Assembly: GCA_902581405.1 (NCBI GenBank) | Contig: CACHOJ010000005.1 | Coordinates: 1 to 64,000, forward strand | Length of the DNA stretch: 64,000 bases | Direction: 5' to 3' | From: an uncultured Pelagibacteraceae bacterium | GTDB taxonomy: Bacteria > Pseudomonadota > Alphaproteobacteria > Pelagibacterales > Pelagibacteraceae | In this document: positions 1 through 64,000 of the stretch, piece after piece | Layout of the letters: the number at the start of each line of letters is the position of its first letter | How positions within the stretch are numbered: position 1 is the stretch's first letter | The notes under the pieces: generated by a model | Database searches by the model: none | What the model was told of the DNA's origin: nothing | The model's input: only the letters and a program-made list of their open reading frames with translations | Translations under genes and position numbers: made by a program

Positions 1-276
1 TTGAGGATTACTGCCTTTTGCTGGCATTGGCATTATTTCATTTTCTCCCAACAATCTTGCTACTCTAGTTGTTGGTTGAGCACCTTGACCTAACCAATAC
101 TTAACTCTTTCAACATCTAAACCCATTCTCTCTTTTTTTTCTTTTGGAATAAGGGGATTAAAAAAACCCAATTTTTCAATAAATCTTCCATCTCTTGGAA
201 ACCTGCTATCAGCAACCACTATTTTATATACGGGTCTCTTCTTAGTGCCTCCCATTGATAAACGCATTTTTAACAT
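1..276 (-). CDS. rpsP: 30S ribosomal protein S16 (partial, runs off the window start)
   Basis: Minus-strand translation [47 protein letters not shown]... is a typical S16 N-terminus; AGGAGA Shine-Dalgarno upstream of the ATG. Confidence 0.93.
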
Positions 277-288
277 TTTTTCTCCTAT

Positions 289-1647
289 TTATTTTAATTG
301 ATTAAAAAGTTCTGGAGGTATGCCTTTATCCGCCATCCCTTTCATATTTCCTTTTGACATTTTTTTCATCATCTCTGACATCATTTTAAATTGCTTAAGC
401 AATTTATTGATAGTGGCCACATCTGTACCTGAGCCATTAGCAATTCTTTTTTTTCTAGAACCATCTATTATCTTTGGATTTTCTCTTTCTTTTCTGGTCA
501 TTGATAATATTACAGCCTCATTTTGGGTAATTATCTTTTCATCAACTCCAGCTTGATCCATTTGGGATTTAACTTTTGAAACACCAGGTAAAAAGGACAT
601 TATACCTTCAATACCACCCATTTTTTTCATCTGTCTTAGTTGAGTAAGATAATCCTCTAAAGAAAACTGACCTTTTTTAAGTTTTTCTTCTGTTTTTTTC
701 AATTTTTCTTCATCGAGATCTTCAGCAGCTTTTTCTACTAAAGAAACAATATCTCCCATACCCAAAATTCGATTTGCAATTCTATCTGGATGGAAAACTT
801 CAAAATTTTCTATCTTTTCACCAATTCCTAAAAACTTAATAGGTACATCTGCAACATACTTCATGCTTAGTGCTGCCCCACCTCTACCATCACCATCTGA
901 TCTTGTAAGAATGATACCTGTAAGATTTACTGTATTTTTAAATTCTTTTGCTACATTTGCTGCAACTTGACCTGTAAGAGAGTCTGCAACAAGCATTGTC
1001 TCTGATGGATTTATAATGCTTTCAATTTGTTTGATCTCACTCATCATTTGCAAATCAATTTGTGTTCTACCAGCTGTATCAAATAAAATTACATCTGCTC
1101 CATTAAGATTAGCTGCACTAATTGCTCTTCTACAAATATCTGCAGGTAACTGATCTTTAATAATTGGAAGTGTGATTATATTGTTTTGTTCACCAAGAAG
1201 TTTTAATTGCTCTTGTGCAGCAGGTCTGTAAACGTCTAGACTCGCCATCATCACTTTTTTCTTTTTATTAGTCTCTAAAAACCTTGCAAGTTTAGCTGTC
1301 GTAGTTGTTTTTCCAGATCCCTGTAATCCAACTAACATTATTGGAACAGGTGGAACTGCATTTAGTTCAATATCAGAATTTTTATCCCCTAGAAAAGAAA
1401 TTAACTCATCATTAACAACTTTAACTACCATTTGCCCAGGCGAAGTTGATCTGATAATTTCCTGACCTAGAGCTTTAGGTTTAACTCTATTTATAAATTC
1501 TTTTACAACTTCTAAAGATACATCCGCCTCTAAAAGAGCAAGCCTTATTTCTCTTAAACCTTCATCTACTTGCTTTTCATCAAGTGAAGGGGCTTTTTTT
1601 AATGAAGAAAATATTTCTTCAAATTTATTTGTTAAATTTTCAAACAT
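289..1647 (-). CDS. ffh: Signal recognition particle GTPase Ffh (start trimmed to MFENLTNKFEEIF)
   Basis: GLQGSGKTTTTAKLA P-loop, DTAGRTQ, M-domain with Met-rich tail; the 27-aa N-terminal extension in the ORF track is translated structured leader. Confidence 0.96.
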   Translation of the reverse strand: MFENLTNKFEEIFSSLKKAPSLDEKQVDEGLREIRLALLEADVSLEVVKEFINRVKPKALGQEIIRSTSPGQMVVKVVNDELISFLGDKNSDIELNAVPPVPIMLVGLQGSGKTTTTAKLARFLETNKKKKVMMASLDVYRPAAQEQLKLLGEQNNIITLPIIKDQLPADICRRAISAANLNGADVILFDTAGRTQIDLQMMSEIKQIESIINPSETMLVADSLTGQVAANVAKEFKNTVNLTGIILTRSDGDGRGGAALSMKYVADVPIKFLGIGEKIENFEVFHPDRIANRILGMGDIVSLVEKAAEDLDEEKLKKTEEKLKKGQFSLEDYLTQLRQMKKMGGIEGIMSFLPGVSKVKSQMDQAGVDEKIITQNEAVILSMTRKERENPKIIDGSRKKRIANGSGTDVATINKLLKQFKMMSEMMKKMSKGNMKGMADKGIPPELFNQLK

Positions 1648-1649
1648 AA

Positions 1650-1765
1650 TTCCATCCAGCAGGTATCGCACCAGTGGGCGAACTCTCGCTGACTGGTGTC
1701 GATCTCTTTGTTGCCAAAGACACCGCAAATTGCTGTATTTTGCGGAAACGGCGATAAACTATAAT
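1650..1765 (-). ncRNA. Structured 5' leader of ffh (likely the ffh candidate cis-regulatory RNA motif described for Pelagibacter)
   Basis: Locally GC-rich. Hairpins: CACCAGT/ACTGGTG (1669-1675/1692-1698) with inner GCGA/TCGC; GGTGTC/GACACC (1695-1700/1719-1724) with inner CTTTG-GCAA-CAAAG; CCGCAAA/TTTGCGG (1723-1729/1739-1745). Confidence 0.8.
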
Positions 1766-1807
1766 AGAGGTTCAAAATGTCAATAAATAAGTTAAATACT
1801 GAAGTAT

Positions 1808-2632
1808 ATGGAATTTAAAGCTTTTAAAATGGATGGTCTTGGAAATGATTTTGTAATTATTGATAATAGGTCAAATAATGTCGAATTAACCAAGGATCAA
1901 ATAATTAGAATTTGTGATCGAAAATTTATTGGTTGTGATCAACTAATATTTGTAAAAAAAAGTAATAAAGGTGATGCTGAAATGGAATTTTATAATTCTG
2001 ATGGAAGTATTTCAGGTGCATGTGGAAATGGTACCAGATGTGTAGCATTTTTAATTTTTAAAGAAACAGACAAAAAAGTTGTAGATCTGTTTGTAGGATC
2101 CAATTTATTAAAATCAAAAATACTTGAGAATAGCGAAGTTGAAACAATTATAGGAGTACCAAAAACTCATTGGAAAGATATTCCAATGTCTGAAAATCTT
2201 GATACCAAAAATTTAGGTATTGAAATTATTGATAAAAATAATTCAAGCTCAAAGGGAGGTGTAGCTGTTAATGTTGGAAACCCTCATGTGATTTTTTTTG
2301 TGGACAATATTGATGATTTTGATTTAAAAAAAATTGGTCCAATAGTTGAAAATAATAAATTATTTCCAGAAAAATGTAATTTTACACTTGCTAACAAAAT
2401 TGGGAATAATCATTATAGAGTTAAGGTTTGGGAAAGAGGAGCGGGGTTGACCAAAGCATGTGGTACAGCAGCATGTGCAACTGCAGTTGCAGCTAATTTA
2501 GAAAAATTGGAAAATTCATCAACAGAAATTGAATTCGGCTTAGGCAAATTAATAATTAATATTGATCAAGACAAAAAAATTCATATGAGGGGACCAGTCT
2601 CAGATATAAAAGAAATTAAAATAAATATATAA
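1808..2632 (+). CDS. dapF: Diaminopimelate epimerase
   Basis: MDGLGNDFVIID, CGNGTRC and ACGTAACATAVAA active-site cysteine motifs. Confidence 0.96.
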   Translation: MEFKAFKMDGLGNDFVIIDNRSNNVELTKDQIIRICDRKFIGCDQLIFVKKSNKGDAEMEFYNSDGSISGACGNGTRCVAFLIFKETDKKVVDLFVGSNLLKSKILENSEVETIIGVPKTHWKDIPMSENLDTKNLGIEIIDKNNSSSKGGVAVNVGNPHVIFFVDNIDDFDLKKIGPIVENNKLFPEKCNFTLANKIGNNHYRVKVWERGAGLTKACGTAACATAVAANLEKLENSSTEIEFGLGKLIINIDQDKKIHMRGPVSDIKEIKINI

Positions 2633-3549
2633 TGGGAATTTTTGAAAAGTTTAAATTTGGTTTTAAAAAAAGTGCAGAGAATATTAAGTCTGGTCTAAGG
2701 GAGATAATTGTAAAAAAAGAAATAGATGACGAAACATTAAATAAAATTGAGGAATTTTTAATAAGTTCAGATGTTGGTATTGATGCTGCGTCTGAAATTA
2801 AAAGTATAATTGCTGAAAAGAAGATTGATCCAAATAACGAAACTGTTGATGAAATTAATTTAATATTAAAGAATTATATTCTTGAACTGATGACGCCATT
2901 AGAGAGAAAAGATTTTTTTGAAAAAAAAGAAAAGTTAAATATTACTTTAGTATCTGGTGTTAATGGAGTTGGAAAGACAACAACGATTGGAAAAATAGGA
3001 AAAATTTTTAAAGATAATGGATCTGAGGTATTATTTTCTGCTTGTGATACTTTTAGAGCAGCTGCTATAGAACAACTTGAGGCTTGGTCAGGCAAAGTTG
3101 GTGTCCCAATAGTAAAATCTGATCCTGGTTCTGACCCAGCATCTGTCGCATATAAATCGATAGAATACGCTAAAAACAACAATATTAAGCGTGTATTGAT
3201 TGATACCGCTGGAAGACTGCAAAATAAGAAAAATTTGATGGATGAATTTAAAAAAATAGCAAATGTAATAAAAAAAACTGATGAAACTGCTCCTCATGAT
3301 GTTGTTTTGGTCTTAGATGCAACATCAGGACAAAATATAATAAATCAGCTTGAAGAATTTAATAAAATTATAAAAATTACAGGTTTAATTATGACAAAAC
3401 TTGATGGAACAGCAAAAGGTGGGGTACTAATTGCAATCTCAAAAAAATATAAAGTTCCAATTTTGGGTCTTGGCCTTGGAGAAAAAGAAGATGATTTACA
3501 AATTTTTAATGCAGAACAATTCGCAGATGCATTTACTCAATTTAATTAA
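2632..3549 (+). CDS. ftsY: Signal recognition particle receptor FtsY
   Basis: GVNGVGKTTTIGKI, DTFRAAAIEQL, DTAGRLQNK, TKLDGTAKGG; start overlaps the dapF stop (TAATG). Confidence 0.96.
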   Translation: MGIFEKFKFGFKKSAENIKSGLREIIVKKEIDDETLNKIEEFLISSDVGIDAASEIKSIIAEKKIDPNNETVDEINLILKNYILELMTPLERKDFFEKKEKLNITLVSGVNGVGKTTTIGKIGKIFKDNGSEVLFSACDTFRAAAIEQLEAWSGKVGVPIVKSDPGSDPASVAYKSIEYAKNNNIKRVLIDTAGRLQNKKNLMDEFKKIANVIKKTDETAPHDVVLVLDATSGQNIINQLEEFNKIIKITGLIMTKLDGTAKGGVLIAISKKYKVPILGLGLGEKEDDLQIFNAEQFADAFTQFN

Positions 3550-4102
3550 TTAAATTTTTAGAAATTAAAGGTTTTTCTATAGAACATTCAAAATTATTCT
3601 TATTCGTTTTGTATCCGCAAATCTCTGCGTAGCTTGAAATAATGAAATTTAATTTACCATTACTAGAAAATTTTTTTAAATTTTTAGTTTCAATATTATA
3701 TTCTAAATTTTGATGAAAATTTTTTTTACCACTAACTAGAATGAGAGTATTATTGTCCTTCATTAAGTAATAAGCAAAGTCCTCTGGAAAAACTGGGTAG
3801 GAATAATTGTTTACAAGTTTTTTTACTTTTTTTGGAAACCAATCGTAAGTCAGTAATGGGTGATCTTCTTTTGAAGTATGGTTATAAATATATAAATCTT
3901 GTGGATAATCATTAATATAATTTGTTTCTTCTCCTCTTGCTAAAATAGCTTTATTTCTAGTTTTGAAATATAAGGTGAATTTATCATTATATGCTTTCAT
4001 TTTTCCAATATAAAAATATTTATTTCTAGTTTCACTACTAATTTCTGCATAAGAAATATTTGAAATAAAAATTATAAGTATTATGGATAAAATTCTTGTC
4101 AT
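3542..4102 (-). CDS. Hypothetical exported protein
   Basis: 186-aa ORF with an N-terminal signal peptide (MTRILSIILIIFISNISYAEI); family not recognised. Confidence 0.7.
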   Translation of the reverse strand: MTRILSIILIIFISNISYAEISSETRNKYFYIGKMKAYNDKFTLYFKTRNKAILARGEETNYINDYPQDLYIYNHTSKEDHPLLTYDWFPKKVKKLVNNYSYPVFPEDFAYYLMKDNNTLILVSGKKNFHQNLEYNIETKNLKKFSSNGKLNFIISSYAEICGYKTNKNNFECSIEKPLISKNLIN

Positions 4103-4151
4103 ATGAGATTTAAAATAAATAAAGTTGATTAATTTTTGTTTGAATTGTGTC

Positions 4152-4964
4152 TTAATTTAAATCTGTAATAAACAACTCAATTGAATTAATAAGATTTTTA
4201 TTAAAATCCATCATATGGTCATCGTTTTCAACAAAAAAACTTGATTTTTCTCCATTAAACTTGGTAAAAATTTCTTTTCCCATTTTAAATGGTACGATTT
4301 TATCTCTCATGCCGTGCATAACAAGTATTGGAGCAGAGTTATTGTTCAATTTACTAATTGAATTGTATTTATCTTTTAACAAATATTTAACCGGTAAATA
4401 TGGATAATAACTTTTTGCTAATATTTCCATAGATGTAAAGGGAGACTCCAATATCACGCCACTAAACGAATAATCTTTAGCAAGGTTTAGTGCGATAGCT
4501 GTACCTAACGATTCTCCATACAGTATTATATTTTTATCTTCTATTTTCTTTGAATTTAGCCATTTCTTTGCTGCTAAAGCATCATCATAAAGACCAATTT
4601 CTGAAGGATTTCCATCATTTCCACTAAATCCTCTGTAAGCAAATATCAAATAGTTTACATTCATTTTTGAGAATTCGTTTAATTTATAAATACGATTATC
4701 AAGTTTGCCAGCATTTCCATGAAAAAATAGTATGGTCTTATAATTTTGGTTCTTTTGAAAATGCCAACCAACTAAACTACTTTCTGAGTTAATATAAATC
4801 TTTTCAATTTTGTGATTTAAAGGACCTTCATCTAAATAATTATTTTCCCCTGGATGATAAAGTAGATTTCTTTGGTAAAAGTAAATGAAAATACAAATAA
4901 TAATATAAATTAGTGGTATTATAAAAAAAAGTTTAGATAATGTCATTTTAAAATTAATTCTCAT
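4152..4964 (-). CDS. Alpha/beta hydrolase (BEM46-like serine hydrolase)
   Basis: N-terminal TM anchor, FFHGNAG, GESLG nucleophile elbow, HGMRDKIVP. Confidence 0.85.
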   Translation of the reverse strand: MRINFKMTLSKLFFIIPLIYIIICIFIYFYQRNLLYHPGENNYLDEGPLNHKIEKIYINSESSLVGWHFQKNQNYKTILFFHGNAGKLDNRIYKLNEFSKMNVNYLIFAYRGFSGNDGNPSEIGLYDDALAAKKWLNSKKIEDKNIILYGESLGTAIALNLAKDYSFSGVILESPFTSMEILAKSYYPYLPVKYLLKDKYNSISKLNNNSAPILVMHGMRDKIVPFKMGKEIFTKFNGEKSSFFVENDDHMMDFNKNLINSIELFITDLN

Positions 4965-6165
4965 TTTTATTAAAATAAATAAAAAACAGATAGCTAAAAA
5001 TACATAAAATTAAGAATATGGAGAAAGAAATCTTATAGCTTGTGACTGTACTTGCACCCATATTTTTAGAAAGATCAATTAATAATCCAATTCCCCATTG
5101 TACAAAAAATGTTCCTGAATGAATAAATACATTTATAGAGGTTAATGATTTTCCAGCAAGATTTTGAGGAAAACTTAAAGCTAAGGCAGGTTGCGTTAAA
5201 GATAAAACAATTGACGATAAAATATAAAGAGTAAACATTATAGCCCCTGCATTTTGGCCCATTATTATTATAGAAAATAAAACAACATAACTTATTGGCA
5301 AACCAGTCTTTACAATCTTTATGCTGTCAATGCCTAAAGATGAAAATTTTGGTAAAATATATCCCCAAAACATAAATGCAAATAACATTGTTATATTTAT
5401 CCAAAACAAGCCTGTAGCACTATCAAGTGGAGAATAACCTGCAACATTTAACATCCAAGGACCTGCCCATAAAGTTTGGATTGCTTGAACGCCTCCATAA
5501 TTTAAAAAACATAGAGGAATTAAACTTATGAAAAATTTATTTTTCCATACATCCGAAAGATTTCCTTTCTTCTGAGTTATAGTATTTTTAGGATTATTAT
5601 TCCAAGATGGGGTAAAAACTAAAATTAAAATAATACTTAATAAAATCAAAATTGAAATTAAAAGAAAAATAGATCTCCAGCCGATCATCGGTAGTAAAAT
5701 TTGTACTGGTAATGTTGAAATTACAAAACCAAAACTTGCTACCATCAACATCCATGAATTTGCTCTTTGCTGATATTTTTCTTCAAACCAAACACGATAA
5801 CCAGTCAAAGGTCCCATTAGACATGCTGCAACACCAACACCAATAAAAAATCTAGAAATTAACAATCCTGTAAAACTTTTTGCAAATGCAAAAGAAATGG
5901 TACTAATCAGAGCTATCAATAAAAGATATGCTACTACTTTTTTTGGGCCATACTTATCAAGAAGTAAACCTGCTGGTATTTGCATTAATGAAAATCCTAA
6001 AAAATAACCACCTGCTAGCAGCCCAAGGTTACCCGCTGATAAATCAAATTCACTTGTTAGAACTGGAGTGAGTGTGGCAGTAATTGATCTTAATAAATTA
6101 GAAATAAAAAAGCCAAAGGCAAATACACAAAAAATTAAAATACTTTTATTTGCTTTACTAATCAT
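4954..6165 (-). CDS. MFS transporter
   Basis: 12-TM hydrophobic profile with MFS motif A-like LLDKYGPKK. Confidence 0.88.
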   Translation of the reverse strand: MISKANKSILIFCVFAFGFFISNLLRSITATLTPVLTSEFDLSAGNLGLLAGGYFLGFSLMQIPAGLLLDKYGPKKVVAYLLLIALISTISFAFAKSFTGLLISRFFIGVGVAACLMGPLTGYRVWFEEKYQQRANSWMLMVASFGFVISTLPVQILLPMIGWRSIFLLISILILLSIILILVFTPSWNNNPKNTITQKKGNLSDVWKNKFFISLIPLCFLNYGGVQAIQTLWAGPWMLNVAGYSPLDSATGLFWINITMLFAFMFWGYILPKFSSLGIDSIKIVKTGLPISYVVLFSIIIMGQNAGAIMFTLYILSSIVLSLTQPALALSFPQNLAGKSLTSINVFIHSGTFFVQWGIGLLIDLSKNMGASTVTSYKISFSIFLILCIFSYLFFIYFNKNEN

Positions 6166-6191
6166 TTATATCTCTCTACTTAATCATTACT

Positions 6192-7775
6192 ATGAATAAT
6201 CAATCAACAAAAGATAAAGATGCACGATCGTCGAATGCAATGGCAGCGACTTCTCATCCATTGGCCACTGAAGAAGCATTAAAAATACTTAAAATGGGAG
6301 GAAATGCAGTGGATGCCTCTATAGCTGCTTCAATTGTTTTATCAGTTGTTGAGCCTAACGCCACAAGTATCGGTGGTGATTGTTTTGCTATTGTTAAAAT
6401 GAGTAATAAAGATGCAGTATCTTTTAATGGATCTGGTATGGCTCCAGAAAAATTAAATTATGATTTCTTTAAGGAAAAAAATATAGATAAAATTGGATTA
6501 ACAAGTCCTCATTCAGTAACTATACCTGGAGCAGTTCATGCTTGGGAAACCATCCATAAAGAATTTGGCAAACTTGATTTTGAACAATTATTTTCAGGAG
6601 CAATTGATATTGCAAAAAATGGTCATAAAATTTCTAAAGTAGTATCGCAAGCTTGGCATAACAGTTTAAATAAAATTAATGGAAATGAGAATTCAAAAAA
6701 AATTTTTTTAAAAGATGGCCGTACATATCAAGAAAATGAATTAATGAAAAATATTGCGTTGGGAGAAACGCTTGAGGCAATTAGTAAGAAAGGAAGTAAA
6801 GAATTTTATGAAGGTGAAACTGCAAAGGATATAATTGAAAGTTTAAATGAATTAGGAGGCGTTCATACTTTTGAAGATTTTTCTAAGCAGAAAACAATAA
6901 GATCAGAAACTATCAAATCTTTATATAAAGGTGATTTTATTCATCAATGCCCTCCTAATGGACCTGGTGTTACAGTATTAGTTATGATGAAATTATTAGA
7001 AAGACTCAACATTCAAAACTATAAATTCAACAGCGTAGAAAGATTTCATCTTGAAGCAGAAGTTACAAAACAAGCCTATAAAGTTAAAGAAACAAGTTTG
7101 GGTGATCCAAGTTTTGCAAATATTAATTTGGATGAAATTTTAAGTGATAAAAATATTGAAGATATTTTTAATAAAATTAATCTAAATTCATGCAGTGATG
7201 TTGGTGACTTAAATATTCCAGCTCACCCAGAGACAATTTATCTAACAGTAGTAGATAAAGACTTAAATAGCGTATCAATAATCAATTCTGTTTGTTATGT
7301 TTTTGGATCAGGGATTACAACAAATAAAAGTGGAATACTTTTGCATAATAGAGGTACAAATTTCAGAGTAGAGCATGGACACCCTAACTGTATTGCTGGC
7401 TTAAAAAGACCATTGCATACTATTATTCCAGGTATGGTCATTGATAAAGATAACAACGCAACCTTAAGCTATGGTGTCATGGGTGGTCAATATCAGCCAG
7501 TTGGACAAGTTCATGTTTTAAATAATATGATTGATTATGGGATGGGACCACAAGAAGCTTTAAGCTTTCCTAGAGCATTTCATTTTAATAATATTTATAA
7601 GCTCGAAAAAACTGTTGATAAAGAGATTTTTCATGGTCTTAAAGAAGTAGGTCACAATGTAGAATATATTGATGGTACACATGGTGGAGGGCAAGCAATA
7701 AAAATTAATAGAAGCGAAGGTGATCTATTAGGTGGATCAGATCCTAGAAAAGATGGGTACGCAAAAGGATATTAG
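6192..7775 (+). CDS. Gamma-glutamyltransferase-family Ntn hydrolase, no evident signal peptide
   Basis: AATSHPLATEEALKILKMGGNAVDASIAAS, AHPETIYLTVVDKDLNSVSII (nucleophile region), YGVMGGQYQPVGQVHVL. Confidence 0.88.
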   Translation: MNNQSTKDKDARSSNAMAATSHPLATEEALKILKMGGNAVDASIAASIVLSVVEPNATSIGGDCFAIVKMSNKDAVSFNGSGMAPEKLNYDFFKEKNIDKIGLTSPHSVTIPGAVHAWETIHKEFGKLDFEQLFSGAIDIAKNGHKISKVVSQAWHNSLNKINGNENSKKIFLKDGRTYQENELMKNIALGETLEAISKKGSKEFYEGETAKDIIESLNELGGVHTFEDFSKQKTIRSETIKSLYKGDFIHQCPPNGPGVTVLVMMKLLERLNIQNYKFNSVERFHLEAEVTKQAYKVKETSLGDPSFANINLDEILSDKNIEDIFNKINLNSCSDVGDLNIPAHPETIYLTVVDKDLNSVSIINSVCYVFGSGITTNKSGILLHNRGTNFRVEHGHPNCIAGLKRPLHTIIPGMVIDKDNNATLSYGVMGGQYQPVGQVHVLNNMIDYGMGPQEALSFPRAFHFNNIYKLEKTVDKEIFHGLKEVGHNVEYIDGTHGGGQAIKINRSEGDLLGGSDPRKDGYAKGY

Positions 7776-7777
7776 AA

Positions 7778-9286
7778 GTGTCAAAAAGAATTGTTAAAAA
7801 CATTTTTGAAAATAGTGAAAATGATAAAATTGCAATTTCGTCTGAAAACAATTCAAAAATTAGTTACAGAGATTTAAAAATATTTGTTGAAGATATTTCA
7901 AAACAATTATCAGGAAACGGTATATCTAATAAAGATAGAGCTGCTATAGTTCTGCCGAATGGACCAGCTATGGCCACTAGTTTCTTAGGAGTTTCAAGTT
8001 ACATGTCTGCTGCTCCTCTAAATCCTTCATATAAATCAGAGGAATATGAGTTTTATCTCAAGGATTTAAATCCTAAAATAATTATTGTTGAAAAAAATTC
8101 AAATAATCCGTCAGTAGAAGTTGCAAAAAAATTAAATATAGAAATTTGCGAATTAAAAATCCATAAAGATGAACCTGAAGGTTTGTTTGATTTGTTTGAT
8201 AACAAAAGTGATTATTCATACCCAAATGAAAATGATGAGGCTTTAGTCCTACATACTTCAGGAACTACCTCAAGGCCAAAAATTGTTCCGTTATCTAATA
8301 ATAATATTTATTCATCTTCTGAAAATATTTCAAAAAGTTTAAGTCTTACAGATAATGATCATTGTTTAAATATTATGCCATTATTTCATATTCATGGACT
8401 TATAGCAGTTTTAGCGACATCAATGAAAGTTGGTGCATCAGTATGTGCCTCTAGCGGTTTTAATGCATTAAAGTTTCTTGATTTGGCTAGATTAGAAAAA
8501 ATTACTTGGTATTCAGGCGTACCAACTATGCATCAAGCAATCTTATTAAGAGCAAATAAAAATAAAGAGGCAGCAAAAAACTTAAATTTAAGATTAATTA
8601 GATCTTCCTCAGCTTCATTGCCTCCTGCTGTATTTAAAGATTTAAATGAAGCATTTAATTGTCCTGTTATTGAAGCATATGGGATGACTGAAGCGACGCA
8701 TCAAATGACATCAAATCCATTACCACCAAAACAACAAAAAGCAGGATTTGTAGGCCTACCAGCAGGTCCAGAAGTATGTATTATGAGTGAAAATGGTGAC
8801 ATGATGAAACAAGGTGAAGAAGGCGAAGTATGTATAAAGGGTGAAAACGTAACACTTGGCTACGAAAATAATGAGGAAGCAAACAAAACAAGTTTCACAA
8901 ATGGTTGGTTTAGAACTGGTGATCAAGGATATTTTGACGAAGACGGATATTTGAAAATTTCAGGAAGATTGAAAGAAATAATTAACAAGGGTGGAGAAAA
9001 AATATCTCCTTTAGAGGTTGATAATGTTTTAATGGATCATCCATCAATAGACCAAGCTGTATGTTTTGGTTATGAGGATAAAATGCTTGGTGAAAATATA
9101 GCAAGCGCTATAATTATTAAGTCTGGAGAGATGTGTTCAGAAGAAGATGTATTAAAATATGCTAAAGAAAAATTAGCAAAATTTAAAATTCCTAAGAAAA
9201 TTTTTTTTGTAGATGAAATTCCAAAGGGAGCAACTGGTAAGTTACAAAGAAACGTTTTGGCAAAAAAATTTGGTTTAAGTAGTTAA
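7778..9286 (+). CDS. AMP-dependent acyl-CoA synthetase, oxalate--CoA ligase (AAE3/Pcs60)-like
   Basis: HTSGTTSRPKIVPL, IEAYGMTEATHQMTSNPLPP, GWFRTGDQGY, INKGGEKISPLEVD, PKGATGKLQR. Confidence 0.82.
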   Translation: MSKRIVKNIFENSENDKIAISSENNSKISYRDLKIFVEDISKQLSGNGISNKDRAAIVLPNGPAMATSFLGVSSYMSAAPLNPSYKSEEYEFYLKDLNPKIIIVEKNSNNPSVEVAKKLNIEICELKIHKDEPEGLFDLFDNKSDYSYPNENDEALVLHTSGTTSRPKIVPLSNNNIYSSSENISKSLSLTDNDHCLNIMPLFHIHGLIAVLATSMKVGASVCASSGFNALKFLDLARLEKITWYSGVPTMHQAILLRANKNKEAAKNLNLRLIRSSSASLPPAVFKDLNEAFNCPVIEAYGMTEATHQMTSNPLPPKQQKAGFVGLPAGPEVCIMSENGDMMKQGEEGEVCIKGENVTLGYENNEEANKTSFTNGWFRTGDQGYFDEDGYLKISGRLKEIINKGGEKISPLEVDNVLMDHPSIDQAVCFGYEDKMLGENIASAIIIKSGEMCSEEDVLKYAKEKLAKFKIPKKIFFVDEIPKGATGKLQRNVLAKKFGLSS

Positions 9287-10302
9287 TGACAAAAATTTGT
9301 ATATTTGGTGCAGGATCTATCGGTGGATATTTGGCAGCTTGTTTAAGTAAAACAAATATAGATTTATCTCTTATAGCAAGAGGACCACACAAAAAAGCGA
9401 TAGAAGAAAATGGATTGACATTAATTAAAGAGGGTAGGTCTGAAAACTTTAAATTAAAAGTAACCGATGATCCCAAAACATTAGGTGTACAAGACTATAT
9501 ATTTATTTCTGTAAAGGCTCATGCAATTTCAAATATTGTTGATTCACTAAAAAATATTATTGGAGAAAAAACTTCGATTATATCAGCTGTAAATGGACTT
9601 CCTTGGTGGTATTTTTATAAAGCAAATACTGGAACAAATTTAGATAACCATCATATTGATAGTGTGGATCCCGAGGGAAAAATATGGAAACATTTAGATC
9701 CTGCAAAAGCTATTGGTTGTGTTGTTTACCCCGCTGCTGAAATAACAGAACCAGGTGTAATAAAACATAATGGAGGAGAAAGATTTACACTTGGTGAACC
9801 TGATGGATCTAAATCAGAAAGACTTAAACTCATTGCTGAATTATTAATTGCAGGCGGATTAAAAGCTCCTCAAAAAAGTAATTTAAGAGATGAAATTTGG
9901 ATAAAACTTTGGGGTAATTGCTCATTTAATATCATTAGTGCTCTTTATGATAAAACCTTAGATGAAATTGGAAATGATCCAGAATTGTTAAAAATAGTTA
10001 GAAAATTGATGGAGGAATGCCAACAAATAGGTGAAAAAATTGGGGTAAAATTTAATGTTTCTATTGATCATAGAATAAATGCTGCGATTTCTATTAAGGG
10101 TCATAAACCATCAACAACTCAAGATTTACATGCTAAACGTCCATTAGAAATTGATCCGATTATTGGTTCTCTTATTGAAATTGGTAACAAAGTTAATATC
10201 AAAACTGAAAATTTAAAATCTGAGTACGAAAAATTAAAAACAAAAGCAGAAAATCTTGGTTTATACAAAAGATCAAAAATAATTGATCAAATCACAAAGT
10301 AA
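9286..10302 (+). CDS. Ketopantoate reductase (ApbA/PanE)-family dehydrogenase
   Basis: N-terminal Rossmann GAGSIGGYLA, ISVKAHAI, ELWIKLWGNCSFN-like C-terminal domain. Confidence 0.85.
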   Translation: MTKICIFGAGSIGGYLAACLSKTNIDLSLIARGPHKKAIEENGLTLIKEGRSENFKLKVTDDPKTLGVQDYIFISVKAHAISNIVDSLKNIIGEKTSIISAVNGLPWWYFYKANTGTNLDNHHIDSVDPEGKIWKHLDPAKAIGCVVYPAAEITEPGVIKHNGGERFTLGEPDGSKSERLKLIAELLIAGGLKAPQKSNLRDEIWIKLWGNCSFNIISALYDKTLDEIGNDPELLKIVRKLMEECQQIGEKIGVKFNVSIDHRINAAISIKGHKPSTTQDLHAKRPLEIDPIIGSLIEIGNKVNIKTENLKSEYEKLKTKAENLGLYKRSKIIDQITK

Positions 10303-12954
10303 TTAAAAGTTTAAAGATATATCTCTGTGGATAGAATTACATTTTGAAACATATATAGCTTGTTCTTTTGTAAGTTTTGATTGCAATCTTAATCCAATAG
10401 TCTCACTAATAACTTTGTCATGAGCGTTTATTCTATCCATATATTTTTTCTTGAAATTTTTTCTCCAACTAACTTCTTGCTCAAATAACACAATAGTATT
10501 GACCGTTGAGGATTGGAGTTTTTCAAAATCAACTTCGTCCTCATCCATTAAAGTTATAAGATAGTCTAATTTATCGGCAAACTCATCAGATCCAGAAATT
10601 TCTCCAACCTTTTCAAATATATTATCTATAAACTCTATTGCATCAATGTAACCTCTGTTATCTATTTTATTTTTAAGAAGTTTCATTTCTTGCTCTAATT
10701 CTTCAAATTTTTCACCATCATTTATAAAACTCTTAATCAACAATAAATCTTCGTAAGCATTATCAACTGTTTTTCGATATTTTCTTGTTGCAAGATTTTT
10801 TGCTTTATTAATTTTGTTAAATTCATCATTTTTTGATTTCCATTCTTCTGGGATTTGACTACTTATCTCATCTATTTCTAGTTTCACATTTTCAATTTTT
10901 TGTTCAAGTTTGTTTTTTTCTGAAACATCTTCATCATCTAAGTTTCTTATCTCAGCTTTATACTTATCTATCTTTTTATTTAATTTTAAAATCTTCTTTT
11001 GTTTCTTTCTTGTTTTAAAATGTAAGTCTCTGTAACCGACTGCATAATCGTTATATAATGTCTCTGTGCTTTTAACCTCATTAACAAGTTCAAAAGAGTA
11101 CTTAGAATTATCAACATGGCGTTGGAAATAACTTAATTTATCTGCTGGTAAATTTGCAAGAATTATGTCGTCAAAGTCAGTTATACTTTTATTTATTATA
11201 TCAGCATTATTAGAGTAGTTTGCAAATTTATACTCTTGTAAGCAATATTGTAGTTTTGGATTCATCGGCGGTGGAGCAACATTAGATGTTAAATAAACCC
11301 TGTTTGGTAAATAATTTACTAGACTAGGGTATGCGCCCACAATTCCTAAACCGATAAGTTGTAAGATAATAAAAGGAACAACACCTTTCCAGATATCTAA
11401 TGTTTGGACCACTTTTGGAGCTACGCCTTTTAAATAAAATAAAGCAAATCCAAATGGCGGTGTTAAGAAAGAAGTTTGTAAATTAACACCTATCATTACT
11501 CCAAGCCATACAGCCGTAACATTTGCTCCTGTTTCAGCTAGCAATATCGGTGCAATTATTGGTACAACAACAACTGCAATCTCAATAAAATCTAAAAAGA
11601 AACCTAACAAGAAAATTACAATCATGACCACAACAAACTGAGTCCAAAAACCTCCTGGTAAATCTTGAAGAAAATCTCTTACTAATTCTTCTCCACCAAA
11701 TGCTCTAAAGCCAGACGTAAGCATTGCAGCACCAAGAAGAATTATAAATACCATTGAAGTAGTAATACAAGTCTCAGTAACTACTTCTTTTAAAACATTT
11801 TCAGTTTTAAATGTTCTCCAAAAACTCCATGCAATACCATAAACGAGTATTGCTACAAAAAATGCGGTAATATAGATAGCACCTAAATTTCTTTCTTCTA
11901 AATTTTTAACATTAAGTTCATATGTGGATGCAAGAAAAGTAATAGGTATTAATGATCCAATTATAAGAATTAAAGGATAAAATGCACTTTTCTTACCTTC
12001 AAATAATCTATAACCAGCCATCAACGTTGCACCAATTGCTCCAATTGAACCAGCTTGGTTAACTGTTGCTATACCCATCAAAATTGAACCCAAAACTGCA
12101 AAAATAAGTGCAAGAGGAGGAATAATTATAACAATTACTCGTAACCAAAATTTAAGATTAAATTCTCCTTTAAATGGAACTGGTGGAGCTACACCTTTTT
12201 TTATTCTCGCATAGAAAAATACATAGATCATGTAAAGCGCAACTAAAACAAGACCAGGTAAAAGAGCACCAAGGAACATATCACCAGCACTTGAAGACCC
12301 AACTCTAAATTCTCCTGGCATGTTAAATTCTCCAGTGACTGCTTTATAATCATTTTGACGGATGTTGTTTGCAACATCTGATGCGCTAGCTAATTGGTCA
12401 GCAATAATAATTAAAACAATAGATGGGGGTATTATTTGACCTAACGTTCCAGATGAACATACGATACCACTGGCAAGTTTCCTATCGTAGTTATTATTTA
12501 ACATAGTAGGTAATGAGATTAATCCCATTGCAATAACGGTTGCCCCAACAATACCTGTAGTTGCTGCCAACAATGCTCCAACGAAAATTACTGAAATACC
12601 AAGACCACCAGGAATTGGACCAAATAATTGACCCATTGTTATTAATAAATCTTCTGCAATTTTGGATTTTTGCAGCATAATCCCCATAAAAATAAATAAA
12701 GGAATTGCAATTAGGGTGTCAGTTTCAACATCCCAATAATTACTCCTAAAGTTTGTAATACCAGCAACAAGCCATTCTATCGGACCATCAACTGCAAAAT
12801 AAGCATCTGCATCACCTTCAAATAAATATCCAAAAAATGCAGCTAATCCAATTGATATTATAGCGGAACCAGGAAGCGCAAATGCTACGGGATATCCAGA
12901 AGCAAGAGCAACTATCATTATTAAGACTAAAACTGCTAAGAAAAATAGTTCCAT
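10303..12954 (-). CDS. TRAP transporter large permease (DctM) with a long C-terminal coiled-coil extension
   Basis: Multi-TM DctM core with PLFIFMGIMLQKS and FLTPPFGFALFYLKGVAP, followed by about 300 charged, helix-prone residues (KKQKKILKLNKKIDKYKAEIRNL...). Confidence 0.92.
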   Translation of the reverse strand: MELFFLAVLVLIMIVALASGYPVAFALPGSAIISIGLAAFFGYLFEGDADAYFAVDGPIEWLVAGITNFRSNYWDVETDTLIAIPLFIFMGIMLQKSKIAEDLLITMGQLFGPIPGGLGISVIFVGALLAATTGIVGATVIAMGLISLPTMLNNNYDRKLASGIVCSSGTLGQIIPPSIVLIIIADQLASASDVANNIRQNDYKAVTGEFNMPGEFRVGSSSAGDMFLGALLPGLVLVALYMIYVFFYARIKKGVAPPVPFKGEFNLKFWLRVIVIIIPPLALIFAVLGSILMGIATVNQAGSIGAIGATLMAGYRLFEGKKSAFYPLILIIGSLIPITFLASTYELNVKNLEERNLGAIYITAFFVAILVYGIAWSFWRTFKTENVLKEVVTETCITTSMVFIILLGAAMLTSGFRAFGGEELVRDFLQDLPGGFWTQFVVVMIVIFLLGFFLDFIEIAVVVVPIIAPILLAETGANVTAVWLGVMIGVNLQTSFLTPPFGFALFYLKGVAPKVVQTLDIWKGVVPFIILQLIGLGIVGAYPSLVNYLPNRVYLTSNVAPPPMNPKLQYCLQEYKFANYSNNADIINKSITDFDDIILANLPADKLSYFQRHVDNSKYSFELVNEVKSTETLYNDYAVGYRDLHFKTRKKQKKILKLNKKIDKYKAEIRNLDDEDVSEKNKLEQKIENVKLEIDEISSQIPEEWKSKNDEFNKINKAKNLATRKYRKTVDNAYEDLLLIKSFINDGEKFEELEQEMKLLKNKIDNRGYIDAIEFIDNIFEKVGEISGSDEFADKLDYLITLMDEDEVDFEKLQSSTVNTIVLFEQEVSWRKNFKKKYMDRINAHDKVISETIGLRLQSKLTKEQAIYVSKCNSIHRDISLNF

Positions 12955-12957
12955 AAT

Positions 12958-13947
12958 TTAATTTTCCTTACCATTTAAAATTTTATAACTACTACCCATG
13001 AAATAGCTCGTAAACTGTAAAAGCATGGTAACTGCAAATACTGCTAAGTATACAGCCATCAAATATAAAAGGTATAAACCATTAGATCCTTGTTGCGTAA
13101 CTTCAAAGGCAACCACCGGTCCATTTATAATACTTGCTTTTCCATTAAGTCCTAAAAATAAAACTATCAATACAAGTGGAACACCTAGAAGAGCAGAGCC
13201 TAAAAGATTTGTCCAAGCTTTTTTTCTCTCACTAAACGAAGAGTATAACACATCTACTCTAACATGACCTTCGTGAATTAAAGCATAAGCACTTGCAAAT
13301 AAATATAGTGCAGCATACCAGAAACGAACAAGATCTCCTTGAAAAGCTTGCTCGTAAGAAAATATAAATCTAGATAAGACAATTATGAATTCACTAACAA
13401 CAACTAAAACTGCTAACCAAATAAAACCAACAGATTTTGTAAAGTAGCCAATTACAAATGAAATTAATATAATTGGAAAATGTATAAATGTAATTCTTTC
13501 TGGCGATTTCACCATAAAGGCCTTCACTTCTGGACTGAATATTGCTTCCCATAATCTTTCAACAACCATGAACGAAATTATAAAGTCAGCAACACCAACT
13601 AAAAAGACCGCCCAAAAAGATGACCTAACCAAATAAGCTGAAAATTTTGATAGTATCTCTGAGTCTCGTTCTAAAGTTTGAGAGTAAGTTTTAAAAACAT
13701 AAATTATTACAGCTACAATGCATATTAAATACACTCCAATTTGCATGAAACCGTAATTTAAAGCAGATCCATCAAGTGCCTTTTTCTTGAAACCAAACAT
13801 TTCATAATGAGAAAAAATTTTCTTAACTCCAGGCCAATCACTCCAAACTGTTAAAACATTATTTATTAGGAATGCTAGGGTGAAAGCTAATACTGAGTAG
13901 CTTAAAATTCTTAGATATAAAGATATTTTACTGCTTTCTGAACTCAT
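12958..13947 (-). CDS. TRAP transporter small permease (DctQ), enlarged
   Basis: DctQ-like C-terminal half (FASAYALIHEGHVRVDVLYSSFSERKKAWTNLLG) preceded by extra TM segments; 329 aa. Confidence 0.88.
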   Translation of the reverse strand: MSSESSKISLYLRILSYSVLAFTLAFLINNVLTVWSDWPGVKKIFSHYEMFGFKKKALDGSALNYGFMQIGVYLICIVAVIIYVFKTYSQTLERDSEILSKFSAYLVRSSFWAVFLVGVADFIISFMVVERLWEAIFSPEVKAFMVKSPERITFIHFPIILISFVIGYFTKSVGFIWLAVLVVVSEFIIVLSRFIFSYEQAFQGDLVRFWYAALYLFASAYALIHEGHVRVDVLYSSFSERKKAWTNLLGSALLGVPLVLIVLFLGLNGKASIINGPVVAFEVTQQGSNGLYLLYLMAVYLAVFAVTMLLQFTSYFMGSSYKILNGKEN

Positions 13948-13987
13948 ATGAATTTAAATTTCTCTTAGTAATACTTAATTTTAAAAT

Positions 13988-14016
13988 AAAAAAAAGGGCC
14001 CAAAAAGGGCCCTTTT
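13988..14016 (-). terminator. Intrinsic terminator/attenuator between dctP and dctQ
   Basis: GGGCCC-TTTTT-GGGCCC stem followed on the minus strand by an 8-T tract. Confidence 0.85.
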
Positions 14017-14036
14017 AATTATCAAATTAAGTTTAA

Positions 14037-15167
14037 TTACATTCCTAAAGCTCTGTTTCTTTGAGAAATGTAAGGTGAATCAGACAAGTTAGTCCAAGAT
14101 CCAATGTCTTTTCTTGCTTTTAAGAAGCTCGAATGAACTCTTTCAGCAAGACCACTGCTAGCTCTTGTTTCTTCAAACACTTCGTTGGCAGCTGATGCAA
14201 AGCCATCGTATACCTTGTCGCTAAACTTCTCTAGTTTAACACCGTGATCATTGATCAATCTAGCTAAAGCCGCACCATTTTTAGCATTGTACTCAGACAT
14301 CATTACGTCGTTTTCCATTGCTGCAGCAGCTTCAATCAATAATTGATCTGATTTGTTTAAGCTTGTGAACCAAGATTTGTTTGTTCCACATGCTAACATT
14401 GATCCAGGCTCGTGCATACCAGGATAGTAGTAGTATTTAGCAGCTTCTTGGAATTTCATAGCTTCATCATTCCATGGACCTACCCACTCTGTAGCATCAA
14501 TTGCTCCAGATACTAGGTTTTCGTAAATTTGTCCACCAGGTAACGAAACTGGAGATCCTCCAAGTTTACCAATTACTTGTCCACCTAAACCAGGCATACG
14601 CATTTTTAAACCTTTGAAGTCATTAGGGCTTCTAATCTTTTTGTTAAACCATCCACCCATTTGAACTCCTGTGCTTCCACACATAAAGTTTTTAAGACCA
14701 AATTTGTCAGCTAGTTCATCCCATAACTCTTGACCACCTGCAAATCTAATCCATGCATTCATTTCAGTGTAAGTAAAACCAAATGGTACCGCTGTAAAAT
14801 AACCCCAAGCTGGATCCTTCTTCACCCAGTAGTAGTCAGCAGCGTGGTACATTTGCGAGTTACCAGATGCAACTTCGTCAAATGAGTCAAATGCTTTAAC
14901 TCTTTCGTTCGCTGCATAATAAGTAACTTGTATTCTACCATCACTTATATCTGAGATTCTTTGTGCAAATCTTTGAGCTCCTGTTCCTAAACCTGGAAAG
15001 TCTCTTCCCCAAGTAGCAACCATTGATGCTTCAATTCTTTCAGCAGCAACAGCTGGGGCAGCTAAAGATGATGCAGCTACAGCAGCAACACCAGTTGCAG
15101 CAGCAGCTTTAAAGAACTTACGTCTTGAAGGTGTTTTTTTAACCTTCAGCTTTTTGTCTTTAATCAT
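14037..15167 (-). CDS. TRAP transporter substrate-binding protein (DctP/TakP-like), Tat signal
   Basis: SRRKFFKAAAATG twin-arginine leader; DFKGLKMRMPGLGGQVIGKLGGSPVSLPGGQIYENLVSGAIDATEWVGPWND is typical of the alpha-keto acid/mannitol-type TRAP SBP class. Confidence 0.93.
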   Translation of the reverse strand: MIKDKKLKVKKTPSRRKFFKAAAATGVAAVAASSLAAPAVAAERIEASMVATWGRDFPGLGTGAQRFAQRISDISDGRIQVTYYAANERVKAFDSFDEVASGNSQMYHAADYYWVKKDPAWGYFTAVPFGFTYTEMNAWIRFAGGQELWDELADKFGLKNFMCGSTGVQMGGWFNKKIRSPNDFKGLKMRMPGLGGQVIGKLGGSPVSLPGGQIYENLVSGAIDATEWVGPWNDEAMKFQEAAKYYYYPGMHEPGSMLACGTNKSWFTSLNKSDQLLIEAAAAMENDVMMSEYNAKNGAALARLINDHGVKLEKFSDKVYDGFASAANEVFEETRASSGLAERVHSSFLKARKDIGSWTNLSDSPYISQRNRALGM

Positions 15168-15271
15168 TTATTTCTCCTCTTAAGTTAATTAACTGCAGGA
15201 TATTAAACACATATGTTACTTAGAGTCATTTTAAAAATGACCAATATACAGTGAAATACAACTTCAGATTG

Positions 15272-16225
15272 TTAATTTACTTTATTTTTACAGTTTCCAG
15301 TTTTGAAAAATTCATCAATATTATCAATAGCTAAGTTAGCCATCGCAGTTCTAGTTTCCTTAGTAGCACTACCTAAATGGGGAAGTATAAATGCACTTTT
15401 GTGCTTATAGTAACCCTTGTTTAAATGTGGCTCATTTTTATAAACATCTAACCCAACTGCATAAACTTTCCTTCTGTTGAGCGCATCAATCATTGCCTCA
15501 TCTTCAATAATGTCTCCTCTTGCAACATTGGTTACGACTGCGCCCTTTGGTAAATATTCAATTGTATCTTTATTAATCATATCAATTGTTTCTTTTGATG
15601 CTGGACAGCATACTGATAGCACATCCGATACAGATAAAAGACCTTTTAAATTATCGTGATAAATAGCACCTTGCTCTTTATCTTCACTTAGTTTCGATCT
15701 GTTATGATAGTGAATTATCATACCAAGAGATTTTGCTACTTTTGCAATTTTTTGTCCAATTCTTCCCATACCTAAAATTCCTAATCTAGTACCTGTCAGT
15801 TGTTTCCCAATTAAAAGATCAGCTGACCAAACCCATCCTCCTTGCCTTGCTTGCTCAATTCCTTCTGAAGCTCTTCTACATGCGCCTAAAATTAATAATA
15901 CTCCAATTTCAGCAGTAGCATCTGTTAAAACATCTGGAGTATTCGTTACAGCAATACCTTTATTTTTTGCTGCCTCTAAATCAATATTTCCAAATCCAAC
16001 TGCAAAGTTTGAAAGTATTTTAATACTATTTGGTAATTGATTAATTGTATCAGCATCCAACTTATCAGTTAATGCTGAAAGTATGCCATCACAACCTTGG
16101 CTCATTTCAATTAATTTTTTTTGTGAGTAAAGTTCATCATTTAAATTTAGATTTGCATCAAACATTTCCTTTGCTCGATCTTCACAAGATCTTAATAATC
16201 TTCTAGTAACTAAAATTTTTTTCAT
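15272..16225 (-). CDS. D-isomer-specific 2-hydroxyacid dehydrogenase (glyoxylate/hydroxypyruvate reductase-like)
   Basis: GTRLGILGMGRIGQKIAK, VTNVARGDIIEDEAMIDAL, LPHLGSATKETR. Confidence 0.9.
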   Translation of the reverse strand: MKKILVTRRLLRSCEDRAKEMFDANLNLNDELYSQKKLIEMSQGCDGILSALTDKLDADTINQLPNSIKILSNFAVGFGNIDLEAAKNKGIAVTNTPDVLTDATAEIGVLLILGACRRASEGIEQARQGGWVWSADLLIGKQLTGTRLGILGMGRIGQKIAKVAKSLGMIIHYHNRSKLSEDKEQGAIYHDNLKGLLSVSDVLSVCCPASKETIDMINKDTIEYLPKGAVVTNVARGDIIEDEAMIDALNRRKVYAVGLDVYKNEPHLNKGYYKHKSAFILPHLGSATKETRTAMANLAIDNIDEFFKTGNCKNKVN

Positions 16226-16234
16226 GCAATTTGA

Positions 16235-17614
16235 TTAGTTTAAATCAAAGATTTTTCCAGGATTCATTATGTTATTAACATCTAATGATCTTTTAATAGA
16301 TTTCATAACTGGAACATTATCTGGATGTTCTCTAAGTAAATAATGTTTCTTTTGTAGTCCAATACCATGCTCTCCTGTAATCGTTCCCTCGAGTTCAAGA
16401 GCTTTATTAATTAAGTCATCACTGTATTGTCGGATTTTTTTTTGTTTTTCCTCATCATCTGGATCATAAAGTACTATTGAGTGAAAATTTCCATCTCCTA
16501 CATGTCCTACCATTGGTGCGGTTAATCCTAACTTTTGTACCTCTTTTTCTGCCCATGAAATACATTCAACTAATCTTGAAATTGGCACACAAACATCTGT
16601 GGAATAAACTTTCATATCGTTACCCAAAGCTTTAACTGAGTAATACACATCATGTCTTGCTTTCCATAATTTTTTCTGTTCCTCAGGTGAAGATGCCCAT
16701 TGAAAATCACTTCCACCATTACTTTTTGAAATTTCTTCAACTACACCTATTGACTCATTATTTGAATTTTCACTACCATGAAATTCAAAAAATAAAGTGG
16801 GTGATGCTTTTATGTTATCTAATTTTGAATATTTTATACTTATTTCCATTTGATCTTTATTTAGCATTTCAATTCTCGCTATTGGGACACCATATTGGAT
16901 AACCTCTTGAGCAGCTTTTACTGCTGAGTCTAAATCTGGAAAGTAACACACTGCACTCATTATACTTTCAGGTATCGGAGATAACCTTAATTGAACTTCA
17001 GTGATTATTCCCAGAGTTCCTTCAGAACCAATAAATAAATTTGTTAAATTATATCCTGCAGAAGTTTTTTTTGTTCTGGCTCCAGTTTTAATAATATCTC
17101 CATTCGGAAGAACAACTGTTAAACCTGAGATTACAGTTCTCATAGTTCCATATTTCACAGCCATTGTACCTGATGCCGATGTTGCAGCCATTCCACCAAG
17201 AGCAGCGTCTGCTCCAGGATCTATTGGAAAGAATACTCCATCCTCACGAAGATATTCATTTAGTTGTTTTCTAGTTACATTTGCCTGTACTCGACAATCA
17301 AAATCTTCAGCATTAACACTCAATACTTTGTTCATTTTTTCAAGAGAAATTGTTATTCCATTTTGATTTCCAACAACATGGCCTTCTAGTGAAGTTCCAG
17401 TGCCAAAGGGAACAACCGGAATTTTGTGTTCATTACATAACTTTAATAACTGTGATACTTCTTCATTAGTCTCAGGGAATACGACAGCTTTTGATAGAAT
17501 TGGATCATAAGTATCTTCTCCTCTAGCATAGTTTGCCCTTGTAGATTCTGAGGTTGAAAACCTTCCATTAAAAATCTTTTTTAATTCTGTTTGAACAGTT
17601 TCATTCATAATCAA
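16235..17614 (-). CDS. FAD-linked D-2-hydroxyacid oxidase/dehydrogenase (GlcD/D-lactate dehydrogenase-like)
   Basis: PVVPFGTGTSLEGH, DPGADAALGGMAATSASGTMAVKYGTM, VGHVGDGNFHSIVLYD, TGEHGIGLQKKHYL. Confidence 0.92.
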   Translation of the reverse strand: MIMNETVQTELKKIFNGRFSTSESTRANYARGEDTYDPILSKAVVFPETNEEVSQLLKLCNEHKIPVVPFGTGTSLEGHVVGNQNGITISLEKMNKVLSVNAEDFDCRVQANVTRKQLNEYLREDGVFFPIDPGADAALGGMAATSASGTMAVKYGTMRTVISGLTVVLPNGDIIKTGARTKKTSAGYNLTNLFIGSEGTLGIITEVQLRLSPIPESIMSAVCYFPDLDSAVKAAQEVIQYGVPIARIEMLNKDQMEISIKYSKLDNIKASPTLFFEFHGSENSNNESIGVVEEISKSNGGSDFQWASSPEEQKKLWKARHDVYYSVKALGNDMKVYSTDVCVPISRLVECISWAEKEVQKLGLTAPMVGHVGDGNFHSIVLYDPDDEEKQKKIRQYSDDLINKALELEGTITGEHGIGLQKKHYLLREHPDNVPVMKSIKRSLDVNNIMNPGKIFDLN

Positions 17615-17646
17615 ATATTATAGAAGTTTCTTTTAAAAAATACAGT

Positions 17647-18813
17647 CTATTTAGAAAGCATCTTGCCTATGTTTTCTAAGGCTTGTTGTATGTTATCTCT
17701 AGATGCGGCAAAACTAAATCTTACATAATCTTGGCAAGTTTGACCAAATGCAGTTCCCGGTACTATTGCTACTCCAGCTTCATGCATAGCTTTTTTACAA
17801 AACTCAGCACCTGTCATTCCAGTTCCTTTTACATTTGGAAAAGCGTAAAATGCACCACCTGGTAAACTACATTCTACTCCTGGTAACTCATTTAAACCTG
17901 TATGAATTAAATTTCTTCTTAAAGTAAATTTATCCAACATGTCTTTAATTGAGTCATCTGGACCATCTAAAGCAGCTATCCCAGCAAATTGGGCAGCTGC
18001 GTTCACACAAGATACACTATTAATTAGTAGTTTGTTTACATGTTCAACAAGTTCTTTTGGCCAAAAACTCCAACCTAATCTCCATCCAGTCATTGAATAT
18101 GCTTTGCTCCAACCCTCTAAAACAATAAGCCTATCTCTTAAATTTTCATAGTGGAAGAACGATGGCATTTCTTTGTAATCAAATATCTGTCTACTATAAA
18201 TTTCATCACTTAAAATAGTTACATGTGGATGTTTTTCTAATTCTTTGGCAAAATAATCTATAACTGGCTTCTCAACAAAACTTCCTGTTGGATTGTTGGG
18301 ATTAATTAAAATTAATAATCTCGTTTTATCAGTTATAAGTGAAAGTATTTTATCAGGATCAAACTTTAGATCTTTATCTTCAGTTAGATCATATGGTACA
18401 GGAGTAGATCCAGTATAGTTAATCATTGACTCATAAATAGGAAATGCAGGTGTTGGATGGATTATTTCTGCTCCTGGTTCACCATAACATTGTATTGCAT
18501 AACTCATTGTAGGTTTTCCACCTGGCATAATTAAAATTCTTTCAAAATCTATATCTGTATTATAACGTTTTTTAATCCATCTAGTTACAGCTTGCCTACA
18601 TTCTGGAATTCCATTCGACATAACATAACCATGATGACCATCATCTAAAGCTTTCTTAGCAGCCTCGACTACATGTTTTGGAGTTTTAAAATCTGGTTGT
18701 CCTAAACCCAAATGTATCATTGGATGACCTTTCGCCTCTAATGCTTTTGCCTCAGCTAAAACACTGAACGCAGATTCTGTTCCTAAATTTTCTAAACTTT
18801 TCGCCAACTTCAT
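17647..18813 (-). CDS. Class I/II PLP-dependent aminotransferase
   Basis: HLGLGQPDFKTPKHV, NPNNPTGSFV, LSDEIYSRQIFD, EGWSKAYSMTGWRLGW. Confidence 0.92.
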   Translation of the reverse strand: MKLAKSLENLGTESAFSVLAEAKALEAKGHPMIHLGLGQPDFKTPKHVVEAAKKALDDGHHGYVMSNGIPECRQAVTRWIKKRYNTDIDFERILIMPGGKPTMSYAIQCYGEPGAEIIHPTPAFPIYESMINYTGSTPVPYDLTEDKDLKFDPDKILSLITDKTRLLILINPNNPTGSFVEKPVIDYFAKELEKHPHVTILSDEIYSRQIFDYKEMPSFFHYENLRDRLIVLEGWSKAYSMTGWRLGWSFWPKELVEHVNKLLINSVSCVNAAAQFAGIAALDGPDDSIKDMLDKFTLRRNLIHTGLNELPGVECSLPGGAFYAFPNVKGTGMTGAEFCKKAMHEAGVAIVPGTAFGQTCQDYVRFSFAASRDNIQQALENIGKMLSK

Positions 18814-18909
18814 AAATTTAATTTTAAGCTGTGAAAACTAACTGAAAAGTTAGTGTATGTCTATTATATTTAATTTTATTTACTTATTTTTTATATTAGT
18901 AATTTTTAT

Positions 18910-20061
18910 TTATTTTCGGAAAATAATTTTTGATTCATCTAGGTCTTTGATACTTTTACAGCCCATCAATATCATGTTACGTCTTATTTCATCATGCATA
19001 TTTTGTAATAATCTTTCAATACCTTGTTGTCCGCCAGCCCCTAAACTAAACAAAAATGCTTTACCAAAACTACAAGCTGTCGCACCCGCTGCAAGTGCTT
19101 TCAATACATGTGTACCTCTTCTAACACCCCCATCTAATATAACCTCTAATTTATCACCTACTGCATCCCTAATAGCTTTTACCTGATCAAATGGAGATCT
19201 AGATCCATCAAGTTGTCTTCCTCCATGATTTGATATCATTATAGCTGTACATCCAATATCTATAGCTTTTTTTGCATCTTCAACTGACATAACTCCTTTA
19301 AGAGCAATAGGGCCATCCCATTTTTTGATGCAGTATTCTGCATCTTTCCAATTCATAGCTGGATCATACTGTTCATTTATATATCCCATAACAGATTGAG
19401 CAATATTTGTTCCTTTTTCAACTTTATCTTTCAGATTAGCTAATTCAAATTTCTTATTTGTAAAATAATTGAATACCCACTGCGGTCTCATGGCGAAACT
19501 CATTAGGCTATCTAATGTAAATTTTGGAGGTGTTGTAAAACCTGTTCTATGGTCCCTTTCCCTATTTCCAGCAACGATTGTATCAACAGTAATACACATA
19601 CCATTGAAGTTTGCTCTTTTACATCTATCAATTAAGTCGTCAGTTATAGATTGATCTTTATGGATATATAATTGAAAGATTTTCGGTCCACTTGAAAGAT
19701 TTGCAATTTCTTCGATCGAAAAAGATGCCATTGTAGACATACTATAAATTGTACCAAATTTTTCTGCTGCACGAGCAGATGCTTTGTCTCCATCTGGATG
19801 ATATAAACTTTGCATTGCAGTAGGAGACAAAAAAATTGGCATGTCCATTTTTGTTCCAAAAACCTCAGTTTTTAAATCTGGCTCACCGACACTATTTAAA
19901 ATATTTGGGACTAGATCGCAGTCATTAAATGAATCTGTGTTTCTATTCATTGTGACTTCATCGTCAGCTCCACCATCAATGTAATGAAAAATCGGGGCAG
20001 GTAATTTTTTTTTTGCTAGCTTTCTAAAGTCATCGAAATTGTAGCAATTCTTTAGACTCAT
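18910..20061 (-). CDS. FMN-dependent L-2-hydroxyacid dehydrogenase (LldD family), copy 1
   Basis: ISNHGGRQLDGSRSPFD, LDGGVRRGTHVLKALAAGA. Confidence 0.92.
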   Translation of the reverse strand: MSLKNCYNFDDFRKLAKKKLPAPIFHYIDGGADDEVTMNRNTDSFNDCDLVPNILNSVGEPDLKTEVFGTKMDMPIFLSPTAMQSLYHPDGDKASARAAEKFGTIYSMSTMASFSIEEIANLSSGPKIFQLYIHKDQSITDDLIDRCKRANFNGMCITVDTIVAGNRERDHRTGFTTPPKFTLDSLMSFAMRPQWVFNYFTNKKFELANLKDKVEKGTNIAQSVMGYINEQYDPAMNWKDAEYCIKKWDGPIALKGVMSVEDAKKAIDIGCTAIMISNHGGRQLDGSRSPFDQVKAIRDAVGDKLEVILDGGVRRGTHVLKALAAGATACSFGKAFLFSLGAGGQQGIERLLQNMHDEIRRNMILMGCKSIKDLDESKIIFRK

Positions 20062-21212
20062 TATCTTCTGAATCTTAAATTACTTCTATTTAGATCACTA
20101 ATTTTTGTGCAACCCATGAGTTTCATGTCACGTTGCAGCTCTGTTTTGTATTGATTTAAGGCTCTTTCAACACCAGCTTGGCCTGCAGCAGCTAGTGCAT
20201 ATAAATAAAGCCTACCACCTGAACATGCTTTAGCACCTAGTGACAATGCTTTCAGCATATGAGTACCTCTGTGAATTCCTCCTTCACATATAACATCAAG
20301 TTTATCTCCAACAGCATCAACTATTTCTGCTAATTGATCAAACGGAGATCTGGATCCATCAAGTTGTCTTCCACCATGATTGGAAACCATTATACCAGTA
20401 CATCCAATATCCACAGCTCTTTTTGCATCTTCTACGCTCATTATACCTTTAAGAGCAAAATGACCTCCCCATTTAGAACAAAGATTTTCAGCATCTTTCC
20501 AGTTCATAGATTGATCTAGCATGGTAGAAAAATAACTTCCAATCGAAGAGTTAGTACTGGTACCTTCTTTAACAAAATCTTGAAGATGAGGTAATTCAAA
20601 CTTACCTTTTGTTAAATAGTTTATTCCCCACATAGGCTTTATGGCAAAGCTAAATAGACTTGATAAAGTTAATTTTGGAGGCGATGTAAAGCCAGTTCTT
20701 AAATCTCTCTCCCTATTTCCACCAGTAATAGTATCTACTGTTAATGCCATTACATCAAACTTTGCTGCTTTAGCCCTCTCTAGACAAGAGTCATTAAGAC
20801 CTCTGTCTTTATGAAAGTAAAATTGAAACATTTTAGGTGTATCAATCATAGATGATATTTCTTCAACACTTACAGTTGCTAAAGCTGAAACACCAAACAT
20901 TGTATTAAATTTTTTTGCTGCTTTTCCTACAGCTCTTTCTCCATCATAATGGAAAAGTCTTTGTAAGGCTGTAGGCGCTAGATAAAAAGGTAGGTCCAAT
21001 TTTTTTCCAAATATTGTTGTTGAAAGATCAACACTTTCTACTCCTCTTAAAACATTTGGAACTAAATCAACATCATCAAAAGCACTTGTATTCCTAGCAT
21101 ATGTTATCTCATCGTCTGCAGCACCATCTATGTAATGGAAAATTGGAGAAGGTAATTTTTTCTTAGCTAATTTTCTAAAATCACTAAAATTGTGACAATC
21201 TTTTAAATTCAT
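20061..21212 (-). CDS. FMN-dependent L-2-hydroxyacid dehydrogenase (LldD family), copy 2
   Basis: VSNHGGRQLDGSRSPFD, CEGGIHRGTHMLKALSLGA; tandem paralog of the neighbouring gene, both 383 aa. Confidence 0.92.
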   Translation of the reverse strand: MNLKDCHNFSDFRKLAKKKLPSPIFHYIDGAADDEITYARNTSAFDDVDLVPNVLRGVESVDLSTTIFGKKLDLPFYLAPTALQRLFHYDGERAVGKAAKKFNTMFGVSALATVSVEEISSMIDTPKMFQFYFHKDRGLNDSCLERAKAAKFDVMALTVDTITGGNRERDLRTGFTSPPKLTLSSLFSFAIKPMWGINYLTKGKFELPHLQDFVKEGTSTNSSIGSYFSTMLDQSMNWKDAENLCSKWGGHFALKGIMSVEDAKRAVDIGCTGIMVSNHGGRQLDGSRSPFDQLAEIVDAVGDKLDVICEGGIHRGTHMLKALSLGAKACSGGRLYLYALAAAGQAGVERALNQYKTELQRDMKLMGCTKISDLNRSNLRFRR

Positions 21213-21221
21213 ATCTTTAGA

Positions 21222-21722
21222 TTAAAATTTTTTTATATAATTAAACATATAACTATTTGCCCCAGGATTCTTATCTCCAAGACTAGCATTAGATATATGA
21301 TTATATGAGACAGCTATTTCGCTATTATTTGAAAATTCATAAGATATTTGAATTTCAGTTTTAAACTCAATAACATGACCTAAATCTTTACCATCACCTT
21401 CAGAGTATAATCCAGGTGTAAAACTTGGGGTAAATTTTAGTGGTCCCTCATTGTAAATCTGAAACCCTGTATAAATATACGCAGCATTATCAGCTGTAAC
21501 CATTAAACCCGTTACTGGTTGAAGTGTTCCTAAAAAACTCTCTTTATTTTTTCCAGTATTGATATGTTGTATACCAAATAAGGTAGCTTTTTTTCCATCA
21601 TCACTAAAATCAAAAGTTCCAGTATAAAAACTCCAATTTTCATTAGAATTATGTCCATCTGCTTTCGCTAGATTAAATACTAGTAAAAAATAAATTAAAA
21701 ATATTTTTAAAATGATTTTCAT
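21222..21722 (-). CDS. PagL-like lipid A 3-O-deacylase (acyloxyacyl hydrolase family)
   Basis: Signal peptide; C-terminal SYNHISNASLGDKNPGANSYMFNYIKKF resembles the PagL HxSNA...NPGxN motif and terminal beta strand. Confidence 0.75.
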   Translation of the reverse strand: MKIILKIFLIYFLLVFNLAKADGHNSNENWSFYTGTFDFSDDGKKATLFGIQHINTGKNKESFLGTLQPVTGLMVTADNAAYIYTGFQIYNEGPLKFTPSFTPGLYSEGDGKDLGHVIEFKTEIQISYEFSNNSEIAVSYNHISNASLGDKNPGANSYMFNYIKKF

Positions 21723-21734
21723 AAATAATTGTAT

Positions 21735-22100
21735 CTACTTTATAGATACTTTTCTGAGAATTAGAATACCGCCAAAAACAAACAAAATCAAAGGTAATAC
21801 CCACAGTAAAATTGTATTTTTATTAATTTCTGGATCATAAACTATCCATTCGCCATATTTAGCTTTAAGATATTCATAGATTTGTTCATCATTTTTACCT
21901 TCATCAATTTTATTTTGTATTAGAATTTTCATACTTAATGCAAAATCCGATTGAGAGTCATAAACTGATTGTCCTTGGCAAATTAAGCATCTTAGATTTT
22001 TCGAAATTTTATCAACTTCTTGGGAAGTCTCAGCTAAAGAATAATTTTGAAAGAATAATAAAATAATTAGTAATCTAAATAAAATTTTCATCATTTTCAT
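21735..22100 (-). CDS. ccmH: Cytochrome c maturation protein CcmH
   Basis: LRCLICQGQSVYDSQSDFA with CxxC, C-terminal TM. Confidence 0.94.
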   Translation of the reverse strand: MKMMKILFRLLIILLFFQNYSLAETSQEVDKISKNLRCLICQGQSVYDSQSDFALSMKILIQNKIDEGKNDEQIYEYLKAKYGEWIVYDPEINKNTILLWVLPLILFVFGGILILRKVSIK

Positions 22101-22621
22101 TGAACTATATTAATAATTTTTGCAAATGCGTTATCATCTAAAGGACCAATAAATTTTTGAATAATCAATTTAGATTTATTATCAATCAAATAAGTTTCAG
22201 GTACGCCAAACGCACCAAATTCAATTGCATTAATCCCTTTGGGATCAGTAATTATATTTGTGTAGGGATTTCCAAGTTCACTAAGAAATTGTTTAGCGTT
22301 TTTTTCATCGTCTTTATAATTAATACCTATAATACTTAATTTGTCTAAAGAATTTAAATTTAATAAATATGCATGCTCATCACGACAAGGTAAACACCAG
22401 GAAGCCCATATATTAATTAAAGACATACCCTCATTATTTAGTAGTTCATTTATAAAAACTTCTTCTTCAGAAAAAAGATATTTTGCTTTAAAATTGAAAT
22501 CAACATTGCTCTCTTTAATTTCTGGAGAATAAATATTTGATTTGTCTAACCCCTTTAAGAGTATGAAAAAAGAAAACAGTGTAATTAAAACTATACTGAT
22601 TAATTTTATGTTTTTAGACAT
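22097..22621 (-). CDS. ccmG: Thiol:disulfide interchange protein CcmG/DsbE
   Basis: NIWASWCLPCRDEHAYL thioredoxin motif, GVPETYLID. Confidence 0.93.
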   Translation of the reverse strand: MSKNIKLISIVLITLFSFFILLKGLDKSNIYSPEIKESNVDFNFKAKYLFSEEEVFINELLNNEGMSLINIWASWCLPCRDEHAYLLNLNSLDKLSIIGINYKDDEKNAKQFLSELGNPYTNIITDPKGINAIEFGAFGVPETYLIDNKSKLIIQKFIGPLDDNAFAKIINIVQ

Positions 22622-24485
22622 TTTTTTTCTTTAAACTTAATATCCCACCCAATGAAATTAATAATACTGAAATCCAAATCCAAATCATAAATGGTTTAAT
22701 TTGATATCGCACATTATAAAAACCATCGTTTTTAATTATATTAAATACTAAAAAATTATCTGCAAAAATTGTAGTGGAAATATCAGCTTCACTGGTAATG
22801 GTTTCAGGTTGGTCATAAATTCTAATTTCAGGTTTTAAACTTAATGAATTATTTTTATCAACAATGTTAAATTCGCCAATTAATGTTTGATAATTTTGTT
22901 TTTTAATTACTTCAATATTTTGAAATTGAATTATTTTATCTAAAAATTTTATTTCATCTCCAACTCTCATGTTTGATGAATGTTCTTTGGCTAACACACC
23001 ATTTAATAAAATACTTAAAATTAACAGACTGAAACCAAAATGAGAGATTTTTTGAGATATATTAATATTTTTTCCAAAAAAATCTCTAATTGTCACAAAA
23101 AATAAAAATAAACTGAAAATAAATAGAGGAAGAGATAAAAGATAAGAAACGCCAAATTTATTTACAAAAATATAAGAAATTACAATTGATATTATAAAAA
23201 TAAAGATATCTTTTAAATTAATCTTTTCCATCTTATCTTTTATCCATTTAATATTGGGTCCGATTGCCATAAAAAATAAAAATGGAATTAAGAATGGGAT
23301 AATTAATTTATGGTAAAAAGGTGGTCCGATCGAAATTTTTTCGTTGTTAATTACCTCTAAAAAAATTGGATAAACTGTACCAATCAAAACTACTGATAAA
23401 AAAAACATCATGAATAAATTATTAATTAACACAGCAGTTTCTTTACTTATTAAAAAAGTTTTGGTTGAGCTGACTGTAATCTTTTTTTGATAAAAAAAAT
23501 AAATAAATATAGAGATAAAAATTAATACAAATAAAAAACACAAAATAAACACTCCACGTGATGGATCGTTTGCAAAAGTATGAATTGAATTTAAAATTCC
23601 AGATCTAACTAAAAAAGTTCCACTCATACTTAATGAGAAAGTTGTAATTGATAAAATTATTGTCCATGATTGAAATGTTCCTCGTTTCTCTAAAGTAAAA
23701 ACTGTGTGTAATAATGCTGTCAGGCAAAGCCAAGGCATTAGTGATACATTTTCAACAGGGTCCCAGAACCAAAAACCTCCCCATCCTAATTCGTAATACG
23801 CCCATATAGATCCTAAGAGAATACCAATAGATAAAAATACCCACGAAATTAAAACCCATCTTTTAATGTGACTTGCCCAAGATTTATTAATAGAGCCAGA
23901 GATAATTGCACCTAAAGCGGATGAGAATATAATAGAGGTTCCAACATAACCTAAATATAAAATGGGAGGATGAATTGCTAAAGCAGGATCTTGGAGTATT
24001 GGATTTAATCCTGTTCCTTCAGAGGGAATTGGAAATATATTCGCAAAAGGATTGGATGTGAAAAGTATAAATAGAAGAAAACCTAAAATTATAATTTCCT
24101 GGAAAAATAATGTAAGAGTTCTGTATCTTTGAGAAAGATTTTTTGAGTCTATTGTAAACAAAAATAAAAAAATTGTTAACACTAATAACCATAAAAGCAA
24201 ACTTCCCTCATGATTACCCCATGTCCCAGAAACTTTATAGAATAGGGGTTTTGTAGTATGAGAGTTATTGTAAACAGTCTCGTTACTAAAGTCTGATGTT
24301 ACAAAAGCATAAATTAAAGTTAGAAAACTAATTATAACCATTAAAGATTGTACGGATATTAACGAAAAAATATTGCCACTCAAAACATTAGAAGAATTCC
24401 TAAACGATAATGAGGTTTTTATAATTATAAAAATCGAAATTAATAAAGCTATATATAAAGAGTAATTCCCTAGTTGATTGACCAT
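22614..24485 (-). CDS. ccmF: Heme lyase CcmF
   Basis: GTWGNHEGSLLLW, WAYYELGWGGFWFWDPVENVSLMPWL. Confidence 0.96.
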   Translation of the reverse strand: MVNQLGNYSLYIALLISIFIIIKTSLSFRNSSNVLSGNIFSLISVQSLMVIISFLTLIYAFVTSDFSNETVYNNSHTTKPLFYKVSGTWGNHEGSLLLWLLVLTIFLFLFTIDSKNLSQRYRTLTLFFQEIIILGFLLFILFTSNPFANIFPIPSEGTGLNPILQDPALAIHPPILYLGYVGTSIIFSSALGAIISGSINKSWASHIKRWVLISWVFLSIGILLGSIWAYYELGWGGFWFWDPVENVSLMPWLCLTALLHTVFTLEKRGTFQSWTIILSITTFSLSMSGTFLVRSGILNSIHTFANDPSRGVFILCFLFVLIFISIFIYFFYQKKITVSSTKTFLISKETAVLINNLFMMFFLSVVLIGTVYPIFLEVINNEKISIGPPFYHKLIIPFLIPFLFFMAIGPNIKWIKDKMEKINLKDIFIFIISIVISYIFVNKFGVSYLLSLPLFIFSLFLFFVTIRDFFGKNINISQKISHFGFSLLILSILLNGVLAKEHSSNMRVGDEIKFLDKIIQFQNIEVIKKQNYQTLIGEFNIVDKNNSLSLKPEIRIYDQPETITSEADISTTIFADNFLVFNIIKNDGFYNVRYQIKPFMIWIWISVLLISLGGILSLKKKNV

Positions 24486-24486
24486 T

Positions 24487-24906
24487 CTAATTTTCTTTTA
24501 AAGATTCTGCTACCTCTGGGGGCATATAGTTTTCATCATGCTTTGCCAAAATTTTCACCGCCTTAAAATAATTTCTGTCTTGAAGAAATCCCTCAGCGAC
24601 AACTCCTTTTTCTTCCTCAAACAAATTTGGTATTGAGCCTTTATAATTTACTATAAGCTCGTTTTTAAAATCAGTTATTACAAAATTTACTTCAGATTGA
24701 TTAATATTGATTGAATTTTTTTTTACCATTCCACCAACTCTAATTTTTTTTTTTGTGACTTCAGAAAGTACTTTAATTTCTGTTGGTGATTTAAAATAAA
24801 CTACATTTTCTTCCAGCGATTTTATAATTAAAAAAGAAACTAGAACTAAAGAAATAAATATTGATAATATAAAAACAGCTCTTAATTTTACTTTTTTACC
24901 ATACAT
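24487..24906 (-). CDS. ccmE: Cytochrome c maturation chaperone CcmE
   Basis: [42 protein letters not shown] (heme-binding His). Confidence 0.94.
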
Positions 24907-24918
24907 GAAAATAAGTAA

Positions 24919-25152
24919 TTAAATCTTAGAAACTGATGAAGTAGCTAAAATTTCTTTGAAAGTTTCTTGTTTTTTTGCTTTTTCAACTTTCTCTGTATCT
25001 AAACTTTCAAATTTTGCTTCAAATTTTTTCTGCTCTTTAATTAACTGAAGCTTAATAACTGAATGTAAAATCCAAAAACAAGATAAAGTAAACATAAAAG
25101 AAGACCATACGTATAAGCCGTACCCATTCATGTATAAAACGTCTTGAATCAT
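24919..25152 (-). CDS. ccmD: Heme exporter protein CcmD
   Basis: Small single-TM protein MNGYGLYVWSSFMFTLSCFW in the ccm operon. Confidence 0.85.
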   Translation of the reverse strand: MIQDVLYMNGYGLYVWSSFMFTLSCFWILHSVIKLQLIKEQKKFEAKFESLDTEKVEKAKKQETFKEILATSSVSKI

Positions 25153-25856
25153 AATCTATCTAATCCTTTATTCTTAATTTTTATCAGTTCTGTATTATAT
25201 TTCATCAAAAATATCAAAAGTGAAAAAAGTGCAAATGCCGCAGTCATTATTCCCAAAGGTAGCAGCATTGATGAATGAATTGAGGTTTCTTTAAGCAGAT
25301 TTATCGAAGCTGGTTGGTGAAGAGTAGACCACCAATCTACAGAAAATTTGATAATTGGAACATTAATTACTCCAAATATAGCGATATAGGAACTTAATTT
25401 TACAGCTTTATCCTCTGTTCCTACAATTCTCCAAGATAAAATAAACATTAAATAAAATATTGCTAATAATAACATGGAAGTAATTCTTGCATCCCATGCC
25501 CACCAAGTTCCCCAGGTGGGTTTGCCCCATATTGATCCAGTTACTAGAGCAATTATATTAAAAACAAATCCTGATGGAGCTAAACTTTTAGTAATTAGCG
25601 AAAAATCTTTATTTTTAAAAATAATAATACCGAATGACAAAACTGATATTAATGAAAAAATTCCTAGTGAGATCCAAGCAGCAGGAACATGTACATACAT
25701 AATTCTAACAGAGTCACTTTGTTTATAATCCTCTGGTGAAAGGATTAAAGCTTCAACAAGTCCAAGGATTAAGATTAAAATAAATACGATGAAAACAAAT
25801 TTTTGAGATTTATTGATAATCTGAATTAGGTTTTTTGGTTTAATATAATTTAACAT
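25149..25856 (-). CDS. ccmC: Heme exporter protein CcmC
   Basis: IMYVHVPAAWISLG, KPTWGTWWAWDARITS, WWSTLHQPASI. Confidence 0.95.
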   Translation of the reverse strand: MLNYIKPKNLIQIINKSQKFVFIVFILILILGLVEALILSPEDYKQSDSVRIMYVHVPAAWISLGIFSLISVLSFGIIIFKNKDFSLITKSLAPSGFVFNIIALVTGSIWGKPTWGTWWAWDARITSMLLLAIFYLMFILSWRIVGTEDKAVKLSSYIAIFGVINVPIIKFSVDWWSTLHQPASINLLKETSIHSSMLLPLGIMTAAFALFSLLIFLMKYNTELIKIKNKGLDRL

Positions 25857-26042
25857 TTTTTTAGTTATCTATATCAAATTAAAAAATTTTGAAAATTTTT
25901 ATGCTGAGTTATTCTGACCAAGAACACAGAGGGAGATAAATAAATGGATAAATTAAGCATCCTTGGTCAAAATATTTAAATATCCTAACCCTCATGTATG
26001 TCGAAGATTTGCACGAAATGTGTTTAAATGATGTAATTTTGT

Positions 26043-26363
26043 CTAGTTAGAGGGCTTGAAATAACTAGAGCCTCTTTTTCCTGAAAATATTTCATTTATT
26101 AATGGGTGTTTAATGGGCTCATCAGAGTCGTCTACTAATAGATTTTGCTCAGAAACATATGCTTCGTATGTTATTTCATCATTCTCAGCCAACAAATGAT
26201 AGAAAGGTTGATCTTTTCTAGGTCTAACGTTTTTTGGTATAGATTGATACCACTCCTCTGAGTTATTAAACTCAAAATCTACATCATAAATTACACCTCT
26301 GAAGTCAAAGTGCTTATGTTTTACAACGTCTCCAATTGAAAATTTTCCTTTTTGAATAGTCAC
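26043..26363 (-). CDS. hspQ: Heat shock protein HspQ
   Basis: FSIGDVVKHKHFDFRGVIYDVDFEF...QPFYHLLAEND...AYVSEQNL. Confidence 0.9.
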   Translation of the reverse strand: MTIQKGKFSIGDVVKHKHFDFRGVIYDVDFEFNNSEEWYQSIPKNVRPRKDQPFYHLLAENDEITYEAYVSEQNLLVDDSDEPIKHPLINEIFSGKRGSSYFKPSN

Positions 26364-26407
26364 ATAATAAATATGGATATTTAAAAATAAAAATCAATAA
26401 AAAAAAT

Positions 26408-26992
26408 ATGATTGTTTTATTATTCTGCTATTATGTAGCAGTGAATAAATCTGTTTTAAAATTTGTTACTGATTTAGGGCCTTTGGTAATATTTTTTTAT
26501 TTTTATTACAATAATGACAAAAACTTAATTGTTGCAATACCTCCACTTATAGTTGCAACTATTATAGCAGTTTTGATTATGTGGATTGTTGAAAAAACAA
26601 TTCCAAAAGTACCACTAATTAGTGGAATATTAATTACACTATTTGGTGGTTTAACAATTTATTTTGATGATCCTATATTTATCTACATGAAACCAACAAT
26701 AATAAATATTTTGTTTGGTCTTGCATTAATGTTCGGAAAATACTTCACCAACGAACCAGTTTTAAAAAAATTACTAGGGAAATCTATGCCGTTAAGTGAT
26801 GAAGGATGGGAGATTTTAAATAAAAGATGGACATACTTCTTTTTTGGACTAGCAATATTGAATGAAATAATATGGAGAACTCAATCTGAAGAATTCTGGG
26901 TTAACTTTAAAGTATGGGGAATGTTGCCTATAACCTTTATTTTTACTGCATTTCAAATTGGTCTGATAAACAAATATAAATTAAATGAATAG
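26408..26992 (+). CDS. Inner membrane-spanning/septation protein A (YciB/IspZ)
   Basis: LGPLVIFFYFYY, RWTYFFFGLAILNEIIWRTQSEEFWVNFKVWG. Confidence 0.9.
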   Translation: MIVLLFCYYVAVNKSVLKFVTDLGPLVIFFYFYYNNDKNLIVAIPPLIVATIIAVLIMWIVEKTIPKVPLISGILITLFGGLTIYFDDPIFIYMKPTIINILFGLALMFGKYFTNEPVLKKLLGKSMPLSDEGWEILNKRWTYFFFGLAILNEIIWRTQSEEFWVNFKVWGMLPITFIFTAFQIGLINKYKLNE

Positions 26993-27323
26993 AAACTTAA
27001 AGCTAGTAGTAAATAATGTTAATAAAGATGAAAACAAAAAACTTTTTTTTGAAAGAACTGAGTTAAAAATTATATTAGATCTTTATGCAAAAATGGTTTC
27101 CTCAGGAAATTGGAAAGATTATGGTCTTTCTATTTCTGGAAAACAAGTAAGTTTCAGCGTTTTTAAAAATGCAGCTGAAAAAGCAATTTATAAAATTTGT
27201 AAAAATTTTAAACCATCAAACAAAAATCTAAAATATTTAATTACAGATACTAATGGTAAAATTTTAAAAAATTCTTACGATTTAAAAATACTCTTAAATA
27301 AAGTTGATTGGAAAAAAATTTAG
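26985..27323 (+). CDS. DUF2794-family protein
   Basis: FFERTELKIILDLYAKMVSSGNWKDYGLSI...VSFSVFKNAAEKAIYKICK. Confidence 0.8.
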   Translation: MNRNLKLVVNNVNKDENKKLFFERTELKIILDLYAKMVSSGNWKDYGLSISGKQVSFSVFKNAAEKAIYKICKNFKPSNKNLKYLITDTNGKILKNSYDLKILLNKVDWKKI

Positions 27324-27326
27324 GTC

Positions 27327-28085
27327 TTATCTTCTTTGACCGAATAATCTTAAAAGCATTATAAAAAGATTTATAAAGTCTAGATATAAAGTTAGGGCAC
27401 CCATTACTGCTTTTTTGCCCATTAACTCACCGCTGTCAGATGCTGCATACATATTTTTAATTTTTTGCGTATCGTATGCAGTTAAACCAACAAATACCAG
27501 AACACCAATTATTGATATTGCAAAATACATCATTGATGATTTTAAGAATATATTGACTATTGATGCAATTATGATCCCGATTAAACCCATCATTAAAAAA
27601 GATCCCATTTTGGTTAAGTCTCTTTTTGTTGTGTAACCATAAATACTCATAGCACCAAAAGTTGCTGAAGAGATAAAGAATACTCTTGTTACACTTAAAC
27701 CTGTGTAAACTAGTAAAATTGACGAAAGTGATAATCCCATTAAAGCTGCAAATACCCAAAAAGTAGTTTGAGCTCTTGATGCACTCATTTTATTTATGCC
27801 AAAGCTCATGTAGAACACAATCCCTAGAGGAGCCAACATAACAATCCATTTTAATCCAGATAAATAAATTGCACTTCCGAATTCAGTTAGTCCAACAATC
27901 GCACCATTTGGGTCTGTTACAACAGACATTTTAAACGATAAAAGTGCAATTATACCAGTTAGCAATACACCGGTTGCCATATAATTATAGACTTTTAACA
28001 TGTAGGCTCTTAGGCCTTCGTCCATAACAACTGTTTGTTTAGCTGTAGTTGCTTTTCTTAGAATATTTTCTTTATTGAATTCCAT
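27327..28085 (-). CDS. Bax inhibitor-1/YccA family membrane protein
   Basis: Seven-TM profile, LTAYDTQKIKNMY, LYLDFINLFIMLLRLFGQRR. Confidence 0.92.
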   Translation of the reverse strand: MEFNKENILRKATTAKQTVVMDEGLRAYMLKVYNYMATGVLLTGIIALLSFKMSVVTDPNGAIVGLTEFGSAIYLSGLKWIVMLAPLGIVFYMSFGINKMSASRAQTTFWVFAALMGLSLSSILLVYTGLSVTRVFFISSATFGAMSIYGYTTKRDLTKMGSFLMMGLIGIIIASIVNIFLKSSMMYFAISIIGVLVFVGLTAYDTQKIKNMYAASDSGELMGKKAVMGALTLYLDFINLFIMLLRLFGQRR

Positions 28086-28155
28086 AATATTTATATAAGT
28101 TTTTTTTTTAAGATTTTCAAGTCGTCAAAATAAATGTAACAAACATTACATATAT

Positions 28156-29196
28156 ATGAGCATGAATTATAAAAAACTAGGAAATACTGACATAAATGTG
28201 AGCACAATCTGTCTTGGGACAATGACTTGGGGTGAACAAAATACCCAAAGTGAGGCATTTGAACAAATGAATTACTCTTTAGATAATGGTGTTAATTTTT
28301 GGGATACAGCTGAACTGTATGCAGTTCCACCAAAAGCTGAAACATATGGTCATACAGAAACTATTATTGGAAATTGGTTTGAGGAAACAAAAAAAAGAAA
28401 AGATATAATACTAGCATCCAAAGTGGGTGGCCCTAGCAGAAAATATATTAGAAATGGAGAAAATAGTTTTACTGGAAAAAACTTAGAGGATGCTCTTCAC
28501 GGAAGTCTAAAAAGATTAAAAACCGATTATATTGATCTTTATCAATTACATTGGCCTGAAAGAAACGTAAATAATTTTGGTAAATTGGGTTACGAGCACA
28601 AAGAAAATGACTGGAATAAATTTGAAGATGTTTTGGAGAACTTAAAAAAATTTATTGAACAAGGCAAAATTAGATATGTTGGTTTATCAAATGAAACTCC
28701 ATGGGGGGTGATGAATTATCTTCAACTTGCAAAAGATAAAAGCCTTCCAAGAATGATGGCAATTCAAAACCCATACAGTCTCCTAAATAGATCTTATGAA
28801 GTAGGGCTAGCTGAAGTATCAATAAGAGAGAACATCGGATGTTTAGCTTATTCACCACTTGCAAGTGGTTATCTAAGTGGGAAATATAGAAATAAACAGT
28901 TTCCTAAAGGTTCAAGAATGGAGAGAGATTATGATTTTTGGACAAGATATAGAAAGCCAAATATGGAAAATGCAGTTGAAGATTATTACAAAATTAGTCA
29001 GAAATATGATCTAGATATAAGTCAAATGTCCATAAAATTCTGTGAAGTCCAAGACTTTATGACGAGTGTGATAATCGGAGCAACAACTATGGAGCAGTTG
29101 AAAACTAACGTAGAAAGTGTAAAAGTGAATCTTGATAGTGAAGTAATTAAAGAAATAAATAATGTACAAAAAAAATATCCTAATCCATGTCCATAA
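28156..29196 (+). CDS. Aldo/keto reductase (Tas-like)
   Basis: LGTMTWGEQNTQSEAFEQMNYSLDNGVNFWDTAELY, IDLYQLHWPERN. Confidence 0.92.
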   Translation: MSMNYKKLGNTDINVSTICLGTMTWGEQNTQSEAFEQMNYSLDNGVNFWDTAELYAVPPKAETYGHTETIIGNWFEETKKRKDIILASKVGGPSRKYIRNGENSFTGKNLEDALHGSLKRLKTDYIDLYQLHWPERNVNNFGKLGYEHKENDWNKFEDVLENLKKFIEQGKIRYVGLSNETPWGVMNYLQLAKDKSLPRMMAIQNPYSLLNRSYEVGLAEVSIRENIGCLAYSPLASGYLSGKYRNKQFPKGSRMERDYDFWTRYRKPNMENAVEDYYKISQKYDLDISQMSIKFCEVQDFMTSVIIGATTMEQLKTNVESVKVNLDSEVIKEINNVQKKYPNPCP

Positions 29197-29699
29197 TTAA
29201 AAAATTATTTTTAAAAACACTTATATTAGCAGTATTTGTAATCTCATCTGTCCAATCAGAAGACTTAACAAAGTTAGGTACTTTTAAAGATTGGAATGCT
29301 GTTGCAGTTTTTAATGAAACTGGAAAAATCTGTTTTGCTTATTCGATACCAGTAAGCCAGTCTCCTAAGGCAAGCAACAGAGAAGCAAGATTATTTGTAT
29401 CCTTTAGACCTGAGGATAAGATTTCAGATGAAGTGAGCATAACTTCTGGTTATGACTTTAATGTTCAAAATGCAATATTAGCTACATCTGGAAAATCAAA
29501 ATTTGAGTTTGACTTACCACAAAATAAATTTGCATGGATTTCAAGTGGAAAAACAGAGCAAAAAATTATTAAAAGAATGAAAAAGGCCTCAAGGCTGATG
29601 ATAACAGCCTACAAACAAAGTGGCACAAGAACTACAGATGACTATTCATTGATGGGTTTTACCAAAGCTTATAACGCTGCAAAAAAAAGCTGCACTTAA
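29187..29699 (+). CDS. Exported protein, invasion-associated locus B (IalB)-like
   Basis: Signal peptide; WNAVAVFNETGKICFAYSIP...ARLFVSFRPEDK...VSITSGY pattern. Confidence 0.65.
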   Translation: MSIIKKLFLKTLILAVFVISSVQSEDLTKLGTFKDWNAVAVFNETGKICFAYSIPVSQSPKASNREARLFVSFRPEDKISDEVSITSGYDFNVQNAILATSGKSKFEFDLPQNKFAWISSGKTEQKIIKRMKKASRLMITAYKQSGTRTTDDYSLMGFTKAYNAAKKSCT

Positions 29700-30884
29700 A
29701 TGAAAAAACAAAAGAAGATTGTACTCGCCTATTCAGGTGGTTTGGATACGTCTATCATTCTTAAATGGCTTCAAGAAAATTATGATGCTGAAGTTATAGC
29801 ATACACTGCTGATGTTGGGCAGGAAATGGATAGAAAAAAAATAATTAAGAATGCAAAAAAATTGGGAGTTAAAAAAATCATTATTCAAGATTTAAAAAAT
29901 ATTTTTGTTAAAGATTATGTATATCCTATGATAAGAGGTCATGCTCTTTATGAGGGCGTTTATTTATTAGGGACATCTATTGCAAGACCACTGATTGCAA
30001 AAGATCAAATCAGGGTTGCTAAAAAATTTAATGCTTATGCTGTCTCACATGGTTCGACGGGAAAAGGAAATGATCAGGTTAGATTTGAATTGGGATATCA
30101 TTACTTTGGTCCTAAAATTAAAATAATTGCGCCATGGAGAATTTGGAAATTAAAATCAAGAACAGACCTAATTAATTATGCAAAAAAACATGGAATACCC
30201 ATTCCAAAAGATAAAAAAGGTGCACCACCTTTCTCAGTTGATGATAATTTATTTCATACTTCAACAGAGGGAAAAGTTTTAGAAAATCCTAAAAATTCTG
30301 CACCTGAATTTATTTTTCAAAGAACAACTTCTCCTGAAAAGGCTCCAAATAAACCAATCTTTATTACCATTAATTACAAAAACGGTGACCCTATTGGTTT
30401 AAATGGAAAAAAGTTATCTCCAGCAAAAGTTTTGGATAAACTAAATCAATTAGCTGGCAAAAATGGAATAGGAAGAGTGGATTTAGTTGAGAATAGATTT
30501 ATTGGAATAAAGTCTAGAGGAGTTTATGAAACTCCTGGAGGAACATTATTGCTTGTGGCACACAGAGCAATAGAATCTGTTACTCTAGATAAAGATACAA
30601 TGCATAAAAAAGATGAGGTTATGCCAAGGTATGCAGAGCTCGTTTATAATGGTTATTGGTATTCTAAGGAAAGATTTAAACTACAAAAAATAGTCGATCT
30701 AAAAAGAAACAAAGTGAATGGATCAGTTAAACTAAAACTTTATAAAGGAAATGTTACAATTCAATCAAGACAAACTTCAAGTAATGCTTATTCAATGAAA
30801 AAAGTTTCTTTCGAGGAAAATAAAACTTTTAATAAATCAAATGTAGAAAGATTTATTAACTTTCATAAAAAAAAATTAAGATAA
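29700..30884 (+). CDS. argG: Argininosuccinate synthase
   Basis: VLAYSGGLDTSIILKWL, SHGSTGKGNDQVRFE, GRVDLVENRFIGIKSRGVYETPGGTLL. Confidence 0.97.
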   Translation: MKKQKKIVLAYSGGLDTSIILKWLQENYDAEVIAYTADVGQEMDRKKIIKNAKKLGVKKIIIQDLKNIFVKDYVYPMIRGHALYEGVYLLGTSIARPLIAKDQIRVAKKFNAYAVSHGSTGKGNDQVRFELGYHYFGPKIKIIAPWRIWKLKSRTDLINYAKKHGIPIPKDKKGAPPFSVDDNLFHTSTEGKVLENPKNSAPEFIFQRTTSPEKAPNKPIFITINYKNGDPIGLNGKKLSPAKVLDKLNQLAGKNGIGRVDLVENRFIGIKSRGVYETPGGTLLLVAHRAIESVTLDKDTMHKKDEVMPRYAELVYNGYWYSKERFKLQKIVDLKRNKVNGSVKLKLYKGNVTIQSRQTSSNAYSMKKVSFEENKTFNKSNVERFINFHKKKLR

Positions 30885-30889
30885 AAAAA

Positions 30890-32032
30890 ATGGAATTTAA
30901 AACTACAAGAGCTTCGGCTATTGAGAACTTAGATAATTTTATTAAAAATAATCTTGGAGAATATTCAAAATTAAGAAACTTTGATTTTGGTCCTGATAGA
31001 CGATCTAATACATCTTGCTTATCACCATATATTACACATGGGGTGATTAGTGAAAAAGAAGTGATTACTAAATCGCTAGAAAGATTTTCTTTTTCAAAAA
31101 ATGAAAAATTTATTCAAGAAGTTTTGTGGCGGACATATTGGAAAGGTTGGTTGGAACTAAGATCAGGAGTTTGGGATGATTATTTATTAGATTTAAAAAG
31201 AATAAAAGAAGAATTTAAAGATAATAAAAGTTACTTAAATGCCATTGAAGGTAACACTGAAATAGAGTGCTTCAATGAATGGGTAAATGAACTTAAGACT
31301 TATAATTATTTGCATAATCATACCAGAATGTGGTTTGCGAGCATTTGGATATTCACACTAGACTTACCTTGGCAACTTGGTGCTGAATTTTTTATGAAAC
31401 ACTTATACGATGGTGATACTGCATCTAACACTTTGGGTTGGCGTTGGGTTGCAGGTATTCAAACTCAAGGCAAACATTATCTTGCAAGTGAATGGAACAT
31501 TAAAAAATTTACAAATAATAGATTTGAAAATATAAAACTTAACGAAAATGCACCCCCAATAATAAGTGATAAAAATTATACTATTCTTCATAAAACTTTT
31601 GAAAATCCAATAAATATTGAAGAGAAAAACTTACTAATTTTTGAAAATAACTTAGCATTTGAAATCACTGACTTTACAATTCAAAAATTCAAAAAAATTC
31701 TTCTTATTAATAATAAAAATGAAAATAGAAATATTAAACTCAGTGAAAATGTAGTGAATTTTAAAGATAGTTTGATTAAGGAACAAAATAAAAGGTTAGA
31801 GGAAAAATCAATTAATTGTGAGATTGTTGATATAAACGAAATTAAAAACTTAGAAAGTTGTTACTGCCTTTATCCAACTGTTGGAGAAAATTTAGATTAC
31901 ATAAATCAAAACTCTCTAAAAAATATCGAGTTTCTTTATAGAAAATTAGATCAAAATTCCTGGAAGTTTTGTAACAAAGGTTTTTTTAACTTTAAAAAAT
32001 ATATTCCTAAAATAGTTGAAAACCTTGAATAA
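30890..32032 (+). CDS. Photolyase/cryptochrome-like FAD-binding protein with atypical domain layout
   Basis: TSCLSPYITHGVIS, EVLWRTYWKGW, YNYLHNHTRMWFASIW, DGDTASNTLGWRWVAGIQTQGKHYL match the photolyase FAD domain, which starts at the N-terminus; about 150 divergent residues follow. Confidence 0.85.
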   Translation: MEFKTTRASAIENLDNFIKNNLGEYSKLRNFDFGPDRRSNTSCLSPYITHGVISEKEVITKSLERFSFSKNEKFIQEVLWRTYWKGWLELRSGVWDDYLLDLKRIKEEFKDNKSYLNAIEGNTEIECFNEWVNELKTYNYLHNHTRMWFASIWIFTLDLPWQLGAEFFMKHLYDGDTASNTLGWRWVAGIQTQGKHYLASEWNIKKFTNNRFENIKLNENAPPIISDKNYTILHKTFENPINIEEKNLLIFENNLAFEITDFTIQKFKKILLINNKNENRNIKLSENVVNFKDSLIKEQNKRLEEKSINCEIVDINEIKNLESCYCLYPTVGENLDYINQNSLKNIEFLYRKLDQNSWKFCNKGFFNFKKYIPKIVENLE

Positions 32033-32073
32033 ATTGTAATTGAAATTTTTTTAATTTATGAGATAAAAATAAC

Positions 32074-32310
32074 ATGCAAAACCCACAAATATTAGAATTA
32101 ATTGAAAATTTAAAGGGAAGAAGAAACTACGAAGAAAAAAAAGCTTCTAAGCTAGGCTTTAACTCTCTTTACGCATATTTTGAAAACAAACTATTGCAAG
32201 AAAAAACTGCTTTAGAAGAAAGTGCAAGAGAACTAGAAATATCAAAAGCTGAAGAAAAATTATTAAAAGAAGAAAAAAGTAAGCCAAAGAAAACTTGCGG
32301 CTGTTGTTAA
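32074..32310 (+). CDS. Small hypothetical protein with C-terminal CGCC
   Basis: 78-aa helical/charged ORF ending KPKKTCGCC. Confidence 0.65.
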   Translation: MQNPQILELIENLKGRRNYEEKKASKLGFNSLYAYFENKLLQEKTALEESARELEISKAEEKLLKEEKSKPKKTCGCC

Positions 32311-33365
32311 ATTCCTAAATTTTTTAAAGACTGAAATTCACCAATTTTAAAAATAATTGCATCTTCTTTTTTAAAACCATATTTTTCTGCATTATCTTTA
32401 AATCTAACTGGTGGCTCCATTATTGGCTCTAAAGATAAAACAAATGTACCCCAGTGCATCCCTAAAACTTTTTTACTTTTAAGGTCTTTTGCAATACTTA
32501 AAGCCTCTTCGGGGTTGGTATGGTAAGAGGATTTATCTTTATTAGGTGATAATGGATAAAAATTATAAGCCCCAATGTTAATAAGCGTTAAATCAATAGG
32601 TCCATATTTTTCACCTAACTCTTTATAAATATTTCCAACTCCAGTGTCACAAGCAAAGAGTATCTTTTTATCCTTGTACTCAATTAAAAAGTTTCCCCAT
32701 AAAGTTTTATTTGTATCTGTTAAGCTTCTTTTTGACCAGTGAACTGCTGGTAACAATGTTACTTTAAGCTCTTCATTAACTTTAATTTCATCATACCAAT
32801 CCATTTCGTTCACATCTTTGTAGCTATTTCGCATGAAATACTTTCCAAGCTTTAGAGGAAGTAAAACTTTTGCATCCTTAAAAGGAAATCTTCTAATTGT
32901 AGTCATATCTTGATGATCGTAATGATTATGAGTTAGAAGAAATAAATCTGTCTTGGGAATTTCATTTAAATCTAGGGCTGTTTTAACATATCTTTTTGGA
33001 CCAAAAATTAGTGGGCCTGCATTTTTTGAAAAGACAGGATCAGTTATAATTGTTGTATTTCCAAGCTTTATTAAGAAAGTTGCATGCCCAATCCAACCGA
33101 CATAATCATCATTTTTTAAATTTTCTAAATTTGAAAGAACTCTTTGTTTATCAATGACATGATCCTTGGGAACAGACATATTAAGTTTTTTCTTTTCTTT
33201 GTTGAATACTTTAAAGGACCATTTGAAATTAGAATTTCTCTCAGGTGAGCCCTCTGGGTTTCTAAAGCTACCGTCTGGTAAGTGATGATAAGGTATTTTT
33301 TCCATAGATAATGATAAAGAATTATAGATAAAAAAAATAAGAATTAAAATTGATAACTTTGGCAA
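32307..33365 (-). CDS. MBL-fold metallohydrolase (NAPE-PLD/UlaG-like), exported
   Basis: GHATFLIKLGNTTIITDPVFS, LTHNHYDHQD, FACDTGVGNIY, signal peptide. Confidence 0.9.
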   Translation of the reverse strand: MPKLSILILIFFIYNSLSLSMEKIPYHHLPDGSFRNPEGSPERNSNFKWSFKVFNKEKKKLNMSVPKDHVIDKQRVLSNLENLKNDDYVGWIGHATFLIKLGNTTIITDPVFSKNAGPLIFGPKRYVKTALDLNEIPKTDLFLLTHNHYDHQDMTTIRRFPFKDAKVLLPLKLGKYFMRNSYKDVNEMDWYDEIKVNEELKVTLLPAVHWSKRSLTDTNKTLWGNFLIEYKDKKILFACDTGVGNIYKELGEKYGPIDLTLINIGAYNFYPLSPNKDKSSYHTNPEEALSIAKDLKSKKVLGMHWGTFVLSLEPIMEPPVRFKDNAEKYGFKKEDAIIFKIGEFQSLKNLGI

Positions 33366-33371
33366 TTATCT

Positions 33372-34220
33372 TTAATTAATTAACGATCTTTTGAAACACT
33401 CAATTGTATTTTTTAAAAGACATGCAATTGTCATAGGTCCAACGCCACCTGGAACTGGCGTTAAGGCTTTTGCAACTTTTGAAACTTCTTCAAAATTTAC
33501 ATCACCCACTATACCATTTTCTGTTTTATTTATTCCAACATCTATAACTATTGCATCTTTTTTTACCCAATCTCCCTTTATAAGTTCAGGAATTCCAACT
33601 GCTGCAACAATCACATCTGCCTCTGAGCACTCATGCTGAAGATCTTTAGTTTTAGAATGAGTAATCGTTACTGTACAATCTTCTTGAAGTAAAAGCTGCG
33701 CCATAGCTTTTCCATTTAGATTTGATCTACCAATCATGACAGCTTTTTTTCCCGTTAGGTTGGGTTCAATTTTTTTTAATAAGTAATAACATCCAAGTGG
33801 TGTACAAGGAATTGATCCTTGATATCCAGACGATAGATTTCCCACATTCATTGGATGTAAACCATCTACATCCTTGTGTGGTGAGATAGTTTCAATAACA
33901 TGTTGCTTGTTGATATGTTTGGGCAATGGTAATTGAACTAAAATTCCTGAAACTGTTTCGTCCTTATTAAGTTCCTCTATTTTATTTAAAACAGTTTTTT
34001 CATCTACTGTATCTGGATATTTTATAACTTCTGATTTCAAACCAACTTGTTTTGCTGATTTTTCCTTATTTCTTACATAAATTTGGCTTGGGGCTAAGTC
34101 CCCAATTAAAATTACTGTAAGACCTGGAACTTTATTATGTTTCTGTTTTAAACCCTCAACTTCTTGTTTTAGTTCTTCTCTTAGTTCGGCTGATTGTTTT
34201 TTTCCGTCAATTAAAATCAT
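33372..34220 (-). CDS. folD: Methylenetetrahydrofolate dehydrogenase/cyclohydrolase
   Basis: GILVQLPLPKHI, KDVDGLHPMNVGNL, PCTPLGCYYLL, VPGGVGPMTIACLL. Confidence 0.96.
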   Translation of the reverse strand: MILIDGKKQSAELREELKQEVEGLKQKHNKVPGLTVILIGDLAPSQIYVRNKEKSAKQVGLKSEVIKYPDTVDEKTVLNKIEELNKDETVSGILVQLPLPKHINKQHVIETISPHKDVDGLHPMNVGNLSSGYQGSIPCTPLGCYYLLKKIEPNLTGKKAVMIGRSNLNGKAMAQLLLQEDCTVTITHSKTKDLQHECSEADVIVAAVGIPELIKGDWVKKDAIVIDVGINKTENGIVGDVNFEEVSKVAKALTPVPGGVGPMTIACLLKNTIECFKRSLIN

Positions 34221-34224
34221 GATA

Positions 34225-34515
34225 TTAAAAAATTAGTGGTGCTATGTAGAGCTTCATACACATTTCTATAAACCATATCAACAAAAGAAGAATGATTGGC
34301 GATACATCAAAAGCACCAAGGCTAGGCAAAAAACCCCTGATTTTGTTGAGAATTGGATCGGTAAGCTTATAGGTAAATTCTAAAATTGAATAAACAAATC
34401 TGTTCGATGTATTTAAGACATTAAAAGCAATTAACCAGCTAATAACAACATTGGCTATCACAACATATGAATATAATTTCAAAAGTTGAAGGATTAAATA
34501 GAATATAGCTATCAT
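34225..34515 (-). CDS. YggT family membrane protein
   Basis: YSYVVIANVVISWLIAFNVLN...LTDPILNKIRGFLPSLGAFDVSPIILLLLIW. Confidence 0.9.
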   Translation of the reverse strand: MIAIFYLILQLLKLYSYVVIANVVISWLIAFNVLNTSNRFVYSILEFTYKLTDPILNKIRGFLPSLGAFDVSPIILLLLIWFIEMCMKLYIAPLIF

Positions 34516-35597
34516 TTCTTTTCTACATAAATAGATGTGCTTGGGAAAGCAAAAGAGGCTTTGTTACCTTCTACAATTTCTTTAATCTTAATTGCAAGTC
34601 TTTCCTTTACTAATAACATTTCGCTCCAACTATTTGTTTTTGTGTAGCATCTCACATACATATCTATTGAGCTATCAGAAAATTTATCAACTCTTACTGA
34701 TACTCCAACAGCAGTATCATAATCTTCTGAATGATTAATAAAATTCTCTATGTCATTTCTAATAGTTTTTAATTGTTCTACCGTTGAGTCATATTGAAGA
34801 GTTATCGTCCAACTAATTCTCCAATTAGTTATTTGACTTTTATTTATAACAGCATTTTCTGCAAACTGAAAATTGGGGATAATAGCTAAAGATTTATCAA
34901 ATTTTCTTATTACGGTTGATCTAAAACCTATTTTTTCTACTACACCCTCAATTATTCCCTCAACTTCAATCCAATCACCCATCTTAAACCTTTTCTCTAC
35001 AAGAACTAAAATTCCTGAAATCAAATTTTTAAATAAATCTTGTGCTCCTAATGCAACTGCAACACCAAATAAACCTAGTCCAGCTATTATCGGACCAATT
35101 TTAATTCCCCATAATTCTAAAACTGCTGCAGCACCTAAAATTAAAATTAAAATTTTAAGTGATTTAATGATCCAGCCGATTAGTTCTCTAGTTAAAATTT
35201 TATCAAAACCACTAAGAATATAAGAGATTGGCTCAATTATCTGATGGATAATCCAAAAAAGTAAAATTGTAATTAAAGTTCTATTTACATTATCTAAAAA
35301 TAATCTGGTGTCTTCTGAAAAAGACATATAATAACTTGCAAAAAATACTCCTAAAACAATTGGAAGAAATCTTGCTGGTCCCTCCATTGCCTTAACAAAA
35401 GTATCGTCAAGTTTATTGGTGGTTCTTTTTGAAATTAATTCTAATTTTCTTATTACTAATTTACTAATCAAGCCTCTAAAAACTAGAAATATAAAGAATA
35501 TCCCAAGACCTATTAAGATCTCTATAAAGTTAACACCTAATATTCCTTTTTCCCAAACTGATAGAAAAAGCCCTGTAAAATTATCAAAAACATCCAT
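34512..35597 (-). CDS. Mechanosensitive ion channel (MscS family)
   Basis: GLFGVAVALGAQDLFKNLISGILVLVEKRFKMGDWIEVEG, STVIRKFDKSLAIIPN. Confidence 0.93.
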   Translation of the reverse strand: MDVFDNFTGLFLSVWEKGILGVNFIEILIGLGIFFIFLVFRGLISKLVIRKLELISKRTTNKLDDTFVKAMEGPARFLPIVLGVFFASYYMSFSEDTRLFLDNVNRTLITILLFWIIHQIIEPISYILSGFDKILTRELIGWIIKSLKILILILGAAAVLELWGIKIGPIIAGLGLFGVAVALGAQDLFKNLISGILVLVEKRFKMGDWIEVEGIIEGVVEKIGFRSTVIRKFDKSLAIIPNFQFAENAVINKSQITNWRISWTITLQYDSTVEQLKTIRNDIENFINHSEDYDTAVGVSVRVDKFSDSSIDMYVRCYTKTNSWSEMLLVKERLAIKIKEIVEGNKASFAFPSTSIYVEKK

Positions 35598-35599
35598 GG

Positions 35600-36298
35600 C
35601 TAAATTTTATATAGCAAAAACTCTTCTTCACCAGGATTAAATAGAAAAATTTTTTTCCACTTAATCTCATTTAAAATTGATGATGATTTTTCACCCATAC
35701 ACATCAAATTAGTATCCATCCAGCTATCTAAAAGGTCATATTTTTTAATTAAATTAAATAAACTCTTAGCACTATTTTCTGAGTAAACATAAATTATGTC
35801 AGGAATTGACTTTTTTAGTTCTGCTCTGAATTCCTCTTTTATTTCTAAAGTTGAAGAAACTGTATAGTTTATCAATCTTTTTAAAGAATAACCCTCTGAA
35901 ATAAGATCTTTATCTAACCTACTGGAAACTACTTCTCCACTTACGTAAAGAAGTGATCCATTTTTTGAGTCAAAGTTTTGTAATATTAGTTCTTTCAAAT
36001 TATTTACGTTTCCTTCTGCAGAGATAATATTTTGAAAACCATTTAACTTTGCAACTTTTTCTGTTGCAGAACCAACACAATAACATTCAATTTTTTTATC
36101 GACTTTAGTTAAATTTAAATTCTTTATCGCGTTGGAACTGGTAAATATTACTCCCTTAAATTGGCTATAGTCGGGTTCATCATATTTAATTGGTTCAATT
36201 TTTATTACAGGTAAATGAGAAACTTTATGCCCCAAAGAACTAAATCTTAGGATTAATTCTTTACTATCATCTAGTGGTCTTGTTAATAAAATATGCAT
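35600..36298 (-). CDS. hemD: Uroporphyrinogen-III synthase
   Basis: LTRPLDDSKELILRFSSLGHKVSHLPVIKIEP, FTSSNAIKNL; downstream of hemC. Confidence 0.88.
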   Translation of the reverse strand: MHILLTRPLDDSKELILRFSSLGHKVSHLPVIKIEPIKYDEPDYSQFKGVIFTSSNAIKNLNLTKVDKKIECYCVGSATEKVAKLNGFQNIISAEGNVNNLKELILQNFDSKNGSLLYVSGEVVSSRLDKDLISEGYSLKRLINYTVSSTLEIKEEFRAELKKSIPDIIYVYSENSAKSLFNLIKKYDLLDSWMDTNLMCMGEKSSSILNEIKWKKIFLFNPGEEEFLLYKI

Positions 36299-36299
36299 T

Positions 36300-37211
36300 C
36301 TACCTTTTGTATGATCCTTTTGACTCTGATTTTAATTTTTCTCCAATCTTAATACTTAGATCATTAATCATTTTTTCATTTTCACTTTCATCAACATAAA
36401 ATCTCTGTTTGCCATCAACTGAAAAAAGTTCTGCCTTAATATTTACAATATCTTTGACAATTTTTGCATAGACACCAACTGCTGTATCACAATCGCCCTC
36501 AAGAATTTTCAAAACATTTCTCTCTGCATTTGCAATTGTTCTCGACTGATTATCGTTAATTTTTTCTAATATATTTATTATTTCTTGATCATTTTCTCTA
36601 CATTGTATTGCAATAATTCCTTGTCCAGCACATGGTATAAGTTCCTCTGTATTAAATTCCTGAGTAATCTTATTATCTAATCCCAAAGCCTCAATACCAG
36701 CTTTAGAGAGTAAAATTGCATCGTAATCTCCATTCTCTAACTTTTTGATCCTAGTATCCACGTTACCTCTTATTAATTTATAATTTAGATCTGATCTAAT
36801 ACTTTGAAGTTGATATTCTCTTCTATATGAAGAAGTCCCAATAATTGAGTTTGGTTTAAGATCCTGGAACTTGATATTATTATTGCTAATAAATATTTCA
36901 TTAGGTGAATTTCTTTTTAAATAAAAATTTGTAATCAAACCCTCAGTTTCAATTGTTGGCATATCTTTTAAAGCATGAACTGCTATATCTATTTTATGAT
37001 TAATTAGCTCAGTTTCAATTTTTTTTGAAAATAAACCTTTCCCCCCAATATTTGACAACCTATCATTTTGATTTTCATCTCCACTTGTTAGTATTTGTTT
37101 TATTTCAATGTGAGTTGATGAAACTTTTTTAAGAAACTTAGTAACTTTTTCAGTATAAATTAGAGCTAACTTACTTCCGCGAGTTCCAATAATAAATTTA
37201 TCTCTTTTCAT
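36300..37211 (-). CDS. hemC: Hydroxymethylbilane synthase
   Basis: IGTRGSKLAL, KGLFSKKIETELINHKIDIAVHALKDMPT, GTSSYRREYQL, GDCDTAVGVYA. Confidence 0.96.
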   Translation of the reverse strand: MKRDKFIIGTRGSKLALIYTEKVTKFLKKVSSTHIEIKQILTSGDENQNDRLSNIGGKGLFSKKIETELINHKIDIAVHALKDMPTIETEGLITNFYLKRNSPNEIFISNNNIKFQDLKPNSIIGTSSYRREYQLQSIRSDLNYKLIRGNVDTRIKKLENGDYDAILLSKAGIEALGLDNKITQEFNTEELIPCAGQGIIAIQCRENDQEIINILEKINDNQSRTIANAERNVLKILEGDCDTAVGVYAKIVKDIVNIKAELFSVDGKQRFYVDESENEKMINDLSIKIGEKLKSESKGSYKR

Positions 37212-37265
37212 AATTCTTATTTTTATTACATTCTTATAGATTAATTGTATTAATTATAAATATTT

Positions 37266-38339
37266 ATGAATGAAAAAAAAATAATCCTTGGAATTGAGAC
37301 AAGTTGCGATGAAACCGCTGTGTCAATCATAGAAGAAGATAAAAATGGTAAGATAAAAATATTATCTAACGTGGTTTCAAGTCAATTTGATATTCATAAA
37401 GAATTCGGAGGTGTAGTTCCTGAGCTTGCAGCACGGTCTCATGTTGAAAAAATCGATTTAATTGCAAAAAAAGCAATTACTGAAAGTGGTGTGAATCTAA
37501 AAGATGTTTCTGCAATTGCAGCAACATCTGGCCCAGGTTTAATTGTTTGTCTAACTATTGGTTTAAATTTTGGTAAAGCTTTATCTGCAAGCTTAAATAT
37601 ACCTTTTATTGGTGTAAACCATCTTGAAGGACATGCTTTAAGTCCAAGACTTAACACAAAGTTAAATTTTCCATATTTATTATTATTAATTTCGGGTGGG
37701 CATACTCAATATCTTAGTGTGAATGGGCTTGGGAAATACAAAAGATTAGGAACAACAATTGATGATGCATTAGGAGAGTCATTTGACAAAACCGCAAAAC
37801 TTTTAGGAATTGAATTTCCAGGAGGACCAAAATTAGAAGGTTTTGCAAAGCAGGGGGATGCGGATAAATTTAAACTTCCTAAACCAATTATAAATAGAGG
37901 AGGATGTAATTTATCGTTTGCAGGTCTTAAAACAGCAATTCTAAAGATATCAAGCTCTATAAGATCTAAGCAGGAGAAATATGATCTTGCGGCATCTTTT
38001 CAAAAAACAATTGAGGAAATTTTAGAAGTTAAAACTCAGATAGCATTTGATGAATTTAAGAAATTTAGCAAAAAAAAAGGGAGAGCTTTTGTGATCGCTG
38101 GAGGTGTTGCGGCCAACATAGGTATAAGAAAAAAATTAATAAAAGTGTGTAAGAAAAATAATTTTAGACCAGTTTTCCCTGAAGCAAAATTATGTGGAGA
38201 TAATGCAGCCATGATTGCACTTGTTGGTCTTGAAAAGTATAAAGTCAAAAAATTTGATAATTTAGATCTACCAGCAAGTCCAAGACTTCCACTTGATAAA
38301 AAAGCAAAATTTTTAAAGGGAGCAGGGGTAAGATTATAA
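37266..38339 (+). CDS. tsaD: tRNA N6-adenosine threonylcarbamoyltransferase TsaD
   Basis: LGIETSCDETAVSI, GVNHLEGHALSPRL, LISGGHTQYL, GGVAANIGIRKKL. Confidence 0.97.
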   Translation: MNEKKIILGIETSCDETAVSIIEEDKNGKIKILSNVVSSQFDIHKEFGGVVPELAARSHVEKIDLIAKKAITESGVNLKDVSAIAATSGPGLIVCLTIGLNFGKALSASLNIPFIGVNHLEGHALSPRLNTKLNFPYLLLLISGGHTQYLSVNGLGKYKRLGTTIDDALGESFDKTAKLLGIEFPGGPKLEGFAKQGDADKFKLPKPIINRGGCNLSFAGLKTAILKISSSIRSKQEKYDLAASFQKTIEEILEVKTQIAFDEFKKFSKKKGRAFVIAGGVAANIGIRKKLIKVCKKNNFRPVFPEAKLCGDNAAMIALVGLEKYKVKKFDNLDLPASPRLPLDKKAKFLKGAGVRL

Positions 38340-38456
38340 ATGTCAAAAAGATACAGTGGAAAATCATTTAAAGATGCGAGTGTAATGAAAAAAGCTAAAC
38401 TATCCTTAAAGGAAAAAAGAAAACTTAAAAAAGAAAAAAGAAAGACAAAAAATTAA
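38340..38456 (+). CDS. 38-aa highly basic peptide (not in the supplied ORF track)
   Basis: ATG abuts the tsaD stop; MSKRYSGKSFKDASVMKKAKLSLKEKRKLKKEKRKTKN*; its stop abuts the next ATG at 38457. Confidence 0.55.
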   Translation: MSKRYSGKSFKDASVMKKAKLSLKEKRKLKKEKRKTKN

Positions 38457-38873
38457 ATGCAATATTGGTTAATGAAATCAGAACCAGATGTATGGTCAAT
38501 TGATCAACAAATCAAAGCTGGAGAAAAAGGTGCTGACTGGGATGGTGTTAGAAATTATCAAGCAGCCAATAATTTAAAAAAAATGCAAAAAGGTGATCTT
38601 TGTTTTTTTTATCATTCTAATATAGGAAAGGAAATTGTTGGCGTTGTTGAAGTTATAAAAACTGCATTCATTGATCCAACAGATAAGAAAAAAAGGTTTG
38701 TTGCAGTTAAGGTAAAATTTAAAAAAAAACTTCAAAAACCTGTAACACTTGAAAATATCAAAAAAATTAAGGATTTAAAGAGTTTGTCACTAATTAAACA
38801 AAGTAGACTCTCGGTTATGTCAATTGATACTAAAAGCTGGAAAATAATTTTGAACATGGGTAGAATTAAATAA
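38457..38873 (+). CDS. EVE domain-containing protein
   Basis: [44 protein letters not shown]. Confidence 0.93.
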
Positions 38874-38883
38874 TAAAAATTTC

Positions 38884-40881
38884 ATGCCTAAGAAAAAAAA
38901 AACAAAAAAAAAGGTTAAAAAAAAGATAGCTTCCAAAAAAGCTAAAGAGACTATTTATAAAACGCAAAAAGATTGGATAAGCAAAGCAATTGTAAATAAG
39001 TCACAATATTTAAAAAAATATAATGAGTCGATTAAGAATAATGATGGGTTTTGGAAAAAAGAAGGAAGAAGAATAAATTGGATTAAACCTTATAAAAAAA
39101 TTAAAGATGTAAAGTACAGCAAAGATGATGTTCATATTAAATGGTTTTATGATGGTACATTAAACGCATCAGCAAATTGTATAGATAGACATTTAAAAAA
39201 GAATGCTGATAAAACTGCGATTATCTGGGTTGGTGATGATCCAAAAGTTCAAAAAAAAATTAGCTACAAGGAATTACATAAAGAAGTTTCCAAAGCTGCA
39301 AATGGATTAAAAAATTTAGGAGTTCAAAAAGGAGATAGAGTAACAATTTATCTGACTATGATACCTGAGCTTGCATATACAATGCTAGCATGTGCAAGAA
39401 TAGGTGCAGTTCACTCAATAATATTTGGTGGTTTTTCTCCAGATAGTATCTCTGGTAGAATTAATGACTGTGAGTCCGATTATGTTATAACCGCAGATGA
39501 AGGTGTTAGAGGCGGTAAAACAATTCCACTAAAATCAATTGCAGATGAAGCGTTACAAAGCTGTCCAAATGTTAAAAAATGTATCGTCGTAAAAAGAACT
39601 GGAACAAAAAAAATAGATTGGTTTAGTGATAGAGATGTCTGGTATCATCATATGACCAAGAAAGTCTCCACAAAATGTGAACCTGAGGAAATGAGTGCTG
39701 AAGATCCTCTATTTATTCTTTACACTTCTGGTTCGACTGGAAAACCAAAAGGAGTTCTTCACACAACTGGTGGGTATATGGTTTATGCATCAATGACTCA
39801 TCAATATATTTTCAATTATAAACCAAAAGATATTTATTGGTGCACAGCTGATATTGGATGGGTTACTGGACATAGTTATATAATTTACGGACCACTTGCT
39901 AATGGTGCAACAACAATTATGTTTGAAGGGATACCAACTTATCCTGATACATCAAGATGGTGGCAAATAGTTGATAAGTATAAAGTTAACATTTTTTATA
40001 CTGCACCGACTGCAATTAGAGCTTTAATGAGAGAAGGTGATAAACCTGTTAAAAAAACTTCTAGAAAATCCTTAAAACTTTTAGGTACCGTTGGTGAACC
40101 AATAAATCCTGAAGCATGGGAATGGTATTTTAAAACTGTTGGAGATAGTAAATGCCCAATTGTAGATACCTGGTGGCAAACTGAGACAGGTGGAATTTTA
40201 ATTAGTCCTCAAACTGGAGCGATAGATTTAAAACCTGGATCTGCAACTAAACCATTTTATGGGATTAAACCAGAAATACTTGATAAGGATGGTAAGGTTT
40301 TAAAAGGAGAAGCTCAAGGCAGATTGTGCATCGCACAATCATGGCCTGGACAAATGAGAACTGTGTATGGAGACCACCAAAGGTTTATAGATACATACTT
40401 TTCACAATTTGATGGAAAATATTTTACGGGAGATGGGTGTAGAAGAGATAAAGACGGATATTATTGGATCACTGGACGAGTAGACGATGTAATTATTGTT
40501 TCAGGACATAACCTGGGAACTGCAGAAATCGAAAGTGCATTCGTAGCTCACCCAAAAGTAGCAGAGGCAGCGGTAGTTGGTTATCCACATGACATAAAAG
40601 GAAATGGTCTTTACTGTTACGTTACTTTAAATGCAGGAGAAAAAAGTACTCTTGATTTAGAGAGAGATTTAAAACTTTGGGTTAGAAAACAAATTGGTCC
40701 GATAGCAACACCTGATTTGATACAATTTGCTCCAGGACTTCCTAAAACAAGATCTGGTAAAATCATGAGAAGAATTTTAAGAAAAATAGCTGCTAATGAA
40801 CATGGTCAACTGGGAGATACAACGACCTTGGCAGATCCTTCTGTTGTCGATAGCTTAGTAGATAATAGAAAAAATATTTAA
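38884..40881 (+). CDS. acs: Acetyl-CoA synthetase with Lys-rich N-terminal tail
   Basis: [85 protein letters not shown]. Confidence 0.96.
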
Positions 40882-41504
40882 ATCTTTACACGTTTAGAAA
40901 ACTCTTCTTTAATATTATCCCATTTCAATATCATAGAGTTAAGAACAATTTTCCTATCTAAAGTTTTTAATTCATTTGCAATTGGAGCCCAATTATATAA
41001 TGCTAAAGCACTTTCATTAAAGGGTAAAGATTTATAATAATCATCCCATTTTATTTTTTCTAATCTGTTCTTAAAACTTATTCTTGCTTCATCGACAATT
41101 TCCTTAGGCATTCCATTCTCTAATTCCTTATTAAGAATAGCATTATAAATTTCAGACGACTTACCTGTCTCTTTATAATTATAAAAAACATTTAAGTATG
41201 AAATTGTGTAAAATGATAAGTCTTGAAGTGAAATTGCATAAATATTCCATTTTGCAGTGTTTATTGATTTTAAAAATATTTCATCATCAAAATGCAAAAC
41301 CCATTTAGTACCCATTCTAGTTTTTAAATAATTATAGAGAGTAACTTGTGATACCCATGCTGATTTCTGCTGAATAAATTCTTCCAGATCCTCAATATTT
41401 TTTATTTTTTTCTTCGGCAAAATGCCTTTAAACATTGCTAACAAATAAACTTTAAAGTCTTGAAGTTTTATATCCTTCAGATTGAATCTGTATTTAAGGG
41501 CCAT
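40878..41504 (-). CDS. Conserved hypothetical protein
   Basis: 208-aa full-length ORF convergent with acs; no recognised motif. Confidence 0.65.
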
Positions 41505-41590
41505 TAATCTAAGTAATATGTTGATGTATAATGTAAAAATGCCACAATATCGAGTGTTTTTAGGGGTTTAAATAAGTACGATTATCAGTA

Positions 41591-41608
41591 AGGTTAATTC
41601 TTTAACCT
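41591..41608 (+). promoter_or_regulatory. Short leader hairpin just upstream of the DUF4212 gene's Shine-Dalgarno
   Basis: AGGTTAA-TTCT-TTAACCT, followed by AGGGAGA and the ATG at 41625. Confidence 0.45.
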
Positions 41609-41624
41609 ATAGGGAGAGAAAAAA

Positions 41625-41891
41625 ATGTCAAAACAAGAACAACACTGGGAAAAAACCAGGGGCTTGCTTTTTATTACATTAGCAATCTGGTTTGTTTTCT
41701 CAATTGGCATCTTTCTTTTCGGAGCCGAAATGCAAGAATCTAGCATTAAACCATTTGGATATCCTTTAACGTATTGGTTTACATGCCAAGGATCACTTGC
41801 AATCTTCGTTATTCTAATTTTCTGGTTTGCAGGTCGACAAGAGAAAATAGATGATGAGTTCGGATTTACTGAAAGAGAGGGTGATCAATGA
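41625..41891 (+). CDS. DUF4212 small subunit of sodium/substrate symporter
   Basis: Two-TM protein HWEKTRGLLFITLAIWFVFSIGIFLFG...GYPLTYWFTCQGSLAIFVILIFWFAGRQ preceding an SSS transporter. Confidence 0.9.
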   Translation: MSKQEQHWEKTRGLLFITLAIWFVFSIGIFLFGAEMQESSIKPFGYPLTYWFTCQGSLAIFVILIFWFAGRQEKIDDEFGFTEREGDQ

Positions 41892-43702
41892 TAAAAGGTA
41901 AATTTATAGATAATCTACCTAAGATCTATGGAATATATACTGGAGGTTTTCTAGTATTTATCATCCTTATGTCAATAGCTGAGCAAGCTGGCATGTCTAA
42001 AGAACTGATAGGAATATTTTTTGTATCATTCACAGTCTTAATTTATGCTTTAATTGGTTGGTTATCTAGAACACTTCAATCAGATGCTTATTATGTAGCT
42101 GGAAGGCAAGTACCTACTGTATTCAATGGAATGGCAACTGCAGCAGACTGGATGTCTGGTGCTTCATTTGTTGCTATGGCAGGTGGTATTTACTTTAAAG
42201 GTTACGGTTATATGGCACTACTAGTTGGTTGGACTGGTGGATATGTACTAGTTGCTGCTTTATTAGCACCATATCTTAGAAAATTTGGATGTTATACTGT
42301 ACCAGATTTTATAGGTACTCGTTATGGTGGTAACTTAGCGAGGTTCTGCGCTGTACTAGTTTTAACACTTGCATCATTCACATACGTAACTGCTCAAATT
42401 AATGCTACTGGAAGAATTGCTTCTGTTGCTTTGGATATTCCATTTAATATTGCAGTTTATGTTGGTCTAGCTAGTATTTTAATGTGCTCAATGCTTGGTG
42501 GAATGAGAGCTGTTACTTGGACTCAAGTTGCCCAATACATTGTGTTAATTATTGCTTACTTGCTTCCAGTATTCTGGATAAGTAGCAATATTGGAGCAGG
42601 GTTTTTCCCACACTTTATGTTAGCAGATGAAGTAGCAAGAATTGCAGAACTTGAAGGTCAGTTTGGTTTTGTGAAAAATTCAGCTGCTGATATGGCAACC
42701 GTTCCAAAAGGGTTAGCTCAGATAACTAAAGCTCACTCTGAAGTTAATGCAACACCTTGGGCATTTATCTCATTAGCGATATGTATGATGGCTGGAACAG
42801 CATCATTACCACACGTTATGATGAGATACTTTACTACTCCAAGTGTAAGAACAGCAAGAAGATCAGTAGGTTGGTCGTTATTCTTTATATTCCTACTTTA
42901 CTCTTCAGCTCCAATGTTAGCTACTCTATCAAAAATTTCATTGATGGATCCAAATTTAGCTACTGGTATTATTGGAAAGTCTATTGCTGAAGTTCAAGCT
43001 CTTGATTGGTATCAAAACTGGAACCAAGCCAAATTAATGTTCGTAAGTGACTTTAACGGCAACGGAACTTTAGAATTAAATGAGTTCTTCATGAAAGGTG
43101 ATGCTGTAGTGTTAGCAACACCAGAAATTGCTGGATTGCCTTATGTAATATCTGGACTTGTTGCTGCTGGAGGTATGGCTGCTGCCATGTCAACTGCAGA
43201 TGGTTTAGTTTTAGCTATTTCAAATGCATTATCTCATGACATTTACTATAAGATCATTAATCCAAAAGCTGAAACAGCAAAAAGATTAATTGTTGCAAGG
43301 ATACTACTTGTCTTAATTGGTTTTGCAGGAGCAACCATTGCTGCTTTAGAAATCAATGATATTCTTGGATCAGTTATTTGGGCTTTCGACTTTGCGATGT
43401 CTGGGCTATTCTTCCCACTTGTACTTGGTGTATGGTGGAAGAGAGCTAATGCTGCAGGTGCTGTTGCAGGAATGCTGCTAGGACTTGGATCTGGAACTGC
43501 TTATCTAGTTTGGGTCAAATGGTATGCTGGAGCAGGTTTCTTAGGTATTACAACTAACACCTTTGGACTTGTTGGAGCAACAGTAAGTTTAGTTGCAATG
43601 ATTGTTGTAAGCTTAATTACTGAAGCGCCTGACTCTGCTACTCAAAAAATGGTAGATGATGTGCGTGTACCAAGTGGTAAAACAATACTTGGAAAACAAT
43701 AA
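41888..43702 (+). CDS. Sodium:solute symporter (VC_2705/ActP-like) with EF-hand-like loop
   Basis: SSS-family profile (YYVAGRQVPTVFNGMATAADWMSGASF; AAAMSTADGLVLAISNALSHDIYYK). Confidence 0.93.
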   Translation: MIKGKFIDNLPKIYGIYTGGFLVFIILMSIAEQAGMSKELIGIFFVSFTVLIYALIGWLSRTLQSDAYYVAGRQVPTVFNGMATAADWMSGASFVAMAGGIYFKGYGYMALLVGWTGGYVLVAALLAPYLRKFGCYTVPDFIGTRYGGNLARFCAVLVLTLASFTYVTAQINATGRIASVALDIPFNIAVYVGLASILMCSMLGGMRAVTWTQVAQYIVLIIAYLLPVFWISSNIGAGFFPHFMLADEVARIAELEGQFGFVKNSAADMATVPKGLAQITKAHSEVNATPWAFISLAICMMAGTASLPHVMMRYFTTPSVRTARRSVGWSLFFIFLLYSSAPMLATLSKISLMDPNLATGIIGKSIAEVQALDWYQNWNQAKLMFVSDFNGNGTLELNEFFMKGDAVVLATPEIAGLPYVISGLVAAGGMAAAMSTADGLVLAISNALSHDIYYKIINPKAETAKRLIVARILLVLIGFAGATIAALEINDILGSVIWAFDFAMSGLFFPLVLGVWWKRANAAGAVAGMLLGLGSGTAYLVWVKWYAGAGFLGITTNTFGLVGATVSLVAMIVVSLITEAPDSATQKMVDDVRVPSGKTILGKQ

Positions 43703-43719
43703 TTAAAATATATTTATAT

Positions 43720-43740
43720 AGGGGCGAAGTTTTCGCCCCT
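43720..43740 (+). terminator. Hairpin terminator/processing stem after the symporter
   Basis: AGGGGCGAA-GTT-TTCGCCCCT, perfect 9-bp GC-rich stem; downstream T tract is weak. Confidence 0.6.
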
Positions 43741-43751
43741 ATTTAAAAATT

Positions 43752-44102
43752 ATGTCAGCAAACTTTCATCCTTTAGTTTATATAATTGATTATGTACTTG
43801 GTGTTATTATGTGGACATTAATTGGAAGGGTTGCAATGAATATTTTCCAAAGAGAAGACTCAGAATTTTTCTTCATGAAAGCATTTGTAAAACTGACAAA
43901 TCCACTTATAAAAATCTTTAAGCCAATTACTCCAAACTTTATCATAACACCTTTAGTACCATTGTACGTAGCATGGTTCTTTTATATGGGCCGTTTCTAT
44001 TTAATGCCTTATTTACTTGGTTATTCGGTGATGGGTATGCTTTCATTCCCTTTAGAAAGCCAAATAGCTCAAGAAATATACATGATATTTGGTAAAAAAT
44101 AA
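43752..44102 (+). CDS. YggT-like membrane protein
   Basis: YIIDYVLGVIMWTLIGRVAMNIF...FVKLTNPLIKIFKPITPNFI. Confidence 0.65.
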   Translation: MSANFHPLVYIIDYVLGVIMWTLIGRVAMNIFQREDSEFFFMKAFVKLTNPLIKIFKPITPNFIITPLVPLYVAWFFYMGRFYLMPYLLGYSVMGMLSFPLESQIAQEIYMIFGKK

Positions 44103-44120
44103 TTCAAATAAAATAAAAAA

Positions 44121-44145
44121 TTGATACTAATATTTCTAGTATCAA
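44121..44145 (+). promoter_or_regulatory. Perfect inverted repeat abutting the rpe start codon
   Basis: TTGATACTA-ATATTTC-TAGTATCAA; ATG begins at 44146. Confidence 0.6.
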
Positions 44146-44805
44146 ATGAAAAAAATACAAATTTCTCCATCAATATTATCCGCTGATTTTAGTCAACTGG
44201 GTAGTGAGATAAAAAAACTTGAGGAAGGTGGAGCTGACTTAATTCATGTTGACGTAATGGATGGCCACTTTGTTCCAAATCTAACCATAGGACCTCCAGT
44301 TATAAAAAATTTAAGAAAATATACTAAACTTCCATTTGATGTTCATTTAATGATTTCTCCTGTACACAAATATATTGAGAATTATGCTGAAGCTGGAGCA
44401 GACATAATCACAATTCACCCTGAGGCTACAAAGAATTTAAGAGATTCAATAAATCTTATTAAAAAATTTGGTAAAAAAGTTGGTGTATCCTTGAATCCAA
44501 AAACAGAAATAGAAACTGTAATTACTGAAATTGAAAATATAGACTTAATATTAGTCATGAGTGTAAATCCCGGTTTTGGTGGTCAAAAATTTATGCCCGA
44601 GGTATTAGACAAAATAAAAAAATTGAAAAAAATAAAAGATGAAAATAATTACAAATTCAACATCGAAGTTGATGGAGGAATTAATTTTAGTAATTCAAAA
44701 AAAGTTTTGGAGGCTGGAGCTGATATTTTAGTATCTGGAACCACAGTGTTCAAGGAAAATGGTGGTAATGTCAAAACTAATATTGAAAAACTAAAATCAA
44801 TGTGA
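44146..44805 (+). CDS. rpe: Ribulose-phosphate 3-epimerase
   Basis: SPSILSADFSQLG, HVDVMDGHFVPNLTIGP, VMSVNPGFGGQKFMP, VDGGIN. Confidence 0.97.
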   Translation: MKKIQISPSILSADFSQLGSEIKKLEEGGADLIHVDVMDGHFVPNLTIGPPVIKNLRKYTKLPFDVHLMISPVHKYIENYAEAGADIITIHPEATKNLRDSINLIKKFGKKVGVSLNPKTEIETVITEIENIDLILVMSVNPGFGGQKFMPEVLDKIKKLKKIKDENNYKFNIEVDGGINFSNSKKVLEAGADILVSGTTVFKENGGNVKTNIEKLKSM

Positions 44806-44806
44806 A

Positions 44807-46435
44807 ATGTTTCTAAAAGGATCTTTTAATTATATCAATGAATTTTATTTAATCTTTAAAAATCAAATCCGAAAACTTTACTTAAGCTCATCTATTTATA
44901 ACAAAAAGATTTCAAGAGTTGATGAAAATACTTTAGTTTATCAACCAAGTCTGAATATACTTAGTTCATTAATAAAATATGAAAAACAAAAAAATAAAAT
45001 TGAAAATTTTAATGTAAAATCTATATGGGAAAATAAAAATTTGAATTATAATAATTTTAAAAAACTTCATAGTTTTTATTGGCTTTTTTCAATAGACCTT
45101 AAATCTTCTAATCAAGTCACTCAGTCAATTATAAAGAATTGGATTAATAAAAATCAAAATTATGAAACAAGAAGTTGGGAAATAGATATTCTTTCTAAAA
45201 GGGTAATAGCATGGATTTCAAATTCAAAAATAACCTATGATGAGTCAGAAAATGACTATAAAAATAGTTTCAACGAAATAATCAGTAAGCAAGTTAATCA
45301 TTTAATAAATGAGATTAACAGATCGTCTGATGTTAATAACAAAATGATTGGTTGTTCAGCAATAATCCTTGCGGGAATATCATACAAAAATAACAAGTTT
45401 TTGGACTACGGATTAGATTTGTTGAAGAGAATTATCAATAGTTCTTTTGATAATAACTACTTTCCAAAATCTAGAAATATAAGACAGATGCTTTTTTATT
45501 TAAAATATTTTATTTTAATCAGAGAACTTTTGAAAGATTCTTTAAATGAAATTCCAGATTACTTAAATGAAATTATTCATTATCTTGGAAAATCTTATGA
45601 TTTTATTTGGGGGTCATTAAAACAAGGCTTATTATTTAATGGAAATAATAATTCTGATAATAAAGACTTTGATAAATATTTATCTCTTTTTAGATATAAA
45701 TTTAAAAATGATAAGTTCGATATATCTGGCTATACAATCTTAAGAAATAAAAATGCAGTTCTTGCTATGGATACAGGAAGTAATCCTCCAAGAAATTACT
45801 CAGAAAATTATCAAAGTGGACCATTATCATTTGAATTTTTTTTTAAAGATAAAAAACTAATTACAAATTCTGGCTATTTTCAAGATCACAATCATCAATT
45901 AAATTCGATTTCTAAAACTACCGCAAGTCATTCAACATTAATTTTAGATAATTCTTCTACTTGTAGTTTCAATAGAAATAGTAAAGGTCCTAGTTTAATT
46001 ACCAAAGGATTTAAAACTTTTAATAATGAAGTAACCTATGAAAAAAATTATTGGAGTATAAAATGTTCACATGATGGATATCTATCTAGATATGGAGTAA
46101 TTCATCAAAGAAACATAGAATTTGATATAGATAAAAATGTTCTTTTTGGAAAAGAAAAGCTTATAAAAAAAAAGAATTTTAAGGTTACAAACTTTGAAAT
46201 TAGGTTTCATCTTCTCCCAAATATTAAAATAACAAAACTTCAAGATAATAAATCAGTTTTAATAGAATTAGAAAATTCTGGCTGGAGATTTTTTTCAAAC
46301 GATGGATTGGTAGGGGTTGAAACTGGGCTATACTTTGGTAATAAAAATAAATATATTGAGAACCAGAATATTTTTATCTCAGGTATTACACAAAATAATG
46401 AGCAATTAATTAAATGGCAGATCAGCAAAATATGA
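44807..46435 (+). CDS. Heparinase II/III family protein
   Basis: GPLSFEFFFKDKKLITNSGYFQDHNHQLNSISKTTASHSTLILDNSSTC; rpe-hepII/III-purH context. Confidence 0.87.
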   Translation: MFLKGSFNYINEFYLIFKNQIRKLYLSSSIYNKKISRVDENTLVYQPSLNILSSLIKYEKQKNKIENFNVKSIWENKNLNYNNFKKLHSFYWLFSIDLKSSNQVTQSIIKNWINKNQNYETRSWEIDILSKRVIAWISNSKITYDESENDYKNSFNEIISKQVNHLINEINRSSDVNNKMIGCSAIILAGISYKNNKFLDYGLDLLKRIINSSFDNNYFPKSRNIRQMLFYLKYFILIRELLKDSLNEIPDYLNEIIHYLGKSYDFIWGSLKQGLLFNGNNNSDNKDFDKYLSLFRYKFKNDKFDISGYTILRNKNAVLAMDTGSNPPRNYSENYQSGPLSFEFFFKDKKLITNSGYFQDHNHQLNSISKTTASHSTLILDNSSTCSFNRNSKGPSLITKGFKTFNNEVTYEKNYWSIKCSHDGYLSRYGVIHQRNIEFDIDKNVLFGKEKLIKKKNFKVTNFEIRFHLLPNIKITKLQDNKSVLIELENSGWRFFSNDGLVGVETGLYFGNKNKYIENQNIFISGITQNNEQLIKWQISKI

Positions 46436-47976
46436 GTTATAAAATTAAAAAAGCTATTATATCTCTCTCTGATAAATCAGAAATTAAGTTAATATTAAAG
46501 GCTCTTAAAAAATATAAAATTGATATATTAAGCTCAGGGGGTACGTCTAAAGAAATTAAAAAGTTAGGGTATAATTGCACTGATATATCAGATTACACTA
46601 AAACAGATGAGATTTTGAATGGGAGAGTTAAAACGCTTCATCCTAAATTGTATGCTGGCATTTTAAATAAGAGAGATAACAAAACTCACAAAAAAGAAAT
46701 CAAAAAGAATAATTATGATGAGATAGATCTAATTGTAGTTAATTTTTATCCGTTTGAAGAAACATTAAAAAGAACAAAAAAACATAGTAAACTAATAGAA
46801 AATATAGACATTGGTGGTCCAACTCTTGTTAGAGCAGCAGCTAAAAACTTTCAATATACTACTGTTCTAACATCTCCACACCAATACAAAGAATTTGTTT
46901 CAGATTTAGAAAATAATAGAGGTTCAACAAGTTTAGAACTTAGAAAAAAACTATCTCAAGAAGCATTTAATTTAACAGCTTACTATGACTCAGTAATTTC
47001 AGGATACTTAAATAATAAGAACAATAATCATTTTCCTCTTAAGAAAACTATTCATGGGAATTTAGTAGAAGTACTACGATATGGGGAAAATCCTCATCAG
47101 AAATCTGCAATTTATAGTAAAAATAATAATTTAGATATATCTCAATTGAGTGGAAAAAAATTAAGTTATAATAATTTTAATGATATTTATGCTGCACTAA
47201 GTATTTCACGAACACTTCCAAAAAATAATGGATCTGTAATTGTGAAACATGCTAACCCTTGCGGTGTATCAATAAATAAAAATAATCTAGAAAGTTATAA
47301 AGAAGCTTTAGCTTGTGATCCTATAAGTGCATTCGGAGGAATAGTTTCGTGTAATTTTAAGATAAACAAAAAAATAGCTTTAGAATTAGATAAAATATTT
47401 TTAGAGGTAATTATTGGGCTTGGATTTGATAAAGAATCTTTGAAAATATTAAAAAAGAAGAAAAATTTAAGATTAATTGATGCTTCAAAGTTGGGTGAAC
47501 AAAACTTGATCAATATTACTACTCATTTCGACTCTTTATTTCTTCAATATACTGATAACAAAATTTTTACTAAAAATAATTTTAGAGTTGTCTCTAAAGT
47601 TAAACCAACAAAAAAAATTTTAGATGACCTATTGTTTGCATTTAATGTGTGTAGAAATGTAAAATCTAATGCAATTGTTTTAACTAGGAATAGTTCAACT
47701 ATTGGAATTGGATCAGGTCAACCAAGTAGATTGGATAGTTGCAAAATAGCAATTGATAAAATGAAAAAATTCCAAAAAATTAGTAAAAATGATATAATAA
47801 TAGGAGCATCAGATGCGTTTTTTCCATTTTTGGATGGAATCGAGACATTAGTTCAAAATGGAGTAAGTGCAATCATCCAACCTTCAGGATCTATTCGCGA
47901 TAAAGAAATCATTAAATTTGCTGATAAATTAGGTATTGTACTTGTATTTTCAAATACTAGACACTTTAAACATTAA
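46432..47976 (+). CDS. purH: Bifunctional AICAR transformylase/IMP cyclohydrolase (start likely MSYKIKK)
   Basis: ALISLSDKS-like start, GRVKTLHPKLYAGIL, NIDIGGPTLVRAAAKN, YGENPHQKSAIY, KHANPCGVS; ATGA overlap with the upstream stop. Confidence 0.96.
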   Translation: MSYKIKKAIISLSDKSEIKLILKALKKYKIDILSSGGTSKEIKKLGYNCTDISDYTKTDEILNGRVKTLHPKLYAGILNKRDNKTHKKEIKKNNYDEIDLIVVNFYPFEETLKRTKKHSKLIENIDIGGPTLVRAAAKNFQYTTVLTSPHQYKEFVSDLENNRGSTSLELRKKLSQEAFNLTAYYDSVISGYLNNKNNNHFPLKKTIHGNLVEVLRYGENPHQKSAIYSKNNNLDISQLSGKKLSYNNFNDIYAALSISRTLPKNNGSVIVKHANPCGVSINKNNLESYKEALACDPISAFGGIVSCNFKINKKIALELDKIFLEVIIGLGFDKESLKILKKKKNLRLIDASKLGEQNLINITTHFDSLFLQYTDNKIFTKNNFRVVSKVKPTKKILDDLLFAFNVCRNVKSNAIVLTRNSSTIGIGSGQPSRLDSCKIAIDKMKKFQKISKNDIIIGASDAFFPFLDGIETLVQNGVSAIIQPSGSIRDKEIIKFADKLGIVLVFSNTRHFKH

Positions 47977-47979
47977 AAT

Positions 47980-48318
47980 TTAGTTTAATTTATCTATTTT
48001 TGCAGCAAGTACGAAATCGCTTTCATGAAGCCCATTAATAGCATGAGTTTGTATTTTAATTTTAGCATAACCCCACCCAAACCATATATCTGGATGATGA
48101 CCTTCTTGCTCTGCAATTTGCCCAACTTTATTTATAAATTCTTGACTTTCCAAAAAATTATTAAATTTGAAATTTTTGATTATGTAATAATCTTTATCAT
48201 TTACAGATTCTACATCCCAGCCATCGACTTTTTTAAGATATTTGTGGATTTCTTTTAGATCAAAACTTGGAATACCACCCTCGCAAGGTATGCATTTTTT
48301 ATCAGCTAAATTATTCAT
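47980..48318 (-). CDS. Pterin-4a-carbinolamine dehydratase
   Basis: GWDVESVNDKDYYIIKNFKFNNFLESQEFINKVGQIAEQEGHHPDIWFGWGYAKIKIQTHAINGL. Confidence 0.92.
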   Translation of the reverse strand: MNNLADKKCIPCEGGIPSFDLKEIHKYLKKVDGWDVESVNDKDYYIIKNFKFNNFLESQEFINKVGQIAEQEGHHPDIWFGWGYAKIKIQTHAINGLHESDFVLAAKIDKLN

Positions 48319-48319
48319 A

Positions 48320-49156
48320 TTAATACTCTAAATCATCTAAATCCTTTTTAAAAGATTTATTTAACTTTTCTAAAATTTCTTTTGGTAATATTTTTTCCCA
48401 TCTATTACTAAAACCCAAATTAAAAAAACGTGTTTTTCTCTCCGAATTTTGCAAATATGTACTTTCTTCAAAACCCTCAATTTCCTCTTTATTTCTTAAA
48501 TTTTTAAAACTTGTTGAATTAATTGAATTTATTAGTTTCTTTTCATTTATTTTTGTTTTGTCATTTTTTAATTCATTTATAAATAAAATAATTTTTCTAA
48601 AAGACTCATACTTACTGTTTTCTAAGTCCTCATATTTAAGAAAAAGCGTTTTAAAATTTTTGGACATTTTCCAAGATTTATAATGATCTGACCATGAACC
48701 AAGAAATGTAAAATTGCTATGATCATTATCTCTAGATTTTTCCAATAATGAGGCATTATTATCAATTAATTTTGAATAAGCATATTCATAACTCATAGAA
48801 TAATGATTTTTCATTGATGTAATTATATTTCTAGGATCTCTAACTATGTAAATTGCACCTAAAGTCTGATTATTATTTACAAAATTATTTCCTTTAAAAT
48901 TATTCAATGTGTTATGAGTTTTTACAAAGTGTATTTTTTCGCCTGAAAAAAATTGCTCTTGGTTATATATCCAACTTTGACTAGCTTCTAATTCAGAGTA
49001 AATATTTTTTTTTGTAAATTTCACTGAAGGAAATTGAAGAATATTCATTAACAGACTGAAATCAAATTTCCCTTTTTTTGAAAAATAATATGAAGCAATA
49101 AAAGATCTTAAATAAGTATTTCCACTCTTAGGATATGAAGCAATCCAAATAATCAT
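48320..49156 (-). CDS. Sulfotransferase domain protein
   Basis: MIIWIASYPKSGNTYLRSFI (5'-PSB), AIYIVRDPRNIITSMKNHYS (3'-PB). Confidence 0.9.
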   Translation of the reverse strand: MIIWIASYPKSGNTYLRSFIASYYFSKKGKFDFSLLMNILQFPSVKFTKKNIYSELEASQSWIYNQEQFFSGEKIHFVKTHNTLNNFKGNNFVNNNQTLGAIYIVRDPRNIITSMKNHYSMSYEYAYSKLIDNNASLLEKSRDNDHSNFTFLGSWSDHYKSWKMSKNFKTLFLKYEDLENSKYESFRKIILFINELKNDKTKINEKKLINSINSTSFKNLRNKEEIEGFEESTYLQNSERKTRFFNLGFSNRWEKILPKEILEKLNKSFKKDLDDLEY

Positions 49157-49171
49157 AATGATAAATCTTGG

Positions 49172-49243
49172 AGCGGGCAATGGGACTCGAACCCACGACC
49201 TTCTCGTTGGCAACGAGACGCTCTACCACTGAGCTATGCCCGC
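49172..49243 (-). tRNA. tRNA-Gly (anticodon GCC)
   Basis: Minus strand GCGGGCATAGCTCAGTGGTAGAGCGTCTCGTTGCCAACGAGAAGGTCGTGGGTTCGAGTCCCATTGCCCGCT; full cloverleaf, GCGGGCA/TGCCCGC acceptor, anticodon loop TTGCCAA. Confidence 0.97.
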
Positions 49244-49360
49244 TTGTTCTATAAGTATTGAAAGTAGTAGCTTTTTTAAAATTAAGCAAGAGGCTATTTA
49301 AAAAAAAATATTAACTTTTTGCCAACTATAAGTATGGCTTTAATAAATTAAAAAAATAAA

Positions 49361-51001
49361 TTAAAAATTGATTTTAAATTTTGCCAATGCTTGCTGCATT
49401 CTGATAAGGTTATCACTATATTTTTTCCACTCTTTCGAAGTATCTTTTTTTATTTTTCCCCTGACTTGTTGAAAAGAGGCTGTTGTAACAACTCTGTTTG
49501 TTTTATCAAAACTTTTGATTTTTTCTTCCCATTCAAGGTTTAAAAAATTTAATATAGATTTAGTATCTTTTTCAAAATTTTTGACATAATTATCATAATT
49601 AATATTTAATAAGTTTTTGTTATATTTATTTTTCCAATAATTCATGATATCCACATATAAGTGATAGTATTCAGCAATACTCTCTTGGCTTAAAGTGAAA
49701 TCCATTCCTCTGTCTGTAAAAAGCGTTTTATAATTAGACCAACAAACAGCCATTGGATTTCTACTTATGTGAATTATTTTTGCTTCTGGTAAAGAATTTC
49801 TAATAAAACCAATCCATTTAAAATTTAGAGGTAATTTGTCAATGATAAATGGTTTATCTGAAATTTTAGTTATTTGATTCATATAATAATTTCTTACTGT
49901 ATAAAAATAGTCCTTATAATTACTTGGACTATCTAATCCAATTTTATCTATAACCTTTTGTAAAAAATTGAGCTCGCCGGCTCCATATATTTTTGAATGA
50001 GAAGCTAAAATCTGTTCCAATAATGATGTACCAGATCTAGGCATACCTACAATAAAAATTGGTATAGTTGAAATTTTACTAAAATTTATTACGTTGTTGC
50101 CAATTTGATCAAACAACAATTTTATTTTCCTAAATTGGTCTTTTTGATCATCCATAGAAAAATTAGAAAGATTTCTTTTAAGACTATTTGATTTATTTAG
50201 ATAATCAAAAGCAAGATCTACTTTATTTTGATCAAAAAACCCCTTACTCAGTGCATTGTATAATAATATTTTATTTTCGTTATCTATACTAACCTCATCC
50301 AATTTTTCTAATTCACTGAAAATTTTATTTTTACTATTAATTTCTGTTATAGAAACATAATTTCTCATACTCGGCACAAAAGAAGCATCTATTTCAAAAA
50401 TTTTTTCAAAATATTTTCTTCCTTTAGAAATATCTCCTGTGAATAAATATGCAGATCCTAGATTGTATAATGTTTTAACATTATTATTATCTAATTTTAG
50501 GATACTTTTATAGACTTCTATTAAATCTTTATAATTTCTGTCTTCTTTTAAAATGGTGGATAAGCTGATGAGTGCTTCTATATTATTATTCTTAAATTCT
50601 ATGGCTTTTCTATAACAAGAAATAGCTTCTTCCCTCTGATGAATAATTTTCTTTGTATTTCCTAAGTTATTATATGCTTCTGAAAAATCAGATTTCAACT
50701 TGATTGCGCTCTCAAAAGAAACTATTGCATTATTATATTTTTTTAATTTTTTCTGTATATTACCATGTATGTAGTATATCTCTGGATTTTTTTTAATTAA
50801 TAATAATTTTTCAAAATATTTTTCTGCATCAGTATATTTTTTCAAATTGATAGATGACAATCCTAATAAATATATTAATTGAGCGTCATTTGAATTATTT
50901 TTAATTAATTTATCCCCTAGTTTTATCAATTCTAAAAATTTTTGTTCTTTGTATAAGTTTAAAATTTTATTCTTATTTTTTTCAAAATAATTTGAATTCA
51001 T
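49361..51001 (-). CDS. TPR-repeat sulfotransferase
   Basis: N-terminal TPR units (EAYNNLGNTKKIIHQREEAISCYRKAIEF) plus IPIFIVGMPRSGTSLLEQILASHSKIYGAGEL and IIHISRNPMAVCWSNYKTLF. Confidence 0.93.
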   Translation of the reverse strand: MNSNYFEKNKNKILNLYKEQKFLELIKLGDKLIKNNSNDAQLIYLLGLSSINLKKYTDAEKYFEKLLLIKKNPEIYYIHGNIQKKLKKYNNAIVSFESAIKLKSDFSEAYNNLGNTKKIIHQREEAISCYRKAIEFKNNNIEALISLSTILKEDRNYKDLIEVYKSILKLDNNNVKTLYNLGSAYLFTGDISKGRKYFEKIFEIDASFVPSMRNYVSITEINSKNKIFSELEKLDEVSIDNENKILLYNALSKGFFDQNKVDLAFDYLNKSNSLKRNLSNFSMDDQKDQFRKIKLLFDQIGNNVINFSKISTIPIFIVGMPRSGTSLLEQILASHSKIYGAGELNFLQKVIDKIGLDSPSNYKDYFYTVRNYYMNQITKISDKPFIIDKLPLNFKWIGFIRNSLPEAKIIHISRNPMAVCWSNYKTLFTDRGMDFTLSQESIAEYYHLYVDIMNYWKNKYNKNLLNINYDNYVKNFEKDTKSILNFLNLEWEEKIKSFDKTNRVVTTASFQQVRGKIKKDTSKEWKKYSDNLIRMQQALAKFKINF

Positions 51002-51027
51002 CGAGTATGTGTTATAATTTAAATATT

Positions 51028-51669
51028 ATGAAAAAAGAAGATCTTCCTAACATTTTACCAGTTTTTCCTTTGTCAAATTTTATTATCTTTCCAAGAACTA
51101 CTGTTCCATTAAATATATTTGAACCAAGATATATTCAAATGATTGACCAAAGCATGAAAAGTAATAGATTTATAGGGATGGTTCAGCCCAAAAAAACTGG
51201 TGAACTCAAAAAACCAGACTTGCACGATATAGGTTGTGCTGGGAAAATAACAAGTTTTAATGAAACTGAAGATGGAAGGTATTTAATTATTTTAAGTGGA
51301 GTTTGCAGATTTAAAATTATTAAGGAACAAAATAGTGAAAACCTATTTAGAGAATGTGAGGTAAAATATGATGATTTTTTCAATGATTTAGAAGAAAAAT
51401 CACATGAAATTAAATTTTCAGACTTAAAATTGATATTTCAAAATTTAAAAAGTCTTTTTAAAAAACAAGGGTATGAAATTAATTGGAAAGAAGTTGAAAA
51501 ACAAAGCTTGGATCAAACAATTAATACTTTATCCATGGCCTCCCCATTTTCACTTGAGGAAAAACAAGTCTTACTAGAGAGTAAAGATTTAAATATAAGA
51601 AAAGAAAAATTGGAAGAAATTCTTAATACTTATATTTTAGATAATTATAATAATAAAACTTTACAATAA
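51028..51669 (+). CDS. LON peptidase substrate-binding domain protein
   Basis: LPVFPLSNFIIFPRTTVPLNIFEPRYIQMIDQSMK; no protease domain. Confidence 0.9.
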   Translation: MKKEDLPNILPVFPLSNFIIFPRTTVPLNIFEPRYIQMIDQSMKSNRFIGMVQPKKTGELKKPDLHDIGCAGKITSFNETEDGRYLIILSGVCRFKIIKEQNSENLFRECEVKYDDFFNDLEEKSHEIKFSDLKLIFQNLKSLFKKQGYEINWKEVEKQSLDQTINTLSMASPFSLEEKQVLLESKDLNIRKEKLEEILNTYILDNYNNKTLQ

Positions 51670-51682
51670 AAGTTTATTCAGA

Positions 51683-52768
51683 TTAATCAGTTAAATATGT
51701 GGAATATTTATTTAATAATTTATTTCCTTTTAAAATCTTAAAAATTGGATCAGATAATTTGTTATTTAACTTATTATCGAGTTGAAAAAAAGAATTTATT
51801 GTATCAATACCTAATCCATAAATAAAATTTAGATACTTATTTTTTTCCTGAAATTTAGTTGCAATTATACCTCCATCATTAATTCCCAATTTTATATTAT
51901 CGTCTAAAATATGAGATAAAGATTTTATATCTCTAATTGTCATATTGAAACCTTGTCCTGCTAAAGGATGAACCTTATGAATTAGATCTCCAAACGATAA
52001 AATGTTTTTGAAAACATATTCTCTTAAAATCATAAATTTAATATTGAAGGACTCAACATTGCTAATATTCTTTATTTCATATTTATTATTATATTTATCA
52101 ATAATCTTAAGTAGATTTACTTTATCAATAAGTTTTGTAGAATTATTAGAAAACACTATTGATGTTTGATTATTTGATAAAGGAAGGAATGCTAATGGTC
52201 CATTTCTTGTAAAAATTTGCATTGCAACATTATTCTCATTTTTTTTATGATTTATTATTGCTGTGTGAGCTAAGGATTTATAATTTTTTTCTAACTTTCT
52301 ATGAAAATATTTTTTTGTTATTGGGCTACTTTGGTCAGAATTAATGATTAAATCATAATTTTTTTTTTTAATCGTTTCATAATTATAGTTTTTTAGTTTA
52401 ATAAATTTTAAAAGATTATTTTTTTTTACTAAATTATATAAATCAGAATATTTTAATAAATAAAAATTATTTTGATTTATATTTTTGAACTCAAATAAGT
52501 CTTGTGAACTATTCTTTTCAGAGTAAATTTTAATCTTTCGGGTTGGCCATCCTAGATTATAAAGGCCTTTAATATTTTCTTTTAAAAATTTATAGTTTTT
52601 GCTTGAAATCGCTATTGTTCTAATTGAATTTTTAAATGTTGATTTTTGTGTTTGCGAAATAACATCAACATTAATGTTTTTTTTAATTAAAATTTTGGCT
52701 AAAATAAGATTAGTCAAATTATTTCCTAATAAACAAATATTCATAATATTATTTAATTTTATCAACAA
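51683..52768 (-). CDS. FAD-dependent monooxygenase, UbiH/COQ6-like
   Basis: NGPLAFLPLSNNQTSIVFS and FGDLIHKVHPLAGQGFNMTIRDI motifs. Confidence 0.85.
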   Translation of the reverse strand: MLIKLNNIMNICLLGNNLTNLILAKILIKKNINVDVISQTQKSTFKNSIRTIAISSKNYKFLKENIKGLYNLGWPTRKIKIYSEKNSSQDLFEFKNINQNNFYLLKYSDLYNLVKKNNLLKFIKLKNYNYETIKKKNYDLIINSDQSSPITKKYFHRKLEKNYKSLAHTAIINHKKNENNVAMQIFTRNGPLAFLPLSNNQTSIVFSNNSTKLIDKVNLLKIIDKYNNKYEIKNISNVESFNIKFMILREYVFKNILSFGDLIHKVHPLAGQGFNMTIRDIKSLSHILDDNIKLGINDGGIIATKFQEKNKYLNFIYGLGIDTINSFFQLDNKLNNKLSDPIFKILKGNKLLNKYSTYLTD

Positions 52769-52807
52769 AAATTAAATGATACAAAGTGACAAATCATTAA
52801 AAACAAA

Positions 52808-54895
52808 ATGAAAATTAAAAATTTCATAGATAAAACTAATAATTTTCTTTTAAACAGATTATCCGAATTAGTGGGTTTAATTTTGCTGATTTTATCTATA
52901 TTGCTCCTTCTTTCACTAATTAGTTATTCCCCTGAAGATCCAAACTTTATTTTCCCAGAGAATACTAAAATAAAAAATTTGTTAGGAATAAAAGGTAGCT
53001 ACTCTTCTGATTTATTATTTCAGTCAGTGGGTCTAATATCTTTATTAGTGCCATTCTCGCTTATACTTATCTCTTTATTGGTAATAATTAATAAAAAAAT
53101 TTTACATATTCTTGAAAGTTTATTTTTCATAATATTATACTCAATAACAGGAACATTATTTTTTACAGCTTTCCATACTGAAACATTTTGGCTTACAATT
53201 AACGGTAATAATGGATTTGTTGGCAATTTATTTGAAGAAACTTTTTTAATTAATCTAATAAATTTAAACCATCAAATAAGTTATGTAATTTTAATTTTTT
53301 TAATAACCTGCTTTTTTCTTTTAAGTATTAATTTTAAATTTAGATATCTGGGTTATATAATTAAAATTTTTAGCAAATCTAAAAAAATACCAAATAATAA
53401 TATTAACGATAACTATGAAGAAAATATAATAAGTAAAAATGACCAGTTTAATTATGAAACTAGAATTCAAGAAAACTTCTCATTCGATAAAAATATATCT
53501 TCGTCTGAAAAGAGAGTTATAAAATATAAATTACCATCGATTGATTTTTTAAAAAAACCAACCAAAAAAGATAAAAATTTATCTGAGAATAAAATTGATG
53601 AGAAAATTTTAGAGAAAATTCTATTAGACTTTGGAGTTGAAGGAGAGATTAAAAAAGTTAGTCAGGGTCCGGTAGTGACGTTGTATGAGTTCGAACCTGC
53701 TCCTGGAGTAAAAGTATCAAAAATAATAAATCTTTCAGAGGATATTGCTAGAAATACAAGTTCTGAGTCAGCCAGAATTGCAACAATACCTGGAAGTAAT
53801 ACTATAGGTATTGAATTACCCAAACCACTGAGAGAAAATGTTTTTTTAAGTGAAATAATTTCAGACCCTAGTTATAAAAAAAAAGATATAAAACTCCCGA
53901 TAGCTCTTGGCAAAAGTATTTCTGGATTACCAATAACAAGTGATCTAGGTACAATGCCTCATTTGCTTATAGCTGGCACAACAGGATCAGGAAAATCAGT
54001 TTGTATAAATACAATTATTTTGTCACTTTTGTACAAACACTCTCCTGAGAAATGTAAATTTATCTTAATTGATCCAAAAATGTTGGAACTATCTACTTAC
54101 GAAGGAATTCCACATTTATTATGCCCTGTCATAACTGAAGCTAAAAGAGCTGCTTCTGTTTTAGGATGGGTAGTTAAGGAAATGGAAAATCGTTACAAAC
54201 TTATGACTAAAGTAGGTGTAAGAAATATTGATGGTTACAATGAAAAACATAAGATTTCTATGCCTTATATAGTTGTTATTGTTGATGAAATGTCAGATCT
54301 TATGTTAGTCGCTGGAAAGGATATAGAGAACTATATTCAAAAATTGTCACAAATGGCTAGAGCAGCAGGTATACATATTATAATGGCAACACAACGACCA
54401 AGTGTTGATGTCATTACTGGAACAATTAAAGCTAACTTTCCTACAAGAATATCTTTTCAAGTTACATCTAAAATAGATAGTAGAACAATTCTCGGTGAAC
54501 AAGGCGCTGAGCAACTGCTTGGTAAGGGAGATATGCTCTATATGACTTCAGCAAATAGAATGACTAGAATTCATGCGCCTTTTGTATCAGAAGGAGAAAT
54601 TGAGAAAATAAATAACTTTCTTAGGAACCAAGCTGAACCAGATTACGTTGATGAAATTATGAATTTTGTTGATGAAAAAGAAAGTTCTAGTGGTACAAGC
54701 GATAAAGAAAATCTAGATGAATTATATAATACAGCTCTTGAAATTGTAAAATCTGAGAGAAAGGCATCAACATCCTTTTTACAAAGAAAACTACAAATTG
54801 GTTACAATAGAGCAGCTAGAATAGTAGATCAAATGGAAGCAAATGGAGAAGTCAGCCCAGCAAATCATGTAGGTAAAAGAGAAGTACTTAAATGA
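52808..54895 (+). CDS. ftsK: DNA translocase FtsK
   Basis: N-terminal TMs, LIAGTTGSGKSVCINTIILSLLYK, IVVIVDEMSDLMLVAGKDIE, C-terminal winged helix RKLQIGYNRAARIVDQME. Confidence 0.96.
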   Translation: MKIKNFIDKTNNFLLNRLSELVGLILLILSILLLLSLISYSPEDPNFIFPENTKIKNLLGIKGSYSSDLLFQSVGLISLLVPFSLILISLLVIINKKILHILESLFFIILYSITGTLFFTAFHTETFWLTINGNNGFVGNLFEETFLINLINLNHQISYVILIFLITCFFLLSINFKFRYLGYIIKIFSKSKKIPNNNINDNYEENIISKNDQFNYETRIQENFSFDKNISSSEKRVIKYKLPSIDFLKKPTKKDKNLSENKIDEKILEKILLDFGVEGEIKKVSQGPVVTLYEFEPAPGVKVSKIINLSEDIARNTSSESARIATIPGSNTIGIELPKPLRENVFLSEIISDPSYKKKDIKLPIALGKSISGLPITSDLGTMPHLLIAGTTGSGKSVCINTIILSLLYKHSPEKCKFILIDPKMLELSTYEGIPHLLCPVITEAKRAASVLGWVVKEMENRYKLMTKVGVRNIDGYNEKHKISMPYIVVIVDEMSDLMLVAGKDIENYIQKLSQMARAAGIHIIMATQRPSVDVITGTIKANFPTRISFQVTSKIDSRTILGEQGAEQLLGKGDMLYMTSANRMTRIHAPFVSEGEIEKINNFLRNQAEPDYVDEIMNFVDEKESSSGTSDKENLDELYNTALEIVKSERKASTSFLQRKLQIGYNRAARIVDQMEANGEVSPANHVGKREVLK

Positions 54896-55452
54896 TAAAA
54901 TATATAATCTTTAGTTTGATTTTTTTTTTTAATATAAACGCACAAAGTTCTCCAAATAAAAAAATTATAAATCATTTAGAAAATATATATTCTTTAAAAT
55001 TCAAATTTATTCAAAAAGTAGATAATAATAATATTGAAAAAGGAGAGTGTATAATTTTGTACCCAAAAAGAATTTATTGTGAATATTATGATATATATAA
55101 CAAAATATTAGTTTCAAATGGTAAATCTCTAGTTATAAATTCAGATAAAATAAAAAATTACTATAGATATCCACTAGATCAAACACCATTAAATTTTATT
55201 CTCGATAAAAAATTCTTAATTTCAAAAATGAAAGAGGTAGAAGATGACAAAAATTACCCTTTTTATTATGTATTTAATTTTGAATATGAAAATAACTTAA
55301 TTAAAGTTTTTTTTGATAAAGAGAGTTTGGATTTAATTGGTTGGGAAACTAAAGATATATACCAAAACCTAATTCAAACCTTTTTGAGTGATGTTAATAT
55401 TAATATCGATGTTGAAGAAAAATTATTTTCAATACAAAAATATACTAATTAA
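54892..55452 (+). CDS. lolA: Outer membrane lipoprotein carrier LolA-like
   Basis: Signal peptide; KIINHLENIYSLKFKFIQKV, PKRIYCEYYD, YYRYPLDQTPLNFIL; downstream of ftsK. Confidence 0.82.
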   Translation: MIKYIIFSLIFFFNINAQSSPNKKIINHLENIYSLKFKFIQKVDNNNIEKGECIILYPKRIYCEYYDIYNKILVSNGKSLVINSDKIKNYYRYPLDQTPLNFILDKKFLISKMKEVEDDKNYPFYYVFNFEYENNLIKVFFDKESLDLIGWETKDIYQNLIQTFLSDVNINIDVEEKLFSIQKYTN

Positions 55453-55957
55453 CATCAACATTTATTTTCTCTGATTTAAATATCTGCATACCTCTAGCTA
55501 AGTAGTTTTTAATTGCATTTTTATGATCTAATGAACAAGTGTGTAACCAAACTCTAGATATTCCATCTTCAAATAACTTTTTTATTGCTTCAGACAGCAA
55601 ATATCCTCCACATTTTTTTCCAAAGTACTCTTCTAAGATACCAAAATATGCTATTTCTGAGTGATCACTATCAAAATCACGAACAGTTTCATAAAATCCT
55701 ACCAAGTTGTTATTTTCCTTTAAAACAAATGTTTTTACCCTTGGATTTTCAACATATTCGATCCATTTTTTGTCACCCCATGCCAATCTATCTATCCATC
55801 TATATTTTTTTCCTATTTGTTTATAAAAAAATTTGTTGAGTTGAAAATCTGGTGGATCCACTTGATTTATTTTGAAGTTTGGGCCTGGACTCTTTGATCG
55901 ATTAAGTTTTTCAATTGAATTAATTTCTAAGAAACTTCTATCAACATTTATAATCAC
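55445..55957 (-). CDS. GNAT-family acetyltransferase
   Basis: EIAYFGILEEYFGKKCGGYLLSEAIKKLFEDGISRVWLHTCSLDHKNAIKNYLARGM. Confidence 0.88.
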   Translation of the reverse strand: MIINVDRSFLEINSIEKLNRSKSPGPNFKINQVDPPDFQLNKFFYKQIGKKYRWIDRLAWGDKKWIEYVENPRVKTFVLKENNNLVGFYETVRDFDSDHSEIAYFGILEEYFGKKCGGYLLSEAIKKLFEDGISRVWLHTCSLDHKNAIKNYLARGMQIFKSEKINVDVN

Positions 55958-56319
55958 GAAACCATTTTACCAATTTTTTCTCCACCAAACAAATGGAAAT
56001 GTAAATGTGGAACTTCTTGTCCTCCATGTTCGCTTATATTAGCAAGTGCTCTATACCCCTTACCAGTATCAACGGATATATTTAATTTTTTTGCAACTGT
56101 ATTAATGCCTTTTAGCAATCCAATCATTTCCTCTGGTGATGCATTTTGGGTAAAATCATCTAAGTCAACATATTTTCCTTTTGGAATTACTAATGCATGA
56201 ATTTTTTTTTGAGGATTAATATCATGGAAAGATAAAATAAATTCATCTTCATAAATTTTATTGCAAGGTATCTCTTTTCTAAGTATTTTGGCAAATATAT
56301 TATTATCGTCGTAACTCAT
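55954..56319 (-). CDS. HIT-family protein (HinT-like)
   Basis: NIFAKILRKEIPCNKIYEDEFILSFHDINPQKKIHALVIPK, HGGQEVPHLHFHLFGG. Confidence 0.94.
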   Translation of the reverse strand: MSYDDNNIFAKILRKEIPCNKIYEDEFILSFHDINPQKKIHALVIPKGKYVDLDDFTQNASPEEMIGLLKGINTVAKKLNISVDTGKGYRALANISEHGGQEVPHLHFHLFGGEKIGKMVS

Positions 56320-56321
56320 AA

Positions 56322-57209
56322 TTACATTTTTTCTAATACTGATTTAACTGTATCTCCCATAACAGACGGATTTTTAGAAATTGTAATTCCACACTCTTTT
56401 AATATTTCAACTTTTTCAATTGCACTTTCACCATAAGCTGAAACTATTGCTCCTGCATGACCCATCACTCTTCCTTTTGGAGCAGTTAATCCAGCAATGT
56501 ATGCTATAACTGGTTTTCTCATATTGTCTTTTGCAAACTCACCAGCTGCCACTTCTTGGGGACCACCTATCTCACCAATCATTAAAATTGCATCAGTTTC
56601 ATCATCTGTTTCAAACTTTTCAATTATATCTCTAAATGAGCTTCCATTTATAGGATCTCCGCCTATTCCAACACTTGTTGAAACTCCAATGTTTAAATTT
56701 TTAAGTTGCTGAGCAGCCTCATATCCCAATGTTCCTGATCTACTTATAATCCCAATTCTTCCTTCTTTGTAAATATGTCCAGGCATTATCCCTAACATTG
56801 ATTTTCCAGGACTAATAATTCCCGCACAGTTTGGTCCAACTAACGTCATTTTAGAACTTTTAGTGTATCTTCTCATATACCTTTTTATTCTGATCATGTC
56901 GTGAGAAGGTATTCCATCTACAATTGCAACGCATGTTTTAATTCCTGCATCTGCAGCTTCCATTGCAGAGTCTGCTGCAAAAGCTGGCGGCACAAATAAG
57001 ATTGATGCATCAGCTCCTGTTTCACTAACTGCATCTTTAACTGTGTTAAACACTGGCAAATTTAAATGCTTTGAGCCACCTTTTCCCGGAGTAACTCCAC
57101 CTACAACATTAGAACCGTATTTTATCATCTCATCAGCGTGAAAAGTACCCATTTTACCAGTAAAACCTTGAATAATTATCTTGCTGTTTTTGTCTATTAA
57201 TACTGTCAT
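56322..57209 (-). CDS. mtkB: Malate--CoA ligase (thiokinase) alpha subunit, SucD homolog
   Basis: QGFTGKMGTFHADEMIKYGSNVVGGVTPGKGG, RIKRYMRRYTKSSKMTLVGPNCAGIISPGKSMLGIMPGHIY, GRIGIISRSGTLGYEA; adjacent malyl-CoA lyase. Confidence 0.82.
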   Translation of the reverse strand: MTVLIDKNSKIIIQGFTGKMGTFHADEMIKYGSNVVGGVTPGKGGSKHLNLPVFNTVKDAVSETGADASILFVPPAFAADSAMEAADAGIKTCVAIVDGIPSHDMIRIKRYMRRYTKSSKMTLVGPNCAGIISPGKSMLGIMPGHIYKEGRIGIISRSGTLGYEAAQQLKNLNIGVSTSVGIGGDPINGSSFRDIIEKFETDDETDAILMIGEIGGPQEVAAGEFAKDNMRKPVIAYIAGLTAPKGRVMGHAGAIVSAYGESAIEKVEILKECGITISKNPSVMGDTVKSVLEKM

Positions 57210-57212
57210 AAT

Positions 57213-58376
57213 TTATTTATTGAGAGCTGCAACCGCTTTATTAGCTGCATCCTCAAGCGTGTTTGCTTCAATATAATTTATCTTACTCTCTTTTAAGATT
57301 TGATTACCTTTTTCAACGTTTGTACCTGCCAACCGAATAACTAATGGAACATTGACTTCGATTTTTTTAAGAGCTTCTACTATTCCTTCTGCTACCCAAT
57401 CACATCTGTTTATTCCAGCAAAAATATTTACTAAAATAACTTTTACTTTTTCATCCATTGTAACTAGCTTAAATGCCTTAACTATTTTTTCTGGAGTAGC
57501 ACCACCACCCACATCTAAAAAATTAGCAGGACTACCACCAGCTAGTTTAATCATGTCCATTGATGCCATTGCTAAACCAGCACCATTAATGATGTTACCA
57601 ATGTTTCCATCTAGGCTTACGTAATTTAGTCCTCTATCAGATGCAAAAACCTCTTTTGAGTCCTCTTGTGTCTTATCTCTAAGTTCTGAAACTTGGTTTC
57701 TTCTAAACATTGCGTTGTTGTCAAAACTCATTTTACAATCCAAAGCCAAAATTTGTTTTTGTTTTGAAATTACTAATGGATTGACTTCCACCATAGTAGC
57801 ATCTAATTCACTAAATGCTTTATAACATCCAATAATAGTTTCAGAGGCTCTTCTAATTAAATCTGGTTCAATTCCCAAACCAAATGCTAGCTCTCTAGCT
57901 TGGAAACTTTGCATTCCAACTGCAACCTCAATTTTTGATCTGATTATAGTTTCTGGTTTCTCTTTTGAAATTTCTTCAACACTCATTCCACCTTCTGTTG
58001 AAGCAACCACCATAATACTTTCTGAACTTCTATCAAAAACTAGACCAAGATATAGTTCTCGCTCTATATCTGTAGCCTCTTCAATATAAATTCTATTTAC
58101 TATTTTACCTTCAGGGCCTGTTTGATTTGTAACTAATTTTTTTCCTAGTAGCTTATCTGTTGCTTGGGCAACTTCTAAAGGAGAATTACAAACAATTATT
58201 CCACCAGCTTTTCCCCTAGCACCTGAGTGAATTTGAGCTTTAACTACCCATCTGGATCCACCTATCTCTCTTGCTTTATTCTCAGCATTTTCAGGGCTAT
58301 ATACAATTCCACCTCTTGGAATTGTTACTCCAAAATCTGAAAGTATTTTTTTCGCTTGGTATTCGTGGATATCCAT
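57213..58376 (-). CDS. mtkA: Malate--CoA ligase (thiokinase) beta subunit, SucC homolog
   Basis: MDIHEYQAKKILSDFGVTIPRG, VKAQIHSGARGKAGGI, FLDVGGGATPEKIVKAF, VNIFAGINRCDWVAEG; adjacent mcl. Confidence 0.82.
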   Translation of the reverse strand: MDIHEYQAKKILSDFGVTIPRGGIVYSPENAENKAREIGGSRWVVKAQIHSGARGKAGGIIVCNSPLEVAQATDKLLGKKLVTNQTGPEGKIVNRIYIEEATDIERELYLGLVFDRSSESIMVVASTEGGMSVEEISKEKPETIIRSKIEVAVGMQSFQARELAFGLGIEPDLIRRASETIIGCYKAFSELDATMVEVNPLVISKQKQILALDCKMSFDNNAMFRRNQVSELRDKTQEDSKEVFASDRGLNYVSLDGNIGNIINGAGLAMASMDMIKLAGGSPANFLDVGGGATPEKIVKAFKLVTMDEKVKVILVNIFAGINRCDWVAEGIVEALKKIEVNVPLVIRLAGTNVEKGNQILKESKINYIEANTLEDAANKAVAALNK

Positions 58377-58384
58377 AATTTTAT

Positions 58385-59323
58385 TTATTTATTATGGATT
58401 AACTTATCGATGTTTACAATATTTTCAGCCATTCTAGCTGATGCAGCATCAATCATGCGTCCATCAAGCTGAGCGGCACCTTTTCCTTCATTTGCAGCCT
58501 TTTCTAGCTCTTCTAGGATCCTTTTAGCCTTAGTAACCTCAGCGTCAGGAGGAGAAAATACTTTATTTGCTAGTTCAATTTGAGATGGATGGATGGCCCA
58601 TTTACCCTCAATACCAATTGCAGCTCCTCTTTTAGCAGCAGCAGTATAGGCATCTGGATCATTAAAATCTCCAAATGGTCCATCAATTGCTCTTAGGCCA
58701 TAAGCTCTACATGTCATTACTAATTCTGATAAACCATGATGCCACTGGTCTCCTGGATAGTTTTCATTAAGTCCACCTATAACAGTTGTTCTTGCCCTTA
58801 AACTTGCTGCATAATCTGCAACACCAAAGTGAAGTGCTTCAAGTCTTTCACTTGACGTTGCAATTTCTTTGATGTTTGACATTCCTAGAGCTGTCTCTAT
58901 TAAACATTCAATACCAATTTTATTTTTTAATTTTTTATTTGTTTCAATTTGGGTTAACAAACAATCAACCATATAAACATCGCTTGCAGTTCCTACTTTT
59001 GGAACTAAAATTGTATCTACATTTTCTCCAGCTTGTTCAACTATTTCAATTAAATCAGAATACATGTAATGTGTATCTAAACTATTTATTCTCACAGAAA
59101 TAGTTTTACCACTTCCTCTCCAATCCATTTCATTCAAAGCTTTTATAACATTTGCTCTAGCAGAAATTTTATCATTAGGAGAAACTGCATCTTCAAGATC
59201 TAAAAAAACATAATCTGCTGCTGAACTAAGTGCTTTCTCAAACATTTTAGGGGATGAACCTGGAACAGCCAATTCACTTCTCTGTAATCTTGATCTTGCA
59301 GGTTTATAAAATTTATGGCTCAT
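58385..59323 (-). CDS. mcl: Malyl-CoA lyase (HpcH/HpaI aldolase family)
   Basis: RSRLQRSELAVPGSSPKMFEKALSSAADYVFLDLEDAV, IECLIETALGMSNI, GFGVADYAAS-like region, KWAIHPSQIELAN. Confidence 0.88.
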   Translation of the reverse strand: MSHKFYKPARSRLQRSELAVPGSSPKMFEKALSSAADYVFLDLEDAVSPNDKISARANVIKALNEMDWRGSGKTISVRINSLDTHYMYSDLIEIVEQAGENVDTILVPKVGTASDVYMVDCLLTQIETNKKLKNKIGIECLIETALGMSNIKEIATSSERLEALHFGVADYAASLRARTTVIGGLNENYPGDQWHHGLSELVMTCRAYGLRAIDGPFGDFNDPDAYTAAAKRGAAIGIEGKWAIHPSQIELANKVFSPPDAEVTKAKRILEELEKAANEGKGAAQLDGRMIDAASARMAENIVNIDKLIHNK

Positions 59324-59592
59324 TTTTTTCTTTTATCTAATTCACTCATTACATCTTCAATTTTTATATTATTTGCCTCAAGGTACATTATTAAATGATA
59401 AAATACATCAGCTGCTTCATGTATTTTATTTGAATCTTCTTCAACTGCCTCAATAAGTTCATTTATCTCTTCAAGCACTTTTGCTTTACTCAAAGATTTA
59501 TCACTCAAAAGTTTATTGGTATAAGAACCGTCAACTGGTGAAGATTTTCTTTCTCTTGCAAGTTTAAATAGACTTTCTAGAGTATTTAGCAT
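59320..59592 (-). CDS. hisE: Phosphoribosyl-ATP pyrophosphatase
   Basis: LSKAKVLEEINELIEAVEEDSNKIHEAADVFYHLIMYLE. Confidence 0.92.
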   Translation of the reverse strand: MLNTLESLFKLARERKSSPVDGSYTNKLLSDKSLSKAKVLEEINELIEAVEEDSNKIHEAADVFYHLIMYLEANNIKIEDVMSELDKRKK

Positions 59593-59593
59593 C

Positions 59594-60349
59594 TCAAATC
59601 CTAACAGGTATACCCTTTGAGTCCAGATATTCTTTAGCTTCTTTCACAGAATATTTTCCATAATGAAATATGGATGCTGCTAAAACTGCGCTAGCATTGC
59701 CTAATTTGATGCCATCGACTAAATGATCAAGATCCCCAACCCCACCTGATGCTATTGTAGGTATATTTACCAAAGATGATATTTTTGACATTAGGTTAAT
59801 GTCATAGCCAACCTGAGTTCCATCTCTGTCCATTGAAGTGACTAATAACTCACCTGCTCCACTATCTTCCATCTTCTTTGCAAATTCTAATGCATCAATT
59901 CCGGTATTATTTCGACCGCCATGAGTAAAAACTTCCCATTTATCTCCATTTTTCTTAGCATCGATTGCAACAACAATACATTGTGATCCAAATTTTTTTG
60001 AACTTTTAACTACAACATCTGCGTTTTGGACCGCAGCTGTATTAATTGAAACCTTGTCAGCCCCACAGTTTAAAAGTTTGCTAATATCATCCACACTTCT
60101 AACTCCACCACCAACAGTTAAAGGTACAAAACATTTTTTAGAGGTATCTTTAACTACTTCATAAATTGTATCTCTATTTTCATTTGATGCTGTGATATCT
60201 AAAAAACAAATTTCATCTGCACCACCATCACTATAAATCTTTGCTTGTTCCACTGGGTCTCCTGCATCTTGTAAATCAACAAAGTTTATACCTTTTACAA
60301 CTCTTCCATTTTTAACATCTAAGCAAGGTATAATTCTATTTTTAAGCAT
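59594..60349 (-). CDS. hisF: Imidazole glycerol phosphate synthase subunit HisF
   Basis: [36 protein letters not shown]. Confidence 0.97.
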
Positions 60350-61067
60350 TTATTTCTTTTGCAAGTTCATCTAATTTAATATCACCATCATATATAGCTT
60401 TACCAACGATAATTCCCTCAATATTTTTATTTCCTAAATCTTTTGCTTTTCTAATATCATTAATTGAAGAAACTCCTCCAGAAATAATCACTGGACAATT
60501 TGAATTATTAGCTACATTTTCTGTTTCCTCAAAATTTGGGCTTCGCTTCATACCATCTCTATTAATATCGGTATAAATTAATCTACTTGCTCCATAATTA
60601 TTTACATCTTTTAAAAATTCTAAAGTTTTTAAATTAGAATTTTCTTTCCATCCAGATACAGACAGATAACCATCTTTAGCATCTAGACCTAAAGCAATCT
60701 TGTCTGGAAATTTTTTACAAGCTTCTTTTAGAAAGTTTTTATCTTTTATTGCAGCACTTCCTAAAATTACTTTCTCAACTCCAGCATCAGTATATTTTTG
60801 AATACTTTCAAAGTTTCTTACACCTCCACCAATTTCAATTTTAAGATCAAATTTACCAACAATTTCCTCAATAATATCAATGTTAACAGTCTCTCCTGTT
60901 AATGCTCCATCCAAATCAACTATGTGTAAATTTTTAAACCCATGATCATTATATTTACCAGCTTGTTCAACTGGAGACATTTCATATTCAGTTTTATTAT
61001 CAAAGTCTCCTTTGATTAACCTCACGCATTTTTTATCTTTGATGTCTATTGCAGGAAATATTTTCAT
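60342..61067 (-). CDS. hisA: ProFAR isomerase HisA
   Basis: [43 protein letters not shown]. Confidence 0.96.
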
Positions 61068-61981
61068 TTTATATAGGATTTAGGAACTTCGAGAATAGAA
61101 TTTGGTGTTAATTCTTTTTTATTTTTTCTGTAAGCATAGATTTTATACTTGTCTACTTTTTGGGAATTTAATTTTTTACATTCAATTTCACTTAATAGTT
61201 TTTCACATTTTTTTTCTGAACGGACCCCATCAAAAAAAGCAATTCTTTGAGGCATTTTGCTTTTGCCAAAAGTATTTTTATATCGTGAAATAAAGCTATT
61301 ATATAAACCGTATCTTAAATTTTGCTCTAATCCTTTCGTTGGATGGTTTGAAATACCTTTAAAGTCAACTTTAAGTTCCCCATCAATCCAAACTTTCATA
61401 AAACCTTTTTTAGAATCTGGATGCCAATTTGTGTTGAATATAATTTGAGTCCAATTTCCAATAAACTCGTCATTTTGTTTTAATACTATCTGACTATCTC
61501 TGAAGGTGTCCCCATTTCTATTAAAAGTTAATCCAGCGTGAGTATGCTTAAACATAACTAAAACTTTTGAAGGCTTTAGTCTTTTCCATTGAATAAGGGA
61601 CATGTTTGATGGAGCGACAGAATTGTAATCCTTTGGTAAATAAATATAAAACTGATACCAACGTTCTACTTTAGATGGGTATTTTTTATAATAAAGTTCT
61701 GTTCTCTCTCTGTCATTTTTACAATCACTCCATTTTGGTTCATAACCACATTCTCCATCATTTAATTCAAACTTGATAGATTTTTCACCAACTATTGAAA
61801 AGTCAGAAATAGATACAGGATTTATTGCATGTTTAGCATTAAGCATATGAAATTCTTCTGGAATTGACCTGCCGTATTTATCTTCCTTTAACGCTTTTTT
61901 TACTTTGGAAAATTTAGTTTTTGAAAAAGCATTGTTTGTTAAAAATATTCCAATTACTAGAAACAATAAAAAATTTTTCAT
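61064..61981 (-). CDS. Exported polysaccharide lyase/heparin lyase I-like jelly-roll protein (family uncertain)
   Basis: Signal peptide (MKNFLLFLVIGIFLTNNAFS); ERWYQFYIYLPKDY, SLIQWKRL, GNWTQIIFNTNWHPDSKKGFMKVWIDGELKVDFKG, LRYGLYNS. Confidence 0.75.
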   Translation of the reverse strand: MKNFLLFLVIGIFLTNNAFSKTKFSKVKKALKEDKYGRSIPEEFHMLNAKHAINPVSISDFSIVGEKSIKFELNDGECGYEPKWSDCKNDRERTELYYKKYPSKVERWYQFYIYLPKDYNSVAPSNMSLIQWKRLKPSKVLVMFKHTHAGLTFNRNGDTFRDSQIVLKQNDEFIGNWTQIIFNTNWHPDSKKGFMKVWIDGELKVDFKGISNHPTKGLEQNLRYGLYNSFISRYKNTFGKSKMPQRIAFFDGVRSEKKCEKLLSEIECKKLNSQKVDKYKIYAYRKNKKELTPNSILEVPKSYIK

Positions 61982-62604
61982 AAATTTATAAAATTATCAA
62001 TTATTTTAAGTCCAATTTTATCACTCTTTTCTGGGTGGAATTGAGTACCAAAGATATTTTGTTTTTCAGCAGCACAAACTACATTTGTTGAGTAATCAGT
62101 TGTTGCTGAAATTACAGATTTATCCTCAGGTACAAATTCATAACTGTGAACGAAGTACATGTGAGAATTATTTTCTATGCCTTTAAAAATCTTACTTTCT
62201 TTCTTAATATTAATTTCATTCCAACCAATGTGTGGAAGCTTAAATTTACCGCCTTGGTTATCAATTTTAGAAACTTTACCAGAAATCCAACCTAATCCTT
62301 TAGTCTCAACTTCCTCGTAACCAATATCCGCAAACATTTGTAGCCCAACACAAATTCCAAGAAGTGGTTTTTTACTTCCTAATGCAAATTCATTAAGAGT
62401 ATCTATCAAACCATTAATATTCTTAAGCCCGTCAATGCAGCTCTTAAAAGATCCTTGTCCAGGTAATACAACTTTATCGCTAGTTTTTATTGTTTCAAGA
62501 TCAGATGTTACTTCAATATTTACTTTATCTTTTGCAACTTCCTTAAACGAATTAATTACAGAACTTATGTTACCTGAATTGTAGTCAACAATTGTGACAT
62601 TCAT
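61978..62604 (-). CDS. hisH: Imidazole glycerol phosphate synthase subunit HisH
   Basis: VLPGQGSFKSC, LLGICVGLQMFAD, GTQFHPEKS. Confidence 0.96.
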   Translation of the reverse strand: MNVTIVDYNSGNISSVINSFKEVAKDKVNIEVTSDLETIKTSDKVVLPGQGSFKSCIDGLKNINGLIDTLNEFALGSKKPLLGICVGLQMFADIGYEEVETKGLGWISGKVSKIDNQGGKFKLPHIGWNEINIKKESKIFKGIENNSHMYFVHSYEFVPEDKSVISATTDYSTNVVCAAEKQNIFGTQFHPEKSDKIGLKIIDNFINL

Positions 62605-62609
62605 TAAAT

Positions 62610-63200
62610 TTATAAAGAACCTTTTGTAGAAGGTATTGTAGTTTTATTTCTTGGATCCATTTCTAAAGCAGCACGTAATGATCTTGCTAATCCTTTAAAG
62701 CAAGACTCGATTATGTGGTGACTATTATCACCATAAATGTTTTCAACGTGCAAAGTAATTCCTGCAGCTTGTGAAAAAGCTTGGAACCATTCTTTAAATA
62801 GTTCCGTGTCCATCTCACCTAATTTTTCTACTTTCAATTTTACTTTCCAAATTAAATAAGGTCTATTTGAAACATCGATTGCAACTCTAGTTAATGTTTC
62901 ATCCATCGGAATCATCGCATGTGCATATCTTTTTATACCAACAAATTTTTTAGATGCTTTTTTCAAACATTCACCAATTGCAATTCCTGTATCTTCAGTT
63001 GTGTGGTGAAGATCAATGTGCGTATCACCTTTAGCTTTAATATTCATATCCATTGAAGAGTGTTTTGATAATTGCTCAAGCATATGATCTAAAAATCCTA
63101 TACCTGTGTCAACTTTGTACTTACCTTTGCCATCAATATTTAAATCGACGCTTATGTTGGTCTCTTTTGTTTTTCTAGTTATTTTGGCTTTACGTTTCAT
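62610..63200 (-). CDS. hisB: Imidazoleglycerol-phosphate dehydratase
   Basis: [52 protein letters not shown]. Confidence 0.97.
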
Positions 63201-63256
63201 AATCTGAAAAAGGTATATATCTATTATTCAATTATGGCAATAATTCTAGACTTGGT

Positions 63257-63286
63257 CTTGAACTATTAGATTTAGTATCCATCTAT
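63257..63286 (+). promoter_or_regulatory. Sigma32-like heat-shock promoter of hslVU
   Basis: CTTGAAC-N14-TCCATCTAT resembles CTTGAAA-N11-16-CCCATNT; directly upstream of hslV. Confidence 0.6.
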
Positions 63287-63291
63287 ATTCT

Positions 63292-63807
63292 ATGACAACA
63301 ATAGTATTAGTGAGAAAAAATAACGAAGTAGTAGTTGCTGGAGATGGCCAAGTTAGTATGGGAAATACAGTAATTAAGAAGACTGCAAATAAAGTTCGTA
63401 AGATTGAGAAAAGAAATGTGATCGCAGGATTTGCAGGTTCTACTGCAGATGCCCTAACATTATTTGAAAGATTAGAGTCTAAACTAGAAAAACATGCTGG
63501 AAATTTAGCAAGAGCAGCTGTTGAATTAGCTAAAGATTGGCGAACAGATAAGTATTTAAGAAGATTAGAAGCCTTAATGGCTGTTGGTGACAAAGAAAAT
63601 AGTTTTATTATTTCAGGAACTGGGGATGTTTTGGAGCCTGAAGGTGATGTTATTGGAATAGGATCTGGAGGAAATTATGCATTAGCATCTGCTAAAGTAT
63701 TAATGGACACAGATTTATCTGCTGAGGAAGTTGCTAAAAAGGCGATTAAAGTTGCTTCTGAAATATGTGTTTTCACAAATGACAACTTAAACATTGAAAA
63801 AATTTAA
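63292..63807 (+). CDS. hslV: ATP-dependent protease subunit HslV
   Basis: [48 protein letters not shown]. Confidence 0.97.
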
Positions 63808-63808
63808 T

Positions 63809-64000
63809 ATGGAAAAATCAAACGTGACAACTCTACCAAACGCTAAAGTAAAAAAAGAAAATAGTAATATCCAAAATTCATTATCTCCAAGAGAAATTGT
63901 TTCGGAATTGGATAGATTTGTTGTTGGTCAAAACAAAGCAAAAAGAGCTGTTGCAATTGCTTTAAGAAACAGATGGAGAAGACAAGCTTTAGAGGGTGAC
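63809..64000 (+). CDS. hslU: ATP-dependent protease ATPase subunit HslU (partial, runs off the window end)
   Basis: [40 protein letters not shown]. Confidence 0.95.

Follow-up and report, generated by a model that had tools for sequence, protein, structure and literature searches.

Gene content of the locus

The window, a stretch of 64,000 nucleotides from an uncultured Pelagibacteraceae bacterium, carries on its minus strand a tripartite TRAP transporter encoded by adjacent dctP, dctQ and dctM genes. These belong to what is likely a run of eight genes (10303-21212, minus strand), in which the transporter genes are preceded on the same strand by two LldD-like, FMN L-lactate-dehydrogenase-type enzymes, an aminotransferase, a GlcD-like FAD oxidase and a D-2-hydroxyacid dehydrogenase. 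At the other end of the run, dctM converges with a PanE-like gene on the plus strand; the latter ends at 10302 and dctM at 10303, so that the two stop codons abut with zero bases between them. The features discussed below are the following.

10303-12954, minus strand: DctM, the TRAP large permease, core plus C-terminal tail (883 aa, ATG start)
11299-12954, minus strand: DctM membrane core, residues 1-552, an elevator-type permease whose C-terminus is expected to be periplasmic (PF06808, TIGR00786, alignment to solved SiaQM; C-out topology, PMC9971032)
12730-12822, minus strand: insertion of about 30 residues in the TM2-TM3 loop, found in the tail-bearing branch (alignment with tail-less DctMs)
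11806-11994, minus strand: extra transmembrane hairpin in the core, residues ~321-383 (alignment)
10306-11298, minus strand: C-terminal tail, residues 553-883, an all-helical domain predicted to be periplasmic (AlphaFold; conserved in 42 aligned sequences)
11242-11244, minus strand: Cys571, at the base of the putative arm
10942-11145, minus strand: longest helix of the tail, residues 604-671 (68 residues, about 100 angstroms; DSSP, AlphaFold models)
10720-10842, minus strand: second long helix, residues 705-745 (DSSP, AlphaFold models)
10408-10527, minus strand: third long helix, residues 810-849, which returns to the base (DSSP, AlphaFold models)
10339-10341, minus strand: Cys872, at the base, presumed disulfide partner of Cys571
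10306-10323, minus strand: C-terminal motif DISLNF of DctM
12958-13947, minus strand: DctQ, the small permease, 329 aa, about twice the usual size (PF04290 on residues 187-309 only)
13435-13947, minus strand: N-terminal extension of DctQ, about 171 residues with four extra hydrophobic helices
14037-15167, minus strand: DctP, TakP-like solute-binding protein (SBP) with a twin-arginine signal (PF03480)
14040-14063, minus strand: C-terminal motif QRNRALGM of DctP, specific to tail-bearing systems, a candidate contact site

A helical domain follows a complete DctM core

The dctM frame (10303-12954) runs without interruption across 883 codons. The Pfam DctM model (PF06808) matches the N-terminal part of the protein above its gathering score (E = 4.2e-63), and TIGR00786 matches the core with E = 5e-75, although its score of 252.7 lies under the curated cut-off of 268.45. 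The last DctM residue that can be aligned to the solved TRAP permeases is 552, at most 3 residues from the C-terminus of HiSiaQM (query residues 437-552 align with 542-652 of 655), and the tail of about 330 residues begins immediately after it. A DctM that ends at its last transmembrane helix (about 425-460 aa) is the usual form and not a strict criterion; we therefore regard the 883-aa protein, with its 330 additional residues, as a variant that is still a DctM, and one that has DctP and DctQ genes in its operon (12958-15167). The sequence-only reading had described a DctM with a tail of some 300 residues directly after the core and had placed that tail at 10303-11280; the PF06808 match bears out the description, with the tail at residues ~553-883, and the coordinates were correct to within about six residues. 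It had also stated that standard DctMs lack the tail, and this holds for 24 of 24 homologs compared, 7 of the 8 other DctM copies of the same genome among them, all of which stop 0-7 residues past the end of the core. The open frames of the 8 other copies have the lengths of ordinary or fused permeases: 429-455 residues, and in one case 664.

What this DctM has in common with described TRAP permeases (PF06808/TIGR00786; HiSiaQM, PpSiaQM) is thus a core with the DctM signature, here of 552 residues, in an operon with DctP and DctQ. It differs from HiSiaQM and PpSiaQM by the helical tail of 330 residues, the TM2-TM3 loop insertion and the extra transmembrane hairpin, the last of which is not unique to the tail-bearing branch, as it is also present in a tail-less relative of 551 aa. 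The fused QM permeases (HiSiaT, TIGR02123) are likewise architectural variants of the TRAP membrane subunits, but these have Q joined to the N-terminal end of M, whereas here a soluble domain is attached to the C-terminus of M and Q is separate. TAXI-GltS and other unusual binding-protein transporters also depart from the classic plan of an SBP and a transporter (PMC12344293); they do so with other permease or SBP families, while the DctM, DctQ and DctP families are retained here.

Modelled alone with AlphaFold, the tail is all-helical, with long antiparallel helices (pLDDT 91, pTM 0.82), in agreement with the helix-rich, coiled-coil character first read from its sequence. DSSP on the models places the main helices at residues 604-671, 677-699, 705-745 and 810-849, with shorter helices between them. 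The model of the full-length protein reproduces the tail helices (pLDDT 73 overall, tail confident and core weak); because of the weak core it was left out of any consideration of tail-core geometry. Confidence fell off most towards either end of the tail (blocks of 52, 82, 78 and 64) and within the core. The alignments used for modelling held 42 related sequences.

Profile and structure searches with the tail alone, as the sequence-only reading had proposed, returned no family or fold above cut-off. No Pfam or NCBIfam model matched the tail above its cut-off; HipA_2, SMC, DivIC, EzrA and other coiled-coil families appeared below threshold and inconsistently among members, and were rejected. 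A profile search against PDB sequences found generic coiled coils only (best E = 4e-4, a chain named sc-apCC-6), and Foldseek of the tail against PDB folds gave nothing significant (best E = 0.23). In the open-licence PMC literature we found no description of a C-terminal extension of DctM. The tail is a real, undescribed domain of a TRAP branch, and one that no Pfam or NCBIfam model covers.

The tail occurs in two classes and is conserved and of single origin

Within the genus, 12 of 37 genomes carry a tail-bearing DctM free of internal stops, and 2 more tails lie at contig ends. At least 80 Pelagibacteraceae/Pelagibacterales loci have a tail-bearing DctM, a count taken from the 80 best among 290 relatives, and the order has proteins of ~880-900 aa with the tail in 77 of its 297 genomes, other genera of the family among them. 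Across the class the count is 31 of 385 genomes, in 24 of 276 genera. A second class of the phylum has it in 6 of 185 genomes (E < 1e-80; weaker matches there were generic coiled coil and were left out of the count). A search of plasmids for the tail found none. These results exclude the two possibilities against which the tail had initially been set: that it is missing in close relatives, given a full-length ORF in many independently assembled genomes, and that it is an assembly fusion of two ORFs, given the same stop-free ORF in independent single-cell and metagenome genomes.

In a tree built from the core only, a quick tree in which some tail-less branches are long, one branch separates all 48 of 48 tail-bearing proteins from the rest (SH-aLRT 100, one change). 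The tail arose once, and tail-bearing DctM cores form one clade.

The expectation that the tail is functional and selected was upheld: it is conserved, and pairwise dN/dS, quoted only where dS was measurable, is about 0.03-0.21 in the tail against about 0-0.10 in the core. Conservation over 42 sequences peaks over the initial ~15 residues of the tail and its final ~30, not in its middle, and indels concentrate at the turn near residues 672-676. Invariant residues include Cys571, Arg831, Gly854, Cys872 and the C-terminal Phe883, the two cysteines and the terminal Phe being present in 42 of 42.

Outer-membrane proteins carry a C-terminal signature, and the DISLNF-type ending with its invariant final Phe partly resembles it, here on an inner-membrane permease. 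The shortest and most divergent tails are those of L191 (DctM of 864 aa) and G408:C167 (ORF of 838 aa), both from genomes of family f86. In L191 the turn of the long hairpin has become shorter by ~18 residues, but neither cysteine nor the final Phe is lost, as though the arm could vary in length.

DctQ and DctP of tail-bearing systems are also modified

The gene order P-Q-M is conserved wherever the contig reaches, with one locus in which no P was detected, and the same order is found in five loci of the second class. DctQ beside a tail-bearing DctM is always long (302-369 aa where complete), owing to ~170 extra N-terminal residues. The four-helix DctQ domain itself is recognizable (PF04290, E = 4.6e-10, with a match in 33 of 33 relatives), and from its sequence the DctQ of the window probably has eight transmembrane helices. 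An origin of the extension by internal duplication of DctQ was considered and found no support, as it has no detectable homology to the DctQ domain (hhalign probability 8%).

Where it could be tested, the DctQ extension was found only with tail-bearing DctM. Among the 385 genomes of the class, 32 have the DctQ extension, 31 the DctM tail and 30 both. The exceptions (G331 and G360 with the DctQ extension only, G432 with the DctM tail only) all lie near contig ends and do not count against the linkage, since the partner gene or the tail would run off the contig.

Among solved structures, the nearest relatives of DctP are 4pet, 5cm6 and 7ug8 (ketoacid-binding) and TakP of Rhodobacter sphaeroides (2hzk). 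DctP residues 15-366 align with residues 3-352 (of 365) of 2hzk (phmmer, E = 2e-64), a likeness that includes the C-terminal extension of TakP; the SBP is thus of the type found in TakPQM systems. The twin-arginine pair R15-R16 is invariant in 34 of 34 sequences. SBPs linked to a tail end in a QRNRVLG-type motif, with RN in 39 of 39, while the RNRxLG form is absent from all 15 of 15 tail-less TakP-like SBPs, one of which has 'RN' alone. Of the genomes of the second class, the six that have a tail also give the six best SBP scores (570-697 bits, all others at most 464).

Among the tail-less DctM cores sampled, the nearest adjoin TakP-like SBPs. In tail-less TakP-like systems with adjacent genes, DctQ has 165-253 aa, DctM is mostly shorter and lacks the tail, and the SBPs lack RNRxLG. 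The tail is no SAR11 peculiarity; it is the mark of a whole TRAP branch, in which DctQ is enlarged and the C-terminus of the SBP modified as well.

In several alphaproteobacteria a second TRAP Q/M pair adjoins the tail-bearing operon (L175:909-3010, L185:2239-4386, L188:2285-4599, L192:8949-11087); its M is tail-less and has an unusually long ORF (522-715 aa).

Gene context and substrate

The genes in the run of eight suggest uptake and oxidation of lactate or 2-hydroxyacids in this SAR11 lineage. Among the loci examined, the dehydrogenase/oxidase set occurs elsewhere only in a near-identical genome (G031); because the set is lineage-specific, gene context hints at lactate or related 2-hydroxy/2-keto acids for this lineage only. 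TakP binds 2-ketoacids together with a cation (PMC1839085), and a 2-keto or 2-hydroxy monocarboxylate such as pyruvate, lactate or glycolate is a plausible substrate here. In several alphaproteobacterial loci outside SAR11 (L171, L168, L184, L186, L189) the operon lies near genes for arginyltransferase (ATE), BioY and/or gyrase/topoisomerase IV subunit A. This neighbourhood gave no clue to the substrate; it is perhaps a conserved chromosomal address.

The tail is predicted to be periplasmic

In PpSiaM both termini face outward (N-out/C-out) and TMs 10-12 belong to the transport domain (PMC9971032), and in HiSiaQM the last of 15 transmembrane helices lies in the mobile bundle (PMC9352664). As TRAP M subunits have this topology and their last helix belongs to the transport domain, we expect the tail to lie in the periplasm, carried by the moving (elevator) domain. 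The extra hairpin of the core should leave the C-terminus outside, because the two helices that it adds are an even number. N-out topology would also put the TM2-TM3 loop insertion on the periplasmic side, probably close to the face where the SBP docks. The sequence-only reading did not foresee this placement, which makes an envelope-side role, for instance in SBP handling, likelier than a cytoplasmic regulatory domain.

Each of 42 tails has exactly two cysteines, near its two ends, and 21 of the 42 full-length proteins have no other cysteine. Their invariance and their position near both ends of a domain that should be extracytoplasmic led us to propose a disulfide between Cys571 and Cys872; such a bond, which seems likely, would staple the base of the arm.

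A possible arm for the binding protein

The computations show directly that the domain is helical and conserved, that its two cysteines do not vary, that it arose once and that it occurs together with the DctQ extension and the motif of the SBP. What we propose from these results, at roughly even chances, is a branch of TRAP transporters in which an arm of DctM engages DctP. In this model the helices of the tail make up a rigid periplasmic arm that extends from the final transmembrane helix of the elevator domain, its base probably held together by the Cys571-Cys872 disulfide. The arm would most likely bind the TakP-like DctP, perhaps via the branch-specific C-terminal RNRxLG motif, hold it at the transporter and link its docking or opening to how the elevator moves; DctQ, enlarged to eight helices, would strengthen the fixed scaffold. 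An arm on the elevator would be well placed for this, because in HiSiaPQM the C-lobe of the SBP sits on the elevator domain (PMC9352664). The fullest version, in which a disulfide-stapled coiled-coil arm on the moving domain grips the RNRxLG C-terminus, gears SBP capture and opening mechanically to elevator position, and reflects the joint rebuilding of three subunits, is more speculative and on balance doubtful. Tail-less TakP-like systems work with the same SBP family, so that the tail is not required for delivery as such, and joint occurrence of branch-specific traits in DctM, DctQ and DctP can result from shared descent alone.

Regulation, oligomerisation and partner docking had been the roles suggested for the tail at the outset, and docking is the most likely of them. 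The main rival to an arm that engages the SBP is oligomerisation, in which the tails of two or more QM complexes would pair as coiled coils into a dimeric transporter, perhaps to suit a TakP-like SBP that is itself dimeric; the DctQ extension would then be the membrane interface. The long, coiled-coil-like helices, the extra DctQ membrane helices in the same systems and the helix-swapped dimers formed by TakP-type SBPs (PMC1839085) are consistent with it. Known TRAP transporters are nevertheless described as elevators that work as monomers, with Q taking the place of oligomerisation (PMC9352664, PMC9971032), and the confident single-chain model suggests that the tail helices pack within one chain; we consider pairing improbable, though worth keeping in view. 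Next comes an envelope tether that would span the periplasm and attach, through the invariant C-terminal Phe, to peptidoglycan, to an outer-membrane protein or to a quality-control protease. A helix of 68 residues and about 100 angstroms and the DISLNF-type end would suit it, but the tail resembles neither peptidoglycan-binding families nor other known tethers and is most conserved at its ends, so that the C-terminus is probably back near the membrane, and such a tether seems more improbable still.

Highly charged coiled-coil composition, which the tail has, is common among cytoplasmic domains and would fit a cytoplasmic regulator of the transporter. That role is very unlikely, given that the solved TRAP M subunits are C-out (PMC9971032, PMC9352664), that the extra core hairpin preserves this orientation and that two invariant cysteines suit an oxidising compartment. 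Hardly credible, finally, is a dispensable appendage or annotation artefact: substitutions do accumulate more quickly in the tail than in the core (the window copy and L005 are 56% identical in the former and 95% in the latter), but the presence of the tail in two classes from one origin, dN/dS well below 1, the invariant motifs and the lack of broken copies among the full-length matches listed all speak against it.

How a soluble SBP comes to be obligatorily coupled to a secondary transporter is an open question in TRAP transport. Tail-bearing TRAP systems are found in SAR11, a group that ranks with the most abundant bacteria of the ocean, and in other members of the phylum; with a predicted periplasmic domain on the moving part of the permease and matched changes in Q and P, this branch would offer a natural system in which that coupling may be trapped and tested.
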